Source: an uncultured Allomuricauda sp.
Lineage (GTDB): Bacteria; Bacteroidota; Bacteroidia; Flavobacteriales; Flavobacteriaceae
NCBI RefSeq assembly: GCF_947501165.1
Contig: NZ_CANMUU010000003.1
Span: 186,001-250,000 of the forward strand
Direction: 5' to 3'
DNA length: 64,000 nucleotides
Made by a program: the position numbers and the translations under genes. The notes under the pieces were generated by a model. That model did not search any database. It was not told the origin of the DNA and saw nothing but the letters and a program-made list of their open reading frames with translations. Below are positions 1-64,000 of the stretch, piece by piece; within the stretch, counting starts at the first letter, position 1; each line of letters starts with the position of its first letter.

Positions 1-700
1 TGTAGGATTGCCTTCTGGAAACCTCTATCTCATCTCCATTTTGCATTTTCAGTTTTAACTTCCCATTGAACCAAGGCACAACACCATCAATGTAGTTAGT
101 ATTGATTATCTGCTGTCGGTTTACCCTAAAAAAGGAATCTTCGGGTAGTTTTTCCTCAATTTGGTTCAAAGATTTATAGAGCAGCGGTTTTTTATCTTGG
201 AAAAAGACACGGGTGTAGTTTCCTACAATTTCAAAATGTGAAATCTCACCTATTTTTATGAGCCAGCAGTCTTCCCCATCTTTTATAAAGATTTGACTAT
301 CTGCGGAAAGACGATTTCCTTTAACAGTTTTTGATTTTTTCTCGTTCAGCTTTGCCTGTGCCTTTTCCAGAGCTAGGGAAAAACGCTTTGCACTTACAGG
401 CTTTAACAAATAATCCAAGGCGTTGTATTCAAAGGATTTAATAGCGTACTCATCAAAAGCAGTTGTAAAAATGGTTATGGGAACATCGTCTAGCATTTCC
501 AAAAGCTCAAAACCATCCTTTTCTGGCATATTGATATCTAAAAACAAAATATCTGGATGTTCTTTTTGAATTAACTCATACCCTGAATCCACATTTCCTG
601 CCTCCCCTATTAATTCTACCTCGTCATGTTGCTTTAGCAACTCCTTAAGCTCTTGGCGGGCCAAACGTGAATCCTCAACAATCACAGCTTTCATTTTCAT
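1..700 (-). CDS. LytTR-family response regulator (3' end cut by window edge)
   Basis: DNA-binding response regulator, partner of the kinase encoded just upstream. The receiver domain fills the N-terminal half; its phospho-acceptor Asp is in ILFLDINMPEKDGFELL, followed by the conserved Thr (IFTTAFDEYA) and Lys (YLLKPV). The C-terminal half is a LytTR domain (ISHFEIVGNYTRVFF, then SFFRVNRQQIINTNYI), which binds direct-repeat promoters. Translation can be followed to VSRRQSY at base 2, so only about ten residues are missing. The ATG at 700 overlaps the kinase stop (ATGA), which implies coupled translation; a second in-frame ATG lies at 694. Target genes are unknown. Confidence 0.93.
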   Translation of the reverse strand, partial: MKMKAVIVEDSRLARQELKELLKQHDEVELIGEAGNVDSGYELIQKEHPDILFLDINMPEKDGFELLEMLDDVPITIFTTAFDEYAIKSFEYNALDYLLKPVSAKRFSLALEKAQAKLNEKKSKTVKGNRLSADSQIFIKDGEDCWLIKIGEISHFEIVGNYTRVFFQDKKPLLYKSLNQIEEKLPEDSFFRVNRQQIINTNYIDGVVPWFNGKLKLKMQNGDEIEVSRRQSY

Positions 701-1755
701 GCTAAGGGAATTTTAATAAGTGCTACAACCTCGTCCGCTATCTCGCTTAAATAAAAAGATGCTTTATCAGCATAAAGCAACTTCAAACGTTGTCTAATAT
801 TTTTCAATCCTAGCTGAGTTGTATTGTGTGCAATCTGTAGTTTCCCAGTATTCTTTACCTCTATCTTTAATAATTCGGCATCCTTCTTTATACTCAATAT
901 GATTTTTCCGCCGTGCTTTAAATTCGAAATACCGTGTTTCACAGCATTTTCCACCAAAAGTTGAATCACCATAGGCGGAATTTCAAGCCCAAGTGTACTC
1001 GAATCAATATCTTTTACAAATTCCAAACGGTCTTCAAATTGAATCTTGCTTAAATCAATATAATTATCCACCACTTCAAGTTCCTCTTCAACAGGTATTG
1101 AATTGATGTTGTTTTTGGTCATGGAGTACCGAAGAATTTCCGACAATTTGGTCAGCATTTCACGGGATTTATCAACATCCTCCAACATAAGTCCTCTAAT
1201 ATTATTGAGACTATTGAACATGAAATGGGGATTGATTTGCCCTTTAAGTGTGTTGAGCTGTGCTTGCTTGAGGTTAGTATTCAACTCCAGTCGTTCTATG
1301 CGGTCCCGATTCAGTTTGAGCAATAGTTTGATCACCAAATAGGTAACTAGCCATGCACCAACCATAAAAAGGGCGTTGATAATCTGAAGCCACACCGCAT
1401 TATAGGCCTTATACAACTGGATTTCCGCGTCCGTATGTTCTGGTCCAAACTTGCCATAAAGGTATCCAAAGGCATAATTTAGAAACCCAAAGAGGAAACA
1501 GGTAACTAGAAATGAGATAACTATTTTTAAAAAATCCTTTATATCAAAAGATTCAAAACTCACATTTCTCTTCAAATACCATCGAAGCAAAGAGGTTGTA
1601 GAAATACTCATGAGAATACCAAAGACAATGGAAGATACCATCAGAAAAGTGGTCTTTTCCTTTATTACGAAAAGCGAAAGACAATTAATAAACCCCCATC
1701 CAAAAAACTGGAGCACCCAAAAAATGGTGTTTTGATTCTTCTCGGTAATATTCAT
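697..1755 (-). CDS. Sensor histidine kinase, LytS/YehU type
   Basis: Membrane histidine kinase of the His_kinase (PF06580) class, 352 aa. Four hydrophobic segments occupy roughly residues 11-30, 37-56, 76-100 and 120-146. They are followed by a short coiled linker and the phospho-acceptor motif QINPHFMFNSLNNIRG (His177). The ATPase N-box is LLVENAVKHGI and a G-box is near GLKNIRQRL. There is no extracellular sensor domain, so the signal is probably sensed in or at the membrane. It sits between two small membrane proteins (upstream) and its LytTR regulator (downstream, 4-nt overlap), a likely four-gene operon. The stimulus is not evident. Confidence 0.95.
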   Translation of the reverse strand: MNITEKNQNTIFWVLQFFGWGFINCLSLFVIKEKTTFLMVSSIVFGILMSISTTSLLRWYLKRNVSFESFDIKDFLKIVISFLVTCFLFGFLNYAFGYLYGKFGPEHTDAEIQLYKAYNAVWLQIINALFMVGAWLVTYLVIKLLLKLNRDRIERLELNTNLKQAQLNTLKGQINPHFMFNSLNNIRGLMLEDVDKSREMLTKLSEILRYSMTKNNINSIPVEEELEVVDNYIDLSKIQFEDRLEFVKDIDSSTLGLEIPPMVIQLLVENAVKHGISNLKHGGKIILSIKKDAELLKIEVKNTGKLQIAHNTTQLGLKNIRQRLKLLYADKASFYLSEIADEVVALIKIPLA

Positions 1756-1798
1756 CCGTTGTTATTTCGCTATCAAATATATTGACTTTAGGAAGTTT

Positions 1799-2137
1799 TT
1801 AGTGGATAACGTGGTATAGAAGCTTCCCAACGCCAAAACCAATACCAAAACATATCACTACAGCTAAAAAGGTTATTAAAGCCACTTTAACCATTTGATT
1901 CCTATTTAAAAGTGCTTTACCATCGCCCGCCACCATGATTTTTGATTCGTTCTTGATTGTGGAAAGTGAGCAAGAGGCCAATATCTTCCTTCCAAAAGCC
2001 TGATAAAAAAACAATGCAGCGGTCAAAAATGAAAGCCCTGCTAAAACTCTATTTTCAGATTGGTCAATTTGAAGAAACCCGACTATGGTGAATGTAAAGG
2101 ATGCTAGGAGTGCCAGTACTTTTTCTTTCCGTTCCAT
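1799..2137 (-). CDS. Small membrane protein of unknown function
   Basis: Not recognised as a named family. The 112-aa product has three predicted membrane segments (about residues 8-24, 31-48 and 83-108), with a polar cytoplasm-sized stretch of about 30 residues between the second and third. It lies 3 nt downstream of another small membrane protein and 43 nt upstream of the LytS-type kinase, all on one strand. Co-transcription with the two-component system is likely, and it may be an accessory or modulator of the kinase; that role is inferred from position only. Confidence 0.7.
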   Translation of the reverse strand: MERKEKVLALLASFTFTIVGFLQIDQSENRVLAGLSFLTAALFFYQAFGRKILASCSLSTIKNESKIMVAGDGKALLNRNQMVKVALITFLAVVICFGIGFGVGKLLYHVIH

Positions 2138-2140
2138 AAT

Positions 2141-2347
2141 CTATTTTCTTTTGGATTCTGTATTCTTTCGCTTTGCCCTACAAGAACGTCTATCGTTTAC
2201 AAATGCAATCCAAATCATAGAAGTACCTGCATAAAAAATAGGGAAGAATTTATCAAATCCAGAATCAGTTGCTCTCAGGTAAAGGGCAATAGAAACTCCC
2301 GCTATACCCATTCCCAAAACTATCCATTGATCTTTTCTTAGTTTCAT
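2141..2347 (-). CDS. Very small membrane protein (68 aa)
   Basis: Not recognised. The 68-residue product has two hydrophobic segments (about residues 8-24 and 34-50) joined by a short loop, and a strongly basic C-terminal tail (NDRRSCRAKRKNTESKRK) that should stay in the cytoplasm. It is the first gene of the apparent operon leading to the LytS/LytTR pair and is separated from the next gene by 3 nt. No TAnnTTTG box was seen in the 250 bp upstream. Function unknown; the tight spacing is the main argument that it is real. Confidence 0.6.
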   Translation of the reverse strand: MKLRKDQWIVLGMGIAGVSIALYLRATDSGFDKFFPIFYAGTSMIWIAFVNDRRSCRAKRKNTESKRK

Positions 2348-2550
2348 AGTTATCAGGTTTAGAAGATTATTAGAAAAAGTGAGGTTAAAAGGGTAACTAT
2401 CAATTTTGCTAGAGCTATCATGTTTATACGCTTTACGTTGATTTATAATGCTAATGTATCACAGAAATGAGGTCAACAAAACCAATTTATGACCAGTGGT
2501 AAAAACAAATGCTTGAGCGGTAAACACTTTTCAGCCACATTTATACACAC

Positions 2551-2576
2551 AAAAAGGAGCCTTTGGGCTCCTTTTT
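2551..2576 (-). terminator. Intrinsic terminator after the S9 peptidase gene
   Basis: Perfect 11-bp stem (AAAAAGGAGCC / GGCTCCTTTTT) with a 4-nt loop, 25 nt beyond the stop codon of the S9 peptidase. The U-run is part of the stem. It also isolates the LytS operon from its upstream neighbour. Confidence 0.8.
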
Positions 2577-2600
2577 CGTTTTTTGATTGATCTGTATTTA

Positions 2601-4913
2601 TTAATCCTTCAAAGGTGTTGGAATTTCTTGTTTGCCTAAATGTTTAGCATAAAAGCCCATCATTGCCTTGTAGAGTTCTATTCGGTTCTCTTCCTTTCCA
2701 AACCCATGGCCTTCATCATACTTTACCATGTAAGGAACATCAAATCCTTTACCACGGAGGGCACTCACTATTTGGTCCGATTCATCGATGTTTACGCGAG
2801 GGTCATTAGCCCCTTGTACTACAAATAAGGGTTTTTTGATTTTATCAATTTGATAAACTGGGGATACTTCTTCCATGATTTTCTTTTCTTCTGGAACGTC
2901 TTCATCATACCAAATCTCTTTGATAATTTTTAGGTAAGGCTTCCAGTATGGTGGAATGGTCTCCATAAAAGTGAACAGATTGGAAACGCCCACATAATCC
3001 ACTCCGCATGCGTAGAGGTCCGGAGTTTTGGTAAGCCCTCTAAGTACAGCATAACCTCCATGACTACCTCCATATATAGCCACTTTGCCTGGGTCTATCC
3101 AGCCTTGGTCAATAACATATTCAACCCCATCCTCCACATCATCCATAGCTTTTCTTCCTATCTGCTTAAACCCAGACTCCAAGAACTCTTTACCATATCC
3201 TCCTGATATTCTAAAGTTTACCTGAAGTGTTGCATAGCCGCGACTTGCAAACAACTGGGATTCTGGGTTAAAACCCCATGAGTCCCGAATTCCTTGTGGA
3301 CCTCCATGAGGATTTACAATCAATGGCACTTTTTCTCCAGCCAAAGCGGCCTTGGGTAAGGTGATATACCCATGCAATGTAAGTCCATCCCTGCTCTTGA
3401 AGGTAATTGGCCGCATTTCGGACATATCCTCTTCCTTCAACTGGGGCATAAGATTGTATAGAAATGTAAACTCATCGGTGTTTTGGTTATATGAGTAGTA
3501 CTCCCCATAAAGTTTGTCGCTTTGTATAAAAATCAAGAATTGGTCTTCTTCATCTGTAAAGTCAGCAATACTGTATTGTTTGCCCGGGAAGCGACTAACA
3601 ATCTTTTTATGGAATTTGGTGTAGAAATCGCTCACAGGTACAATTTCAGTCTTCTCTCCTTCGTATTGAAAATAGTCCATCTCATACCCTCTTTTCCTAG
3701 AGATTCCCATATCCTGAACATCGTACTTGTCATTTGAAAATACCTTTTTCAGAATCTTATCTTCTTTTAAATCATACAGAACCACTTCGGCTTTGTCATT
3801 ATCCAGATTGGAAACCATATAGGCGTCATTTGGATTATCTGAAGCGTAATTAAAATCGAGGATAGTAAAGGAATCTTTCCAGTTCAAGCTTTTGACCACC
3901 TTATAACCACCAGTGCCATCTTCGTAATAGAGGTCTTGTTCCACGCCATCTCTAATCTTGGTATAAGCTTTTAGATTTCCATCCTTATCAAAATTATAGC
4001 CTATTATTGGATTGGCTGGGTCTTCATTGGAAAACAACTGTTTTAATTCCCCTGTATTGACATTTACCTTGTATGGCTCAAAAACCTGTGCATTGTTCTT
4101 GTTCATGGAGACAATGATGTGGTTCTTATCTTCTTTTAGAAGTTCGGTAAACTGCGCTTGCACTCCATCAAAAGGGGTAAGGTCTTTCAGGTTGCTCCCA
4201 TCCAAATCAACGGCATAGATATGGTAATTTTCATCCCCACCTTTGTCCATAGCATAAACAAGTCTGTCGTTGCTTATCCAACCATAGCCTCGCACCAGCT
4301 CTTCTTTTTCCTCAATCGCCATTTTTACATCTCCCGATGCTATTTCCTTGACCATAATATGCCGCTTGCCATTTTCATCCTTCTCACGGTACGACATATA
4401 TTTTCCATCTGGTGAAAATCTGAAAGTAGATGCCTTTGGGCGAGCAAAATAATCTTCAACCTTATAGCGATAATCACCTTGATCTAATGAAGCCAATTCC
4501 AACAATTCGGCATCTGAACTTACCAAGTCAGGATTACCTGGAATTGTTTTTTCCTTCTTTTCCAAGTTTAGTGGCAATTCCATACCTCCTTGAAAGAACG
4601 TACCTTCCATCGTATCGCCATTCGCCTTTCCAACATATTTGATTCCAGCCTGCTTGAAAACCACCGTTAGTTGACTATCTTCAAAAGTGGTCTCATCCAT
4701 TGGGATACCAGTTGCTCCTTGGGAAGGACTGTCCATAGTAGCAGATAACGTCCCATCTTCTTCCGAAATATTGAATACCAAAGGCATTTCTGTTCCCTGT
4801 ACTTCAATTGTACCATGCCAAGAACCTGCAATTTCTTGAGCTTGGGATACAATACCAAAAGCCAGGAAAAACAGGGTTCCAAAAATCTGTTTCGTTTTTT
4901 GTGTTTTTTTCAT
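2601..4913 (-). CDS. Secreted S9-family prolyl oligopeptidase-like serine peptidase
   Basis: Exported serine peptidase (770 aa) of the acylaminoacyl-peptidase/dipeptidyl-peptidase type. Residues 1-25 are a signal peptide ending SQAQ. Residues about 27-115 form a small beta-rich domain of the [11 protein letters not shown]...LVFNI type, common in Bacteroidota hydrolases but unusual in front of this family. A beta-propeller follows (about 140-510), then an alpha/beta-hydrolase domain. The triad is visible: Ser617 in GGSHGGY, Asp704 in GANDPRVN and His736 in EGHGFG. It probably degrades peptides in the periplasm. It is a single transcription unit: a -7 box at 5000-5007 and a terminator at 2551-2576. 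Confidence 0.93.
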
Positions 4914-4999
4914 TCGTAGTGATTTAATTTTTTTGTTAAGAAGTAGTATTACCTGAAATAAGACTCATCCCAGTTAGTGTTTGTTACAAACTTCGGGGA

Positions 5000-5007
5000 C
5001 AAAATTA
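5000..5007 (-). promoter_or_regulatory. -7 promoter box for the S9 peptidase
   Basis: TAATTTTG on the minus strand matches the Bacteroidota -7 consensus TAnnTTTG, about 86 nt upstream of the start codon. No clear -33 TTG was found at the expected spacing. Confidence 0.45.
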
Positions 5008-5074
5008 TAGGAAGAGACTTCTGGTAAGTAGTAAAATATGACAAACGGTAATTTCCCGAACTTTAGCGGAAACC

Positions 5075-5596
5075 CTATTTCTCTGGTGGGTATTTTGAGA
5101 ACACTTTTTTGACCACAGCTCGCAATTTGTCTTCCCTCACACTGGGAGAGCCATTGTCTCGATAGCCACTTTCGCTGAAGGCCTGCCAGAAAAGCGCATC
5201 ACGATCGGCATCCACAAAATCAAACTGAATCATTCTTTGCAAACCAGAATTCCCCACAGGTATTCCAAGTGAAACCCCACCCCCAACATTTCTACCGGTT
5301 CCACCAATGCCAACACCTACTGCATTGTTTAGGGCACTGCGGAATTCATTGCTTAAAATGTTAATAAAGAAATCGGGCTCTTCGGCCAATTGATAGCCTT
5401 TGGTTTTCAAGGTGGAATCCAAAACCCGGAGAAGTCTTCTTTCGTCAAGTTGACTAAGCCCCGTTTCCATATCGGAAAAGTAGTTGTAAGTAGAATATTT
5501 AGAGAAATCCACATCACGATCAAAGTCATAGTCTACCTTGACCGCGCTACAAGAGACAATCAACATCATAATGGTCAACCCAAGAAGAAATCTCAT
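5075..5596 (-). CDS. DUF4136-family lipoprotein
   Basis: Short lipoprotein (173 aa) with lipobox LIVSC (Cys16), so likely anchored in a cell-envelope membrane. The mature start VKVDYDFDRDVDFSKYSTYNYF is the signature of DUF4136 proteins, which begin with a 'D-x-D-F-x-x-Y-x-T-Y' pattern. A glycine-rich stretch lies near residues 90-115. Function of the family is unknown. It is 60 nt downstream of obg on the same strand; a weak TAACTTTA box (5615-5622, minus) may give it a separate promoter. Confidence 0.85.
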   Translation of the reverse strand: MRFLLGLTIMMLIVSCSAVKVDYDFDRDVDFSKYSTYNYFSDMETGLSQLDERRLLRVLDSTLKTKGYQLAEEPDFFINILSNEFRSALNNAVGVGIGGTGRNVGGGVSLGIPVGNSGLQRMIQFDFVDADRDALFWQAFSESGYRDNGSPSVREDKLRAVVKKVFSKYPPEK

Positions 5597-5656
5597 CCTT
5601 AAAAAATTTCTATTAAAGTTACTGAATCTGCCCGGTTCAGAACAGTCTGGATGTAT

Positions 5657-6658
5657 TTAATCGTTCAAAAGCGCCCACAGCTTATCCTTCAACTCTTGAA
5701 TTCCCATCTGGGCAACTGACGAAATAAATAGGTAGGGAATATCTTTGAAGTCTTTATCCAATTCCACTTTCATTTCGGCCATTAGTTCTTCATCCAACAT
5801 ATCGCATTTGGAAATGGCGACCAACCTTTCTTTGTCCAAAAGTTCTGGATTATATCGCCTTAACTCATCAAGAAGGATTTCGTATTCTTTGGAAATATCA
5901 TTGCTATCCGCGGGAATCAAAAAAAGTAAGGTAGCGTTTCGCTCAATATGTCGAAGAAAATAATGTCCCAAACCTTTCCCTTCAGCAGCTCCTTCAATAA
6001 TTCCCGGAATGTCGGCCATAACAAAGCTTGAGAAGTCTCGATGTTCCACAATGCCGAGATTGGGTTTTAGGGTGGTGAACTCATAATCAGCGATTTTGGG
6101 CTTCGCAGAAGTCATAACAGAGAGAAGCGTAGATTTTCCTGCGTTGGGAAAACCAACCAAGCCGACATCCGCCAAAACTTTCAATTCCAATGTAACCTGT
6201 GCTTCATCTCCAGGAATTCCAGGTTGGGCATACCTTGGGGTTTGATTGGTGGGACTTTTAAAGTGCCAATTACCTCGGCCTCCCTTTCCACCCTCTAAAA
6301 TAATTTTTTCCTCTTGGTCATCTGTAATTTCCAGTAACACTTTATTGGTCTCCGTGTCGCGTATCACCGTTCCCAAAGGAACTTCCAGATATACGTCTGT
6401 ACCATCGGCGCCAGTGCTGCGATTTTTGCTACCATGCTCTCCATGGCCTGCTTTAAAGTGTTTTTTGAATTTATAGTGAACTAAGGTCCAAAGGTTTTTG
6501 TTGCCTCGAACAATGACATGACCTCCACGACCACCATCCCCTCCATCTGGTCCGCCTTTGGCTACATACTTTTCACGGTGCAAATGCGCAGAACCCTTAC
6601 CTCCATTTCCAGAGGCAATATGCACTTTTACATAATCGACAAAATTACCTTCGGTCAT
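5657..6658 (-). CDS. obg: Obg GTPase (ribosome assembly)
   Basis: Essential Obg/CgtA GTPase, which works in 50S ribosomal subunit maturation and stress control. The N-terminal glycine-rich Obg fold (about residues 1-158, e.g. [20 protein letters not shown]) precedes the G domain: G1 GFPNAGKST, switch region [10 protein letters not shown]3 ADIPGII and the G4-like SKCD. At 333 aa it ends after the G domain, without the C-terminal OCT domain found in some Gram-positive homologues. It follows the HPRT-Adk gene by 33 nt, so the two are probably co-transcribed. Confidence 0.97.
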
Positions 6659-6691
6659 TGTGTATCAAAAAAGTATAAAAATGGCTAATTG

Positions 6692-7801
6692 CTATGCCAA
6701 AGAATCAATCACCTTACCCAAACGCTCAGTGATTTCAGAAATCTCCCCTATCCCGTTAACGGAATGAAACTTTCCTTGTTTTTCGTAGTAGGCACGCAAA
6801 GGAGCTGTTTTGGCGTTGTATTCGTCAAAACGATTTCGAATTTTGTCTTCATCTTGATCATCAGAACGTCCGCTATCCTTTCCACGTTCCAACAGTCGGG
6901 CCACCAAAATATCATCTTCCGCTTCAAGTGCAATAGTAGCGTTCACCTGCATATTTTTGGACTCCAAAAAATTATCCAGTGCTTCTGCCTGTGCTGCTGT
7001 TCGAGGGAATCCATCAAAAATGAATCCGGCAGCCTCTGTATTTTTCTCCACTTCGTCCTTCAGCATGTCAATGGTAACTTCATCAGGAACCAAATCTCCT
7101 CTATCGATATAGGATTTGGCCAATTTTCCCAATTCAGTTCCATTCTTCATATTATACCGAAAAACATCTCCGGTAGAAATATGTTTTAGATTATACTTTT
7201 CCTTTAAAAAACCGGCTTGGGTTCCCTTTCCAGCTCCTGGCTTTCCAAATAGCACTAGATTGATCATATGTGATTCATTAAGTTGATATATTTCCCTTAA
7301 ATTACGCCCCAATTCATTGTAATCCAATCCGTAACCCACTATAAAATTATCCGGGATTTCCAATCCTATGTAATCGATGGTGTATTCGCCATTATAAACA
7401 TCGGGCTTATGAAAAAGGGATGCAATTTTAAATTCTTTGACATTGGTATTTGAAAATAGGTGCACCAATTTTTTTAAGGTGCGCCCGGTGTCAATAACAT
7501 CTTCAAGGATAATGACACTTTTCCCTTCAACATCATCTGGTATGTCCAACAAACTTTCCACAATACCGGTTGATGTCAAACCTTGGTATGAGCTTAAACG
7601 GACAAAGGACACTTCACACGGATGTGGATAGGCCTTTAGAAAATCGGATACAAACATAAAAGCTCCATTGAGCACTCCCACAAAAACAGGCACTTCATCC
7701 TTATAGTCCTGCGCTATTTCATGAGCTATCTTGTCGATAGCTTCCAAAATCTGCGCTTCTCTTAAAAAGGGTTTGAAGTACTTGTCGTGAAGTTTAATCA
7801 A
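6692..7801 (-). CDS. HPRT-adenylate kinase fusion protein (TTG start)
   Basis: One uninterrupted 369-codon frame encoding two nucleotide enzymes. Residues 1-178 are hypoxanthine (guanine) phosphoribosyltransferase, with the PRPP motif VIILEDVIDTGRTL at 96-109. Residues 179-369 are a complete adenylate kinase: P-loop GKPGAGKGTQ from 186, GFPRT, and a short LID near RSDDQDEDKIRNRF. Met179 equals the usual Adk start, so the junction is a near scar-free join (LNESH-MINLVL). The start is TTG: no in-frame ATG, GTG or TTG lies between it and the upstream stop at 7841, and a -7 box lies 27-34 nt upstream. Obg follows. AMP made by salvage could be passed to Adk, which is inference. Confidence 0.93.
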   Translation of the reverse strand: MIKLHDKYFKPFLREAQILEAIDKIAHEIAQDYKDEVPVFVGVLNGAFMFVSDFLKAYPHPCEVSFVRLSSYQGLTSTGIVESLLDIPDDVEGKSVIILEDVIDTGRTLKKLVHLFSNTNVKEFKIASLFHKPDVYNGEYTIDYIGLEIPDNFIVGYGLDYNELGRNLREIYQLNESHMINLVLFGKPGAGKGTQAGFLKEKYNLKHISTGDVFRYNMKNGTELGKLAKSYIDRGDLVPDEVTIDMLKDEVEKNTEAAGFIFDGFPRTAAQAEALDNFLESKNMQVNATIALEAEDDILVARLLERGKDSGRSDDQDEDKIRNRFDEYNAKTAPLRAYYEKQGKFHSVNGIGEISEITERLGKVIDSLA

Positions 7802-7827
7802 AGCTATGGCCAGTTTTATCAGGTTGG

Positions 7828-7835
7828 CAAAGATA
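7828..7835 (-). promoter_or_regulatory. -7 box for hpt-adk-obg
   Basis: TATCTTTG on the minus strand, a full match to TAnnTTTG. The predicted transcript start near 7820 leaves a leader of about 20 nt before the TTG codon at 7801, which supports that start. A TTG occurs 23 nt upstream, at the long end of the usual -33 spacing. Confidence 0.6.
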
Positions 7836-7888
7836 ACATTTTATGAGGTCTTTCTTGCCAAGGCTTTTACCGCTTTCATGAATTGACG

Positions 7889-7896
7889 TATTTTTG
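7889..7896 (+). promoter_or_regulatory. -7 box for purK-purE
   Basis: TATTTTTG, a full match to TAnnTTTG, 22 nt before the purK ATG at 7919. It lies about 55 bp from the divergent hpt-adk box, so purine salvage and de novo synthesis share one promoter region. Confidence 0.6.
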
Positions 7897-7918
7897 CTTT
7901 CATTCGAATATTAGGTCA

Positions 7919-9073
7919 ATGCATTTTTTCTCTTCAGATTTTAAATTGGGTATTCTTGGTGGCGGACAATTAGGCAAAATGTTGTTGTATGAAACCAGAA
8001 AATGGGATATTCAAACCAAGGTAATGGACCCATCTCCCGAGGCCCCTTGTAAAATTGCCTGTAATGAATTTGTTCAAGGGGATTTATTGGATTTTGAAAC
8101 TGTTTGTACATTCGGTCATGATGTGGATGTTTTAACCATTGAAATTGAAAACGTAAATGTGGATGCCTTGGAAAAGTTGGAGGAAGAGGGTGTCATTGTC
8201 TATCCTTCTTCCCATACACTCCGTACCATACAAAACAAGGCAAACCAGAAGTTGTTTTATGTAGACCATAATATTCCCACTTCCCCATTTACCCGATTTG
8301 CGTATACCTCGGAAATTGAGGATAGCATCTCCAATGGTGGACTTCAGCTCCCTTTTGTATGGAAAAGTGCCCAATTTGGATATGATGGGCAAGGAGTTAA
8401 AATTGTTAGACGCATTGACGATTTACAGGAATTGCCCAATGTAGAGTGTATTGCCGAGCAGTTAGTTGATTTTAAAAATGAACTTGCCGTCATCGTAGCT
8501 CGAAATGCGGAAGGAAACATACAAACATATCCTGTGGTGGAAATGGAGTTTCATCCAGAGGCCAATCAGGTAGAATATGTAATTTGTCCTGCTCGAATTG
8601 ATGAAGCCGTTGCAAAAAAGGCTCGTGAAGTTGCTTTAAAGGTATCTGAACAAATGGAACATGTTGGACTACTGGCCGTGGAGATGTTCCAAACTCAAGA
8701 TGATGAAATTTTGGTGAATGAAGTGGCTCCAAGACCTCATAACAGTGGGCATTATAGCATTGAAGCCAGTTACACCAATCAATTTGAGCAACATATACGA
8801 GCTATTCTAGGGCTCCCCCTTGGAAAAACAGATAGCAAGGTAGCAGGAGTGATGGTAAATTTGGTGGGAGCTGAAGGGCATACCGGAGATGTGATATACC
8901 AGAACATGAACGATATTTTGAAAATGGATGGAGTTACGCCTCACATATATGGCAAAAAACAAACACGTCCGTTCCGTAAAATGGGCCATGTCACCATAGT
9001 GGACGAAGACATGTCCAAAGCAAGAGCAAAGGCACAAGAAGCAAAGGAAATAATCAAAGTGATAAGTCAATAA
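7919..9073 (+). CDS. purK: N5-carboxyaminoimidazole ribonucleotide synthase
   Basis: ATP-grasp enzyme that makes N5-CAIR from AIR, bicarbonate and ATP in de novo purine synthesis. The N-terminal nucleotide-fold motif is LGILGGGQLGKML; ATP-grasp elements include WKSAQFGYDGQGV, IAEQLVDFKNELAVIV and the metal-binding VNEVAPRPHNSGHYSIEA. I place the start at the ATG at 7919 (384 aa), because a TTG at 7883 lies at or above the -7 box and the extra residues are not family-like. PurE, the next enzyme of the pathway, starts 5 nt after the stop. Confidence 0.97.
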   Translation: MHFFSSDFKLGILGGGQLGKMLLYETRKWDIQTKVMDPSPEAPCKIACNEFVQGDLLDFETVCTFGHDVDVLTIEIENVNVDALEKLEEEGVIVYPSSHTLRTIQNKANQKLFYVDHNIPTSPFTRFAYTSEIEDSISNGGLQLPFVWKSAQFGYDGQGVKIVRRIDDLQELPNVECIAEQLVDFKNELAVIVARNAEGNIQTYPVVEMEFHPEANQVEYVICPARIDEAVAKKAREVALKVSEQMEHVGLLAVEMFQTQDDEILVNEVAPRPHNSGHYSIEASYTNQFEQHIRAILGLPLGKTDSKVAGVMVNLVGAEGHTGDVIYQNMNDILKMDGVTPHIYGKKQTRPFRKMGHVTIVDEDMSKARAKAQEAKEIIKVISQ

Positions 9074-9078
9074 TTTAT

Positions 9079-9570
9079 ATGAGCAAAGTAGCCGTAATCA
9101 TGGGAAGTACCAGCGACCTTCCCGTAATGCAGGACGCTGTAGAAATCCTAAAAGGATTTGATATTCCAGTAGATGTAGATATAGTTTCTGCCCACAGAAC
9201 CCCTGAAAAATTATTTGATTTTGGAAAGAACGCCCACAAGAATGGCTATTCCGTAATCATTGCTGGTGCAGGAGGCGCTGCGCATCTTCCGGGTATGGTG
9301 GCCTCTTTGTCGCCTCTTCCAGTAATAGGTGTGCCTGTAAAAAGTAGCAATTCTATTGATGGATGGGACTCCGTGCTTTCTATACTTCAGATGCCAGGTG
9401 GTGTCCCCGTTGCTACGGTTGCCCTAAATGGCGCAAAAAATGCAGGAATCTTAGCAGCTCAGATTATTGGTTCTTCAGATAAGTGTGTACTGGATAAAAT
9501 TGAAGTCTACAAACAAGGCCTTAAAGAAAAAGTAATCAAAGGCGCAGAAGAAGTAAAAAACAAAAAATAG
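9079..9570 (+). CDS. purE: N5-carboxyaminoimidazole ribonucleotide mutase
   Basis: Class I PurE, which converts N5-CAIR to CAIR. The 163-aa protein starts with the substrate-binding motif VIMGSTSDLPVM. It has the conserved SAHRTPEKL segment with the catalytic-region His, and GAGGAAHLPGMVAS. Standard family length. It lies 5 nt after purK in an evident purKE operon, so the purK product can pass directly to it. Confidence 0.97.
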   Translation: MSKVAVIMGSTSDLPVMQDAVEILKGFDIPVDVDIVSAHRTPEKLFDFGKNAHKNGYSVIIAGAGGAAHLPGMVASLSPLPVIGVPVKSSNSIDGWDSVLSILQMPGGVPVATVALNGAKNAGILAAQIIGSSDKCVLDKIEVYKQGLKEKVIKGAEEVKNKK

Positions 9571-9619
9571 AATTGTCTGTTTCATTGCGATTGAGAACTA
9601 TTCCCTATAAAATTTATTA

Positions 9620-11650
9620 ATGAGCAACCCCTTATTAACTCCTTTCGATAAAGCTCCCTTTGAGCAAATAAAAAATGAACATTTTAAACCCGCTTTTCTT
9701 CAAGCCATTGAAGAAGCTAAAAAGGAGATAGACCAAATTACCCAAAACCCAGAACCTCCTTCCTTCGAAAATACCTTGATGGCATTGGATTTTTCTGGTC
9801 AGCAACTGGATAGGATTTCGAGCTTGTTTTTCAACCTTAACTCGGCAGAAACCAATGAGGAGATTCAAAAAATTGCTCAAGAGGTTTCGCCATTGTTATC
9901 CGAGTTCAGCAATGATATCACACTTAATGAAGCTCTTTTCCAAAGAATAAAATCGGTTTACGAACAGCGAGATACCCTTGAGCTTTCTGAAGAAGAGAAA
10001 ACACTCTTGGAAAAGCGATACAAAAGTTTTAGTCGCAATGGAGCCAATTTGAATGAAGAAGGCAAAAAAAGATTGAGGGAGATTGATAAGGAATTGGCCC
10101 AGCTCAAACTAAAGTTTGGAGAAAACGTATTGGCTGAAACCAACAAATACGAAATGCACCTAGTGGAAGAGGAACTGTTAAAAGGACTTCCCGAAGGTGC
10201 AAAAGAAGCCGCAGCGCAATTGGCCAAATCAAAAGAAAAAGAGGGTTGGCTGGTAACTTTGGATTATCCCAGCTATATCCCTTTCATGAAATATGCCGAA
10301 AATAGAGCATTGAGAAAGGAACTTTCCTTGGCCTTTGGAAGCAAAGGTTTTCATGAAGATGAACTGGATAATCAGCAAAACGTACTAAAAATTGTAAATC
10401 TACGACATGAAAGGGCCAATCTGTTGGGCTATGAGTCCCATGCGCATTTTGTTTTGGAAGAGCGTATGGCAGAGACCCCTAAAAAAGTTTTCGGCTTTCT
10501 GAATGAACTTTTGGAAAAAGCCAAACCAGCAGCTGAAAAAGAGTTTGCTGAACTGGAGGCATTTGCCAAAAAAATCGATGGTATTGAACGCCTGGAAAAA
10601 TGGGATAGTGCCTATTATGCCGAAAAGTTGAAACAAGAGAAATTCGATTTGGATGATGAAAAATTGAAACCTTATTTTAAGTTGGAAAATGTCATTGATG
10701 GTGTTTTTAAAGTGGCTGAAAAGCTATTTGACCTCAACTTCAAGGAAGTATTTACTATTGAAAAGTACCATGAGGAGGTAAAAACTTATGAAGTTTACGA
10801 TGGTAATGATAATATGGTCTCGCTTTTCTATGCGGATTTTCATCCTAGACCGGGAAAACGAGGTGGAGCGTGGATGACTTCGTATAAATCTCAATATATT
10901 CAAAACGGAAAAAATAGCAGGCCGCACATTTCAAACGTCTGCAATTTCACAAAACCGACCGAAACCAAACCTTCTTTACTCACGTTTAATGAAGTAACTA
11001 CACTCTTCCATGAATTTGGGCATGCATTGCATGGAATGTTGGCAAACACCACCTACCCAACCCTCTCTGGAACTTCAGTGTATTGGGATTTCGTAGAACT
11101 ACCCAGCCAGGTGATGGAAAACTGGTGTTACGAGAAGGAGGCCTTGGAACTTTTCGCACATCACTATGAAACAGGAGAGCTGATTCCAATGGAATTGGTT
11201 CAAAAAATAAAGGATTCTTCTACTTTTCATGAAGGAATGGCCACGTTGCGCCAACTAAGTTTTGGATTTTTGGATATGGAATGGCATGGTTCAGACCCAT
11301 CCCATATCACAAACGTAAAAGACCATGAAACCAAGGCTTTTGAATCAACACGCCTGTTCCCGGATACGCCTGAAACTTGTATGAGTACAGCCTTTTCACA
11401 TATTTTCCAAGGAGGATATTCTTCAGGATACTACAGCTACAAATGGGCAGAAGTTTTGGATGCCGATGCCTTTGCCTACTTTAAGGAGAATGGCATCTTC
11501 AATAAAGAGGTTGCGGATAAATTCAAAAACCATGTACTTTCCAGAGGAGGTACTGAAAACCCAATGACTCTATACAAGCGTTTTCGCGGAGCAGAGCCTA
11601 AAATTGAACCTTTATTGGAGCGTGCGGGGCTCATCAAGAGGACTGCATAA
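9620..11650 (+). CDS. M3-family zinc oligopeptidase
   Basis: Cytoplasmic zinc metallopeptidase of the oligopeptidase A / peptidyl-dipeptidase Dcp group, 676 aa, without a signal peptide. The active-site helix is TLFHEFGHALHGM (His464, Glu465, His468). The third zinc ligand is expected in the downstream Glu-rich helix (VELPSQVMENWCYEKEAL). A substrate-side tail motif, FSHIFQGGYSSGYYSYKWAE, is also typical of M3. It probably degrades short peptides and cleaved signal peptides. It follows purE by 49 nt on the same strand; no separate promoter box was recognised. Confidence 0.95.
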   Translation: MSNPLLTPFDKAPFEQIKNEHFKPAFLQAIEEAKKEIDQITQNPEPPSFENTLMALDFSGQQLDRISSLFFNLNSAETNEEIQKIAQEVSPLLSEFSNDITLNEALFQRIKSVYEQRDTLELSEEEKTLLEKRYKSFSRNGANLNEEGKKRLREIDKELAQLKLKFGENVLAETNKYEMHLVEEELLKGLPEGAKEAAAQLAKSKEKEGWLVTLDYPSYIPFMKYAENRALRKELSLAFGSKGFHEDELDNQQNVLKIVNLRHERANLLGYESHAHFVLEERMAETPKKVFGFLNELLEKAKPAAEKEFAELEAFAKKIDGIERLEKWDSAYYAEKLKQEKFDLDDEKLKPYFKLENVIDGVFKVAEKLFDLNFKEVFTIEKYHEEVKTYEVYDGNDNMVSLFYADFHPRPGKRGGAWMTSYKSQYIQNGKNSRPHISNVCNFTKPTETKPSLLTFNEVTTLFHEFGHALHGMLANTTYPTLSGTSVYWDFVELPSQVMENWCYEKEALELFAHHYETGELIPMELVQKIKDSSTFHEGMATLRQLSFGFLDMEWHGSDPSHITNVKDHETKAFESTRLFPDTPETCMSTAFSHIFQGGYSSGYYSYKWAEVLDADAFAYFKENGIFNKEVADKFKNHVLSRGGTENPMTLYKRFRGAEPKIEPLLERAGLIKRTA

Positions 11651-11661
11651 TATTTTTAAAC

Positions 11662-11679
11662 TTTCAATAATTTTTGAAA
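11662..11679. promoter_or_regulatory. Candidate GbsR operator 1
   Basis: 18-bp inverted repeat TTTCAATAATTTTTGAAA (perfect TTTCAA/TTGAAA arms) overlapping the -33 element of the gbsR promoter. A 16/18 copy lies at 12227-12244. Binding here would block the regulator's own promoter. Confidence 0.5.
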
Positions 11680-11702
11680 ATACAAAAATAATACTATCTT
11701 TG
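11673..11702 (+). promoter_or_regulatory. Promoter of the GbsR-type regulator
   Basis: TTTG at 11673-11676, an 18-nt spacer and TATCTTTG at 11695-11702: a full -33/-7 match to the Bacteroidota consensus. The -7 box ends only 4 nt before the ATG at 11707, so the mRNA should be leaderless or nearly so. Confidence 0.75.
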
Positions 11703-11706
11703 TCTT

Positions 11707-12210
11707 ATGGAATATCAAGAGGCAAAAGATAAGTTCATTAGTACCTGGGGTAGCCTGGGTACGCTTTGGGGCATCAATAAAGCTATGGCCCAAATACAAG
11801 CTTTACTCTTTATTTCGACGAAGTCCTTGACCACCGAAGAGATTATGGAAGAGCTTCAGATTTCCAGAGGTAATACAAGCATGAATGTCCGTCAACTAAT
11901 TGATTGGGGCATCGTAAAGAAGGAATTGAAGGCCGGTGAGCGCAAGGAGTATTTTTCTACGGAAAAAGATGTACAAGAATTGGCTCGGATTATTGCTGAA
12001 GAAAGAAGCCGAAGGGAAATTCAACCTGTCATCAAAACACTTCAAGAAATCAGTTCAATAAAAGATGATGGTACAGAGAAAACCAAAGAACTCATCAAAC
12101 AAACGAAAGCCTTACATGATTTAGCCAAAACAGCTGATTCACTTTTGAACAAAGCCATTCATCACAAACAAAATTGGGTAAGCTCTACGCTACTAAAAAT
12201 CATAAAATAA
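11707..12210 (+). CDS. GbsR/MarR-family transcriptional regulator
   Basis: Winged-helix DNA-binding protein (167 aa) of the GbsR group, named for the Bacillus repressor of glycine-betaine synthesis. Visible family features are FISTWGSLGTLWGINKAMAQ, the helix-turn-helix ELQISRGNTSMNVRQLIDWG, and a wing ending ERKEYFSTEKDV. The C-terminal third is helical, probably for dimerisation. An 18-bp palindrome overlaps its promoter, which suggests autoregulation, and a near copy lies before the next gene. The start is fixed by homology and by a -7 box that leaves no room for an upstream codon. Ligand unknown. Confidence 0.92.
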   Translation: MEYQEAKDKFISTWGSLGTLWGINKAMAQIQALLFISTKSLTTEEIMEELQISRGNTSMNVRQLIDWGIVKKELKAGERKEYFSTEKDVQELARIIAEERSRREIQPVIKTLQEISSIKDDGTEKTKELIKQTKALHDLAKTADSLLNKAIHHKQNWVSSTLLKIIK

Positions 12211-12226
12211 TTTTTTTGATATATAT

Positions 12227-12244
12227 TTTCAATATTTTCTGAAA
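12227..12244. promoter_or_regulatory. Candidate GbsR operator 2
   Basis: TTTCAATATTTTCTGAAA, differing from the palindrome at 11662-11679 at two of 18 positions, both in the central half. It lies 16 nt before the ATG of the membrane protein at 12261. No clean TAnnTTTG box was found beside it. Confidence 0.5.
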
Positions 12245-12260
12245 CTTTAAAAATTAAAAA

Positions 12261-12701
12261 ATGTACTACGAAACTCCAAAATGGCTGATTATTCTGGGAG
12301 GAATAGGTCAAATATTCACAGCTCTCATTTATCCATATATAAGGCACAAGGTATTTGATTGGTATACGGATGTGAAACAACTGAAACCCCTAAATCAAGA
12401 AATAGCCAAAACCTATGGTCGCTATATTCAGGGACTCAACTTTTCGTTTGGCTGTATCGCAATTCTCCTTGCAGAAGATTTACAGAGCGGCACACGGCTC
12501 TCCATCGCTTTAACAGGGCTTGTAGCCGCCTACTGGGTAGGTAAGGTTGCGACACAAATCGTCTATTATCCCATGTACACTATACCCCAGAAACCCCTCT
12601 TCAGAATAGGAAGTTATCTTATGAATACCCTATTTATATTGTTTGCAGTGGTATTTTCCTGGTTGCTCATCAATAATTGTCTGATTTATTCAAATTCTTA
12701 A
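12261..12701 (+). CDS. Four-helix membrane protein of unknown function
   Basis: Not recognised as a named family. The 146-aa product has four hydrophobic segments (about residues 8-28, 55-70, 75-95 and 115-140) and no signal peptide. It lies between the GbsR-type regulator (50 nt upstream) and a methyltransferase (11 nt downstream), so all three are probably co-regulated. The candidate operator at 12227-12244 is immediately in front. A role in lipid or membrane modification together with the methyltransferase is possible but only inferred. Confidence 0.8.
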   Translation: MYYETPKWLIILGGIGQIFTALIYPYIRHKVFDWYTDVKQLKPLNQEIAKTYGRYIQGLNFSFGCIAILLAEDLQSGTRLSIALTGLVAAYWVGKVATQIVYYPMYTIPQKPLFRIGSYLMNTLFILFAVVFSWLLINNCLIYSNS

Positions 12702-12712
12702 AAGTTATAGTC

Positions 12713-13600
12713 ATGAAAGAATTGGTTTTTGAAAAACAACACGATTTAACGGAAGAAAAATTAAGAAGTCACGTAGATATTGTTGATTTCTATAATGAGG
12801 CTACCGAAGATTATAAGTTCTGGAGCAAGGATTTCAACATGCATTTTGGCTACTATGATTTTTTTAGAACAAATCCATTTAAAAGAGACCAAATGCTCAA
12901 TGAAATGAACAAACAGGTTTTAAACAGGTTGAATCTTGACAACGAAAAGCGTCTCTTGTTAGATTTAGGTTGCGGAATGGGCGGTACAATGAGATATGCC
13001 CTAAAGTCCAGACCAAAACTTTCCGCTATCGGGGTCACTTTGTCGGACTTTCAGGTTAAAGAGGGCAATAGACTTTTAAACTCAACGAATGGTGTTATTC
13101 TCAAACAGAACTATAACAATACTTCTTTGCCTTCAGACTCTGCTGATGGTGTCATTGTCATTGAAAGTTTTTGTCACTCAGGCCACAGTATTTCGGCGTT
13201 TAAAGAGGCATATCGTACCTTAAAACCTGGAGGGAAATTGGTAGTTGCAGATGCTTTTTTGAAAAAAGAAGTAGATGAACTCTGTCATGGAAGTCTTATG
13301 GCTTATAGAAAATTATGCGATCACTGGAGCTTGGAAAGATTGGGGAATATACATCAAGTAGTTCGCGAACTTAGACTAGCTGGATTTAAAAACTTAAAGG
13401 CAGAAGACGTTTCATTTAGGGTCGCTCCATCCGTGTTGCATGTACCTTTTGCCATATTAGGTTTCGTTTTAAAAAAACTTTTTAGAAACAAAGTTTTGAA
13501 GAAAGAAAGCTTGCATAATCTAAAGGGTTCTTTTTACGCATTGCTATCCGGCCTACACATGAAAAGTTTTGGATACTATCTGATAAGCTGTTCAAAATAG
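12713..13600 (+). CDS. Class I SAM-dependent methyltransferase
   Basis: S-adenosylmethionine methyltransferase of the Methyltransf_11 type, 295 aa. Motif I is LLDLGCGMGGTMRYAL, and acidic motif and post-motif regions follow (GVIVIESFCHS, LKPGGKLVVADAF). The general layout resembles enzymes acting on sterols, tocopherols or other lipids, and a hydrophobic C-terminal stretch (VPFAILGFVLKKLF) could touch the membrane. The start is taken at the ATG at 12713, 11 nt after the upstream stop, instead of a TTG at 12677 that would overlap that gene. The substrate is not determinable from sequence. Confidence 0.88.
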   Translation: MKELVFEKQHDLTEEKLRSHVDIVDFYNEATEDYKFWSKDFNMHFGYYDFFRTNPFKRDQMLNEMNKQVLNRLNLDNEKRLLLDLGCGMGGTMRYALKSRPKLSAIGVTLSDFQVKEGNRLLNSTNGVILKQNYNNTSLPSDSADGVIVIESFCHSGHSISAFKEAYRTLKPGGKLVVADAFLKKEVDELCHGSLMAYRKLCDHWSLERLGNIHQVVRELRLAGFKNLKAEDVSFRVAPSVLHVPFAILGFVLKKLFRNKVLKKESLHNLKGSFYALLSGLHMKSFGYYLISCSK

Positions 13601-13758
13601 TCTTTATTGTTTAACTAGGGAACTACCATATTTGTTTTCTTAGTATTCTAGCCAAAATTTCTTAACAAATAGCTAAATACGTATTTCATGAACATTTCGT
13701 GATACTTTTTGAAGTCGTTTGTAATGGACAAAACATAAAATCATTAACTAAAATCCAT

Positions 13759-13766
13759 TACTTTTG
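13759..13766 (+). promoter_or_regulatory. -7 box for the ECF sigma gene
   Basis: TACTTTTG, a match to TAnnTTTG, 14 nt before the ATG. The region also holds ACTTTTTGAAGT (13704-13715) and a matching ACTTCAA near 13769, a loose inverted arrangement of unknown meaning. Confidence 0.5.
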
Positions 13767-13780
13767 GTACTTCAAACAAT

Positions 13781-14335
13781 ATGGCAGCTCACACACTCAA
13801 TCCCGACAGCTGGGTAGATTTATACGCAGACTACCTTTTTAATTATGCCATCGCAAGAGTCAGCGATGCTGAAATCGCCAAAGATTTAGTACAGGAAACT
13901 TTTTTTGCTGGACTAAATTCGGCAAAGAACTATAAAGGTGATGCCGCTGAGCGCACGTGGTTAATTGCAATTTTAAAACGGAAAGTGATTGACCACTATC
14001 GCAAAATCAACTCCAACAAAGGAAAAGCTGAGGTTCGCATCAATTACAATGCATCATCAGAATCAGAAGGTGACTGGTTGGAAGAACAGGTAGCTGACCC
14101 TTTCAGTAAAGATGGGGACAACACTATTGAAAATGAGGAATTGGGGCTTGCTATCGAAGATTGCATTTCCAAATTGCCCAAAAAGCAGTCCTTGGTTTTT
14201 AAGATGAAGACCATTCAAGGAATGAGTACAGAAGATATTTGTAATGAATTGGGAATTAACCCGTCCAATTTATGGGTTATGATCCATAGAGCACGCACAT
14301 CGCTCATGGGTTGTATGAATCAAACATGGTTTTAG
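13781..14335 (+). CDS. ECF-type RNA polymerase sigma factor
   Basis: Extracytoplasmic-function sigma-70 factor, 184 aa. Region 2 is seen in DLVQETFFAGLNSAKNY and RTWLIAILKRKVIDHYRK. Region 4 includes LPKKQSLVFKMKTIQGMSTE and a helix-turn-helix ICNELGINPSNLWVMIHRAR. An acidic linker of about 40 residues separates them. The next gene, 4 nt downstream, encodes a small Cys-containing protein that may act as its partner. This sigma plus small-protein pair is a recurrent arrangement in flavobacteria. The regulon is unknown. Confidence 0.95.
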   Translation: MAAHTLNPDSWVDLYADYLFNYAIARVSDAEIAKDLVQETFFAGLNSAKNYKGDAAERTWLIAILKRKVIDHYRKINSNKGKAEVRINYNASSESEGDWLEEQVADPFSKDGDNTIENEELGLAIEDCISKLPKKQSLVFKMKTIQGMSTEDICNELGINPSNLWVMIHRARTSLMGCMNQTWF

Positions 14336-14339
14336 ACGT

Positions 14340-14570
14340 ATGAAAATATCTATTGAAAAGGCAAAGCAAATTTGCACCAAAAGTCAATATGGAGAAGCTA
14401 CCTGGTGGGAATTGCTGCAACTCAATGTGTATTTGCTCTTTAGCAAAGAGTGTTCTGATTTCTCTGCAAAGAACAAGAAACTGACTTCCCTATGTGAACG
14501 TGCTGGTTTGGATACACTATCAGAAAATGAAAAAGACGATATGAAGAAAAAGCTAAAAGAACTCTCCTAG
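14340..14570 (+). CDS. Small Cys-containing partner of the ECF sigma factor
   Basis: 76-residue soluble protein with Cys at about 11, 38 and 51 and a charged C-terminus. It lacks a full H-x3-C-x2-C zinc anti-sigma motif and a membrane helix. Its position 4 nt after the sigma gene suggests an anti-sigma or co-regulator role, which is inference. Its last 4 nt overlap the stop of the convergent membrane-protein gene. Confidence 0.75.
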   Translation: MKISIEKAKQICTKSQYGEATWWELLQLNVYLLFSKECSDFSAKNKKLTSLCERAGLDTLSENEKDDMKKKLKELS

Positions 14571-15388
14571 CTCAATTCCCGAAGAACTACAATTGAAATA
14601 GCCCAGAATATGGGTACTGCCTCAATCCAAAAAGACGTAAAGTATTTGGATTTTTTTTTGGATACCAGAAGCATGGGTATTAAAACAACTCCCAATAGAA
14701 CCCTGGATACCAGTTCTTTTTCAGCAAGAACATCCTTAAAAAAAGTAAGCAGGACAAAAAGTAAGGTAAGTACAACTCCCAATACCATGGTGCGTCGAAT
14801 TCCAATAAGCTGAGGAATGGTCCATAGCTCTTTAAAATCTGTTTCCATATCCCGTATTTCAAAAGGCAACATTAAAATGATGACCAAAAGGAATCGTTGC
14901 AAAAGCATAACTCCGACATCCCAATTAAATGGAGATTGATGTTGAACCACAGGTAATAAAACGGTAAATCCTGCCCATACCAAAGCAACAACATAGATTT
15001 TAAAGCCTGCAAGATTTCGAAGATTCTTGGTTTTGGGTAAAAAAGGAATGGCATATAGGCCAGATAATATACCCAGTCCGGCAATGTAAACTAAAACTTC
15101 CTGCCTCAATTGAGATGCGAAAAAAACCGTTGGAATGAAACCCAAAAAACTAAATACCTGAATCTTCCTGTGATACGTTTTAGAAACAATGAGATACTTT
15201 TTGGCTTCCACGCCATATTTGATAAAATTATAGCATACAACGGTCGAAAAAAATGAAAACCCCAATAAAGCATTTTCAATTGGAATGTTTAACAAAAGAG
15301 AAGATACAATAACCAGTGCGGTAACCGCCAAACCCACATGAATACTGGCATCCAAATAAAAGTCGAAAAGGGTCCGAAGCGTACGCAT
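14567..15388 (-). CDS. UbiA-like polytopic membrane protein
   Basis: 273-aa integral membrane protein with about eight hydrophobic segments. FEIRDMETDFKELWTIPQLIG resembles the second Asp-rich motif of UbiA prenyltransferases, and VCYNFIKYGVEAKK sits where the first N-x3-D motif would be but lacks its Asp pattern. It may be a divergent UbiA-superfamily protein or a relative that has lost catalysis. It is transcribed towards the ECF sigma operon, with a 4-nt overlap at the 3' ends, and away from gcvP. Confidence 0.78.
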   Translation of the reverse strand: MRTLRTLFDFYLDASIHVGLAVTALVIVSSLLLNIPIENALLGFSFFSTVVCYNFIKYGVEAKKYLIVSKTYHRKIQVFSFLGFIPTVFFASQLRQEVLVYIAGLGILSGLYAIPFLPKTKNLRNLAGFKIYVVALVWAGFTVLLPVVQHQSPFNWDVGVMLLQRFLLVIILMLPFEIRDMETDFKELWTIPQLIGIRRTMVLGVVLTLLFVLLTFFKDVLAEKELVSRVLLGVVLIPMLLVSKKKSKYFTSFWIEAVPIFWAISIVVLRELS

Positions 15389-15485
15389 TAAACAGAATTT
15401 AAGAAACGCCCCTAAAGGTTAATTTTCAGTTAACAACTTTGAAGGGCCATAGCTCAAAAATGCCCATTTTCATTGAATTTATCGC

Positions 15486-15493
15486 TAATTTTG
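15486..15493 (+). promoter_or_regulatory. -7 box for gcvP
   Basis: TAATTTTG matches TAnnTTTG, 19 nt before the gcvP ATG. No good -33 TTG at the standard spacing was seen. Confidence 0.5.
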
Positions 15494-15512
15494 TGGACTT
15501 TATAAGCTGACT

Positions 15513-18362
15513 ATGAATACAGAAGTGTTTGCATCTAGGCACAACGGAATCACAGAAAAGGATTTGCCCCATATGTTCGATACCATTGGGGTGGAAAACA
15601 TGGAACAATTAATTCAAGAAACCATTCCAAATGAAATCAGGTTAAAATCTCCCTTAGACTTACCTGAAGGCATAAGTGAGCATGAGTTTTTGAGTCATAT
15701 CCAGAAGCTATCTGAAAAAAACAAGGTATTTAAAAGCTATATTGGATTGGGATACCATGAATCGTTGACTCCCTCCGTAATTAAAAGAAATATTCTTGAG
15801 AATCCGGGTTGGTATACCGCCTATACCCCCTATCAAGCAGAAATCGCCCAAGGAAGACTGGAAGCGCTTCTTAATTTCCAGACCACAATTTGTGACCTCA
15901 CGGGAATGGAAATTGCCAATGCATCACTTTTGGATGAAAGTACGGCAGCTGCTGAAGCCATGACCATGCTTTTTGATGTTCGTAGTAGACAGCAAAAAAA
16001 AGAAGGTATTCTAAAGTTCTTTGTTTCAGAAGAAATACTGCCCCAAACGCTAAGTTTGTTGGAAACTCGTTCACATCCTTTAGGAATTGAATTGGTTGTG
16101 GGCAATCATGAAGAATTTGATTTCTCAACTGATTTTTATGGAGCTTTGTTGCAATATCCGGGAAAACACGGTCAGGTTCATGACTATGCTTCATTTTCTG
16201 AAAAAGCAAAGGCAAATGATATTAAGGTTGCCGTTGCTGCTGATATCTTAAGTTTGGTTTTATTGACCCCTCCTGGGGAATGGGGTGTTGATGTGGTCGT
16301 GGGTACCACTCAGCGTTTTGGAATTCCACTAGGGTATGGTGGCCCACACGCTGCCTTTTTTGCCACGAAAGAAGATTACAAACGAAATATTCCGGGAAGG
16401 ATTATTGGTGTGACCAAGGACACGGATGGCAATCGTGCACTGCGGATGGCATTGCAAACCCGTGAGCAACACATCAAAAGGGATAAAGCAACTTCCAACA
16501 TTTGTACGGCTCAGGTATTACTGGCGGTAATGGCCGGAATGTATGCGGTCTATCATGGTCCAAATGGACTTAGATATATTGCCCAAAAAGTACACAAACA
16601 AACAAAAGCATTGGCCCAAACCCTTACGAAGATGGGTTACATTCAGGTGAATACTGCTTTTTTTGATACCATAGAAGTTCAAGTAAGTGATAGTGCAAAG
16701 CTTAGAGATATTGCTGAGAATAAAGGGATAAATGTAAATGTGGTCGATCAAAAAACCGTATCCATTTCTTTAAACGAAGGCACTTCCCAAACCGATTTAG
16801 AAAACTTGGTTTCTTGTTTTGCTGAACTTTCCAGTAGTACAGTTCAAAGTTTAGAACAGGGCGATAACGAAGCAATTCCTTCATCCCTGCAGCGCAAAAC
16901 TCCTTTTTTGGAACATAAAGTCTTCAATTCCTATCATTCCGAGACAGAGTTGATGCGTTATATCAAAAAATTGGAGCGCAAAGATTTGGCATTAAATCAT
17001 TCCATGATTTCATTGGGAAGCTGCACCATGAAGTTGAATGCGGCTTCTGAAATGCTTCCTTTAAGTTGGGCTAATTGGGGCAATATCCACCCTTTTGCAC
17101 CGCTTGACCAAGCTGAAGGTTATCAAATTGTTTTAAAAGAATTGGAGCAGCAGCTAAATATAATCACTGGTTTCGCAGCTACTTCGTTACAACCCAACTC
17201 CGGAGCCCAAGGTGAATATGCTGGATTGATGACTATAAGGGCTTATCACAAATCGAGAGGTGAAGAACACCGTACCATCTGTATTATTCCTGCTTCGGCA
17301 CACGGTACCAACCCAGCTTCAGCAGTAATGGCAGGAATGAAAGTTGTGGTTACCAAAACCGATGACCAAGGAAATATTGATGTCGCTGATTTAGAGGAGA
17401 AAGTGCTTCAGCATTCTGAAAACCTTGCTGCACTTATGATAACCTACCCCTCAACACACGGGGTTTTTGAATCTTCCATAAAACGAATCACTAAACTTAT
17501 TCATGATAACGGAGGGCAGGTGTATATGGACGGGGCCAACATGAATGCTCAAGTTGGGTTGACTAATCCAGCCACTATTGGCGCAGATGTATGTCACCTT
17601 AATCTACATAAAACTTTTGCCATTCCACACGGAGGAGGGGGCCCTGGAGTGGGGCCAATTTGTGTAGCAGAACAATTAAAACCTTTCCTTCCCACCAATC
17701 CTATAATCAAAACAGGTGGTGAACAGGCCATTACGGCAATTTCTGGTGCTCCATGGGGCAGTTCGTTAGCATGCCTCATTTCGTATGGATATATAAAAAT
17801 GCTAGGGACCAAAGGGCTGACTGATGCTACCAAAATTGCCATTTTAAATGCAAACTACATCAAGGACCGCTTAAAAGGTAAATTTGACGTGCTCTATACT
17901 GGGGAAAGAGGCAGAGCTGCCCACGAAATGATAATCGACTGTAGACCTTTTAAAGCCCATGGAATTGAAGTGACCGATATAGCCAAAAGATTGATGGACT
18001 ACGGCTTTCATGCTCCAACTGTATCGTTCCCTGTTGCGGGAACCATAATGATTGAACCCACGGAAAGTGAGAGTTTGGCCGAGTTGGATAGATTTTGTGA
18101 TGCCATGTTGGCTATCCGCGAAGAAATTGATGAGGCTAATCCTGCCAATTCAGATAATGTTCTTAAAAATGCACCTCACACTTTGAACATGGTCACAAGT
18201 GACCATTGGGAGTTTCCCTATACGCGGCAAAAAGCAGCTTTCCCATTGGAATATGTAGGTGAAAACAAGTTTTGGCCTACAGTTCGGAGAGTGGATGAAG
18301 CTTTTGGGGATCGTAATTTAATATGTACTTGCGCACCCATCGAAGCATATGCCGAAGCTTAG
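15513..18362 (+). CDS. gcvP: Glycine dehydrogenase (decarboxylating), P-protein
   Basis: PLP-dependent P-protein of the glycine cleavage system, which decarboxylates glycine and transfers the aminomethyl group to lipoylated GcvH. At 949 aa it is the single-chain form in which the two halves (GcvPA-like and GcvPB-like) are fused. The PLP lysine is Lys700 in LNLHKTFAIPHGGGGPG. Other motifs are NPASAVMAGMKVV and ITGFAATSLQPNSGAQGEY. GcvT and GcvH are not in this window. It is monocistronic, with a -7 box at 15486 and a likely terminator at 18387. Confidence 0.97.
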   Translation: MNTEVFASRHNGITEKDLPHMFDTIGVENMEQLIQETIPNEIRLKSPLDLPEGISEHEFLSHIQKLSEKNKVFKSYIGLGYHESLTPSVIKRNILENPGWYTAYTPYQAEIAQGRLEALLNFQTTICDLTGMEIANASLLDESTAAAEAMTMLFDVRSRQQKKEGILKFFVSEEILPQTLSLLETRSHPLGIELVVGNHEEFDFSTDFYGALLQYPGKHGQVHDYASFSEKAKANDIKVAVAADILSLVLLTPPGEWGVDVVVGTTQRFGIPLGYGGPHAAFFATKEDYKRNIPGRIIGVTKDTDGNRALRMALQTREQHIKRDKATSNICTAQVLLAVMAGMYAVYHGPNGLRYIAQKVHKQTKALAQTLTKMGYIQVNTAFFDTIEVQVSDSAKLRDIAENKGINVNVVDQKTVSISLNEGTSQTDLENLVSCFAELSSSTVQSLEQGDNEAIPSSLQRKTPFLEHKVFNSYHSETELMRYIKKLERKDLALNHSMISLGSCTMKLNAASEMLPLSWANWGNIHPFAPLDQAEGYQIVLKELEQQLNIITGFAATSLQPNSGAQGEYAGLMTIRAYHKSRGEEHRTICIIPASAHGTNPASAVMAGMKVVVTKTDDQGNIDVADLEEKVLQHSENLAALMITYPSTHGVFESSIKRITKLIHDNGGQVYMDGANMNAQVGLTNPATIGADVCHLNLHKTFAIPHGGGGPGVGPICVAEQLKPFLPTNPIIKTGGEQAITAISGAPWGSSLACLISYGYIKMLGTKGLTDATKIAILNANYIKDRLKGKFDVLYTGERGRAAHEMIIDCRPFKAHGIEVTDIAKRLMDYGFHAPTVSFPVAGTIMIEPTESESLAELDRFCDAMLAIREEIDEANPANSDNVLKNAPHTLNMVTSDHWEFPYTRQKAAFPLEYVGENKFWPTVRRVDEAFGDRNLICTCAPIEAYAEA

Positions 18363-18386
18363 ATAAAGTAGCACTATGACTGATAT

Positions 18387-18426
18387 AAGGTACTGGATTT
18401 TCATAAAGTCTGGTGCCTTGTTTTTT
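18387..18426 (+). terminator. Probable terminator after gcvP
   Basis: AAGGTAC pairs with GTGCCTT (one wobble) around a 19-nt loop, followed by a run of six T. It lies 25 nt after the gcvP stop. Confidence 0.55.
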
Positions 18427-18465
18427 ATTAGCTTAAATTTAGTAGCGCTTGAACGTCGTACTTAA

Positions 18466-18483
18466 TATTATGCATGCATAATA
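18466..18483. promoter_or_regulatory. Perfect 18-bp palindrome before the KAS III operon
   Basis: TATTATGCATGCATAATA is an uninterrupted self-complementary sequence, 44 bp before the ATG at 18528. It looks like a dimeric regulator's operator. No matching regulator gene is adjacent. Confidence 0.5.
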
Positions 18484-18527
18484 AAATTTAGGATTAAGGC
18501 TATTTTTAAAATGATTAAAACCTCAAT

Positions 18528-19583
18528 ATGAAGATAGGCATCACTGGAACTGGAAGTTATATTCCGTCTGTAGTCACGAAGAATGAAGATTTCTTAGAAC
18601 ATGATTTTTTAGGGACCGATGGCTCTTCCTTTCAAGTTGAGAATGCAGTTATCATAGAAAAGTTCAAATCAATTACGGGTATTGCTGAAAGGAGATATGC
18701 AAAACCTGAACTAAAAACCTCGGATTTAGGTTACTTAGCTGCCGAGAAAGCAATAGAGAACGCAGGAATTGATAAAGAGGAACTGGACTATATCATCTTT
18801 GCCCACAACTTCGGAGATTTGACCGTAGGAAAGAGTCAGGGAGATACTTTACCCAGTTTGGCGACTAGAGTCAAACACTTGCTTCAGATAAAAAATCCTA
18901 AGTGTGTTGCTTACGATACAATTTTTGGTTGTCCCGGTTGGATAGAGGGTGTAATACAAGCTTCAGCCTATATTAAAAGTGGAATGGCCAAAAAGTGTTT
19001 GGTAATCGGTGGAGAGACATTATCTCGAGTGATTGATGAACACGATAGAGACAGTATGATTTATTCTGATGGAGCTGGCGCAGCCATAATTGAGAGCAAC
19101 GCCTCTGGTGAAATTTTGAGTCATGCTTCGGTTACACATGCCAACGGAGAAGCCTATTTTCTGTTTTTTGATAAAACCTATAATGAAGAAGGCTGTTCAG
19201 ATACCCGTTACATAAAAATGCATGGACGTAAAATCTATGAATTTGCATGTACCCATGTGCCTAAAGCAATGGCAGATTGTTTGGCAGATAGTGGTGTTGC
19301 CATTGACGATGTTAAAAAAATATTCATTCATCAAGCCAATGAGAAAATGGATGAAGCCATTATTAAGCGTTTTTATCGAATCTATGGTAAAGAAGCCCCT
19401 GAAGGCATTATGCCCATGAGCATCCATAAGCTGGGCAACAGCTCCGTAGCCACTATTCCCACCCTCTTTGATTTAGTTCGAAAAGGCCATTTACAAGAAC
19501 ATGAAGTACACAAAGGAGATGTTGTTATCTTTGCAAGCGTTGGTGCTGGTATGAATATCAATGCCATTGTTTACAGATATTAA
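18528..19583 (+). CDS. 3-oxoacyl-ACP synthase III-like (KAS III) enzyme
   Basis: Thiolase-fold condensing enzyme, 351 aa. The complete KAS III triad is present: Cys135 in IFGCPGW, His268 in FIHQAN and Asn304 in KLGNSS, so it should be active. It is not in a fatty-acid synthesis operon, and it carries an insertion after the N-terminal strand (residues about 24-50) relative to housekeeping FabH. It is more likely a specialised condensing enzyme for an unusual lipid or a beta-keto starter. The next gene begins at the base after its stop codon. A perfect palindrome precedes the operon. Confidence 0.9.
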   Translation: MKIGITGTGSYIPSVVTKNEDFLEHDFLGTDGSSFQVENAVIIEKFKSITGIAERRYAKPELKTSDLGYLAAEKAIENAGIDKEELDYIIFAHNFGDLTVGKSQGDTLPSLATRVKHLLQIKNPKCVAYDTIFGCPGWIEGVIQASAYIKSGMAKKCLVIGGETLSRVIDEHDRDSMIYSDGAGAAIIESNASGEILSHASVTHANGEAYFLFFDKTYNEEGCSDTRYIKMHGRKIYEFACTHVPKAMADCLADSGVAIDDVKKIFIHQANEKMDEAIIKRFYRIYGKEAPEGIMPMSIHKLGNSSVATIPTLFDLVRKGHLQEHEVHKGDVVIFASVGAGMNINAIVYRY

Positions 19584-20102
19584 ATGTACGAGAACAACTT
19601 TCCAAACAAAAGATACAAACACACTCTTACCTTTCTACAGAAACATATACCCGTTTCAGATACCATTCTGGATTTGGGCGTGGACAATCCATTTTCCAAT
19701 ATTATGAGGGAACAGGGTTATAGTGTAGAAAACACCAAGGGAGAGGATTTGGATATAGATTTTTCCAGCGTAACGCAATCAAACGCCGAGGTAGTAACAG
19801 CCTTTGAAATCTTTGAACATTTGGTTGCTCCTTTTAATGTGTTGAAAGAAATCAAGTCCAAGAAACTAGTGGCCAGCATACCTATGCGGCTCTGGTTTTC
19901 ATCCGCCTACAGAAGTAAGACAGACCCATGGGACAGGCACTACCACGAATTTGAAGATTGGCAATTTGATTGGCTTTTGGAGAAATCTGGTTGGAAAATA
20001 AAGGATACTGCAAAATGGACGAACCCGACCAAAAAAATAGGTATAAGACCCTTGCTCAGGTTTTTCACTAATAGGTATTATATTGTCTACGCCGAGCGTT
20101 AA
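19584..20102 (+). CDS. Small methyltransferase-like protein
   Basis: 172-aa protein with a reduced class I SAM-methyltransferase fold: motif I-like ILDLGVDNPFSNIM, a later acidic strand (GEDLDIDF), VVTAFEIFEHLVAPFNVL, and a final strand near LVASIPMRLWF. Motif I lacks the usual G-x-G-x-G, so SAM binding is uncertain. It could be a true methyltransferase or a non-catalytic relative. Translation is coupled to the KAS III gene (zero gap), and the glycosyltransferase follows after 3 nt. Confidence 0.8.
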   Translation: MYENNFPNKRYKHTLTFLQKHIPVSDTILDLGVDNPFSNIMREQGYSVENTKGEDLDIDFSSVTQSNAEVVTAFEIFEHLVAPFNVLKEIKSKKLVASIPMRLWFSSAYRSKTDPWDRHYHEFEDWQFDWLLEKSGWKIKDTAKWTNPTKKIGIRPLLRFFTNRYYIVYAER

Positions 20103-20105
20103 CTT

Positions 20106-20951
20106 ATGCATATAAGCATTATCATCCCGGCACATAATGAGGAGGCGTATCTTTCACAATGCCTGGATTCCTTTGTCAATCAAACCCATCCCCCAACCGA
20201 GTTGATTATTGTGGACGATAACTCAAGTGATGACACTTTTGAAATTGCGTCCAAATTTGCCAAAAAGTTCGAATGGATAAAAGTCCTTCAACGGCAGTCG
20301 TCAGACGAGCACATTCCAGGCAAAAAAGTGGTGGACACCTTTAATTTTGGGCTCCAACAAACTTCTGACTATGATCTTATTGGAAAGTTTGATGCGGATA
20401 TTATCTTGCCGCTTAATTATTTTGAAGTCTTACTTAACCACTTTCAAAGTAATTGGAAGTTGGGAATGTGCGGTGGTCTCCTATATATCAAAAAAGGGGA
20501 AGATTGGGTCTATGAAAACATTGCAGATAAGTCACATGTTCGCGGGCCTATAAAACTGTACTTTAAGAAGTGTTTTGAAAAAATTGGTGGGCTACGCCCA
20601 GGTATTGGCTGGGATACCGTAGATGTGCTCTTGACCAAATACCATGGCTTTGAAACCAAAACCGACCCAAGTTTAAAGGTAAAACATCTACGGCCCACTG
20701 GTCATGGATACAGTTCCAAAAATTATCAGGCCAAAGGATTGGCGCTTTATAAAATGCGCTACGGAATACTGCTCACTAAATTGGCTGCACTTAAAATGAC
20801 ATGGCAAGCAAAAAAACCACTTCTTTTTTTCCAAGTGCTTATTGGTTACTGCAAAGCAATTATACGTAAATTACCACGATACGTTACCAAACTAGAAGGT
20901 AGTTTTATTAGAAAGTATCGGTGGAAAGGTGTTTGGTCAAAAATTTTCTAA
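20106..20951 (+). CDS. Family 2 glycosyltransferase
   Basis: Inverting GT-A glycosyltransferase, 281 aa. The start ISIIIPAHNEEAYLSQCLDSF is the GT2 nucleotide-binding strand; IIVDDNSSDDT and GKFDADIILP supply the Asp residues, the latter as the D-x-D motif for metal/UDP-sugar binding. A C-terminal hydrophobic and basic region (about 230-281) may associate with the membrane. It is the last gene of the tight operon KAS III - methyltransferase - GT2. Together these suggest assembly of a modified glycolipid; this is inference and the product is unknown. Confidence 0.9.
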   Translation: MHISIIIPAHNEEAYLSQCLDSFVNQTHPPTELIIVDDNSSDDTFEIASKFAKKFEWIKVLQRQSSDEHIPGKKVVDTFNFGLQQTSDYDLIGKFDADIILPLNYFEVLLNHFQSNWKLGMCGGLLYIKKGEDWVYENIADKSHVRGPIKLYFKKCFEKIGGLRPGIGWDTVDVLLTKYHGFETKTDPSLKVKHLRPTGHGYSSKNYQAKGLALYKMRYGILLTKLAALKMTWQAKKPLLFFQVLIGYCKAIIRKLPRYVTKLEGSFIRKYRWKGVWSKIF

Positions 20952-21176
20952 ACAATTTTAAATTACAGATAAATATTTATTTCAATCTAATTTTTTCTTA
21001 CAAAGAAAAACGATTAATCTTTTTACTCAATCATCTAAATATTACGATTTATTGACCTATAGACCCCTGAACATCAATTGGTTAATCCAAAGAACCCATT
21101 CATCAATTGAGAATCCATAATATCAGTTTTGAAGGGTATTTTAATAGTAGAGCTACTATTGAGATTTACCTACAAA

Positions 21177-23624
21177 ATGAAAAGCATTTATATAAAAAAT
21201 CGATGTCACACCAATTCCAAAAAGTTTTCAATTCTCTTTTTTTCTGCTTTCTTTCTACTGAATCTACATTTGATTTTCTCACAAATTCCTGGACAAAGCT
21301 ATTTTGATGATACAGGATACATCGAATACATCGCTGGAAATTACCCTTTAATTATTTCCGTACCCCATGGAGGAGATATGTCACCAGACATCATTCCTGA
21401 TAGAGTCTGTGTTGATTTAAATGATGATGATTTTGATGATGATTTTAATGTTCCTTGCGGAAGCATAATTACTCTCAACGATTCTTTTACTCAAGAAATC
21501 GGAAGAAGTATAACTACCTACTTTCACGAACAAACAGGCTTTTATCCGCACGTGGTGATTAATCGTTTAAGGAGAAGAAAACTGGATACTAATCGTAGCA
21601 AAGAACAAAAACCATATCAAAATGAGGGTGGCGAAACGGAGGAAGCATGGGACAGTTATCAAAATTTTATTGAGATGGCCAAAACCAAAATTGTTCAAGT
21701 CTTTGGAAGAGGACTTCTTATAGATCTTCATGGTCATGCTCATGAAATAAAAAGAATAGAGCTAGGGTATATCCTGACGCACAGCGACCTTAACCAATCC
21801 GATGAAACTCTTAACACACCATTTCATATCAATAGAAACAGTACCAAAAATCTAATTAATGACAATGCTTTAAATCTTGAACACTCAGAACTGGTTAGAG
21901 GGCCGATGAGTTTTGGGGCGCTTATCCATAATAAGGGATACCCCGCGGTACCAAGTCCAGCAGACCTTTTTCCAAACTTTGATGAACCTTATTTTAATGG
22001 AGGGTATAATGTGCTCATGCACGGAGCACATTTTAATGATAACTTCGATGCGTTTCAAATTGAGTGTGACCAAGACATCCGAATAAACGGTGGAGAACCA
22101 GCTAGAGAACAATTTGCAGAATTATGTGCAACCGCAATTAACGAATACATAAGCCTTCATTATGGCCTAGGAGTAATAGACTTTGATGGGGATGGAGCAT
22201 TCAGTGATATAGATTGTGACGACAATAACGCATCTGTCAACCCAAACGCAGAGGAGATTCCTTACAACGGAATAGATGACGACTGCAATCCCGATACACT
22301 AGATGATGACCTGGATGGCGACGGCTTCGCAAATGCAAATGACTGCGATGACAACGATGCTTCCATAAAACCAAACGCAGAGGAGATTCCATACAATGGC
22401 ATTGATGACGACTGCAATCCCGATACGCCCGATGATGACCTGGATGGCGATGGCTTCGCAAATGCAAATGACTGCGATGACAACGATGCTTCCATAAAAC
22501 CAAACGCAGAGGAAATTCCATACAACGGGATAGATGACGACTGCAATCCCGATACGCCCGATGACGATATCGACGGGGATGGCTTTGCAAATGCAAACGA
22601 TTGTGACGATACTAATACAGCTGTAAACCCAAATGCAGAGGAGATTCCATACAATGGAATCGATGATGACTGTAACCCCAACACTACTGATGACGATTTA
22701 GATGGGGATGGCTTTGCAAATGCAAACGACTGCAATGACAATGATGCTTCAATAAACCCGAATGCAGAAGAGATTCCTTATAACGGAATAGATGATGACT
22801 GCAATCCGGACACACCCGATGATGACCTGGACAGTGACGGATTTGCAAATGCAAATGACTGCGATGACAACGATGCTTCCATAAAACCAAATGCAGAGGA
22901 AATTCCATACAACGGAATAGACGATGACTGCAATCCCGATACGCCCGATGATGACCTGGATGGCGATGGCTTCGCAAATGCAAATGACTGCGATGACAAC
23001 GATGCTTCCATAAAACCAAACGCAGAGGAAATTCCATATAATGGAATTGATGATGACTGCAATCCCAACACTACTGATGACGATCTAGATGGAGATGGTT
23101 TTGCAAATGCAAACGACTGCAATGACAATAATGCTTCAATAAACCCGAATGCAGAAGAGATTCCATACAATGGCATTGACGATGACTGCAATGCCAATAC
23201 ACCCGATGACGACCTCGATGGAGATGGTTTTGCAAATGCAAACGACTGCAATGACAACGATGCTTCAATAAACCCGAGCGGCGAAGAAATACCAAATAAT
23301 GGAGTTGATGACCATTGTAATCCAGAAACATCGGACACCGTTTCAGATGAAATTACCATTCCATCTGAAGAAGAACTTGAAGAAGTTAATAATTCATTTA
23401 TTGTGTATCCCAATCCGGCCAATGAAGAGCTAAATATCAATCTTCCACAAAAAATACAGTCTTATCGGATTAGATTATTTGACCAGAATGGAAGGCTTGT
23501 ATTAGAGGTTAAGAATCAAAATGTTTTAAAAGTGGCCCACTTATCCCAAGGAACCTATATCCTGATTTTCCAAAATCTCACGACCAACAAGCCAATAATC
23601 AAAAACTTACTTATAGTACGTTAG
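21177..23624 (+). CDS. Secreted amidohydrolase-like protein with nine acidic repeats and T9SS tail
   Basis: 815-aa exported protein. The N-terminal signal (FSILFFSAFFLLNLHLIFSQ) makes the ATG at 21177 more plausible than an upstream start at 21129. Residues about 40-330 resemble the N-formylglutamate amidohydrolase fold: LIISVPHGGDMSP, LLIDLHGHAHE and NVLMHGAHFN supply likely zinc ligands. Nine 43-residue units follow, each of the form DGDGFANANDCDDND...EEIPYNGIDDDC, the MopE-type putative metal-binding repeat. The end is a T9SS type A sorting domain (FIVYPNPANEELNINLP). It is probably surface-exposed or released, with calcium or other metal bound. The true substrate is unknown. Confidence 0.88.
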   Translation: MKSIYIKNRCHTNSKKFSILFFSAFFLLNLHLIFSQIPGQSYFDDTGYIEYIAGNYPLIISVPHGGDMSPDIIPDRVCVDLNDDDFDDDFNVPCGSIITLNDSFTQEIGRSITTYFHEQTGFYPHVVINRLRRRKLDTNRSKEQKPYQNEGGETEEAWDSYQNFIEMAKTKIVQVFGRGLLIDLHGHAHEIKRIELGYILTHSDLNQSDETLNTPFHINRNSTKNLINDNALNLEHSELVRGPMSFGALIHNKGYPAVPSPADLFPNFDEPYFNGGYNVLMHGAHFNDNFDAFQIECDQDIRINGGEPAREQFAELCATAINEYISLHYGLGVIDFDGDGAFSDIDCDDNNASVNPNAEEIPYNGIDDDCNPDTLDDDLDGDGFANANDCDDNDASIKPNAEEIPYNGIDDDCNPDTPDDDLDGDGFANANDCDDNDASIKPNAEEIPYNGIDDDCNPDTPDDDIDGDGFANANDCDDTNTAVNPNAEEIPYNGIDDDCNPNTTDDDLDGDGFANANDCNDNDASINPNAEEIPYNGIDDDCNPDTPDDDLDSDGFANANDCDDNDASIKPNAEEIPYNGIDDDCNPDTPDDDLDGDGFANANDCDDNDASIKPNAEEIPYNGIDDDCNPNTTDDDLDGDGFANANDCNDNNASINPNAEEIPYNGIDDDCNANTPDDDLDGDGFANANDCNDNDASINPSGEEIPNNGVDDHCNPETSDTVSDEITIPSEEELEEVNNSFIVYPNPANEELNINLPQKIQSYRIRLFDQNGRLVLEVKNQNVLKVAHLSQGTYILIFQNLTTNKPIIKNLLIVR
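22182..23342 (+). repeat. Tandem array of nine 129-bp coding repeats
   Basis: Nine head-to-tail units starting near 22182, 22311, 22440, 22569, 22698, 22827, 22956, 23085 and 23214, all in one frame with no indels. Units 2, 3, 6 and 7 are almost identical at the DNA level, while units 1, 4 and 9 have diverged. This suggests recent copying or homogenisation inside the gene. The last unit is degenerate (EEIPNNGVDDHC). Confidence 0.95.
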
Positions 23625-23646
23625 AAATAAAGACTATATAAAACCC

Positions 23647-25317
23647 TTAATCCAAAATCGCTCCAATAGGTTTTCCCGTAGTGCCATTGGGAAAGGCTAT
23701 TCCTAATAAAGTAGAAATTGTCGGGGCTACATCTGGAATTTCGGTTCGATTGACAGTAGTACCCTTCTTAATTCCTTTTCCAAAGAACAAAAGTGGCACA
23801 TGGGTATCATAAATCATAGGGGTACCATGTGAAGAGCCAGTTCTTCCATATTGTGCAAAACCAGGTCTAGGAACAAAAAGAATATCACCTGAACGTTTTT
23901 GGTTATAGCCTTTCTGCAAAATAGAAGGAATTCCAGAAGTATATTCATTTTGCCACATTTGAAATGCAGTGTAAACTTGATTGACGTTTTCGTATCCCAA
24001 TAACTCAAAAGCAATTTCTACTTGGGCGTCATCCAAATCAATATCCAAATTCTCTATAACCTTGTGGTCCAAAAAAACCTGAAAATTAGAGATATTCATT
24101 ACTATGTCTGTTGTACCATATTTATATCTCAAAAACTCATTAAACCTTCCACGTATTCCTTCAAGGTCGATATACCCAGCTGGCACTTTTTGATCACGTA
24201 GATACGCCGGCACATGAACCGCTCCATGATCTGCGGTCAAAAACAAAGTATATTGCCCTACCCCTACCCTTTCATCTAGTGTATTGAGTATACGCTCTAA
24301 ATCCAAATCCAATCTAAGATAGGTATCTTGAATTTCCTTGGAGTTCACTCCATATTTATGACCAATATAATCAGTACTAGAAAAGCTTATCGCCAAAAAA
24401 TCGGTGACGCTATCAACGCCTAAGCCCTCTTTTTCAAGAGCTTTCAAAGCAAAATCCGCAGTGATGCTATTGCCGTAGGGTGTATATTTCAATATTTCGA
24501 AATCTTTTTCCTTACTTAACAGATTTGGGGTGTTATGGGGAAATGTGGGACTTACCTCATCCTCAAATGGAGTTTCATAGGCGTTGTTGTCAGAACCACT
24601 CTCAATATATGTGCTGATATCCTTTAAAGTATTCCATTCTTTTTTATACTGCTTAATGGCATCGGATGTGTTAAAATCATTGACCCATTCAGGAAGTTGT
24701 GACATATAGTAGGAACTGGTAATCCATTTTCCCACATCACCTCCTTCAAACCAGTAAGCAGCATTGGCCATATGTCCGCCTGGAAGCACGGCCCCTCTAT
24801 CTTTCAAAGCGATGGCGACAACCTTCCCCCGTTTCTGTGTGTGCAGACGTAATTGGTCGGTTATCGTTGTGGATAGCATCCGATGTGGTGACATTTTCCC
24901 GGCATTGGAAGATGTTCCTATGGAATTATACTCGCTGTCCCCAGCACAATACACCCCTAAATCCTGGGTTTTATCATACCAATTGTTACCTATAATGCCA
25001 TGCGTAGCAGGCGTGGTGCCCGTATACACTGAGGCGTGACCCGGACCTGTGCTTGTTGGAGCGTAATTAAAGTGATGATTTTTACAGTTAAAACCTTCCT
25101 TGACCAGACGCTTGAATCCTCCTTCACCATAATGACTCCAAAAACGAGTCAGATAATCATATCTCATTTGGTCTACAATAATACCTACAACCAATTTGGG
25201 TTTCTGCGCAACTTCAACAGCCTTTACCTCCGGTGTTTTTTTCTTATTACGCTGTGCTTGAACGCAAAAACTACTAAAAAGCACAACAATTAAAAGTATG
25301 AGGTTGTTTCTCTTCAC
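23647..25317 (-). CDS. PafA-like alkaline phosphatase, secreted
   Basis: Alkaline phosphatase/phosphodiesterase superfamily enzyme, 556 aa, with a signal peptide ending CVQAQ. The nucleophile Thr90 is in APTSTGPGHASVYTG; metal ligands are expected in VVGIIVDQMRYDY, FSSTDYIGHKYG and FLTADHGAVHVP. The layout and length match PafA, the phosphate-irrepressible phosphomonoesterase of Bacteroidota. It acts in the periplasm or outside to release phosphate from organic esters. It is transcribed from a -7 box at 25343-25350, divergent from the Mla-type genes, and convergent with the repeat protein, 22 bp away. Confidence 0.92.
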   Translation of the reverse strand: MKRNNLILLIVVLFSSFCVQAQRNKKKTPEVKAVEVAQKPKLVVGIIVDQMRYDYLTRFWSHYGEGGFKRLVKEGFNCKNHHFNYAPTSTGPGHASVYTGTTPATHGIIGNNWYDKTQDLGVYCAGDSEYNSIGTSSNAGKMSPHRMLSTTITDQLRLHTQKRGKVVAIALKDRGAVLPGGHMANAAYWFEGGDVGKWITSSYYMSQLPEWVNDFNTSDAIKQYKKEWNTLKDISTYIESGSDNNAYETPFEDEVSPTFPHNTPNLLSKEKDFEILKYTPYGNSITADFALKALEKEGLGVDSVTDFLAISFSSTDYIGHKYGVNSKEIQDTYLRLDLDLERILNTLDERVGVGQYTLFLTADHGAVHVPAYLRDQKVPAGYIDLEGIRGRFNEFLRYKYGTTDIVMNISNFQVFLDHKVIENLDIDLDDAQVEIAFELLGYENVNQVYTAFQMWQNEYTSGIPSILQKGYNQKRSGDILFVPRPGFAQYGRTGSSHGTPMIYDTHVPLLFFGKGIKKGTTVNRTEIPDVAPTISTLLGIAFPNGTTGKPIGAILD

Positions 25318-25342
25318 AATTTCTTTTTTTAAACAATAACGG

Positions 25343-25350
25343 CAAAGCTA
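25343..25350 (-). promoter_or_regulatory. -7 box for the PafA-like gene
   Basis: TAGCTTTG on the minus strand, matching TAnnTTTG, 25 nt before the start codon. A TTG occurs 22 nt upstream (25375-25373). Confidence 0.55.
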
Positions 25351-25415
25351 TCTAATATTCCAGTTTAAAACTCAATTGAAGGTTAAATACAAAGCAATAT
25401 TCTTATTTTTATCGA

Positions 25416-26153
25416 ATGAACTATCTGGAAGCGATTGGTAGATACTTCATCATGGTATGGGAAGTGTTTAAAAAACCTACCAAATGGCCAATCATGAGGT
25501 CCCTGATTCTCAAGGAAATTGATGAACTTATCTTTGGATCTCTGGGAATCATCATTTTCATCTCTTTTTTTATAGGTGGGGTGGTTACCATACAGACCGC
25601 ACTCAATTTGAATAGCCCACTTATACCAAAAAGTCTTATTGGTTTTGCCACTAGACAATCTGTTATTTTGGAATTTGCTCCCACCTTTACCTCTATCATC
25701 ATGGCAGGAAAAGTAGGCTCTTACATCACTTCGAGTATTGGAACCATGAAAGTAACGGAACAAATTGATGCGCTTGAAGTAATGGGGGTCAATTCATTAA
25801 ATTATCTTGTTTTTCCCAAGATAATTGCCATGTTGATGTATCCGTTTGCTGTGGCCCTTGCCATGTATGTTGGAATTTTCGGCGGTTGGATTGCTGGAGC
25901 TTTTGGAGGTTATGCCCCTAGTGGGGAGTTTGTTAAAGGGCTTCAACTCGACTTTATTCCATTCCATGTCACCTATGCTTTTATAAAAACCGTAGTTTTT
26001 GCCTTTGTTATAGCCACCATTCCCTCCTATCATGGTTTTTATATGAAGGGAGGCGCTTTGGAAGTTGGTAAGGCCAGCACGACTTCTTTTGTATGGACCA
26101 GTGTTGTCATCATTATATTAAACTATATTCTCACTCAATTACTTTTGGGCTAA
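25416..26153 (+). CDS. MlaE/YrbE-type ABC transporter permease
   Basis: Integral membrane permease, 245 aa, of the MlaE family that moves phospholipids between the bacterial membranes. Family marks are QSVILEFAPTFTSIIMAGKVGSYITSS and the EQIDALEVMGVNSLNYL segment that contacts the ATPase. It has five or six membrane helices. Its stop overlaps the ATG of the ATPase gene by one base (TAATG). The MCE-domain lipid-binding subunit (MlaD-like) is not in this window. A TATTTTTA sequence ends 4 nt before the ATG and could be an imperfect -7 box. Confidence 0.95.
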   Translation: MNYLEAIGRYFIMVWEVFKKPTKWPIMRSLILKEIDELIFGSLGIIIFISFFIGGVVTIQTALNLNSPLIPKSLIGFATRQSVILEFAPTFTSIIMAGKVGSYITSSIGTMKVTEQIDALEVMGVNSLNYLVFPKIIAMLMYPFAVALAMYVGIFGGWIAGAFGGYAPSGEFVKGLQLDFIPFHVTYAFIKTVVFAFVIATIPSYHGFYMKGGALEVGKASTTSFVWTSVVIIILNYILTQLLLG

Positions 26154-26920
26154 TGATTCAGGTTGAAGACATACACAAGTCGTTTGGAGAAACCCATGTT
26201 CTAAAGGGAATCACCACTAATTTTGAAAAAGGTAAAACCAATTTGGTCATAGGACAGAGTGGCTCTGGAAAAACTGTTTTTCTCAAATGTCTGCTTGGAC
26301 TTTTTGAACCGGAAAAAGGCAAAATTTGTTATAATGGACAGTTTTATTCTGAACTTTCCATAAGCGAACGAAGGGATTTACGACAGGAAATGGGTATGGT
26401 TTTTCAAGGTAGTGCACTCTTTGATTCCATGACTGTTGAAGGTAATGTGATGTTTCCTCTGGAAATGTTCACCAAGCAGACTCGAGCAGAAATGAAGGAC
26501 CGGGTTGACTTTGTATTGGAAAGGGTAAATCTAGTGGACGCACACAAAAAATTCCCTTCGGAAATATCTGGTGGAATGAAGAAACGGGTAGCTATAGCTA
26601 GGGCCATTGTAATGAATCCAAAGTATTTGTTTTGTGATGAGCCCAACTCGGGTTTGGATCCTAAAACTGCCATTTTAATAGATAATCTAATCCAAGAAAT
26701 AACTAAAGAATACAACATTACCACTGTAATCAATACCCATGATATGAATTCCGTTATGGAAATTGGAGAGAAAATTATTTTTCTGAAAAACGGATATAAA
26801 GAATGGGAAGGCACTAATAAAGAAATCTTCAAAACAGATAATGAAGCTGTAACTAATTTTGTCTATTCTTCCGAATTGTTCAAAAAGGTACGGCAAATGT
26901 ATATTGAAGAAAGAAACTAA
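26153..26920 (+). CDS. MlaF-type ABC transporter ATP-binding protein
   Basis: ATPase partner of the upstream permease, 255 aa. Walker A is GQSGSGKTVF, the signature is EISGGMKKRVAIAR, Walker B is YLFCDEPNSGLDP and the switch His is in VINTHDM. Translation starts at the ATG at 26153, which overlaps the permease stop by one base; an upstream TTG frame would intrude 60 bases into that gene. It probably powers retrograde or anterograde lipid transport at the inner membrane. The next gene, on the other strand, begins at the very next base. Confidence 0.95.
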   Translation: MIQVEDIHKSFGETHVLKGITTNFEKGKTNLVIGQSGSGKTVFLKCLLGLFEPEKGKICYNGQFYSELSISERRDLRQEMGMVFQGSALFDSMTVEGNVMFPLEMFTKQTRAEMKDRVDFVLERVNLVDAHKKFPSEISGGMKKRVAIARAIVMNPKYLFCDEPNSGLDPKTAILIDNLIQEITKEYNITTVINTHDMNSVMEIGEKIIFLKNGYKEWEGTNKEIFKTDNEAVTNFVYSSELFKKVRQMYIEERN

Positions 26921-28375
26921 TCAAGGTTCCACTTCCTTAACCACCACAGTTTTATCGCCTAAGCGGATTTTTAACCAATCATTGATTTTTTTCAGCTCCG
27001 TTTCGCGTTCTTTTTTTCTAACGGTTTTATTCCATTTCAATTCAAAGACCGGGATTGTATCTGTTTTCTTAAAATCCGTTTGTAATTGATAGGAAAAACT
27101 CATTTGATCCACGTTTTGGTAATTGGCTTTTAACTCTTGTCCTATATTTCCAAAAGGTATTTGTTTTGAAGTATTTTTGGTCAAATCTGCCACGGTTTGC
27201 TCCAATAACCGAATTTGTTCATCTTTATTCAAAAGCTCTGCCTTGTTCTTTTCATAAAGCTCACTCACATAATTAAACTTTTCTTCTGAATCATCCCTTC
27301 CCCCCTGCAATACCCTAAACTCTGCATCTTGAAGTCTGGAGTATTGGTTTTTCCGCGTTCGCCAGGTATTGATAACATTTTCGGGAATCAATTCATCTCC
27401 CATGCAAACCAATTCAATCAATGGTGTTTCTCCATCTCGGAACTCTAACTTAGTTAGATTGTCCACATACCGGCCAGATGTACTGAATTGATAAACTTCT
27501 ATAGTCTCCCTTAAAAACTCCTGAGCCTGCTTTCTAAATAAAGACTCTTGAAACACACTGTAGAAGGTAATTCCAGCAGGAATCATAACAGCAATCCCAG
27601 CTATAGAAGCCACTCTTGCGATGAATCGACGCCTTTGGGAATTTGCATAACGCACCATTGGAAATCGTAAGAACTTAACCACCAAGAACGTGGCCAATCC
27701 AATGAACATGGTGTTAATTATAAACAGATACATGGCACCAGAAGCATACTCCAATTTTCCAATGGCCAAACCAAAACCTACCGTACATAAGGGGGGCATA
27801 AGCGCTGTGGCAATGGCAACACCAAAAATAACACTGGCAATAGTTCCCTTTTTTGCTCTAGCTATCACCAAGGCCAAACCTCCAAAAAAAGCAATCAAAA
27901 CATCGCGGATATCCGGTTTTGTTCGTGCCAGTAACTCAGAAGATTCATCCCGTAATGGAAACAAGTAGAAAAACAAAAATGCAGTTACCACACTGAGCAC
28001 GACCATCACAGCGAAGTTCTTCAAAGACCGCCTGAGCGTATCGATATCATTTATCGCCAATGACAAGCCCATCCCCAATATTGGGCCCATTAAGGGAGAA
28101 ATCAACATGGCTCCAATTACCACAGCAGTGGAATTGGCATTTAATCCAATGGATGCTATAAAAATGGAGCAAATGAGAATCCATGAGGTATGTCCCTTAA
28201 ATGGGATATCAGCAATAATAGATTCTTTGGTGGCCACAGCATCCGTGTTGGAGCGTATTTCCAAAAGATCGGAAAGAAACCTTAGGCCACTACCCAAAAG
28301 GCCTTTAAAATCCTTTTTTACCTCATCCCCACTATCCTGAGATTTGGGGTCACCAGCGAATAAATTCTCACTCAT
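26921..28375 (-). CDS. DUF389 (TIGR00341) membrane protein
   Basis: 484-aa integral membrane protein of the DUF389 family. The conserved core is GANSTAVVIGAMLISPLMGPILGMGLSLA, seen here as NSTAVVIGAMLISPLMGPIL, and VIFGVAIATALMPPLCTVGFG. About seven membrane helices fill residues 60-290; the last 200 residues are soluble and partly coiled coil. Family function is unknown. It is 2 nt downstream of the manC-like gene and probably co-transcribed with it. Its stop abuts the convergent MlaF stop with no spacer, so there is no room for separate terminators. Confidence 0.9.
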   Translation of the reverse strand: MSENLFAGDPKSQDSGDEVKKDFKGLLGSGLRFLSDLLEIRSNTDAVATKESIIADIPFKGHTSWILICSIFIASIGLNANSTAVVIGAMLISPLMGPILGMGLSLAINDIDTLRRSLKNFAVMVVLSVVTAFLFFYLFPLRDESSELLARTKPDIRDVLIAFFGGLALVIARAKKGTIASVIFGVAIATALMPPLCTVGFGLAIGKLEYASGAMYLFIINTMFIGLATFLVVKFLRFPMVRYANSQRRRFIARVASIAGIAVMIPAGITFYSVFQESLFRKQAQEFLRETIEVYQFSTSGRYVDNLTKLEFRDGETPLIELVCMGDELIPENVINTWRTRKNQYSRLQDAEFRVLQGGRDDSEEKFNYVSELYEKNKAELLNKDEQIRLLEQTVADLTKNTSKQIPFGNIGQELKANYQNVDQMSFSYQLQTDFKKTDTIPVFELKWNKTVRKKERETELKKINDWLKIRLGDKTVVVKEVEP

Positions 28376-28377
28376 AT

Positions 28378-29457
28378 TTATGCGTATTCTTCTCCAAATT
28401 GATCTTTTACTTTACCAAGCACCTTTTTAATATCCTGCTGTTTGGCTTTGGGGTATATGAGAAGTACATCTTCCTTATCAACAATAATATAATCTTCTAA
28501 ACCATCCACAACAACAATCTTATTTGAGGAAGTTCTAATCATATTGTTTTGGGCGTTCTGCAGCAAGGTTCTACAGTTTACAACTGCATTCTCTTCACTG
28601 TCTTTATCCAATTTGTCGTACAAAGCACCCCATGTACCCAAATCGTTCCAATCAAAACTGGCGGGTAGGGTATAAATAGACTTGGACTGTTCCAAGATAG
28701 CATAATCAATGGAGATGTTCTCCGCCTTGGCATAGTTTTCCTGTATAAACTCAGCTTCATCAGGAGTGTTATAGCATGAAAAACCACCTTGAAACAATTC
28801 GTATTGTCCAGGCTGGTAATTTTTAAATGCATCAACTATGGTTCTCACGCTCCACATAAATATTCCGGCATTCCATAAAAAATTTCCCTGAGCCAGAAAC
28901 TCTTTGGCGGTTTCATAATCAGGTTTCTCTCTGAATTGTGACACTTTTTTAAGCTTTTGGCCACCTTCCTTTTCAAATTCAATATAGCCAAAACCTGTGT
29001 TGGGAAATGTTGGCCGAATACCAAGAGTACATAATGCCGATTCCTGCTCACACTTATCAAAACAGAGTTTTACATCATTCGCAAAAGCTTCTTCATCCTC
29101 AATCCAATGATCACTGGGTGCCACGACCATTACAGCGTTAGGATTCATTTTTTGAATCTTTAAAGAGGCATACAAAATGCAGGGAGAAGTATTACGCATG
29201 GCTGGCTCCAAAACAACTTGATTTTGTTTTACCATAGGCAATTGCTCTAAAACCAAATCATTGTAGCGTTCATTGGTCAGAATGAGTATGTTTTCTGTTG
29301 GGATAAATTGGTTGAGGCGGTCAAACGTTTTTTGGATAAGTGTTTTTCCCGTTCCCAGCATATCATGGAACTGTTTGGGATAAGAAGAGGTGCTCACCGG
29401 CCAGAACCGAGACCCTACCCCTCCCGCCATTAAAATGGCATAATAGTTTTTGTTCAT
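28378..29457 (-). CDS. Mannose-1-phosphate guanylyltransferase
   Basis: Nucleotidyltransferase making GDP-mannose from mannose-1-phosphate and GTP, for polysaccharide or glycoprotein sugars. The GT-A fold start MAGGVGSRFWPVSTSSYPKQ holds the nucleotide-binding signature. VMVVAPSDHWI and FREKPDYETAKEFL are further family motifs. At 359 aa it is the short ManC-type form without the phosphomannose isomerase domain. It follows the SprT-like gene by 78 nt on the same strand and precedes the DUF389 gene by 2 nt. Confidence 0.94.
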   Translation of the reverse strand: MNKNYYAILMAGGVGSRFWPVSTSSYPKQFHDMLGTGKTLIQKTFDRLNQFIPTENILILTNERYNDLVLEQLPMVKQNQVVLEPAMRNTSPCILYASLKIQKMNPNAVMVVAPSDHWIEDEEAFANDVKLCFDKCEQESALCTLGIRPTFPNTGFGYIEFEKEGGQKLKKVSQFREKPDYETAKEFLAQGNFLWNAGIFMWSVRTIVDAFKNYQPGQYELFQGGFSCYNTPDEAEFIQENYAKAENISIDYAILEQSKSIYTLPASFDWNDLGTWGALYDKLDKDSEENAVVNCRTLLQNAQNNMIRTSSNKIVVVDGLEDYIIVDKEDVLLIYPKAKQQDIKKVLGKVKDQFGEEYA

Positions 29458-29535
29458 ATTGGTTTTACTTTGTAGTTCCTGCCACCACAGGAGTCTGCTA
29501 ATATTTTTAATTCCGCACCAAGTGCAGAATGCTAT

Positions 29536-30135
29536 TTATTGTATCAATTCGACCTCTGCATTGGGTTGAAACAAATATACCTTGCCTGTATTCAATTCAA
29601 CACATTCAAAACGTTTAATTCGTTTTTTACCCTTTTTGAACAACTTTCCGTTGTACAGACGAAATGTACTTCCCATAGGTATTTCAAAAATATATTGATT
29701 TTTACGTTCTTCTGGGTCAAAAGCCTTAAGGGCAATGGACAAGCGAGCGTCTGTACTGCTACTTGCTTTTGGGTTTTTAAAATGATTGGCAATTATTGGA
29801 AGTAATTGAGATGGGAAAATCTCGGGTCGGATAAAGGGAAGCATCAAACGTTGAAAGGTTTGTTTCCATTCCACTCCATGAGGTTTAATATAACGGCCAT
29901 ACGTTTCAAAAGCCACTAAATGAGCGATTTCATGAACTAGAGTAATAAGAAATCGATATGAGTTCAGTGAGGCATTCACCGTGATTTGATGTCCACCATT
30001 GGGAAGTTTTCTATAATCTCCGTGACGCGTAACCCTATGATTAACAATTTTCAAATGCACCTCATACGTTTTGATAAGCTCAAAACAGGGCTCCACTGCC
30101 CTTTCGGGTAAATATTTGCTTAGTGTAGCATTCAC
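29536..30135 (-). CDS. SprT-like zinc metalloprotein (GTG start)
   Basis: 199-aa SprT-domain protein with the zinc motif LVHEIAHLVA and a downstream His in IKPHGVEWKQTF. Eukaryotic relatives repair DNA-protein crosslinks; the bacterial role is unclear. The reading frame begins with GTG at 30135. The only nearby ATG (30131) is out of frame and hits a stop after three codons, and no upstream in-frame ATG exists. The -7 box at 30148-30141 ends only 5 nt before the GTG, so the message is probably leaderless. It is divergent from a small lipoprotein gene. Confidence 0.9.
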   Translation of the reverse strand: MNATLSKYLPERAVEPCFELIKTYEVHLKIVNHRVTRHGDYRKLPNGGHQITVNASLNSYRFLITLVHEIAHLVAFETYGRYIKPHGVEWKQTFQRLMLPFIRPEIFPSQLLPIIANHFKNPKASSSTDARLSIALKAFDPEERKNQYIFEIPMGSTFRLYNGKLFKKGKKRIKRFECVELNTGKVYLFQPNAEVELIQ

Positions 30136-30140
30136 GTATT

Positions 30141-30148
30141 CAAAATTA
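30141..30148 (-). promoter_or_regulatory. -7 box for the SprT-like gene
   Basis: TAATTTTG on the minus strand (TAnnTTTG), 5 nt before the GTG start. No clear -33 partner. Confidence 0.5.
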
Positions 30149-30168
30149 GGGGTTTATGAATTATCATT

Positions 30169-30176
30169 TACATTTG
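30169..30176 (+). promoter_or_regulatory. -7 box for the 30183 lipoprotein gene
   Basis: TACATTTG (TAnnTTTG), 6 nt before the ATG at 30183. It is 20 bp from the divergent box, so the two polymerase sites overlap. Confidence 0.5.
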
Positions 30177-30182
30177 TCACCT

Positions 30183-30764
30183 ATGAAAAATACTTCCTTG
30201 AGTTTATTGTTAGCAGCTATTGTTTGTTTAGTCGGCTGTAAAAATAATGACAAAGATGTAGCATCTGTCGAAGTAGCCAAAGCCTACTATAAGTCTTTGA
30301 ATAGTTCCAATCTAAAAAAACTTTCCTCTCTCCTTACTGATAGTATAATCTGTAAAGAATTGGATTACGAAGCTTCTTTTTCGAAAGATGGATATAAAGA
30401 GTTGCAACGCTGGGATTCCGTTTTTCAACCTACTTATAAAATTCTTGAGATTCAAGAGGTCGATGGAGAGGTAAAATCAAAAATTTCTAAAGCCTGTTTA
30501 CGAACGCTTTTTTTGAACGGGGAACCTGTTGTCACAAAAGAAACCATTTCTTTTAAAAATGGAAAGATTAAAAGAGTGAGCATTGATAAATATGTGGTTT
30601 TTAATTGGAAACGTTGGGATTCGGTACGTAGCCGTTTAGTTAATTATATTGATGAAAATCAACCGGAATTGAACGGTTTTCTATATAATCAAACTGTAGA
30701 GGGAGCCTTAAACTATACCGAAGCCGTTCAATTGTTTAATAAAAGTAAAGAATCGGAGGAGTAA
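30183..30764 (+). CDS. Small lipoprotein, possible NTF2-like fold
   Basis: 193-aa lipoprotein with lipobox CLVGC (Cys19 from the ATG at 30183). A start at 30156 would add nine residues in front of the signal peptide and lies upstream of the -7 box, so it is rejected. The mature part begins VAKAYYKSLNSSNLKKLSSLLTDSI, a pattern seen in NTF2/SnoaL-like folds. No catalytic motif is recognised. It ends 3 nt before the stop of the convergent SDR gene. Confidence 0.8.
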   Translation: MKNTSLSLLLAAIVCLVGCKNNDKDVASVEVAKAYYKSLNSSNLKKLSSLLTDSIICKELDYEASFSKDGYKELQRWDSVFQPTYKILEIQEVDGEVKSKISKACLRTLFLNGEPVVTKETISFKNGKIKRVSIDKYVVFNWKRWDSVRSRLVNYIDENQPELNGFLYNQTVEGALNYTEAVQLFNKSKESEE

Positions 30765-30767
30765 CCT

Positions 30768-31445
30768 TTAAGGTGTACTGTTACTTACTTGCAACAGTTT
30801 TCCATTGTAAAATTGATGCCCTGTGAGTGCAAAGTTCTTGATATAGTTAGCCATTTCCAATGCGGTAACTGGAGCTTCATAGCCCGGAAACGCTTCGGCC
30901 AACATCTCGGTCTGTACCGCACCTATCGCTAAAACATTGAAACTTGGACCACTTTCTTTGAATTCTTCGGCCCAGAGTTCCGTTAGAGTAATGACCGCTC
31001 CCTTGCTTGAGCTGTAAGCGGATAATCCAGGAAACTTAAGACTGCCCTGTACTCCTCCCATGGAACTTATGGTAACAACATGTCCATCTTTGGACATTTT
31101 AGGTAAGACCGTTTTGGTTGTTTCCGCTACCCCAAAAACATTGACCCCATATACTTTTTTAAAGTCTTCCATCTCAGTCTCTAACAAGGGTTTATTCAAA
31201 AAGCTGCCCGCATTATTGATGAGTACATCCACGGACGACCAATCTTCCAAAACACTTTTTAATTGACTAAAGTCATCTGGACTGCCTAAATCAAATGGAA
31301 AGGCTTCAACATTGGGCAATTGCAAGTCCAATACTGGTTTATCATTTCGAGATAGCGCTAAAACTTGATGCCCTTCTTCGGCAAAAAGTTTTACCAACTC
31401 AAAGCCTATGCCCCTGCTTGTTCCCGTGATTATAATGTTTGCCAT
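30768..31445 (-). CDS. Short-chain dehydrogenase/reductase
   Basis: Classical NAD(P)-dependent SDR, 225 aa. The cofactor motif is TGTSRGIG (residues 7-14), the NNAG motif is LINNAGS, and the catalytic Ser, Tyr and Lys appear in VVTISSMGG and YSSSKGA. The C-terminal part is shorter than in most SDRs. The substrate cannot be inferred. It is separated from the upstream M28 gene by a strong terminator, so it should have its own promoter; no TAnnTTTG box was found. Confidence 0.92.
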   Translation of the reverse strand: MANIIITGTSRGIGFELVKLFAEEGHQVLALSRNDKPVLDLQLPNVEAFPFDLGSPDDFSQLKSVLEDWSSVDVLINNAGSFLNKPLLETEMEDFKKVYGVNVFGVAETTKTVLPKMSKDGHVVTISSMGGVQGSLKFPGLSAYSSSKGAVITLTELWAEEFKESGPSFNVLAIGAVQTEMLAEAFPGYEAPVTALEMANYIKNFALTGHQFYNGKLLQVSNSTP

Positions 31446-31499
31446 TACTTGGTATGTATATTAAATCTTACTGGTCATTTCAAATCTTTGGAAAAGAAT

Positions 31500-31527
31500 G
31501 AGAAATCTCGAGGTTTCGAGATTTCTC
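31500..31527 (-). terminator. Strong hairpin terminator after the M28 peptidase gene
   Basis: Perfect 12-bp stem GAGAAATCTCGA/TCGAGATTTCTC with a GGTT loop, then a T-rich stretch (ATTCTTTTCC on the minus strand). It is 26 nt past the M28 stop. Confidence 0.75.
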
Positions 31528-31552
31528 CCATACGGTCGAAATAACATATTAG

Positions 31553-32596
31553 TTAATTCATCTTGACTACTTGGTCAGGAGCGTTGGAGATACCTTCCAC
31601 AACCGGAATAAGTTTGTTAACCAAAGTAGCCATATGTTCAAAATCCATCAACTCGTTTTCGTCACCTACACGGTGGTAGAACATAAAATTAGTGAAGTCA
31701 AACGTACAAAAGGTATGTGAGGGTACTCCAAAATGTTGGTAAAAAGGATAGTTGTCCGAGCGTTGGAACAAATTATATTCTTTGGCCGTTGGTAGAAAGC
31801 CCACCAAGTTCTCCTTGGCATACTTATTTATTACCTCAGCCAAATTTGATTTTTTATATCCTGTGATATAGGTTAAGTAATCCTTCCCTCGCAAAGGGAC
31901 GCCCGTCATCTCAAAATTGAGCATCGCATATAAATTAAGGTCTTCTTCTTTCATATTTTTTGCCATATGTTTAGAACCTAACAAGCCTTTTTCTTCTGCA
32001 CTGAACAGAGCAAAAATCAAGCTCCTTTTATTCGTCTTCTTCTCTCCAAAATACCTGGCTAATTCCAACACAGAAGTGGTTCCAGAGGCATTGTCATTAG
32101 CGCCGTTAGCTATGGCATCCCCATTTTCAATTTTAATTATTCCAATATGGTCGTAGTGGGCCCCAATTATGATGTATTCCTTCTTCAATTCTGGGTCTGA
32201 GCCTTCTACCACACCCAAAACATTGTAAGACGTTTTGTTAAAATTGGTTAAGGTGTCTCGATAAGATTCGTAATATGGAGCTACTTGATTTGATTGAAGA
32301 AAATCTTCAATATACCGAGCAGCTTTTTCAATGCCTTCACTTCCTGAATCACGGCCTTTCAAATCATCCGAAGCAAGAAAACTCATGTGGGTTTCTATAG
32401 TTTTGGCATCCACAAATGGAATTCTCGCCATTTCATTGGCATCAGCTTTAAGACCTTCAGGGCCACCTATATTCTGAGCTTGTGGTTTCCAATGGGGACT
32501 GATGGGGTCAGTTTCAATCCGCTCAGGTGTTTGCGTGGTCTTGCATGAAGCCATCAACACGCAAAACGCTAGGCATGCTAGTTTATTAAAATTCAT
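31553..32596 (-). CDS. M28-family metallopeptidase lipoprotein
   Basis: Zinc aminopeptidase-like lipoprotein, 347 aa, with lipobox LMASC (Cys18). The M28 metal-binding residues are recognisable in IIGAHYDHIG, NGANDNASGT, SAEEKGLLGS and the late FYQHFGVPSHTF. The family removes N-terminal amino acids or acts on related amides. It is anchored in the cell envelope. It sits between the pyruvate dehydrogenase terminator, which it follows, and its own terminator, so it is monocistronic with a -7 box at 32669-32676. Confidence 0.93.
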   Translation of the reverse strand: MNFNKLACLAFCVLMASCKTTQTPERIETDPISPHWKPQAQNIGGPEGLKADANEMARIPFVDAKTIETHMSFLASDDLKGRDSGSEGIEKAARYIEDFLQSNQVAPYYESYRDTLTNFNKTSYNVLGVVEGSDPELKKEYIIIGAHYDHIGIIKIENGDAIANGANDNASGTTSVLELARYFGEKKTNKRSLIFALFSAEEKGLLGSKHMAKNMKEEDLNLYAMLNFEMTGVPLRGKDYLTYITGYKKSNLAEVINKYAKENLVGFLPTAKEYNLFQRSDNYPFYQHFGVPSHTFCTFDFTNFMFYHRVGDENELMDFEHMATLVNKLIPVVEGISNAPDQVVKMN

Positions 32597-32668
32597 TGTC
32601 TATTTTTCTTAAATTAGGATGTACCTATTCTATTTACTTTAATTAATCAAATAACCACCAGGTTCTAT

Positions 32669-32676
32669 CAAATCTA
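32669..32676 (-). promoter_or_regulatory. -7 box for the M28 gene
   Basis: TAGATTTG on the minus strand (TAnnTTTG), just past the pdh terminator and about 72 nt before the M28 start codon. Confidence 0.5.
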
Positions 32677-32683
32677 AACTAAA

Positions 32684-32712
32684 AAAAGTATCTCTATCCC
32701 AGAGATACTTTT
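32684..32712 (-). terminator. Terminator after the pdh E2 gene
   Basis: Stem AAAAGTATCTCT/AGAGATACTTTT with a 5-nt loop; on the minus strand it is followed by more T. It lies 30 nt past the E2 stop. Confidence 0.8.
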
Positions 32713-32741
32713 CAGTATGTAGTTTTATTTCGTCATTAATT

Positions 32742-34376
32742 TTAAGCAAGCATGGTCACCGGGTTCTCCAAATACGCCCTTAGGGTTTGAAGAAACTGTG
32801 CTCCTGTTGCGCCATCTACGGTTCTGTGGTCACAAGCCAAAGTGATTTTCATAGTATTTCCTACGACAATTTCGCCATTTTTGACCACGGGCTTTTCCAC
32901 TATGGCGCCTACGGATAAAATTGCTGAATTAGGTTGATTGATAATGGAAGTAAATTCCAAAATACCGAACATTCCCAAATTAGAAACTGTGAACGTACTA
33001 CCTTCCATTTCATCAGGCTTGATTTTCTTTGAACGGGCCCGACCTGCCAAATCTTTTACCGATGCCCCTATTTGAGTTAAGGTCAGTTGGTCTGCAAACT
33101 TAATTACCGGAACCACCAAACCTTCATCAACAGCTACGGCCACACCCATATGCACATGGTGTTTGTAGACCGTAGTATCTGCATTCCATGTGGTATTCAC
33201 CTGTGGATGTTTTTTCAATGCCATCGCACATGCCTTCAACACCATATCGTTGAAAGATACTTTAGTATCTGGTAAGCTGTTAATCTGCGTACGGGATGCT
33301 TTTGCGTTGCTCATATCTACCTCAATGGTAAGATAGTAGTGTGGCGCTGAGAATTTGGATTCTCCCAAACGTTTGGCAATAACTTTACGCATGGTAGAGT
33401 TTTTCACCTCTTCCATACTTTCCTCACCAACCGGAAGGTTTATTGGAGCCATTGCAGCCGGTGCAGCTTGTTCCGTAGGAGTAGAAACTGTTGCGGGTGC
33501 ACTCTTTTCAGAAGGTTGATAATTTTCAACATCCCGTTTCACTATTCTACCATTATCACCAGAACCTTTTACGTCGGATATATTAATTCCTTTTTCGGCG
33601 GCAATCTTTTTGGCCAGTGGTGAAGCAAAAACACGTTGTCCGTCATTAACCGAAACTGTTTCTGTAACAGTTGGGGTTTCCTGTGATGTAGTAACTGGCT
33701 CTTTTACTTCAGGAGCACTTTCAGAGATAGAACCTTTAGCTGGAGCATTCAAAACAGCATTAACATCCGTGCCGGCAGGACCAATAATTGCCAAAAGCGA
33801 ATCTACTGGAGCACCTTCCCCTTCTTGAATACCAATATGTAGCAATGTTCCGGAATAAAACGATTCAAACTCCATGGTGGCCTTGTCTGTTTCAATCTCC
33901 GCAAGAATATCTCCTTCTTCAACAACATCTCCAACATTTTTTAACCATGCAGCTACTGTACCTTCTTCCATGGTATCGCTCAATCTTGGCATGTTGATGA
34001 TTTCAACACCTTCCGGAATCGCCGCTGCTTCAGTAGGAGCAGAAACTGGGGCTTCACTAGAGGATTCCTCCGCCTTTGGCGTTTCTTCAGCAGTGGAAGT
34101 AGCACCGGTGCCATTTAAAAGAGCAGAAATGTCTTCTCCTTCGTCACCAATAATGGCCAAAAGTGAATCTACAGGTGCACCATCTCCTTCTTCTATACCT
34201 ATGTGCAAGAGGGTTCCCTCATAGAAGGATTCAAACTCCATAGTGGCCTTGTCCGTTTCAATTTCGGCAAGTATATCACCTTCTTCTATCTTGTCCCCTA
34301 CTTTTTTGAGCCATTTTGCCACGGTTCCTTCTTCCATGGTATCACTCAATCTTGGCATGTTGATTACTTCTGCCAT
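32742..34376 (-). CDS. Pyruvate dehydrogenase E2 (dihydrolipoamide acetyltransferase)
   Basis: E2 core of the pyruvate dehydrogenase complex, 544 aa. Two lipoyl domains lie at about residues 1-85 and 124-208, with lipoyl Lys43 and Lys165, each in EIETDKATMEFESF. A linker rich in Ala, Pro, Glu and Thr follows, then the subunit-binding domain (FASPLAKKIAAEKGINISDV) and the catalytic domain ending ACDHRTVDGATGAQF with the active His. It follows the E1-alpha gene by 4 nt. The two lipoyl domains are so alike that they must be a recent internal duplication. Confidence 0.96.
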   Translation of the reverse strand: MAEVINMPRLSDTMEEGTVAKWLKKVGDKIEEGDILAEIETDKATMEFESFYEGTLLHIGIEEGDGAPVDSLLAIIGDEGEDISALLNGTGATSTAEETPKAEESSSEAPVSAPTEAAAIPEGVEIINMPRLSDTMEEGTVAAWLKNVGDVVEEGDILAEIETDKATMEFESFYSGTLLHIGIQEGEGAPVDSLLAIIGPAGTDVNAVLNAPAKGSISESAPEVKEPVTTSQETPTVTETVSVNDGQRVFASPLAKKIAAEKGINISDVKGSGDNGRIVKRDVENYQPSEKSAPATVSTPTEQAAPAAMAPINLPVGEESMEEVKNSTMRKVIAKRLGESKFSAPHYYLTIEVDMSNAKASRTQINSLPDTKVSFNDMVLKACAMALKKHPQVNTTWNADTTVYKHHVHMGVAVAVDEGLVVPVIKFADQLTLTQIGASVKDLAGRARSKKIKPDEMEGSTFTVSNLGMFGILEFTSIINQPNSAILSVGAIVEKPVVKNGEIVVGNTMKITLACDHRTVDGATGAQFLQTLRAYLENPVTMLA

Positions 34377-34380
34377 TTAC

Positions 34381-35379
34381 CTAAAGTTTATGTTGTAAAA
34401 ATGGATAGTCTTTTTGTTCGTATACTGTATCGTACAATTGTTGGATTGGTGGAAAATCCGAATCCTCTGCAAATTTCTCACATTCAGACACCAAATCCTT
34501 CACCTGCTTGTCCATTACTTTAATCTCTTCCTCCGTAGCATATCCTTTTTCAAGAATTACATCTTTCACTTGGGTAATGGGGTCAATCTTTTTGTATTCC
34601 TCCACTTCTTCCTTGGTTCTGTAATGCTGAGCATCCGACATGGAATGACCACGATAACGGTATGTTTTCATTTCCAAGAAAGTTGGACCACCGCCTGTTC
34701 TAGCCCGCTCTATGGCTTTATTCACTTCTTTAGCGACAATAGCAGGATCCATACCATCAACAGGACCACAAGGCATTTCGTATCCCAAACCTAATTTCCA
34801 TATGTCCGTGGAATATGATGTTCTGGCTACAGATGTACCCATAGCATATCCGTTGTTCTCACAAATAAAAACTACGGGAAGCTGCCATAACATTGCCAGG
34901 TTAAACGCTTCGTGCAAAGACCCTTGGCGAACGGCTCCATCACCCATGTAACATAGAGTAACAGCATCCCTTTTAAAATACTTATCGGCAAAAGCCAATC
35001 CAGCTCCCAATGGAATTTGACCACCTACAATTCCATGCCCTCCATAAAAGCGGTGTTCTTTGGAGAAAATATGCATGGAACCTCCCATTCCTTTAGAAGT
35101 TCCAGTGACCTTACCATAAAGCTCAGCCATTACCCTTCGTGGGTCAACACCCATGCCGATAGGCTGGACATGATTACGATATGCCGTAATCATTCTGTCT
35201 TTTGTAAGGTCCATGGCATGCAAGGAACCAGCAAGTACAGCTTCTTGCCCATTATATAAATGAAGAAATCCTCTAACTTTTTGTTGAATATATACGGCAG
35301 CCAGTTTGTCCTCGAATTTTCTCCAGAACAACATATCCTCATACCATTTTAAATATACTTCCTTGGTAATCTTTTTCAT
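34381..35379 (-). CDS. pdhA: Pyruvate dehydrogenase E1 alpha subunit
   Basis: Thiamine-diphosphate-dependent E1-alpha, 332 aa from the ATG at 35379. The TPP/Mg motif is MGDGAVRQGSLHEAFNLA...NN (GDG-x-NN type). SKGMGGSMHIF and RYRGHSMSDAQHYRTKEEV (phosphorylation-loop region) are typical. An upstream in-frame ATG at 35424 lies inside the -7 box at 35422-35429 and is therefore not used. E2 follows after 4 nt. The E1-beta gene, with which it must pair, is not adjacent, so that subunit is encoded elsewhere. Confidence 0.96.
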   Translation of the reverse strand: MKKITKEVYLKWYEDMLFWRKFEDKLAAVYIQQKVRGFLHLYNGQEAVLAGSLHAMDLTKDRMITAYRNHVQPIGMGVDPRRVMAELYGKVTGTSKGMGGSMHIFSKEHRFYGGHGIVGGQIPLGAGLAFADKYFKRDAVTLCYMGDGAVRQGSLHEAFNLAMLWQLPVVFICENNGYAMGTSVARTSYSTDIWKLGLGYEMPCGPVDGMDPAIVAKEVNKAIERARTGGGPTFLEMKTYRYRGHSMSDAQHYRTKEEVEEYKKIDPITQVKDVILEKGYATEEEIKVMDKQVKDLVSECEKFAEDSDFPPIQQLYDTVYEQKDYPFLQHKL

Positions 35380-35421
35380 CAATGGTTGAATTAATTGAAT
35401 TTCCCCAATAGTGGAGGAAAG

Positions 35422-35429
35422 CAAAAATA
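35422..35429 (-). promoter_or_regulatory. -7 box for pdhA-E2
   Basis: TATTTTTG on the minus strand (TAnnTTTG), about 42 nt before the pdhA start chosen here. Confidence 0.55.
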
Positions 35430-35436
35430 CATATAT

Positions 35437-35458
35437 AAATCTTTTGGAAAAAAGATTT
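35437..35458 (-). repeat. Perfect 9-bp hairpin between cdd and the pdhA promoter
   Basis: AAATCTTTT and AAAAGATTT separated by GGAA. It is 5 nt after the cdd stop and 7 nt upstream of the pdhA -7 box. It may be a weak terminator for cdd or an operator for pdhA; no long T-run follows. Confidence 0.5.
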
Positions 35459-35463
35459 ACTAT

Positions 35464-35955
35464 TTAAGAATCTCCTAAAAATGAATTGCCAAATGCCAAG
35501 GGCAATATGTCCTTAAGGGAGTTGCATTTATAGACAGGCCCCTCTTGCCCCTGAAGTAACAAAAAAATAGGAGATTTTTGTTTGCTTTCATACTCCATTA
35601 TCGCTTGTCGACAGTTGCCACAAGGGCCTGCCGGCAAATCCAATACATAGCTTTTTGAAGCTGCACTTATAGCAATAGCTAAAATAGCCACTCCAGGATA
35701 CAAGGCCCCAGCTTGAAACACCGCAACCCGCTCTGCACAAAGCCCAGAAGGATATGAAGCATTTTCTTGATTGTTGCCAATTACAACTTCGCCATTTTCC
35801 ATAAGCACTGCTGCCCCAACTTGAAAATTTGAATATGGCGCATAGGCATTTTTCCGTGCTGCAATTGCTTTTTCCAGAAGTCTTCTTTCTGAAGAGGGCA
35901 ATTCCTCTATTTCTTCATAGATATCAAGGTCAAAACCAATATGTTGTTTTTTCAT
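35464..35955 (-). CDS. cdd: Cytidine deaminase
   Basis: Homotetrameric-type zinc cytidine deaminase, 163 aa, which converts cytidine to uridine in pyrimidine salvage. Zinc ligands and catalytic residues are Cys73-Ala-Glu75 in GLCAERVAVF and Cys112 and Cys115 in PCGNCRQ. APYSNFQVGAAV is the substrate-pocket motif. An N-terminal extension of about 20 acidic residues precedes the core. It is transcribed from a -7 box that directly abuts the porV terminator. Confidence 0.95.
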   Translation of the reverse strand: MKKQHIGFDLDIYEEIEELPSSERRLLEKAIAARKNAYAPYSNFQVGAAVLMENGEVVIGNNQENASYPSGLCAERVAVFQAGALYPGVAILAIAISAASKSYVLDLPAGPCGNCRQAIMEYESKQKSPIFLLLQGQEGPVYKCNSLKDILPLAFGNSFLGDS

Positions 35956-35974
35956 AAACTGAATGGCTGGGTAT

Positions 35975-35982
35975 CAAAAATA
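35975..35982 (-). promoter_or_regulatory. -7 box for cdd
   Basis: TATTTTTG on the minus strand (TAnnTTTG), 19 nt before the ATG. It starts 1 nt past the porV terminator stem, so the stem occupies the -33 region. Confidence 0.55.
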
Positions 35983-35983
35983 A

Positions 35984-36009
35984 GAAAACCTGCCAATGAG
36001 CAGGTTTTC
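35984..36009 (-). terminator. Terminator after porV
   Basis: Perfect 10-bp stem GAAAACCTGC/GCAGGTTTTC with a 6-nt loop, followed on the minus strand by TTATTTTTG. It is 23 nt past the porV stop. Confidence 0.8.
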
Positions 36010-36032
36010 AAAAATTTATTTATATACTTTTC

Positions 36033-37175
36033 TTAATCGTTCAAATACTCTTCTCCAAAATTAAAGGAAAGTGAAAAGCGTAATGTATTCTCTAAAGGAT
36101 TACGTACTTGTGAGGTAGAGAACAGATAAGACAAATCTATCTGCGCTGCTTTGAATTTAAATCCAGCTCCAAGTGTAAAGAACTTTCTAGCTCCTTTTGC
36201 TTCGTTCTCATTAAAGTATCCTCCACGTAGCATGAATGCTTCTTGAAATCTATATTCTGCACCTAGGGCCCATGTAATTTCTTGTAGTTCCTCGCTAAAT
36301 CCATCGGGAGCATCCCCAAAAGATTCAAAAGCACCACTTAAAAACCCAATTTGTTGGTATTCGTCATTATCCTCCGGACCAATTATACCATCACCGGTAA
36401 AATCCCGTGGCGTAGGAACAAGAAGTTTGTTGAACTCACTATATAGGCCAAGGACATTATCTTGATCAAAAATGAAGTCAAAACCTGCACCAAATTTCAG
36501 GTTGGTAGGCAAGAAGTTTTCTTGACCTCCAGCATCATATTGAATTTTGTTTCCAATATTGGAAATATTAAATCCTGCTCTCCACCTTCCATCAAAACTG
36601 TTGTATGCAATTTCTCTTGATCGGTAAAAACCAGCAATGTCAACCGCAAAAGCATTGGCGGCTTGGGAATCTTGCGTGGCATCCTGAAATCTGAGGTTGG
36701 AACTGATAAACCTACCAGCAACTCCCATAGAAAAGGTTGGACTTAACTTTAAGGAATAAGACCCATCAATTGCAAATTCATTGGGGTTGACCAAAGTAGC
36801 TTCTTCGTCTATGGTTTGTCTTAATTCAATCTCTCCCAATCCAAAATACCTAACCGAAAAAGCAAAAGCATTTCTATCGTTAAGCTTATTATAGTAGCTC
36901 GCATTTAGTAATGACACATCATTTACGATGGTTTCCAAATATGGAGTGAAACTCGCCGCAACACCACTTTTTTGGGTAGCAAATGCAAATTTGGCCGGAT
37001 TCCACTGTTGGGAGAAAATATCGAAAGTAGTAGCGACTCCCATATCACCCATACCTGCGGCACGGGCATCCGAAGCAATAGTAAGGAAGGGAACTGCAGT
37101 AGTAATTGCTCTTTCTTGTTGTGCTTTAACTTGTGCAGCAATTAGAACAACTACTGCCAATAGTAACTTCTTCAT
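36033..37175 (-). CDS. porV: Type IX secretion outer-membrane protein PorV
   Basis: FadL-like beta-barrel protein, 380 aa, with a signal peptide ending QVKAQ. PorV (LptO) shuttles T9SS cargo from the translocon and interacts with the sortase PorU. The start of the mature protein (FLTIASDARAAGMGDMGVAT) and WNPAKFAFA are typical. Aromatic-ended beta strands repeat to the C-terminus (FSLSFNFG). It is divergent from gldJ across a 380-bp gap, so two T9SS components are clustered. The repeat protein at 21177 is a likely substrate. Confidence 0.93.
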   Translation of the reverse strand: MKKLLLAVVVLIAAQVKAQQERAITTAVPFLTIASDARAAGMGDMGVATTFDIFSQQWNPAKFAFATQKSGVAASFTPYLETIVNDVSLLNASYYNKLNDRNAFAFSVRYFGLGEIELRQTIDEEATLVNPNEFAIDGSYSLKLSPTFSMGVAGRFISSNLRFQDATQDSQAANAFAVDIAGFYRSREIAYNSFDGRWRAGFNISNIGNKIQYDAGGQENFLPTNLKFGAGFDFIFDQDNVLGLYSEFNKLLVPTPRDFTGDGIIGPEDNDEYQQIGFLSGAFESFGDAPDGFSEELQEITWALGAEYRFQEAFMLRGGYFNENEAKGARKFFTLGAGFKFKAAQIDLSYLFSTSQVRNPLENTLRFSLSFNFGEEYLND

Positions 37176-37555
37176 TTCTTGTCTTTAGCGTTAAAAATGT
37201 TGGGGCTATAACACCCTTAAGCCTAATTGGTATAGAACATATTACATGTAAACGGGGTTTTCTATAAATTCTTGTAAAAGAAACCTCTTTTTTTCTCTAA
37301 TTCTCGATAAACCGAATATACGATGTAAGAAAGTTCTACGGAAAGGTAAACATTGTAAGCGTTAAAACACATAATTGCCATACTAATTATACAAACCAAT
37401 CGTTTTGTTTAGAAATCCACCAAAGAATTGGAAGTTATTATTTAGTTCGATAAAATATAATGGCCATTCTTTCGTTCTAGGATAGTAAAATTAAAATCAA
37501 ATTGAAGTAGGAAAGGGTGCAAACCCTAAAATAAAAAAGTACTCAAGCCCAAATT
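37176..37555. other. 380-bp divergent intergenic region between porV and gldJ
   Basis: No gene or RNA recognised. It should contain promoters for both porV (minus) and gldJ (plus), yet no TAnnTTTG box is clear on either strand. A small inverted repeat AGGGT-GCAA-ACCCT lies near 37514-37527, just before gldJ. Confidence 0.5.
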
Positions 37556-39211
37556 ATGAAAAAACATCTTATCAAAGTTGTACTTTCTTGTGCTGTTATA
37601 GTTGGAGGTATTTCCAGTTGTAAAAAGTCATCATCCTCGTCTAAGAATGTCTCAAGAGCCACAGGATGGAAGATTAATGCCAAAGAAGGAGGATTCCAAT
37701 ATAATTCTGACTTCAAGGAACAAGAAACTCCTCCAGGAACTGTATTTATTGAAGGAGGTACTTTTACCAAAGGTAAAGTACAGGACGACATTATGCACGA
37801 TTGGAACAATACGCCTACCCAACAGCACGTCCAGTCCTTTTATATGGATGAAACTGAGGTAACCAATGTAATGTATTTGGAGTATTTGGATTATTTAAAG
37901 GCGGTATATCCTCCCGAAAATCCAAATTATACCAATATTTACAAAGGAGCTCTACCAGATACATTGGTATGGAGAAACAGATTGGGTTTTAACGAGACCA
38001 TGACGAACAATTACCTAAGACACCCTGCATATGCGGAGTATCCAGTAGTGGGTGTTAATTGGGTACAAGCTTCACAGTATGCTGAATGGAGAACGGACAG
38101 GGTTAACGAAGCCATGCTGGAGCGTGAAGGTTTCCTAGCGCAAGATGCCAAATATCAGGTACTCAATGGAGAGATTGGAGGTACTTTTAGTACAGAAGCC
38201 TATTTGAACAATCCTGAGTCTGTTTATGCAGGGCAAATTGATTCCCTTCAAGGAAAAAAGAAAAAAGATTCCATTAATACTTTTGCTAAGCGAAGTAGCG
38301 GCGTTATTCAACCTGAGTACAGACTGCCCACGGAAACCGAGTGGGAGTATGCAGCTCAAGCTTTGATTGGTTCAAGAGAATACAACAACTACAGAGGTAG
38401 AAAAAAATATCCTTGGGAAGGTGACTATACCAGAAACGGACAACGTGTAGGTAGAGGTGATCAGCTAGCCAACTTTAAACAAGGAAAAGGTGACTATGGC
38501 GGAATTGCCGGTTGGTCCGATGATGGTGCTGATATCACGGCTCAAGTTAAATCTTACAAGCCCAACGATTTTGGTCTTTATGACATGGCCGGTAACGTAT
38601 CTGAGTGGGTTGCCGATGTATATCGACCTATAGTTGATGATGAAATCAGTGATTTTAATTACTACAGAGGTAATGTCTATTTGAAAAAAGCTATTGGTGA
38701 AGATGGTAAAGTAGAAATCTTAAGAGACGAGATTGTATACGATACACTTCCAAATGGAAAAATAGTAGCAGTTAACCTTCCAGGTGAAATCAAGGAGGTT
38801 CCCGTCGGTGATGAAGAAACCTATTTAAGAACCAACTTCTCATCAAGTGATAACCGTGGTTACCGAGATGGTGACCCAGGCTCCTCAAGATTCTTTGAGC
38901 GTTTTAGTGATGAGTCTGACAATCGTAAAATGTATGATTCTCCAAAACATAAAGTTGAGCGTGATTCAACAGGAAAATTGCTTCGACAATATGATACCTC
39001 AAACTATAGAACTTCATTGATCAATGATGAGGTAAGAGTATACAAAGGAGGTTCTTGGAGAGATAGAGCTTTCTGGCTAGATCCAGCGCAACGTAGATAT
39101 TTGCCACAGTATATGGCCACGGATGACATTGGATTTAGATGTGCCATGTCTAGAGTGGGCTCCAAATCAAAATCTAAGAACAAAACGGTACGTCATAAAA
39201 AGGCGAAATAA
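37556..39211 (+). CDS. gldJ: Gliding motility/T9SS ring lipoprotein GldJ
   Basis: Lipoprotein of 551 aa with lipobox-like GISSC (Cys22). It has a formylglycine-generating-enzyme (FGE/sulfatase-modifying) fold: FIEGGTFTKG, DETEVTNVMYLEYLDY, YRLPTETEWEYAAQALIG, GLYDMAGNVSEWVADVY and GGSWRDRAFWLDPAQRRYL. GldJ is needed for flavobacterial gliding and T9SS function; the fold is used structurally, not for formylglycine formation. The C-terminal tail is basic (KSKSKNKTVRHKKAK). It is followed by a strong terminator and murF, an order familiar from flavobacteria. Confidence 0.94.
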   Translation: MKKHLIKVVLSCAVIVGGISSCKKSSSSSKNVSRATGWKINAKEGGFQYNSDFKEQETPPGTVFIEGGTFTKGKVQDDIMHDWNNTPTQQHVQSFYMDETEVTNVMYLEYLDYLKAVYPPENPNYTNIYKGALPDTLVWRNRLGFNETMTNNYLRHPAYAEYPVVGVNWVQASQYAEWRTDRVNEAMLEREGFLAQDAKYQVLNGEIGGTFSTEAYLNNPESVYAGQIDSLQGKKKKDSINTFAKRSSGVIQPEYRLPTETEWEYAAQALIGSREYNNYRGRKKYPWEGDYTRNGQRVGRGDQLANFKQGKGDYGGIAGWSDDGADITAQVKSYKPNDFGLYDMAGNVSEWVADVYRPIVDDEISDFNYYRGNVYLKKAIGEDGKVEILRDEIVYDTLPNGKIVAVNLPGEIKEVPVGDEETYLRTNFSSSDNRGYRDGDPGSSRFFERFSDESDNRKMYDSPKHKVERDSTGKLLRQYDTSNYRTSLINDEVRVYKGGSWRDRAFWLDPAQRRYLPQYMATDDIGFRCAMSRVGSKSKSKNKTVRHKKAK

Positions 39212-39228
39212 ATTCCGAAAAAAATAGC

Positions 39229-39262
39229 AAAAAAGCCCTGATACATCATCAGGGCTTTTTTT
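39229..39262 (+). terminator. Terminator between gldJ and murF
   Basis: GCCCTGAT/ATCAGGGC stem (extended by A/T pairs) with a 5-nt loop and a seven-T run, 18 nt past the gldJ stop. The murF ATG follows 12 nt later. Confidence 0.88.
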
Positions 39263-39273
39263 ATCTTCGAACT

Positions 39274-40551
39274 ATGAAGATAGCTAAACTCTACCAATTT
39301 TTTTTAAAGCATTCCGAAGTAAGCACGGACACCCGAAAAATTAATCCTGGTTGTCTGTTTTTTGCCTTAAAAGGACCTAATTTCAACGGTAACCTGTTTG
39401 CAAATGAAGCTTTGAAAAAAGGAGCCGCATATGCAATTATTGACGAAACTGAATTCAAAGTCTCCGATAAATGTATCCTAGTGGATAATGTGCTGGAAAC
39501 ATTGAAAGCACTTGCCACCTATCATAGAAATCAGTGTAGTGCCAAAATTATTTCCTTAACGGGAAGTAACGGTAAGACCACTACCAAAGAGCTTATTTTC
39601 AGTGTACTTTCAAAAAAATACAAAAGCATTGCCACACAAGGAAATCTAAATAACCATATAGGAGTTCCGCTCACTTTACTTTCTATTAAAAATGATACAG
39701 AAATAGCCGTGGTAGAGATGGGGGCCAACCATCAAAAAGAGATTGCTTTTTTAAGTTCTATTGCGCAACCGGACTTTGGTTACATTACCAATTTTGGCAA
39801 GGCCCATCTTGAAGGTTTTGGGGGAGTTCAAGGAGTGATAAAAGGAAAAAGTGAACTTTACGATTATCTCATAGCTCATGATAAATATGTTTTCATGAAT
39901 GCGGATGACCCTATTCAATTGGAAAAGCTAGGTACTTATGTAAAGAAGATAGGCTACAGTACTTCAAATCCGCAATACTATTCAATCCAGCTAAAGGAAA
40001 GTAGTCCCTTTGTGGTAATGGAAGTTGAGAAAACGAGAATTTCGACCCAGCTTACAGGAGCCTATAATTTCACCAACTGTTGTGCTGCCATTATCATGGG
40101 CAAATATTTCAACGTCCCTTTAAATGATATTAAATCTGCTTTAGAAGGATATTCTCCAGAAAACAACCGCTCCCAGATTATTGAAAAAAGTGGAATCAAA
40201 ATCATATTGGACGCCTATAATGCAAATCCGACTAGCATGGAAATGGCCATTCGCAATTTTGCTAACCTGAAAACTTTTGATTCATATCTAATTCTTGGTG
40301 ACATGTTTGAGCTAGGAGAAGCTTCTGCGGAAGAGCATCAGGCCATCGCCGACCTCACAAAAACTTTAGAGTTTACAAATGTTTTGCTGGTAGGCAAGCA
40401 TTTTTATGAAACACCAACCCCATTTTTAAAATTTAAAACCTATGAAGAGCTTGAAAGCCATCTAGAATCCCATCCTATAGAAAAGGGAAACGTGCTCATC
40501 AAAGGTTCTCGGGGCATGGCTTTAGAGCGTATTTTGGATTATCTGGGATAA
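39274..40551 (+). CDS. murF: UDP-N-acetylmuramoyl-tripeptide--D-Ala-D-Ala ligase
   Basis: Last cytoplasmic step of peptidoglycan precursor synthesis: adds D-Ala-D-Ala to the UDP-MurNAc-tripeptide. The ATP P-loop is ISLTGSNGKTTTKEL (residues 93-107). Mur-ligase family marks include VEMGANHQKEIAFL, GYITNFGKAHLEGFGG and LDAYNANPTSMEMAI. At 425 aa it has standard length. The start is 12 nt after the gldJ terminator, so it must use read-through or a promoter inside that region. Confidence 0.95.
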   Translation: MKIAKLYQFFLKHSEVSTDTRKINPGCLFFALKGPNFNGNLFANEALKKGAAYAIIDETEFKVSDKCILVDNVLETLKALATYHRNQCSAKIISLTGSNGKTTTKELIFSVLSKKYKSIATQGNLNNHIGVPLTLLSIKNDTEIAVVEMGANHQKEIAFLSSIAQPDFGYITNFGKAHLEGFGGVQGVIKGKSELYDYLIAHDKYVFMNADDPIQLEKLGTYVKKIGYSTSNPQYYSIQLKESSPFVVMEVEKTRISTQLTGAYNFTNCCAAIIMGKYFNVPLNDIKSALEGYSPENNRSQIIEKSGIKIILDAYNANPTSMEMAIRNFANLKTFDSYLILGDMFELGEASAEEHQAIADLTKTLEFTNVLLVGKHFYETPTPFLKFKTYEELESHLESHPIEKGNVLIKGSRGMALERILDYLG

Positions 40552-40653
40552 TCCACTAAAATCATAAACTTTTCTAAAACTTCCTTCTTCCATCCAACTT
40601 CCATGAAATGAAGTCGGTACTATTCCGAACTAAGGAGTATCAACAGTTTGGAT

Positions 40654-41028
40654 ATGGAAAAAAGTGTTATAGTATTTGATGGCGAATGTAACCTATGCAA
40701 CGGAGTAGTTGGCTGGTTATTAAAAAATGCTGATGTGGACGTCTTCAATTTTGTGCCATTCCAATCCAACTATGGTCAAGAGATTCTTAGGAACAATGGT
40801 TTTGAAACTGATAATCTAGAAACCGTTGTGCTTCTTGATGAAAAGGGTGTTCATACACTTTCCGATGGATTTTTAAGAATACTGGCCAAACTTCCACAAT
40901 GGAAATCTTTAGCTACTATTTTTGGTTGGGTTCCAAGATTTATACGGGATAGTGTTTATAGACTTGCTGCAAAAAATCGAGTGCGCTGGTTTGGAAAATC
41001 CCAGTTCTGTACCGTAAATCTTTCTTAG
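40654..41028 (+). CDS. DCC-family thiol-disulfide oxidoreductase-like protein
   Basis: Small DUF393/DCC-family protein, 125 aa, named from its N-terminal D-x-x-C-x-x-C motif, here VIVFDGECNLCNG. A C-terminal basic motif (YRLAAKNRVRWFGK) is also conserved. The family is presumed to be redox-active, but the substrate is unknown. I use the ATG at 40654; a TTG at 40648 is possible. It lies about 100 nt after murF. Confidence 0.9.
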   Translation: MEKSVIVFDGECNLCNGVVGWLLKNADVDVFNFVPFQSNYGQEILRNNGFETDNLETVVLLDEKGVHTLSDGFLRILAKLPQWKSLATIFGWVPRFIRDSVYRLAAKNRVRWFGKSQFCTVNLS

Positions 41029-41076
41029 AAGAATCCAACATTAACTCCTTCTATATACCAATTCAGAGAGAGGTTG

Positions 41077-41084
41077 TATTTTTG
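41077..41084 (+). promoter_or_regulatory. -7 box for the DUF2452 gene
   Basis: TATTTTTG (TAnnTTTG) ending 4 nt before the ATG at 41089, which implies a leaderless message. No -33 TTG at the standard spacing. Confidence 0.5.
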
Positions 41085-41088
41085 GGTC

Positions 41089-41487
41089 ATGAAAAAGAAA
41101 AAACCGGATAATGTTGTCTTCAACGAAGAAGAACAAGCATATGATGCTTTTCTTAAACCCTACGCTACCAGTCTAAGCTCGCCGAAAATACGATCCAATA
41201 ATCTCTCCCCTTGGAAAAACAGTAATATCCGCAAGGTCAATAACTCCCTGAAAGCAGAATTTGACGAGGTAAAAGTGAAATATGAGCAATTAATGGAACA
41301 GTATGAATACAATAATTTGGTGTATGCCGCTAAGTTTTCATTTCAACCCATTGTGGGAGAAACCTATCACCTGTATAAAAATAAAAACAGCGAAGCGTTT
41401 CTATCCATATTGGCTCCCAACGAATGTGGTTTTGAGCATTTAGGTAGTTTTAGATTAGGTTCGGACCATATGTGGGAAAAGCTATAA
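41089..41487 (+). CDS. DUF2452 domain protein
   Basis: 132-aa soluble protein recognised as DUF2452-like from NVVFNEEEQAYDAFLKPYATSLSSP, the coiled middle section (FDEVKVKYEQLMEQYEYNNLVYAA) and FQPIVGETYHLYK. Function of the family is unknown. A start at the TTG at 41074 is rejected because it lies at the edge of the -7 box. It follows the DCC-family gene by 60 nt but has its own promoter box. Confidence 0.82.
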   Translation: MKKKKPDNVVFNEEEQAYDAFLKPYATSLSSPKIRSNNLSPWKNSNIRKVNNSLKAEFDEVKVKYEQLMEQYEYNNLVYAAKFSFQPIVGETYHLYKNKNSEAFLSILAPNECGFEHLGSFRLGSDHMWEKL

Positions 41488-41490
41488 ACT

Positions 41491-41609
41491 CTTATCGGAA
41501 ACACATTTTGGTCTCTCCAACTTCAAAATTTTAAGTTAGGTTCTATCTATTTTGGACACCGTAAAGGTAAACTCTCCCGAACATAGTTTACGAAAACACT
41601 TATCGGAAA
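41491..41609. repeat. Pair of 11-bp direct repeats upstream of the AraC-type gene
   Basis: CTTATCGGAAA occurs at 41491-41501 and again at 41599-41609 (108-bp period), both between the DUF2452 stop and the AraC-type ATG at 41674. Direct repeats are usual binding sites for AraC-family regulators. Confidence 0.45.
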
Positions 41610-41673
41610 AAACCACAGCTCGCTAAAAATATGGTAACTAGTTTTCCTATTACACCCTAAGGGGCTAGAACTC

Positions 41674-42123
41674 ATGAAAAAGTTTATCTCAACTATTTTT
41701 AATAATAGAAAGGCTTCATCCAATCAAGATGAGACCACTTTATTATCAAAATATCAAAAATCCGGTCTTAAAATGTCCGAAGCTCTTGAGATAAAGGAGA
41801 AAGTGCGTCTGGCGTTTGAATGTGATAAGATACATCAGAATAATGCACTTGGACTCAATGACCTATCATCGCATATATCGATAGACCGCTACAAAGTATC
41901 CCAAGTAATAAACGAATACATTTCTGTAAATTTTTATACACTTCTTAATCAATACAGGGTAAAAGATGCCAAAAACCTATTGATTCACAATCCAAACCTT
42001 AGTGTTAAATCTATAATGTATGAAGTAGGTTTCAATAGCAAAACCTGTTTTTATGGAGCCTTTAAAAAAGAAACAGGCCTCAGCCCAAATGACTTTAGAA
42101 ATCTCGTCAGATTGGCTTCCTAA
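41674..42123 (+). CDS. AraC-type helix-turn-helix regulator
   Basis: 149-aa DNA-binding protein. The AraC/XylS double helix-turn-helix is the whole C-terminal half: LGLNDLSSHISIDRYKVSQ, then LSVKSIMYEVGFNSKTCFYG and the conserved FKKETGLSPNDFRN. The N-terminal 55 residues are basic and carry no sugar-binding or receiver domain, and there is no membrane segment. It therefore looks like a stripped DNA-binding module. It precedes the SusC/SusD pair by 367 bp on the same strand and could control it; this is inferred from position. Confidence 0.88.
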   Translation: MKKFISTIFNNRKASSNQDETTLLSKYQKSGLKMSEALEIKEKVRLAFECDKIHQNNALGLNDLSSHISIDRYKVSQVINEYISVNFYTLLNQYRVKDAKNLLIHNPNLSVKSIMYEVGFNSKTCFYGAFKKETGLSPNDFRNLVRLAS

Positions 42124-42490
42124 CTACCTCAACCCTAATCCATTCCTTTTTTAGAAATTATATTCCAATATCCTTTTCAATAAAAAGATATCCAATCTTG
42201 ATACAATGAAATGAATAAAACTATGTTAAAAAGAGTTCGGCCCGTTTGGGCCGTTAATTTTTAAAGTTCCTCCCGTTTTAGAAGTACCCCTCCAGTATTG
42301 TTTTCCAATTGCTTTGTTATTGCAATTGTAAAGGTAAGGCGGTGAGAGGCTTTACTACCTTAAAATAGACTTTCCATTAAGTTTTGTTTTCGTGCAAGGG
42401 AGTGTTATTTGAATTAGCTATCAAACAACTTCTCCCGCCTACCTTTCTCAGTTGCGCTAACTCATTATTACTAACAAAACTTTTAACTCT
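42124..42490. other. 367-bp intergenic region before susC
   Basis: No gene recognised. It contains the hairpin at 42238-42260 and a perfect 7-bp inverted repeat CAATTGC (42306-42312) / GCAATTG (42322-42328), then AAGGTA (42331) / TACCTT (42356). A long structured leader or operator for the SusC gene is possible. No clean TAnnTTTG box was found; TAAGTTTTG near 42378 has an extra base. Confidence 0.5.
42238..42260 (+). terminator. Probable terminator after the AraC-type gene
   Basis: CGGCCC-GTTT-GGGCCG stem followed by TTAATTTTT. It is 115 nt past the AraC-type stop. Confidence 0.65.
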
Positions 42491-45400
42491 ATGAAAGTAC
42501 AGAAACTGTTTGGGACACTCTTCATGCTACTGTTGACTACGGTAGCTATGTCTCAAGAAAAAACAATTACTGGGACAGTGATTGACCAAACTGGGATTCC
42601 ATTGCCCGGAGTAAACATTGTGGTGGAAGGGACCTCCAATGGTACGCAAACTGATTTTGATGGAAATTATTCCATTACAGGAAGTGTTGGACAAGCACTT
42701 CTTTTTACCTATTTAGGTCAGAAAACTGAAAGACGGGTCATTGGTGCATCCAATGTGATTGATTTACAAATGGAAGAGGACGCCCAAGCTCTTCAAGAGG
42801 TTGTGGTTATTGGCTACGGTAATCAAGAAGAGAAGAAAATCATTCAAAATGTAGGTATTGTAAAGCAGGAAGCTATTGAAAACCTTCAAGTGGTTTCAGC
42901 TGACCAATTACTTCAAGGACAATCAGCAGGAACACAAATTGTGAATGCCTCGGGTGTTTTAGGTTCTGCGGCCGTAATCCGGGTTCGAGGTGTAAACTCC
43001 ATAAACTCCGGTAGCCAACCTTTAATTGTAATTGATGGTGTTCCGATTACCGATACTGCCACCAACACTCTTAATCGTGGTGGAAATACCGGCATAAACC
43101 CACTTTCATTTGTGAATCCGAACGATATTGAATCTCTTACGGTTCTAAAGGATGCAGGTGCAACTTCCATTTATGGGTCCAGGGGTGCCAATGGTGTCAT
43201 ACTAATTACTACAAAAAAAGGTAGAAAAGGAGAGAATACCACCGTTACTTTAGATGTAAACACACAATTTTCACAATCTACTGATGTTCCGGATATATTG
43301 ACTGCTGATGAATTCAGACAGTTCAAATCTGATGTAGCGACCATCCAAAATGGAGGAGTTACAGTTTCTCCCGAGGACCTTGGTTTAGGAGCAATAGGTT
43401 CTGGCGGTACGGATTGGCTCGGAGGTGTACAACGAACCGGTATTTCCCAAAACTATAACTTAGGAATAAGGGGAGGTAGTGAAAAGACTTCCTTCTTCTT
43501 TGGATTGGATTTTCAGGATACCGAAGGTTTCATCGTAGGAAATGATCAACAGAGAGCTGGTGCAAGAATAAACATTGATTCACAAGTAAATGATTGGTTA
43601 AAGGCAGGAATGAATCTTGGGGTAACCAATAATAGATTGAACCGTGTTGGCATCGAAAATAATACTAACGCTCCATTTACTACTGCTTTCTTACAAAGCC
43701 CTGTAGTTAGAGCATTCGATGACGAAGGCAACTTTTTACAATCGGGTTCATTCATACCGAACATTTTTGCCAGAGTGGCTTTGAATACCGATGAGGTAAA
43801 GACCTTCAGAGTGATTGGAAATGCTTTTACCGAAATTAGTCCACTACCCGGACTTACTTGGAGATCAGAGTTTGGTATGGACAAGTTGAATCTAGAAGAA
43901 TTCGTAAGAAACGCAGAATTCAACTCACCTGGAGGTTTCGCTCAACAAATTTGGGTGTCAGATGACCGTTGGTTGACCAACCAGACCATAAACTATACCA
44001 ATACATTCAACGAAGAACATACATTGACCATACTTGCCGGTCTAAATTATGAAGAGACCCTTAGAACCCGATCCAATGTCCAGTCAACTGGCTTTCTAAC
44101 TGATGACTTAAGAAATTTAGGGTCAGGGTCAACACCACAAGTACTAAACGGTGACCGCTTCCCTTCTCGCCTTTTCGGATTGTTCTCCAGAGTATCCTAC
44201 GATTACGGAGGAAAATACTTGGTTGAAGGTTCTATCAGACGTGACGGCTCATCCCGTTTTGGGGCGAACAATCGCTTTGGTTATTTCTGGTCAGCTGCTG
44301 CTGGTTGGGTACTTTCTGAAGAATCCTTTATTGAAGATTTAAACTTTTTTGACTTCCTCTCTTTACGGGCAAGTATTGGTACTGTAGGTAATGACAGATT
44401 GGGTACATTCCCTTCGTTAGGATTGTTCAACGCTGGAGGCTTTGGGGATTATAATGGAGAATCAGGAGTGGTTCCTGCGCAGCGACCTGCAAATCCTGAT
44501 TTGAAATGGGAAGAAAGTGAAACTTTGGACATAGGACTTAAATCCACTTTCTTAAATGGACGCATTAATTTCAACGTTGCTTACTTCAAAAAAACCACTA
44601 GTGACCTTCTATTAAATCAGGTCCTACCGCCAGGCACCGGTTTTACCAGTATTAGTCGAAACATTGGTGAAATGGAAAATAAAGGCTGGGAGTTTGAGTT
44701 AAGCACTGTTAACGTTCGAACGGAAAACTTTGAGTGGCGTACTAATTTCAACCTTACCACAATTGATAATAAAGTTTTAGCACTTAACGCGGACGCCGCT
44801 ACCGATCAGCAAGGTAGAAGAATTATTGATGGTCCGATACAAAGAGCAATTGAAGGAGAATCTTTGAACAACTTTTTCTTGATCCGATACATAGGAGTAA
44901 ATCCACAGACTGGTGACGCTGAATGGTTAGATGTTGATGGTAATGTTACAACGAATCCAGGTTCTGGCGATAGAGTAGTCACTGGAAGCCCACTGCCCGA
45001 TTTCTCAGGAGGTATGACGAACACTCTTAGTTACAAAGGTTTTGATTTAGCCGTATTGATGAATTATTCCTATGGAAATGAAGTGGTTATCGACGGTCTC
45101 CGATTTGCCGACGGAAACGATGCCATTGGAGGTATTGTTAACATAAGAAGACAAAACCTAAATTTCTGGAGACAACCTGGCGACAACGCTTTTTTACCAA
45201 GCCCAAATAGTTCAACATTCAATCTTTTCAATCAAAGGTCCTCTCAACAACAGTTGGATGCATCTTACTTAAGAATAAAGAATGTAACGCTTGGTTATAA
45301 TCTTCCACAATCGGTATTGGACAGATTGGGGGGTATCTTTTCCGGGGTAAGGTTCTATGTTACGGGAACCAATTTACTGACATTAAAGGCAGATGAAATG

Positions 45401-45514
45401 GATGGAATTGACCCAGAGGTAACCGATGATATTGACCCACTTTTCCAAGGAGAGTCCTTTTTTACCGCTCCACAGGCTAAACTATATTCATTTGGAGCTA
45501 GGCTAACATTCTAA
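42491..45514 (+). CDS. SusC/RagA-type TonB-dependent outer-membrane receptor
   Basis: 1007-aa outer-membrane importer. A signal peptide (about 1-21, ending AMSQ) is followed by a carboxypeptidase-regulatory-like domain (ITGTVIDQTGIPLPGVNIVV), the plug domain with the SusC signature (SIYGSRGANGVILITTKKG) and a beta-barrel ending in FGARLTF. It works with the SusD lipoprotein 10 nt downstream to import a large ligand, driven by TonB-ExbBD. No glycoside hydrolase, lyase or peptidase is adjacent, so the ligand is unknown. Confidence 0.96.
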   Translation: MKVQKLFGTLFMLLLTTVAMSQEKTITGTVIDQTGIPLPGVNIVVEGTSNGTQTDFDGNYSITGSVGQALLFTYLGQKTERRVIGASNVIDLQMEEDAQALQEVVVIGYGNQEEKKIIQNVGIVKQEAIENLQVVSADQLLQGQSAGTQIVNASGVLGSAAVIRVRGVNSINSGSQPLIVIDGVPITDTATNTLNRGGNTGINPLSFVNPNDIESLTVLKDAGATSIYGSRGANGVILITTKKGRKGENTTVTLDVNTQFSQSTDVPDILTADEFRQFKSDVATIQNGGVTVSPEDLGLGAIGSGGTDWLGGVQRTGISQNYNLGIRGGSEKTSFFFGLDFQDTEGFIVGNDQQRAGARINIDSQVNDWLKAGMNLGVTNNRLNRVGIENNTNAPFTTAFLQSPVVRAFDDEGNFLQSGSFIPNIFARVALNTDEVKTFRVIGNAFTEISPLPGLTWRSEFGMDKLNLEEFVRNAEFNSPGGFAQQIWVSDDRWLTNQTINYTNTFNEEHTLTILAGLNYEETLRTRSNVQSTGFLTDDLRNLGSGSTPQVLNGDRFPSRLFGLFSRVSYDYGGKYLVEGSIRRDGSSRFGANNRFGYFWSAAAGWVLSEESFIEDLNFFDFLSLRASIGTVGNDRLGTFPSLGLFNAGGFGDYNGESGVVPAQRPANPDLKWEESETLDIGLKSTFLNGRINFNVAYFKKTTSDLLLNQVLPPGTGFTSISRNIGEMENKGWEFELSTVNVRTENFEWRTNFNLTTIDNKVLALNADAATDQQGRRIIDGPIQRAIEGESLNNFFLIRYIGVNPQTGDAEWLDVDGNVTTNPGSGDRVVTGSPLPDFSGGMTNTLSYKGFDLAVLMNYSYGNEVVIDGLRFADGNDAIGGIVNIRRQNLNFWRQPGDNAFLPSPNSSTFNLFNQRSSQQQLDASYLRIKNVTLGYNLPQSVLDRLGGIFSGVRFYVTGTNLLTLKADEMDGIDPEVTDDIDPLFQGESFFTAPQAKLYSFGARLTF

Positions 45515-45524
45515 AAAAATAAAT

Positions 45525-46946
45525 ATGAAAACGATAAAAATATTTGCATTTATTATTGGTCTTGGCTTTGTTTTCTCATGCGAAGACCAACTTAACGTAG
45601 TTCCAGAGGATAATGTAGCTTCTAACACTGTTTTTGGTAGTTTTGCCACAATCAATGGGGCTGTCGTCGGTATTTACAGCAAAAATCAAAGTGGAGATCT
45701 TAATGGAAACCCTCAACTTATATCAGACTTTATGTCAGACAATGTTTCCTTTGTAGGAAGTTTCACTTCGCTACAAGATATAGATCAATTTGAGACTTTG
45801 GCTACGAATACCACTATAGACAATATCTGGCTAGATGGTTATGAACTAATTGGAGCCGCGAACAACATTATTGTTAACCTGCCCGATGTAAATACAGAGG
45901 ATGTTACAGGTCTTTCCGAGACCGACAAAGCTAGATTTGTAGCAGAAGCAAAATTTCTAAGAGCACTTACTTATTTCAGATTGGTTAACCTCTTTGCACA
46001 ACCCTTTCAATTCAACGGAGGATCCAATCTAGGGGTTCCCATAATTGCGACACCCTTTGAAGGGGGGGAAATTGGCGAGTTTCAATTGGAACGATCCTCT
46101 GTGAACGAGGTACATGCTTTTATTGAGCAGGATTTATTGGATGCCATTGCAGCACTCCCAGATGATAACGGTGTGAGAGCTGAATCAGGTGCCGCTAAGG
46201 CCTTATTATCCAGATTGTATCTTTATCGGGAACAATGGGCAGAAGCTGCTGATTTAGCCAATCAAGTGATTACATCAGGAGAATACTCTTTGGCCAATGA
46301 TTACGACTTTTATGATGATAATCCTACCTCAAGTGAGCATATTTTTGTTGTTATAAATACTCCAACAGATGGTCCACAGGATGAATCCGTTCCTGGCTCG
46401 GATGAAGTTTATGTAAACTTCTACAACCCCGCACCTGGAGGTCGTGGAGATGCTCCATTTAGTCAAGATTTGATTGATGCTTTTGCAGCGGAGCCAGGCG
46501 ATAGACGATTTGATGAACTTTCACAGGCAGCAACCGACGCCGGCGGAAACGATACTTTCTTTACCACGAAATATCCGGATATTATCAATAATGCATCCGA
46601 TGGAATGGAGCTTCGAATTACCGAAATGTATCTTATTAGGGCCGAGGCGAATCTTCAAAATGGTACATCAATCGGTGATACTCCCCTTAACGATATCAAT
46701 TTGCTTCGAGATAGAGCTGGTTTATCAAATCTAGGTTCTGTCGATTTAGATGCTGTCGCATTAGAGCGAAGAAAAGAGCTTTGTTTTGAAGGTCATCGCC
46801 GAATGGATCTTTTGAGAAACAACTTAAATTTAAGACCAGGCGGTGGTTCAGAATCTGCTCCAGGAGCGAATAAGATTATTTTCCCTATTGTTGATGATGA
46901 AACCACGAACAATCCAAATATTACTCAAAATCCAGGTAGCTTTTAG
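45525..46946 (+). CDS. SusD/RagB-type nutrient-binding lipoprotein
   Basis: Surface lipoprotein, 473 aa, with lipobox FVFSC (Cys19) and an acidic +2/+3 pair (CEDQ) as expected for surface export. It is rich in tetratricopeptide-like helices; the SusD family marks are FLRALTYFRLVNLFAQPF, GAAKALLSRLYLYREQWAEAADLANQVI and the C-terminal ELCFEGHRRMDLLRNN. It caps the SusC barrel and binds the imported ligand. Translation follows SusC by 10 nt. A terminator at 46966 ends the pair. Confidence 0.96.
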   Translation: MKTIKIFAFIIGLGFVFSCEDQLNVVPEDNVASNTVFGSFATINGAVVGIYSKNQSGDLNGNPQLISDFMSDNVSFVGSFTSLQDIDQFETLATNTTIDNIWLDGYELIGAANNIIVNLPDVNTEDVTGLSETDKARFVAEAKFLRALTYFRLVNLFAQPFQFNGGSNLGVPIIATPFEGGEIGEFQLERSSVNEVHAFIEQDLLDAIAALPDDNGVRAESGAAKALLSRLYLYREQWAEAADLANQVITSGEYSLANDYDFYDDNPTSSEHIFVVINTPTDGPQDESVPGSDEVYVNFYNPAPGGRGDAPFSQDLIDAFAAEPGDRRFDELSQAATDAGGNDTFFTTKYPDIINNASDGMELRITEMYLIRAEANLQNGTSIGDTPLNDINLLRDRAGLSNLGSVDLDAVALERRKELCFEGHRRMDLLRNNLNLRPGGGSESAPGANKIIFPIVDDETTNNPNITQNPGSF

Positions 46947-46965
46947 AAATTGATTATAGCGATGA

Positions 46966-46998
46966 AATACCACTGTCCACTTTAAGGTCAGTGGTATT
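46966..46998 (+). terminator. Terminator after susD
   Basis: Perfect 10-bp stem AATACCACTG/CAGTGGTATT with a 13-nt loop, then CTCATTTTGG. It is 19 nt past the susD stop. Confidence 0.7.
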
Positions 46999-47330
46999 CT
47001 CATTTTGGTCCTATAGCATTTCAATATACATGAACTTTATAACTCAGCTCTTCCACTATTCAATACTTTCGATAGCAAGACATAAATCACCTAAAACAGT
47101 TTAAACCCATTGAACGATATTTCATTTTTTGTCAATATGATCAATGTAAAACTCAGTAGCATACAAGGCCCGTATATATTCGATGATTGCATTTGTTTTA
47201 ACTAAAATCAGTGTTGAAAAATAAAATTGGATTCTTAGGAATGTCTTGTTAAAAATCTGAATCTTCATACCAAAATAAAATGTAGATTGAGTTTAATGCA
47301 TTGAGGATAGGTTTTGATATCCCGTATGAC

Positions 47331-47338
47331 TAAATTTG
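47331..47338 (+). promoter_or_regulatory. -7 box for queD
   Basis: TAAATTTG (TAnnTTTG), 23 nt before the queD ATG. A TTTG at 47313-47316 gives a short 14-nt spacer. Confidence 0.5.
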
Positions 47339-47361
47339 CCATCTTGTATTTTATTTGAACA

Positions 47362-47772
47362 ATGATTGCCACAATTTGCAGGAAGGCCCATTTTAACGCA
47401 GCGCACAGATTACACAATCCAAATTGGAGTGACGAAAAAAACATTGAGGTATTTGGAAAATGCAATAGTCCAAACTATCATGGCCATAACTTTGACCTAG
47501 AAGTCAGGGTAAGGGGAGAAATAGATATGGATACAGGTTTTGTTATGGACTTAGCGGATTTGGGAGCTCTCATTAAAAATGAAATTGAAGCACGTTTTGA
47601 TCATAAAAATTTAAACGAAGATTGCCCCGAATTTGAAAACTTGTTCCCGACCACGGAGTATTTTGTAAAGGTGATCTATGACATTCTAAAGCCCAAATTG
47701 CCCCAAGGTCATTTACTCCACATCACGCTTCATGAAACCCAAAAGAATTCCGCAGAGTATGGAGATTGGTAA
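47362..47772 (+). CDS. queD: 6-carboxytetrahydropterin synthase / PTPS-family enzyme
   Basis: Zinc enzyme of the 6-pyruvoyl-tetrahydropterin synthase family, 136 aa. Zinc ligands are His15, His40 and His42 (AAHRLHNP and NYHGHNFDL), with the catalytic Cys34 in FGKCNSPN. LHETQKNSAEYGD carries the substrate-binding Glu. In bacteria it normally makes 6-carboxy-tetrahydropterin for queuosine and related deazapurines; a pterin-synthase role cannot be ruled out. It stands alone and is followed by a tRNA gene. Confidence 0.93.
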   Translation: MIATICRKAHFNAAHRLHNPNWSDEKNIEVFGKCNSPNYHGHNFDLEVRVRGEIDMDTGFVMDLADLGALIKNEIEARFDHKNLNEDCPEFENLFPTTEYFVKVIYDILKPKLPQGHLLHITLHETQKNSAEYGDW

Positions 47773-47802
47773 CAAATTTCCGATATTGCGGCACCTTTTA
47801 AA

Positions 47803-47877
47803 GGGATATTAGCTCAGTTGGTTTAGAGCGCTGCCTTGACAGGGCAGAGGTCACTGGTTCGAATCCAGTATATCCCA
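47803..47877 (+). tRNA. tRNA-Val (anticodon GAC)
   Basis: 75-nt cloverleaf: acceptor GGGATAT/ATATCCC, D-arm GCTC/GAGC, anticodon stem CTGCC/GGCAG with loop TTGACAG, T-arm ACTGG/CCAGT with TTCGAAT. The 3' CCA is not encoded. A strong terminator starts 9 nt later. Confidence 0.97.
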
Positions 47878-47885
47878 CAGAACGA

Positions 47886-47922
47886 GCCTCCAATCTGAAA
47901 AGATTGGAGGCTTTTCTTTTTT
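47886..47922 (+). terminator. Terminator after tRNA-Val(GAC)
   Basis: Perfect 11-bp stem GCCTCCAATCT/AGATTGGAGGC with a GAAA tetraloop and a T-rich run of about 11. Confidence 0.93.
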
Positions 47923-48110
47923 ACGTATACTTTTCAGCTTCTTTTTAAACGCAATATTTATTGGGTATAAAAAAATCCCTTTTAAACCCAGAATTTCCGC
48001 TTCGCTTAGTTTTTTTGGATTTGAATCCTACTTCGATTGTTCATTTGCAGCAACAACCAAAAGACAGAACAAAGTTTTCACAATTAACTTTTTAAAAATC
48101 TAGAATTATT

Positions 48111-50483
48111 ATGAAAAAAAATGTTTTGAAGGCTGCAGTTTTAACCTTACTGTTAGCCTCTTGTTCTGAAGACGATTTTGTCGGGGATACCCCTGACCCC
48201 ATCGAGCCTGATCCATCAGGTGAAGTCTCTGTTGTTTTAAACGAAGTGGAATATCTGGGCAACCGTGTTGAGATTTTCAACAATGGTCAAGTGGATGTTG
48301 ACCTTAGTGGGTATTTTCTTTGTCTAGGGCCAGGTACCTATAGACAGATTGGAGACCTAGAAACTCAAGGAAGTACCAATTTAGGCCCTGGAGAGTATTT
48401 GGTTGTTTCTTATGACATGCCCAATGCCGAAGGTGGTCTTGGTTTATACATAGACAACTCAGGCTTTGGAGATGCTTCCACATTAGCAGATTTTGTACAA
48501 TGGGGTGCATCAGGAAGTCCACGAGAGAACGTTGCTGTTGAAGCTGGAATTTGGACTGCTGGTGATTTTGTTCCAGTACGTGGAAACGAGAATTACAGCA
48601 TTATTTTTGATGGTGAAGGTACAGGTGTGGCAAACTGGGCAGAAACTACCACCGTTACTTTTGGTGCAGAAAACGTATTGACTATGCCCACAGAATTGAG
48701 ACGTAGCATAGTTCTAAATGAAGTGCAGTACGCCAGTGATGATTTAGTAGAAATCTACAACAATGGTGAAGTAGCTGTTGATTTGAGCACTTACTGGTTA
48801 TGCCTAGGCCCTGGCACTTATATACAACTGGGCAATGTAACTCCAGAGAGCGGAAACTTACAATTGGCTGCAGGAGAGTTCTTAGTAGTACCTTATGCTA
48901 TGCCTGATGTAGCTGGTGGTTTGGGTCTTTACTCAAATAACTCATTCGGAAGTGCCGATGCTATTGTTGATTTCGTACAATGGGGTGCTGGGGGAAGTCC
49001 TCGCGAAAATGTAGCCGTTGAAGCAGGTATTTGGACAGCCGACGACTATGTTCCCACCGTGACCCTTAGCAGTGCTAGTATTGAATATGATGGGGAAGGT
49101 GATGCTTTCACGGATTGGAGTCAAGAAATCAATCCTTCTCTTGGTTTTCCAAATGATGCAGTAAATGCTACAACTACATTCAACGTAACCATAAGCAATG
49201 TTATCAACTATCTGAATGTTCATGTATTCAACGAAAATTCAAGAACAGGGTCTCCTGGTCCTTTGACTCAAAATGGTGATTCTTATGAAATTACTTTTCA
49301 AGCGGTACGTGGAACAAAACTGACCCCCGTTACCATGATGGGGAATAGTAATGACTGGTTTTTGGCTCCTGAAGATTTAGCTGGAATCGATTTATATCCA
49401 AACGGTTCTCCACTTAATGGAGTGGATATTGCCAGTGATTTGATTCTTTATGATTTGGGGACTGAGATAGACAATGAGCCTTCTTACTTCCCTCCTGCCG
49501 GTGCCAATGTAGGTCCAGCAGACCCAAACACCTTGGTAAGAACGGTTAACCGTGGAGTCCGAGGTGACTTCTACTTGACGGCTTATATTACCTACAAGCC
49601 AGGCGACGGACAATCTGCAGGTACTTTTACGTTGACAATAACTGCTATCAACACTCCAGACCCTAGCCAACCTGCAAGTTCCACAAATGGATTTGTAGTA
49701 ACTCCGGGTATAGCTATACTTCATGCTCTGCCAGAGCCATTGTTCACATTAGGAACAGAAGATAGAGGTGTTGGTCTTGAGGCCATCGCTGAAGATGGTA
49801 ATCCTGGTCCTTTGTATGATTGGTTCACCGAAACTGGTTCACAAGGTGCTCCTTTAAGATTATCTTCCACGCTTAGTGTTTTCTCTCCAGGTTTGGTCTA
49901 TGCTTTTAACACAGATAGCGACCCATTTTTCACTCAGGGAGCTTCTGTAAACCCAGAAAGTGGATTAGAAGAATTGGCTGAGGATGGAAACAACGCCGTT
50001 GCTGTATCTTATTTTGAAAACCTTGGGTTGCCCGTAGCTGCCAGTGAACAAAGCGCACCAATAGGTCCTGGTGAAGATTTGACCTTTACCATTGAAGTAC
50101 CTCAAGGTCAAGACTACAAACTAGGTATTGGAACTATGTTGGTCCAGACCAACGATTGGTTCATAAGCTATAATAATAGTGGTGTAGCCCTATTCGACGA
50201 AGTGGGTACACCATTCTCAGGAACTGGCGAGAGTGATGAAGCTTATCTTTTTGATGCGGGTACCGAAGAAGACGAGCCTGTTGGCTTTGGAATCTACCAA
50301 GCACCAAGACAAGCTGGTCCAAATCTTGGTCCTGCAGACGATAATACAACCATACGAAGACAAGCTTCCTTAACGGATGTTCAGTTTGGAAAAGGTACCA
50401 TTAACAGTGCTCCTGGAGTAGTTTATCTTCAAGACCCTAGGGGTGGATACAATTTGGTACGCGTAGATATTCAACCACAATAA
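48111..50483 (+). CDS. Large lipoprotein with LTD-like and spondin-N-like domains
   Basis: 790-aa lipoprotein with lipobox LLASC (Cys18) and an acidic +2 to +4 stretch (SEDD). Two similar N-terminal units begin VVLNEVEYLGNRVEIFNNG (about residue 43) and IVLNEVQYASDDLVEIYNNG (about 200); these resemble lamin-tail (LTD) domains. Two later units, each with a TMxGxSNDWF / TMLVQTNDWF core and an ending like the FxPPxGxNxGPAD pattern, resemble the spondin N-terminal domain. No enzyme motif is seen. An adhesive or structural surface role is plausible. It stands alone, ending in a strong terminator. Confidence 0.8.
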   Translation: MKKNVLKAAVLTLLLASCSEDDFVGDTPDPIEPDPSGEVSVVLNEVEYLGNRVEIFNNGQVDVDLSGYFLCLGPGTYRQIGDLETQGSTNLGPGEYLVVSYDMPNAEGGLGLYIDNSGFGDASTLADFVQWGASGSPRENVAVEAGIWTAGDFVPVRGNENYSIIFDGEGTGVANWAETTTVTFGAENVLTMPTELRRSIVLNEVQYASDDLVEIYNNGEVAVDLSTYWLCLGPGTYIQLGNVTPESGNLQLAAGEFLVVPYAMPDVAGGLGLYSNNSFGSADAIVDFVQWGAGGSPRENVAVEAGIWTADDYVPTVTLSSASIEYDGEGDAFTDWSQEINPSLGFPNDAVNATTTFNVTISNVINYLNVHVFNENSRTGSPGPLTQNGDSYEITFQAVRGTKLTPVTMMGNSNDWFLAPEDLAGIDLYPNGSPLNGVDIASDLILYDLGTEIDNEPSYFPPAGANVGPADPNTLVRTVNRGVRGDFYLTAYITYKPGDGQSAGTFTLTITAINTPDPSQPASSTNGFVVTPGIAILHALPEPLFTLGTEDRGVGLEAIAEDGNPGPLYDWFTETGSQGAPLRLSSTLSVFSPGLVYAFNTDSDPFFTQGASVNPESGLEELAEDGNNAVAVSYFENLGLPVAASEQSAPIGPGEDLTFTIEVPQGQDYKLGIGTMLVQTNDWFISYNNSGVALFDEVGTPFSGTGESDEAYLFDAGTEEDEPVGFGIYQAPRQAGPNLGPADDNTTIRRQASLTDVQFGKGTINSAPGVVYLQDPRGGYNLVRVDIQPQ

Positions 50484-50525
50484 GAATTAGTGTTTCGGAG
50501 TATATTTAGATGCTTTTGTTGATAG

Positions 50526-50558
50526 AAGGCCGGAAGAAAATCTTCCGGCTTTCTTTTT
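50526..50558 (+). terminator. Terminator after the LTD/spondin lipoprotein
   Basis: GCCGGAAGA/TCTTCCGGC stem (extended by a wobble and A/T pairs) with a 3-nt loop and CTTTTT, 46 nt past the stop. Confidence 0.9.
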
Positions 50559-50650
50559 AAATCTCTTATTAGTGAAGATTAAATACAAGGAATGCACCAA
50601 CCCGGACAATAGGCTGATGCATTCACGACTAAAAATGGATCCAAAAGACT

Positions 50651-52165
50651 TTACTCTCCCTGGCCTAGAGAAAAGCCCCGTTTTCCGTTAAATTCATATA
50701 GGTTCTCTGTTTTGATTACATCAAAGCCCATAGTACCTAGTTTGGATAGCAACGCTACCACGCGCTCAAAATCAATGGAAGCATATTTGGGTTCCTTACG
50801 ATTTATTTTGGCATCATCACCTACAAACCTACAACGCCAGTGGTCAGTACAATAGGTTTCTTTTAGTCCTTCAGGGTATACTTTGACACCTCTGTTGGTA
50901 ATCATTTTTAACTTTAAGCGATAGATTTCCAATTCAGATAGGATATCTCCCAGTTCATTGGGGTCATTACCTGGCCAATCTAGAAAAACGTCTACCCCTA
51001 CCAACTCCTTGCGTTCACTTTTCCGAACATAATCAGGAATTTGAATAGCTCCCTTTCCTTGAGACAAAACACTTTTTGCTAGCTCTGTTGGGGTTTGTCC
51101 AAGATTAGAGATTACTTGATCGGCAAATTCTTGTGTGCCAACCTTCTTGGTACTTGTTCCTTCCTGATAAATATCAGCAGTATGGTATCCCTTTTCCAAT
51201 GTGGCCAACCACGCGTTTTTAACTTTGTCTCCTATTTCTGGCTGTCCTATATGGGCCAACATGGCAACAGCTGCATTAATTAGTCCAGAAGGGTTTGCGA
51301 TTCCTTGTCCGGAAATATCCGGAGCAGAACCATGAATAGCTTCAAACATAGCAACATTCTTCCCAATATTTGCGGAACCGCACATTCCTACCGAACCTCC
51401 AATTTCTGCAGCAATGTCAGAGATAATATCACCATATAAATTGGCAGTAACTATAACATCATATTGTTCAGGTGTAGCAGCCAAACGAGCAGAACCTATA
51501 TCAATAATCTGAACATTGTTTTCTATTTCAGGGTATTCTTGGGCAATCTCATCAAAAACCGTATGAAATAATCCATCTGTGATTTTCATGATGTTGTCTT
51601 TCACCATACAGGTCACTTTCTTTCTTCCAAAGGCCTTGGCATACTCAAAAGCATATCGGATGATACGTTCACTACCAGGGCGTGTAATCAATTTCAAGCA
51701 TTGGTAAACGTCTTGTGTTTGTCTGTGTTCAATCCCAGCATATAAATCTTCTTCATTTTCACGTATAATGACAACATCCATATTAGGGAAATGGGTTGGC
51801 ACAAAAGGATGTAGGGCGGTGACCGGTCTTACATTTGCAAAAAGACCTAACGATTTTCTAAGGGTCACGTTCAGACTCTTATATCCCTTTCCCTGGGGAG
51901 TAGTTATAGGAGCCTTGAAGATTATTTTATTATTACGGATAGCATCCCAAGCATCCGCATCGATACCAGAGGTATTGCCAGATAAGTATACTTTTTCCCC
52001 AAGTTCGATAAATTCTGGTTCTATATTGGCACCGGCCGCCTCCAAAATACGAAGGGTAGCTTTCATAATTTCAGGGCCAATACCATCCCCTTGGGCAACG
52101 GCAACCTTCACCGGAGTATTTAGTTGTTTCCTGCTTGGCTGTCTTGTCAATACTTTTGTATCCAT
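50651..52165 (-). CDS. Isocitrate dehydrogenase (NADP-type, long form)
   Basis: TCA-cycle enzyme oxidising isocitrate to 2-oxoglutarate, 504 aa. The start AVAQGDGIGPEIMKATLRIL is the beta-decarboxylating dehydrogenase fold. NVTLRKSLGLFANVRP carries the substrate-binding Ser/Arg, IIRENEEDLYAGIEHRQ follows, and the metal/substrate motif is NLYGDIISDIAAEIGGSVG. A C-terminal extension of about 150 residues beyond the core matches the Thermus-type long enzyme and is unlike the roughly 415-aa E. coli form. Cofactor preference (NADP) is inferred from family. Confidence 0.92.
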   Translation of the reverse strand: MDTKVLTRQPSRKQLNTPVKVAVAQGDGIGPEIMKATLRILEAAGANIEPEFIELGEKVYLSGNTSGIDADAWDAIRNNKIIFKAPITTPQGKGYKSLNVTLRKSLGLFANVRPVTALHPFVPTHFPNMDVVIIRENEEDLYAGIEHRQTQDVYQCLKLITRPGSERIIRYAFEYAKAFGRKKVTCMVKDNIMKITDGLFHTVFDEIAQEYPEIENNVQIIDIGSARLAATPEQYDVIVTANLYGDIISDIAAEIGGSVGMCGSANIGKNVAMFEAIHGSAPDISGQGIANPSGLINAAVAMLAHIGQPEIGDKVKNAWLATLEKGYHTADIYQEGTSTKKVGTQEFADQVISNLGQTPTELAKSVLSQGKGAIQIPDYVRKSERKELVGVDVFLDWPGNDPNELGDILSELEIYRLKLKMITNRGVKVYPEGLKETYCTDHWRCRFVGDDAKINRKEPKYASIDFERVVALLSKLGTMGFDVIKTENLYEFNGKRGFSLGQGE

Positions 52166-52216
52166 AAACTTTTAAATTAGATGTTGATGCAACAAATAAC
52201 GTAAGAATTTCACATA

Positions 52217-52258
52217 AAATATTATTTAATCTATTTACTATTTATATAAATAATATTT
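52217..52258. repeat. 12-bp perfect inverted repeat upstream of icd
   Basis: AAATATTATTTA (52217-52228) and TAAATAATATTT (52247-52258), 18 nt apart, about 52 bp before the isocitrate dehydrogenase start. It is entirely A/T, so chance is more likely than for a mixed sequence; it may be an operator or a cruciform. Confidence 0.4.
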
Positions 52259-52346
52259 ATGTTTTAAAGGATACTACTTGACTTTCAGAATATTAAAGAG
52301 GGTAATATTCCGGATACAATACATTAAATTTTAAAAAGGGGAATAC

Positions 52347-52386
52347 ACCAAAAAATAAAGGGACACATTCAAAAATGTGTCCCTTT
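52347..52386 (-). terminator. Terminator after tRNA-Val(TAC)
   Basis: Perfect 13-bp stem AAAGGGACACATT/AATGTGTCCCTTT with a 4-nt loop; on the minus strand it is followed by ATTTTTTGG. It starts 12 nt beyond the tRNA 3' end. Confidence 0.92.
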
Positions 52387-52397
52387 ATAAGTATAAG

Positions 52398-52472
52398 TGG
52401 GCGCGAAGGGATTCGAACCCCTGACCCCCTGGGTGTAAACCAGGTGCTCTGAACCAACTGAGCTACGCGCCC
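52398..52472 (-). tRNA. tRNA-Val (anticodon TAC)
   Basis: 75-nt tRNA on the minus strand: acceptor GGGCGCG/CGCGCCC, anticodon stem CCTGG/CCAGG with loop TTTACAC, T-loop TTCGAAT. CCA is not encoded. It has a consensus promoter upstream and a strong terminator. Confidence 0.97.
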
Positions 52473-52494
52473 ATTCGTTTCCCAAATGGGTGTG

Positions 52495-52524
52495 CAAATA
52501 TAGTATCATTTTCTGTTTTGCAAA
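52495..52524 (-). promoter_or_regulatory. Promoter of tRNA-Val(TAC)
   Basis: Minus strand: TTTG at 52524-52521, an 18-nt spacer and TATATTTG at 52502-52495, a full -33/-7 consensus. The mature tRNA starts 22 nt downstream. Spacing is identical to the GbsR-gene promoter. Confidence 0.8.
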
Positions 52525-52542
52525 AAGAAAATACCTAAAATA

Positions 52543-53754
52543 TTAAAGCACTTCTGCAACCACAAAAGTACTGCCTCCAATAAAGATTAAATCAGACGTG
52601 TTTGCGGTTTTTTTGGCAGCTTTCAATCCATTCTTAGCTGAAGAATGCAGTTCTCCCTTTAGACCGAAAAAATTTGCTTTTTTTTGTAGAATCTCTTCAG
52701 GAAGTCCCCTAGCAATATCAGGTTTGACAAAATAATAGTTTGCTTTTTTAGGAAAAAGGGGTAATAAGGAGTTTAGGTTTTTATCAGAAACGAACCCAAG
52801 AACGATATGCAACTTATCATATTTCTGTTCTTTGAGTTGTTTTAGGACCATTTCCAAGCCTTCTTTATTATGCGCTGTATCACAAACCACTTTAGGCTTT
52901 TTTCCAAGAATCTGCCATCTTCCCAATAACCCAGTGTTCTGCACCACACGTAACAGGCCCTTTTTGATGTGCTTTTTGCCAATCCGAAAACCCTCTAGTT
53001 GACGAAGAGCAACCACTACGCCTTTCACATTCTTTTTTTGATATTCTCCCAGTAAATCCGTCTCATAGGATTCAATGCCTTCATCTTGGGCAAAGAATAA
53101 TGGAGACTGCTTCTGGGCCGCGATTATTTGAAAAATTCCTGTAGTCTCCTGTTGTTTCTCACTTATCACCACAGGAACCTCTTTTTTAATAATTCCTGCC
53201 TTCTCCATAGCGATTTTTTCCAAAGTATCCCCCAGTAAATCCATATGGTCAAAACCAATATTGGTAATGAGAGAGACTTCCGGAACAATAATATTGGTAG
53301 AATCCAATCGACCTCCTAAACCTACTTCTATCACGGCAATATCCACATTCTCTTTAGCAAAAAAGGAAAAAGCCATTCCAACGGTCATTTCAAAAAAAGA
53401 GAGAGCATTTGATTCCAAAAAGTCCTTATTAGCCGAAATAAAATCCGTCACATAGTCTTTATGGAGAGGTTTACCGTTAATTCGGATACGTTCTCGAAAA
53501 TCTTTTAAATGCGGTGAGGTATACAGTCCTACCTTATAGCCTGCCTCTTGTAAAATGGAAGCGAGCATATGGCTGGAAGAACCTTTGCCATTGGTCCCTG
53601 CAACATGTATACTCTTAAACTGTGTATGGGGAGAATCTAAGTGTTGACTAAAATTTAAGATGTTGTCCAACTTATGCTTCAAAGCGGAAGCTCCCTTTTG
53701 TTGATACATGGGTAGCTGGGCAAACATCCAGGCAATAGTCTCTTTATAAGTCAT
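52543..53754 (-). CDS. folC: Folylpolyglutamate/dihydrofolate synthase
   Basis: Mur-ligase-fold enzyme that adds glutamate to folates, 403 aa. The P-loop is HVAGTNGKGSSSHML; AVIEVGLGGRLDSTNII and NIGFDHMDLLGDTLEKIAMEKAGIIK are family motifs. It may also carry dihydrofolate synthase activity, as in most bacteria. It lies 3 nt after the tonB-like gene on the same strand, so it is the last gene of the exbB-exbD-tonB-folC operon, an unrelated passenger. Confidence 0.95.
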   Translation of the reverse strand: MTYKETIAWMFAQLPMYQQKGASALKHKLDNILNFSQHLDSPHTQFKSIHVAGTNGKGSSSHMLASILQEAGYKVGLYTSPHLKDFRERIRINGKPLHKDYVTDFISANKDFLESNALSFFEMTVGMAFSFFAKENVDIAVIEVGLGGRLDSTNIIVPEVSLITNIGFDHMDLLGDTLEKIAMEKAGIIKKEVPVVISEKQQETTGIFQIIAAQKQSPLFFAQDEGIESYETDLLGEYQKKNVKGVVVALRQLEGFRIGKKHIKKGLLRVVQNTGLLGRWQILGKKPKVVCDTAHNKEGLEMVLKQLKEQKYDKLHIVLGFVSDKNLNSLLPLFPKKANYYFVKPDIARGLPEEILQKKANFFGLKGELHSSAKNGLKAAKKTANTSDLIFIGGSTFVVAEVL

Positions 53755-53757
53755 TAT

Positions 53758-54636
53758 TTATTGACCTAACTTAAAGTTAACCACTATAAAACCTGTTTGT
53801 TTGGATGGGGCTTTCGAATCCAAATTCCATCTGTAGGATAATGCTGTTTTTTTTGCTGGCTCCAAAAGACACGGAGCTGTATTGGTACTCCCCTGAACCC
53901 CAGGTGTGGCTTGAATCACTTTGCCATTTCGGTCCACTACAATACGAACTACCACGCGCCCGTCTTCATTGCATTCTTGACGAACAGCTCCTTTGCTTAC
54001 CAAAGAACGGCCATTGAGTCCATACCCTCCGGTACCGCTTCCGCTTCCCGGTGCTCCATAATAGCTGGTTGCATAAGGATTTCCAGCGGGGTTTCCTTTA
54101 TCCCCTTGTCTAGAATCATCCCCTTCGCTTCCTGTTGTTGTTCCATCTGATTTTCCTATCCCACCAATCAAAGCATCCAGGTTTTTCTTTTTGTTCTCTT
54201 GTTCCCTTCTTTTTCGTTCTTCGGCCGCCTTTTTTTCACTGGCAATACGTTCAGCCTCCGCCTTTTTCTTTTTTGCAATTTCTTCAGCTTTTCTTTTAGC
54301 TTCCTTTTGCTGATTAATCTTTATGGTTTCTTCATCATTGCTTGTCAATACTTCTTCCACGGGTTCATTTGGTGCAGCTTGTTGAGGTTCTGAGGGTGGA
54401 GGAGTTTCTTGAACTGGTTCGGGTTGAACCTGCATAGGTTCTTGCCTAACTTTTTCTTTGGGCTGCACTTTACCTGAACCAAAGTCGGTAGTACCAAAAT
54501 TAATCGCTATTCCATTTTCAATGGGAGGGTCCAAATAGGTCAGTCCAATGTAAAACAGCAGCAATAATAAAGCGCCCAGTAAAAGCGTAGTAAGTGTGAA
54601 AGATTTTTTCTTGTGTCTCGTGTCTAAAAATGGCAT
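53758..54636 (-). CDS. TonB-like energy transducer
   Basis: 292-aa periplasm-spanning protein. One N-terminal membrane helix (about residues 15-35, LLLGALLLLLFYIGL) is followed by a Pro/Glu/Lys-rich and coiled region (about 60-155, including EERKRREQENKKKN) and a C-terminal TonB-like domain from about residue 215 (GAVRQECNEDGRVVVRIVVD, RWNLDSKAP). It transmits proton-motive force to TonB-dependent receptors such as the SusC here. It overlaps exbD by one base. Confidence 0.93.
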   Translation of the reverse strand: MPFLDTRHKKKSFTLTTLLLGALLLLLFYIGLTYLDPPIENGIAINFGTTDFGSGKVQPKEKVRQEPMQVQPEPVQETPPPSEPQQAAPNEPVEEVLTSNDEETIKINQQKEAKRKAEEIAKKKKAEAERIASEKKAAEERKRREQENKKKNLDALIGGIGKSDGTTTGSEGDDSRQGDKGNPAGNPYATSYYGAPGSGSGTGGYGLNGRSLVSKGAVRQECNEDGRVVVRIVVDRNGKVIQATPGVQGSTNTAPCLLEPAKKTALSYRWNLDSKAPSKQTGFIVVNFKLGQ

Positions 54637-55022
54637 TACTTGGGTCGCACTGCCAAGATAACCTTATAACTGTTTCTATTGGCAATGTCCATAACGTTAA
54701 CCGCTTCTTTGATAGCAACGCTTTCCTCAGCCCTTAGAATGATGGTAGGCTTCTCTTGCCCTTCCAGTGCTTTTTTTAATTCAATTTCAATGTATTCCTC
54801 GTTAATCCGCTCATTGTTCACAAAATATTCCAAGTTCTTGTTGATAGTCACTGAAACATTTTGAGTATTTGTCGATTTACCTTTGGCTTTGGGCAGCAAA
54901 AGGTCCAATGCATTTGGTGCATTGGAGGTCAGCATAAAAAAGACCAACAACAGAAATACAATATCTGTCATGGATGACATGCTAAACTCTGGACTTACCT
55001 TATTTCTTCCCTTTAGTTTCAT
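54636..55022 (-). CDS. exbD: ExbD-type biopolymer transport protein
   Basis: 128-aa inner-membrane protein with one N-terminal helix carrying the conserved Asp (SSMTDIVFLLLVFFML) and a periplasmic domain. It forms the proton channel with ExbB and drives TonB. Its stop codon overlaps the tonB start by one base (TAATG), indicating coupled translation. ExbB lies 14 nt upstream. Confidence 0.95.
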   Translation of the reverse strand: MKLKGRNKVSPEFSMSSMTDIVFLLLVFFMLTSNAPNALDLLLPKAKGKSTNTQNVSVTINKNLEYFVNNERINEEYIEIELKKALEGQEKPTIILRAEESVAIKEAVNVMDIANRNSYKVILAVRPK

Positions 55023-55036
55023 ACCGAAGCCTTCTT

Positions 55037-55729
55037 CTAAATAGGTTCATTTAATAGATCCAAAAACTCTACGGCATTAGCTTCCATCTTATGAACCACT
55101 TTGTCTGTTCTATTGACCAGGTGGTTATATCCAATATATGCAATAATACCCACTACCAAACCGGCAACCGTGGTAGTCATGGCAGTATAAATTCCCGAAG
55201 CCAGTGATCCCATCTCCGCCTGTCCACCACTTGAAGCCATTTCATGGAATGCCAAAATCATACCAATAACCGTCCCTAAGAAACCAATCATTGGCGCTGC
55301 TCCGGCAACTGTAGCCAAAACGCTTACATTTTTCTCCAATTTATAAACCTCTAGTGTTCCTGCATTTTCAATAGCTGTATTGATGTCATCAAGAGGTTTG
55401 CCTATACGGGCCACTCCTTTTTCGGTAAGCCGAGCCACAGGAGAATCCGTTTGGGCACAAAGAAGTTTAGCTGCTTCCAGTTTACCGTTCATCACATGAT
55501 CCCGAATTTGGTTCATGAAATTTTTATCGATTTTGGAAGCTGCCTTAATAGCAAAAATGCGTTCAAAATAAATGTAGAGTGCAGTGAACAAAAGCACGAA
55601 AAGTACCATGATAATTACAATACTTCCTGTACCACCGTTTACAATTAAATCAATTACGGAAAGTGTCTTTTCCTCTGAAACAGCTTCAGCAAGTTCTGCC
55701 GCTGTTTCCAGTTCTTGATACAAATTCAT
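55037..55729 (-). CDS. exbB: ExbB/TolQ/MotA-family proton channel protein
   Basis: 230-aa inner-membrane protein with three helices (about residues 33-55, 130-155 and 170-195). The conserved PMIGFLGTVIGMILAFHEMA and GIYTAMTTTVAGLVVGI motifs belong to the ExbB/TolQ core. It is first in the exbB-exbD-tonB-folC operon. The NhaD gene ends 59 nt upstream on the same strand and may be co-transcribed. Confidence 0.95.
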   Translation of the reverse strand: MNLYQELETAAELAEAVSEEKTLSVIDLIVNGGTGSIVIIMVLFVLLFTALYIYFERIFAIKAASKIDKNFMNQIRDHVMNGKLEAAKLLCAQTDSPVARLTEKGVARIGKPLDDINTAIENAGTLEVYKLEKNVSVLATVAGAAPMIGFLGTVIGMILAFHEMASSGGQAEMGSLASGIYTAMTTTVAGLVVGIIAYIGYNHLVNRTDKVVHKMEANAVEFLDLLNEPI

Positions 55730-55788
55730 ATAAAATCCCCAATTTTAAGTTGCAATAATAACGGAGATTTTTTTGTTAAAGTATCTCT

Positions 55789-57174
55789 TTAAAGGAAAAA
55801 TCGCATTACAATAAAACCGATGGCACCAGCAATGAAACCAATAAGTGCTAGCCATGCTATCTTTTTTAGGTACCAAAAGAAGTCAATTTTTTCCATACCC
55901 ATAGCCACAACACCCGCGGCAGAGCCAATAATTAGCATACTACCCCCGGTTCCCGCGGAATACGCGATAAAATGCCAAAGTGGGTTATCCAAGGGCTCGG
56001 AGAACATTCCCAAACTGGCAGCGACCAAAGGCACATTGTCAATAACCGCAGAACCAACACCAAGAATTATCACAACCAAATCAGAAACTTCGGTACCATC
56101 CAATTCAGTTCCTAACAACCCAATACCTTGTTTTAAGCCCTCCGCAAAATTGAAGAGTAGACCCAGAGATTCCAGAGCGGCAACCGCCATTAAAATACCT
56201 AGAAAGAAAAGGATGCTGGGCAATTCAATTTTAGTTAAAGCACTATGAACAGGACTATGGTGAGAACTGGCATCACTTTCTTGATTTACAGAAGAGATAG
56301 AAATCTTTGTTTGACTATATATCTCTGCAAAGGTAGCTACTACGGCCAGTGAGAGCATCATACCAACATAAGGTGGCAAATGCGTAACAGTTTTAAAGAT
56401 AGGTACAAAAACAATGGCCCCTAACCCTAGGTAAAGCATTCTTGCACCAAACTTTGATTTTGATGGTCCTGATTCTTCCACATCAATTTCTCCTTTAAAA
56501 GGAGACAAGAAAGAAGCAATAAAAGTTGGTACTAACATACAAATTAGTGAGGGTATCAAAAGGTAACTAATCAATTTACCGGTGGACACCTTATTCCCTA
56601 TCCAAAGCATGGTTGTAGTTACATCCCCAATAGGAGACCAAGCTCCTCCAGCATTCGCTGCAATAACAATTAAACCAGCGTACCAAAGTCTGGAATTTCT
56701 ATCTGCAACAATTTTTTGTAAAATGGAAATCAATACAATAGTTGCTGTAAGATTATCTATTATAGCCGAAAGGATAAACGCCAAAAAAGCAAAAATCCAT
56801 AGTATTTTTTTCTTACTACGTGTTTTGATAAAAGTTTTAATAGTAGCAAAACCATCAAAGTAATCGATAATTTCAACAATGGTCATAGCTCCTAAAAGGA
56901 AGACCAATATCTCAGAAGTCTTTCCCAAATGATGGAGCAAGGTTTCTTCCAATAAGTGCATCTTATCTTCATGCCCCAATGCTCCGAAATTATCGAGCAA
57001 AGCATGTTTTCCAGAATCAAACCAAGATGTAAACCCATCGATGCCAAACGCCATCAAAGCCCATAAAATGGCCATCATGGCCAAAGCTGGAATAAGCTTA
57101 TCAATTTTAAGGTTATGTTCTAAAGTGATGGCAAGATATCCAAGAACAAAAATGACTATCAGTAAGGTTTCCAT
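55789..57174 (-). CDS. nhaD: NhaD-type sodium/proton antiporter
   Basis: 461-aa polytopic membrane protein of the ion-transporter superfamily (about 11-13 helices). NhaD marks are DNLTATIVLISILQKIV, NAGGAWSPIGDVTTTMLWIG and IDNVPLVAASLGMF. It exchanges sodium for protons, fitting a marine habitat. The C-terminal stretch GTGGSMLIIGSAAGVVAMGME also belongs to the family. It is upstream of exbB on the same strand; the shared dependence on ion gradients may explain the arrangement. Confidence 0.94.
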   Translation of the reverse strand: METLLIVIFVLGYLAITLEHNLKIDKLIPALAMMAILWALMAFGIDGFTSWFDSGKHALLDNFGALGHEDKMHLLEETLLHHLGKTSEILVFLLGAMTIVEIIDYFDGFATIKTFIKTRSKKKILWIFAFLAFILSAIIDNLTATIVLISILQKIVADRNSRLWYAGLIVIAANAGGAWSPIGDVTTTMLWIGNKVSTGKLISYLLIPSLICMLVPTFIASFLSPFKGEIDVEESGPSKSKFGARMLYLGLGAIVFVPIFKTVTHLPPYVGMMLSLAVVATFAEIYSQTKISISSVNQESDASSHHSPVHSALTKIELPSILFFLGILMAVAALESLGLLFNFAEGLKQGIGLLGTELDGTEVSDLVVIILGVGSAVIDNVPLVAASLGMFSEPLDNPLWHFIAYSAGTGGSMLIIGSAAGVVAMGMEKIDFFWYLKKIAWLALIGFIAGAIGFIVMRFFL

Positions 57175-57374
57175 AGGTCAGTTGGTTTATTTTGTTGTTA
57201 AGTCTACAGTACTAAGTCTAGTTTGCTAAAGATATTCAAAATGAGTTTGCCCACATAATCTTCATCGCAGAAAAATAGAAATCAAGCCAACGCAAGGTCT
57301 CTTACCCTTAGATTAATCCTTTAAACCATTCTCAATTATACACCCATTCTTTTAGAAATTCCCTATCTAAACAT

Positions 57375-57382
57375 TATATTTG
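57375..57382 (+). promoter_or_regulatory. -7 box for the acyl-CoA dehydrogenase gene
   Basis: TATATTTG (TAnnTTTG), 29 nt before the ATG at 57412. A TTTA at 57351-57354 lies 20 nt upstream as a poor -33. Confidence 0.55.
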
Positions 57383-57411
57383 CAATCCTTTTTTAACTAT
57401 TTTTCAATATT

Positions 57412-58554
57412 ATGGATTTCTCTCTTTCTGAAGAACATTTGATGATACAGCAAGCTGCCAAAGATTTTGCAGAAAATGAATTGCTACCAGGAGTTATTGA
57501 ACGTGATGAAGCACAAGAGTTTCCCGCCGAACAGGTAAAAAAAATGGGAGAGCTCGGTTTTATGGGTATGATGGTTGGAGAAAAATATGGAGGAAGCGGA
57601 ATGGACACCCTTTCCTATGTTTTGGTTATGGAAGAGTTATCCAAAATTGACGCCTCGGCATCTGTAGTGGTTTCTGTGAACAACTCACTCGTATGTTGGG
57701 GATTGGAAACCTACGGAACCGAAGCTCAAAAAGAAAAATATTTATCCAGATTGACAACTGGAGAAGTCATAGGTGCTTTTTGTTTATCGGAACCAGAAGC
57801 TGGTAGTGACGCAACCTCACAAAAAACCACTGCTTTCGACAAAGGGGACCATTATATATTAAATGGTACCAAGAACTGGATCACCAATGGAAACTCGGCC
57901 GAAGTTTACCTTGTTATAGCACAAACCGACATCGAAAAAGGGCACAAAGGAATCAATGCCTTTATTGTTGAAAAGGGGATGGAAGGTTTTGAAATAGGCC
58001 CGAAAGAAAATAAGTTAGGAATTCGGGGAAGTGACACCCATTCCTTGATTTTTAATGATGTAAAAGTTCCTAAGGAAAACAGAATAGGAGAAGACGGTTT
58101 TGGTTTTAAATTTGCCATGAAAACCTTGGCTGGAGGAAGAATAGGAATTGCGGCCCAAGCGTTGGGAATTGCTGCTGGAGCGTATGAGCTTGCCAAAAAA
58201 TATTCAAAAGAAAGAAAAGCGTTTGGAACAGAAATCAGCAATCATCAAGCTATTGCTTTTAAGTTAGCGGACATGCATACCAAAATTGAAGCTGCAAGAC
58301 ACTTGGTTTACAAATCAGCATGGGACAAGGATAATGGTAACAATTATGATTTATCTGGAGCAATGGCCAAACTATATGCCTCTGAAGTAGCTATGGAAAC
58401 AGCAGTGGAAGCTGTTCAAGTGCATGGAGGCAATGGTTTTGTAAAGGATTATCATGTGGAGCGCCTCATGCGAGATGCCAAAATCACCCAAATTTACGAG
58501 GGTACCTCAGAAATCCAGAAAATTGTGATTTCTAGAAGCGTTCTTCGAGATTAG
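57412..58554 (+). CDS. Acyl-CoA dehydrogenase
   Basis: FAD-dependent acyl-CoA dehydrogenase, 380 aa, of the short/branched-chain type. FCLSEPEAGSDATSQKTTA and NWITNGNSAEVYLV are FAD-binding signatures. The catalytic Glu is in QIYEGTSEIQ, the position used by butyryl-CoA type enzymes. It removes two hydrogens in fatty acid or branched-chain amino acid breakdown and passes electrons to ETF. It is monocistronic. Confidence 0.95.
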   Translation: MDFSLSEEHLMIQQAAKDFAENELLPGVIERDEAQEFPAEQVKKMGELGFMGMMVGEKYGGSGMDTLSYVLVMEELSKIDASASVVVSVNNSLVCWGLETYGTEAQKEKYLSRLTTGEVIGAFCLSEPEAGSDATSQKTTAFDKGDHYILNGTKNWITNGNSAEVYLVIAQTDIEKGHKGINAFIVEKGMEGFEIGPKENKLGIRGSDTHSLIFNDVKVPKENRIGEDGFGFKFAMKTLAGGRIGIAAQALGIAAGAYELAKKYSKERKAFGTEISNHQAIAFKLADMHTKIEAARHLVYKSAWDKDNGNNYDLSGAMAKLYASEVAMETAVEAVQVHGGNGFVKDYHVERLMRDAKITQIYEGTSEIQKIVISRSVLRD

Positions 58555-58879
58555 GATAAACCTGATTTTTAAAGAAATATTTAACCGTCAAAAAATAGGG
58601 GGCATCTGCTTATTATTATATTTATTTCTCGGAGTACCTTACTTTTTTTAGGGCAATAGAGCTTTCATTTTATTCTTATTTCTCTAAACCCCTTTTTTTC
58701 TTGGGTTAACCTTGTATGAAATACTAGGTTTTGAGATAATGATAATTTAGCATCTCTCTTTTTTACGTATTCCGTTATTTTTAACGATTTAATTCAATAC
58801 CTACATATTTTATATACATTTTAACCAAACACTGATATTATCTCATTCCAAATGATATTTTTGAAGAAATGTCGCAAAG
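58555..58879. other. 325-bp intergenic region before gltB
   Basis: No gene recognised. It is AT-rich and contains inverted GAGATAAT (58733-58740) / ATTATCTC (58837-58844) about 100 bp apart, upstream of the gltB -7 box. Confidence 0.5.
58856..58863 (+). promoter_or_regulatory. -7 box for gltB
   Basis: TATTTTTG (TAnnTTTG), 16 nt before the gltB ATG. The -33 position is not clear. Confidence 0.55.
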
Positions 58880-61800
58880 ATGGGATTGAAAAAACAAGGA
58901 TTATATCTGCCGGAATTTGAACACGATAATTGTGGAGCAGGTTTTATATGCAGTCTAAAAGGAAGAAAGTCCAACGATATTATTCACAAGGCGTTGGAAA
59001 TTTTGGACAAGCTAGAGCACAGAGGCGCAGTTAGTGCTGATGGCAAAACGGGTGATGGAGCTGGAATCCTTATTGATATCCCACATGATTTTTTTACTGA
59101 AGTATGCAAGTTTGAACTTCCAGAACCTGGAGAATATGCAGTGGGCAATGTCTTTTTACCACAAAAAGAAAATCAACGGAACTTCTGTATTGACACCTTT
59201 GAAAATCATTTAGAGGAGCAGGGGCTAAAATTATTGGGTTGGCGCGATGTTCCGGTAAATCGTTCTGTGCCTGGAAGAATTGCGAAAGAAACCGAACCCT
59301 ATGTAAAACAAGTATTTGTCGCCAAAGGTGATGCCCTAGATGATTTTCAGTTTAACCTAAAGCTGTTTATTGCAAGAAAGGTAACAGAACATACCATTAT
59401 AGAAAGTAAACTGTCACAGTCGCAGTTTTTTTACTTGCCCAGTCTGTCCACGAAAATTATCATCTTTAAAGGACTATTGGTCCCCCAAGACATAAGTAAG
59501 TATTACGAAGACTTATTGGACCCAAGGGTAGTGACGAGACTATCATTGGTTCACCAACGGTTTTCAACAAACACTTTCCCCACTTGGGATTTGGCCCAAC
59601 CCTTTAGGTATATGTGTCATAATGGAGAAATCAACACACTCCGTGGAAACGTATCCCGCATGCGGTCTAGGGAAGAGCTTATGCAGAGTGATTGGTTTGG
59701 TGAAGACATCAAAAAAGTGCTGCCCATTGTGCTTCCCGGAAAATCAGATTCAGCAAGTATGGATATGGTAGTGGAACTGCTTTTGATGACCGGCCGTTCC
59801 TTACCTGAAGTGATGATGATGCTGGTACCTGAAGCCTGGGAGAAGAACGAAGAAATGTCCGAAACCAAAAAGGCTTTCTACGAATATAATTCTTGCTTGA
59901 TGGAACCTTGGGATGGCCCAGCTTCGATTCCTTTCACCGATGGAAACTATATTGGTGCTGTTTTGGATAGAAATGGTCTACGTCCCTCACGCTATTCGGT
60001 AACTAAAAAAGGATATGTTATTATGTCCTCCGAAACCGGTGTGGTCGATTTGGAACCTGAGGATATAGAATTTCATGGTCGATTGGAGCCTGGAAAAATG
60101 TTCTTGGTCAATATGGAAGAAGGTAGGATAATAAATGACGAAGAAATCAAGGAATCCATCGCAAAAAAGCATCCGTATAAAAAATGGCTGAAGGATAATC
60201 TAGTGCACTTAAAGGACATACCGTATAATGACTGCCCTGTGTTTTATGGTGAATTTCCCTTAGAAACACGTACTTCTGCATTTGGATATACCCTTGAGGA
60301 CATCAATACCATTATTTTACCTATGGCAAAAAATGGAAAAGAACCGATCGGCTCCATGGGGTCGGATACCCCCATTGCCGTACTTTCTGAAAGGCCACAA
60401 CTTATATACAACTACTTCAAACAACTTTTTGCCCAAGTAACCAATCCTCCTTTGGATGGAATTCGGGAGGAGTTGATTACGGATATCAGTCTTACCTTGG
60501 GCAGTGATCATAATATTTTTGATTTTTCAGAACAACATTGTGGAAAATTAAAAATCCAGAACCCTGTTATCTCTAAAGAAGATTTGGATAAAATCAAGAA
60601 TTATGACAGCAGTCCGGACTATAAAGTAGTTTCAATATCCATTTTGTATGAGGTGAACAAAGGGCATAACGGACTGGAAGAAGCCTTGGATTCTGTTTTA
60701 CAGCAAGCTTCTTCCGCTATTGACGAAGGAGCCAACATCATTATATTGTCCGATAGAATGATCAGTACGGAAATGGCAGCCATTCCTTCCTTGTTGGCTT
60801 GCTCTTTTGTGAACAGTGGTTTACGTAAAATGGGCAAACGTTCCAAGCTGAGTATTATCGTTGAGTCCGCAGAACCAAGGGAGGTCCATCATTTTGCCTT
60901 GCTATTTGGGTTTGGAGCAAGTGCTATTAACCCATATTTGGTTAATGAAATCATCGGGCAACAAATTCAGGAAAACGACATTACAGAATACACCTTTGAC
61001 GAAGCCATTAAGAATTATAATAAAGCCATTGGCAAAGGCATTCTTAAGGTGATGAACAAAATTGGAATTTCAACTTTAAACTCCTATAGAGGTTCACAAT
61101 TGTTCGAATGCATAGGCATCAATACCCAGGTGGTAGAAAAATACTTCCCCAACACCCCTACCCGAATTCAAGGCATAGGTTTATATGAAATAGAAAAAGA
61201 AGTTGCAAAAAGACACACAAAAGCTTTCAAGAAACAAGATTTGGCAGCAAATCTAGATTTAGAAATAGGTGGAGAGTATCGTTGGAGAAGAGACGGGGAA
61301 AAACATATGTTCAACCCTCTTAGTGTAGCCAAACTCCAGAAAGCAGTTCGAAACAACGAACCGGGAACTTATAAGGAATATTCAGAATTGGTCAATGAGC
61401 AATCCAAAAACTTGATGACCATTCGCGGATTGTTTGAGTTTTCAAACTATGATCCTATTCCCATAGAAGAAGTGGAACCATGGACAGAAATCGTAAAGCG
61501 TTTCAAAACGGGTGCCATGTCCTATGGAAGCATCAGCAAAGAGGCACATGAAAACTTGGCCATTGCCATGAATAGAATTGGCGGAAAGAGTAATTCCGGT
61601 GAAGGTGGCGAAGATTCTGCTCGGTTTTATAAAAATCAATCCGGAGACTGGAAAAACAGCGCTATAAAACAAGTAGCTTCTGGTAGGTTCGGCGTTACCT
61701 CGAATTACCTAACAAGTGCACAGGAAATCCAGATAAAAATGGCCCAAGGGGCCAAGCCCGGTGAAGGTGGGCAACTACCTGGACCAAAAGTAAACCCTGC

Positions 61801-63385
61801 AATTGCCAAAACCAGAAATTCAACCCCTTATGTTGGGCTAATTTCTCCACCACCCCATCACGACATCTATTCCATTGAAGACTTATCGCAGCTGATTTAT
61901 GATTTGAAATCAGCTAACCGCAAGGCACGTGTCAATGTCAAACTAGTTTCTGAGGTAGGTGTGGGAACGGTTGCAGCCGGAGTTTCAAAAGCCAAAGCCG
62001 ATGTAATTTTGATATCGGGTTTTGATGGAGGAACAGGGGCTTCTCCCTTAACCTCGCTAAAACATGCCGGACTGCCTTGGGAATTGGGAATTGCCGAAGC
62101 TCAACAAACTTTGGTACTCAACGATTTGCGCAACCGTATTGTATTGGAATGTGACGGTCAGTTAAAAACAGGAAGGGATGTGGCCATAGCCTGCCTATTG
62201 GGTGCGGAAGAGTTTGGATTCGCGACTGCTCCATTAGTGGCCTCAGGTTGTGTTATGATGCGCGTTTGTCACCTCAATACTTGCCCTGTAGGTATTGCTA
62301 CACAAAACCCTGAACTACGTAAAAAATTCAAGGGAAAACCAGAGCATGTTGTCAATTATATGTACTTCGTTGCGCAAGAACTGCGAGAAATTATGGCCAA
62401 GCTAGGTTTTCGCACAGTCAATGAAATGGTGGGACAAGTACAAAAATTGGACAGAAAGAAAGCTATTGAACATTACAAAGCTTCTGGTATTGATTTAAGT
62501 CCCATTCTCTATAAAATAGATGTTCCAGAAGGCACAAAACTCTACAATACTGAAAAGCAGGAACATACCATAAGGCATTCCATGGAGTTTGATATAATTG
62601 CCAAAGCTCACCCTGCCTTGTTCAGAAAGGAAAAAACGACGTTAGATTTTCCAATTCACAATACGGATAGAGCAGTGGGTGCCATCATCAGCAATGAAAT
62701 ATCCAAAATCTATGGGGCGGACGGACTTCCGGAAAACACCTTGAAGTTGAATTTTACAGGCTCCGCAGGGCAAAGTTTTGGTGCGTTTGCCACTAAAGGC
62801 CTAACCATGATAGTAAACGGAAACACCAATGATTATCTGGGCAAAGGACTTTCTGGGGCAAAGCTGATCATCAAAGTGCCCTATAAATCCACCCTACAAC
62901 CTGAGGAAAATATAATAACTGGTAACGTAACACTTTATGGTGCGACTTCCGGGGAAGCCTACATTAATGGTAAAGCTGGTGAACGGTTTTGCGTTAGAAA
63001 TTCTGGGGCAAAAGCGGTTGTAGAAGGTATTGGAGACCATGGTTGTGAGTACATGACAGGCGGCGTTGCCGTTATTCTAGGGTCTGTAGGCAGGAACTTT
63101 GGTGCAGGAATGAGCGGAGGTATTGCCTATATCTATGATATTGACAATTCATTCAGAAAAAGATGTAATGGAGAAGCTTTGAATCTCCTTTCAGTAGAAG
63201 AAGAAAACGATATTCAAGAACTAAGGCAGCTTATTGAAAATCATTATAATGCAACACTAAGTCCAATAGCCCAACATGTATTGGAAAATTGGGAGAGTTC
63301 CTTACCTATGTTTATCAAAGTATTCCCAGAAGAATACAGACAGGCGTTAATTCGTTTGGAACAAGAAAAATTGCAAACCTTATAA
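58880..63385 (+). CDS. gltB: Glutamate synthase large subunit
   Basis: 1501-aa GOGAT large chain, which makes two glutamates from glutamine and 2-oxoglutarate. The class II glutaminase nucleophile is Cys18 ([11 protein letters not shown]), exposed after removal of a 17-residue propeptide. The central and FMN-synthase domains follow ([56 protein letters not shown]). The 3Fe-4S cysteines are in [15 protein letters not shown]. The C-terminal beta-helix ends near [21 protein letters not shown]. gltD follows 7 nt later. Confidence 0.97.
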
Positions 63386-63392
63386 TTTTATC

Positions 63393-64000
63393 ATGGGAAA
63401 AATAACAGGATTCATGGAATTTGACAGAAAGGTGGAATCCTACACCCCTGTCAAGGAGCGTATAAAAAACTATAAGGAATTCACTCAACCTTTGAAGGAA
63501 AGTGAAATCAAAAAACAAGGGGCCAGATGTATGGATTGCGGCATCCCATTTTGTCACAGTGGATGCCCTTTGGGAAATCTTATTCCAGATTTTAATGATG
63601 CTGTGTATCGTGGAAAATGGGAAAAAGCAGCTGAAATTCTTCATTCCACCAACAATTTCCCTGAGTTTACAGGAAGATTATGCCCTGCACCATGTGAGGA
63701 AGCTTGTGTTTTGGGAATTAATGAGGATCCAGTATCCATTGAGAATATTGAAAAGAACATTGTAGAAACCGCTTTTGATAAAGGATGGGTCAAACCCGTT
63801 TTACCAAACAAAAGAACAGGCAAAAAAGTTGTTGTTGTAGGTTCTGGACCGGCCGGATTGGCCACTGCTCAGCAATTAAATCGGGCTGGGCATAATGTTA
63901 CTGTTTTAGAGAGGGATGAAAAAGTTGGAGGGTTGTTACGGTACGGTATTCCTGATTTTAAAATGGAAAAGCATATCATAGACCGACGTTTGGAGATTAT
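63393..64000 (+). CDS. gltD: Glutamate synthase small subunit (3' end cut by window)
   Basis: First 202 residues of the NAD(P)H-dependent GOGAT small subunit. The N-terminal Fe-S domain shows [20 protein letters not shown] and [15 protein letters not shown], which bind two 4Fe-4S clusters. The FAD fold starts [17 protein letters not shown], ending at the window edge after [20 protein letters not shown]. Electrons from NAD(P)H pass to the large subunit. The start is the ATG at 63393, 7 nt after gltB. Confidence 0.96.

Follow-up and report, generated by a model that had tools for sequence, protein, structure and literature searches.

The window, a 64,000-nucleotide stretch from the genome of an uncultured Allomuricauda sp., contains a gene for a GbsR-type regulator placed between two near-identical palindromes, which raises the question of whether these palindromes are operators of the regulator, and of what is controlled from them. 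The palindromes, TTTCAATAATTTTTGAAA (core of operator O1) and TTTCAATATTTTCTGAAA (operator O2), had been noticed in a sequence-only reading of this DNA and were recovered as described there, with 2 mismatches in 18 positions (16/18 identical). Within the window the pair is barely above chance, as the match count was equalled in 9 of 100 shuffles, and its significance thus comes from comparison with other loci. The genes for the regulator, a membrane protein and a methyltransferase are the window ORFs concerned, and follow each other in one direction with small gaps (Table 1).

Table 1. Features of the regulator locus in the window.
Feature	Position	Strand	Basis and remarks
Operator O1 (putative)	11658..11683	.	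Comparison of loci; 18-bp core 11662-11679 in 26-bp palindrome AAACTTTCA-N8-TGAAAGTTT
TTTG, -33-type element inside O1	11673..11676	+	18 nt before -7 box; consensus as reported in PMC6847099
-7 box TATCTTTG	11695..11702	+	Ends 4 nt before ATG; TAnnTTTG in relatives
Predicted leaderless mRNA start	about 11707	+	Spacing from -7 box
GbsR/Mj223-type MarR-family regulator, 167 aa	11707..12210	+	Pfam, NCBIfam, PDB similarity
Operator O2 (putative)	12227..12244	.	After the regulator stop codon and ahead of cargo gene 1; no promoter recognised
Cargo gene 1 (mem11), 146-aa four-helix membrane protein	12261..12701	+	ORF and AlphaFold2 model
Cargo gene 2 (MTase10), 295-aa class I SAM methyltransferase	12713..13600	+	Profile matches; best start ATG 12713
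ECF sigma gene and small gene with weak anti-sigma match	13781..14570		Pfam/NCBIfam

Conservation and extent of the operators

From 216 relatives in the regulator search the best 80 were kept (72–98% identity, mainly Flavobacteriaceae by their titles), and the sample thus leans towards close relatives. Conservation upstream of orthologous gene pairs, named in the sequence-only reading as a check on the operators, was evident on both sides of the regulator gene: the core TTTCA-N8-TGAAA lies 44–67 bases before the regulator start in 79/80 orthologous loci, and 520–641 bases after it, before the next gene, in 80/80. The sole upstream miss was L040, in which one core base is changed, and with the window included O1 is present in 80/81 and O2 in 81/81 loci. 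The ten core bases were fixed by the search pattern, and the informative features are therefore the presence of the sites, their position and the remaining letters. The inner letters of O1 are nearly symmetrical over 81 loci (consensus ATAATTAT), and its outer arms lengthen the palindrome to AAACTTTCAATAATTATTGAAAGTTT. Each of the four added pairs matches in 84–97% of 80 loci; in the window copy the right arm has been lost by drift and reads ATAC. The 18-bp palindrome originally described was hence correct as a core and too short as a size for the upstream operator, which extends to 26 bp. The inner letters of O2 are asymmetrical (consensus ATATTTTC, position 13 being C in 75/81), and its outer arms match in 53–85% of 81 loci, a poorer pairing than in O1. 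The asymmetric right half of O2, TTTCTGAAA (TTTCTG), is kept in most of the 81 loci, which the roadblock discussed below does not explain.

The operators are kept while the first gene behind O2 belongs to seven named kinds, so the sites are assigned to the regulator and not to the cargo. Judged by comparison of loci, the palindromes are real, conserved operators of the GbsR-type regulator and behave as its sites, as had been proposed; their conservation, their link to this regulator and the turnover of the cargo all emerge from the same comparison.

In 677,865 bases (80 loci and the window stretch) just six further TTTCA-N8-TGAAA sites were found. In five cases (L027, L031, L068, L076, L080) the site lies 16–18 nt ahead of the second cargo gene's ATG, where it follows a small mem8-cluster membrane gene and counts as a third operator; the sixth lies far upstream. 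The genome search for this pattern, also suggested in the earlier reading, returned 24 places in the 3.73 Mb source genome versus 13 for the reversed control, and 21 of the 22 other matches fell inside mechanically called ORFs of at least 90 aa, so the pattern is rare outside genes. The lone intergenic match outside the locus, C2:727401, precedes a gene that we take, from its sequence, to encode an EamA-like transporter. To follow this match, 40 genomes of the genus were examined, of which 36 matched (source included) and 20 were fetched as loci; none of the stretches from the 19 relatives fetched contains the pattern anywhere, and in the nearest of them the site has one core base changed (11/19 being anchored at the gene start). 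A wider regulon in the source genome was rejected on these grounds, the other matches being in ORFs and the intergenic one not being kept in 19 relatives, and the regulon thus apparently consists of one locus.

A scan of 37 source-genome loci (15 exact and 22 near matches, the latter being some of all near matches) placed 32 inside ORFs of at least 100 aa. Four near matches with two mismatches were outside or at the edge of an ORF (L165, L172, L173, L174), and the one at L174 stands 53 bases before a gene, presumably for a lipid acyltransferase-like protein by sequence reading, as a possible second target. Among 20 places with scattered sites in other genomes of the family, two were regulator loci (L118, L119), and the other 18 had none of the cargo families beside them. 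In most family genomes with such sites no regulator was found; a wider regulon was rejected here as well, and the sites were taken as chance occurrences or as sites of other factors.

The regulator and its relatives

The assignment to the GbsR type made from the letters was upheld by profile matches and by sequence similarity to a PDB entry. The protein matches Pfam MarR_2 at residues 28–75 (31.9 bits, cut-off 27), which places it in the MarR superfamily, and among solved structures its closest sequence homologue is PDB 1ku9, Mj223 of Methanocaldococcus jannaschii (E 4.6e-19, residues 4–148), a match that places it in the GbsR/Mj223 family; the function and operator of Mj223 itself are described as unknown in PMC7396694. 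Similarity to the CudC model NF047500 is nearly full-length (E 1.9e-16, residues 4–154), while the NCBIfam score of 60.4 bits against a cut-off of 218 leaves the protein outside the CudC/GbsR choline equivalog.

The regulator also differs from the osmostress GbsR family in its linker and C-terminal half, where the aromatic cluster of that subgroup is missing, with no F, Y or W at residues 84–156 of the window protein. When 79 regulators (window included) were scored by residue range, a count independent of alignment to Bacillus subtilis GbsR and of individual cage positions, 67 had no aromatic residue in about residues 91–155 and 12 had one. No glycine betaine synthesis, choline or opu genes were present among the nameable gene clusters neighbouring the regulator in 81 loci, the naming having covered gene clusters and, in part, unnamed single ORFs. 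The lack of aromatic residues argues against a choline ligand, and from the cargo we guess that the ligand is probably hydrophobic or membrane-derived. According to PMC6207618, the aromatic cage is absent outside the osmostress group, as in CydE, a sulfate-responsive member of the GbsR family that lies beside cydAB; in the 81 loci no cytochrome bd gene was met among the nameable cargo families, which sets the present regulator apart from CydE.

The regulator was found in 14/60 genomes of the family (E≤1e-10) and in 99/296 of the phylum (E≤1e-8). From these matches 40 stretches were chosen for spread and afterwards sorted by ORF length. The short form was present in 23/40, with the exact core upstream in 21/23 and on both sides in 14/23, and long-form homologues with a C-terminal extension in 17/40, with an upstream core in 1/17. 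The operator thus accompanies the short-form regulator down to about 40–42% identity, across several families. Two short-form loci (L130, L131) have neither site and none of the cargo families adjoining, and in two stretches (L138, L147) the upstream site is present with no known cargo family alongside. Long-form homologues (L146, L149-L158, L163, L164) adjoin a gene of cluster k2, which we take to be YraN-like by sequence reading; this neighbour, together with the nearly complete lack of the operator, suggests a different role for the long forms.

In a family survey, the gene neighbourhoods of a Bacteroidetes group of GbsR-type proteins are described as giving no consistent picture (PMC6207618), and the present regulator probably belongs to that group. 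The constant feature here is the operator pair and not the neighbours, and this combination may explain why the survey found no consistent neighbourhood. No description of the operator or of the cassette, and no later treatment of the Bacteroidetes group, was apparent in the open-access literature (PubMed Central). With the operator pair, an orphan regulator group acquires a defined DNA site, together with a promoter prediction and a handful of target genes open to testing.

Cargo genes and their turnover

Outside the operators the locus is bounded by an M3-type peptidase gene (so named by us from sequence reading) on one flank in 66/81 loci, and on the other by the ECF sigma gene cluster in 73/81 loci (Pfam, NCBIfam), the sigma gene being called as the ORF directly after the cargo in 66/81. 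In the window, the TAnnTTTG box TACTTTTG at 13759–13766 precedes the sigma gene ATG at 13781 and is probably the sigma gene's own promoter. The small gene that follows, with its weak anti-sigma match, forms a pair with the sigma gene that is found downstream of the cargo in most relatives.

The interval from regulator to sigma gene shows 45 gene orders in the 81 loci; its first gene is of one of seven named kinds, except in two loci where the first ORF is unassigned. ORFs, clusters and operon ends were called mechanically, and some stretches stop before the cargo ends. The most frequent members were a DUF1731 epimerase (41 of 81; labelled TIGR01777 in the analysis), mem8 (40), MTase10 (38), mem11 (34) and a tandem mem6 pair (24), followed by DUF2071 (21), DCC1-like (9), fatty-acid desaturase (8), DoxX_3 (8), a second methyltransferase (7) and SRPBCC-like (3) genes. 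The mem11 cluster takes in seven members at 21–24% identity, and the mem8 and DUF2071 clusters are likewise loose. The desaturase always occurs with MTase10 (8/8) and the DCC1-like gene with the epimerase (9/9). The three-gene unit that had been proposed is present in the window, whereas its methyltransferase module did not prove to be a constant partner, since the cargo behind O2 varies by species.

The earlier statement that no recognised family describes the function of the module held for the four-helix protein and failed for several other cargo genes. For mem11 (146 aa) neither Pfam nor NCBIfam gave a family at E≤1, and its AlphaFold2 model (pLDDT 85.6; long helices 7–31, 43–69, 79–105 and 112–145) gave no PDB match at E≤0.001; a VIA second look returned unrelated helix bundles only (best Z 10.0). 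The mem6 model reached pLDDT 70.9 and pTM 0.39. Pfam names were obtained for the CMAS-type methyltransferase, fatty-acid desaturase, DUF1731 epimerase, DUF2071, DCC1-like and DoxX_3 cargo; the SRPBCC-like cargo had no Pfam match and is so called on our reading of its sequence. The relatives of MTase10 are CMAS-type and small-molecule methyltransferases: it scores 41.8 bits against PF02353 (CMAS; cut-off 27) over profile positions 49–172 of 273 only, with two general methyltransferase models ahead, and stays under the CFA equivalog cut-offs (PRK11705, 34.2 vs 400; CfaB, 35.3 vs 650). MTase10 was found in 7/60 family genomes, six times beside the regulator on the same contig and once elsewhere at 35% identity, and mem11 in 2/247 genomes of the class, both times at the regulator locus. 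Going by their names, the cargo genes would encode small membrane proteins along with enzymes that modify lipids or the envelope, which suggests an envelope or lipid role. In L199 (= L061) the methyltransferase and epimerase genes are in pieces while the regulator and both operators look intact, which reflects either a cargo set in decay or errors of the metagenome-assembled genome.

To follow turnover, the fewest presence changes were counted on a tree of the two flanking genes (60 loci with both) and compared with the mean of 100 shuffles, given here in brackets: MTase10 17 (20.6), mem11 16 (18.9), epimerase 16 (19.8), mem8 15 (20.4), mem6 14 (16.4), DUF2071 9 (14.3), DCC 3 (6.8), desaturase 5 (5.8), DoxX_3 5 (4.9) and MTase22 5 (4.9). 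The kind of first gene changed 23 times versus a shuffled mean of 32.5, with no shuffle below 29. By these counts the cargo is partly inherited, clearly so for DUF2071, DCC and the first-gene kind, and yet turns over often; L060 and L047, with regulators 98% identical, have zero cargo families in common. A constant regulator and operators with changing cargo, as seen in this comparison of loci, is a new observation.

Correlations between cargo and flank identity ranged from -0.08 (mem11) to 0.98 (DCC), with 0.87 for the epimerase, 0.82 for the regulator, 0.79 for the desaturase and 0.76 for mem6, and were set aside as evidence, since distant subfamilies are lumped together in the mem8, mem11 and DUF2071 clusters. 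The epimerase, DCC, desaturase and mem6 look vertically inherited, which speaks against frequent exchange of these four between distant species. As parsimony is blind to gain versus loss, and as the cargo identities of several families track the flanks, an ancestrally larger set thinned out by losses has to be taken seriously, beside exchange, as the source of the cargo differences. Tentatively, and with some doubt on our part, the fixed autorepressor and its two operators could constitute a chromosomal slot for interchangeable membrane- or lipid-modifying modules, some of which would bring their own operator copy; the succession of O2, small membrane gene and third operator in 5/81 loci is in line with such a plug-in regulon, in which incoming genes would fall under existing control at once. 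The locus also offers a natural system for the question of how swapped genes stay under one regulator.

Promoters and proposed control of the locus

The sequence-only reading had the first palindrome overlap the -33 box of the regulator gene, and this overlap was confirmed. The TAnnTTTG box was identified upstream of the regulator in 76/81 loci, ending 3–5 nt before the ATG in 68/81 and farther away in 8; wherever scored (76 loci), its TA is separated from the TG of O1 by a spacer of 18–20 nt. Many probable promoters of Flavobacterium johnsoniae are reported to have 4–5 nt between box and start (PMC6847099), and with this spacing transcription is expected to start at the ATG or right beside it. 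The regulator mRNA is thus probably leaderless, a trait predicted to be conserved in most relatives and uncommon in flavobacteria, the share of leaderless mRNAs given for F. psychrophilum being 5.5% (PMC9723704).

At O2 no TAnnTTTG was present from -150 to +60 in any of the 81 loci, which makes the second of the "two intergenic starts" of the original reading doubtful. The exact box was likewise found in 0/81 loci in a 140-nt stretch of the regulator body; its absence at O2 is therefore the norm of conserved coding DNA, and shows just that none has been added there.

Two precedents from B. subtilis bear on the mode of control, since GbsR is described as acting by roadblock and OpcR by blocking the -35 region, one mode each (PMC7396694). 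Like these two and OpuAR of B. infantis, which are reported as MarR-type wHTH repressors with AT-rich operators, an inverted repeat in the case of GbsR (PMC7396694, PMC6207618), the present regulator has a site of this type; it differs in that it seems to combine both modes, at two sites. The position of O1 over the -33 element, the lack of a promoter box at O2 and the GbsR/OpcR precedents favour steric autorepression at O1 together with a roadblock at O2, and on balance we hold it probable, if narrowly so, that a GbsR/Mj223-type repressor controls only its own locus in this way, with release by a ligand and exchangeable cargo. A homodimeric regulator would bind two copies of one operator, as far as visible only at its own locus. 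Occupied O1 would cover the -33 region of the regulator's own, probably leaderless, promoter, so that the regulator would shut itself off, and the autorepression proposed earlier fits this placement; occupied O2, inside the transcribed unit, would halt RNA polymerase before the cargo. A ligand would free the repressor and let regulator and cargo be made together, the species-specific output here being the four-helix membrane protein and the SAM methyltransferase. Within this scheme, we infer the dimer, binding, repression, single promoter, roadblock, ligand class and envelope role. The repressor and its operator pair are also candidates for use in flavobacterial genetics.

The main rival, which we consider rather unlikely, is that of two independent promoters, as assumed in the sequence-only reading: O1 would repress that of the regulator, and O2 would sit on one belonging to the cargo, whose box departs from the consensus or answers to an alternative sigma factor (e.g. 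ECF). A short leader would fit the first ATG, in any frame, 15–23 nt after O2 in 67/81 loci, and O2 has its own conserved asymmetric half; alternative-sigma motifs are reported at 7% of high-confidence starts in a flavobacterium (PMC9723704), and in the 66 loci mentioned above the cargo is followed directly by an ECF sigma gene. Against a cargo promoter stand the missing TAnnTTTG around O2 and the variation at O2 position 8, the place expected for the A of a -7 box: 59 of the 81 loci have A there and 22 have T.

As a rival on the side of function, a module for light or photo-oxidative stress, as in photolyase operons under other regulators, is improbable. SRPBCC-like cargo proteins have a relative (23–34% identity) beside a photolyase of the source genome, and light-induced LitR operons of Pseudomonas are reported to carry the furan fatty acid synthase UfaM (PMC9758184). 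However, a photolyase is present in 14/14 regulator-positive and 38/46 regulator-negative family genomes and hardly discriminates, neither photolyase locus of the source genome has the site (14 kb fetched each), and no regulator copy was found at these two loci or at those of six relatives.

A DNA loop in which the protein joins O1 and O2 around the regulator gene appears still less probable. The O1–O2 distance is 565–569 bp in 49 of the 80 loci with both exact cores, but this narrow peak follows from the constant length of the regulator gene, and over the full range of 565–708 bp the distances are poorly phased to 10.5 bp (R 0.19 for the 21 distinct values, 0.33 for all 80). A role of the palindromes as sites of a different factor, or in RNA as a hairpin or terminator, is very improbable, for even if the O2 arms might pair in RNA, the outer arms of O2 pair less well than those of O1, the same core stands upstream of the predicted regulator mRNA start, and the core goes with the short form of the regulator across families and is all but missing from long-form loci.

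Separately from the regulator loci, three of the six relatives' photolyase loci hold an internal TTTCA-N8-TGAAA. In the photolyase clusters L193, L196 and L197, a palindrome of the type TTTCAAWCCAAATTGAAA lies in or beside an ORF of 88–90 aa, with inner letters unlike those of the operators described here.
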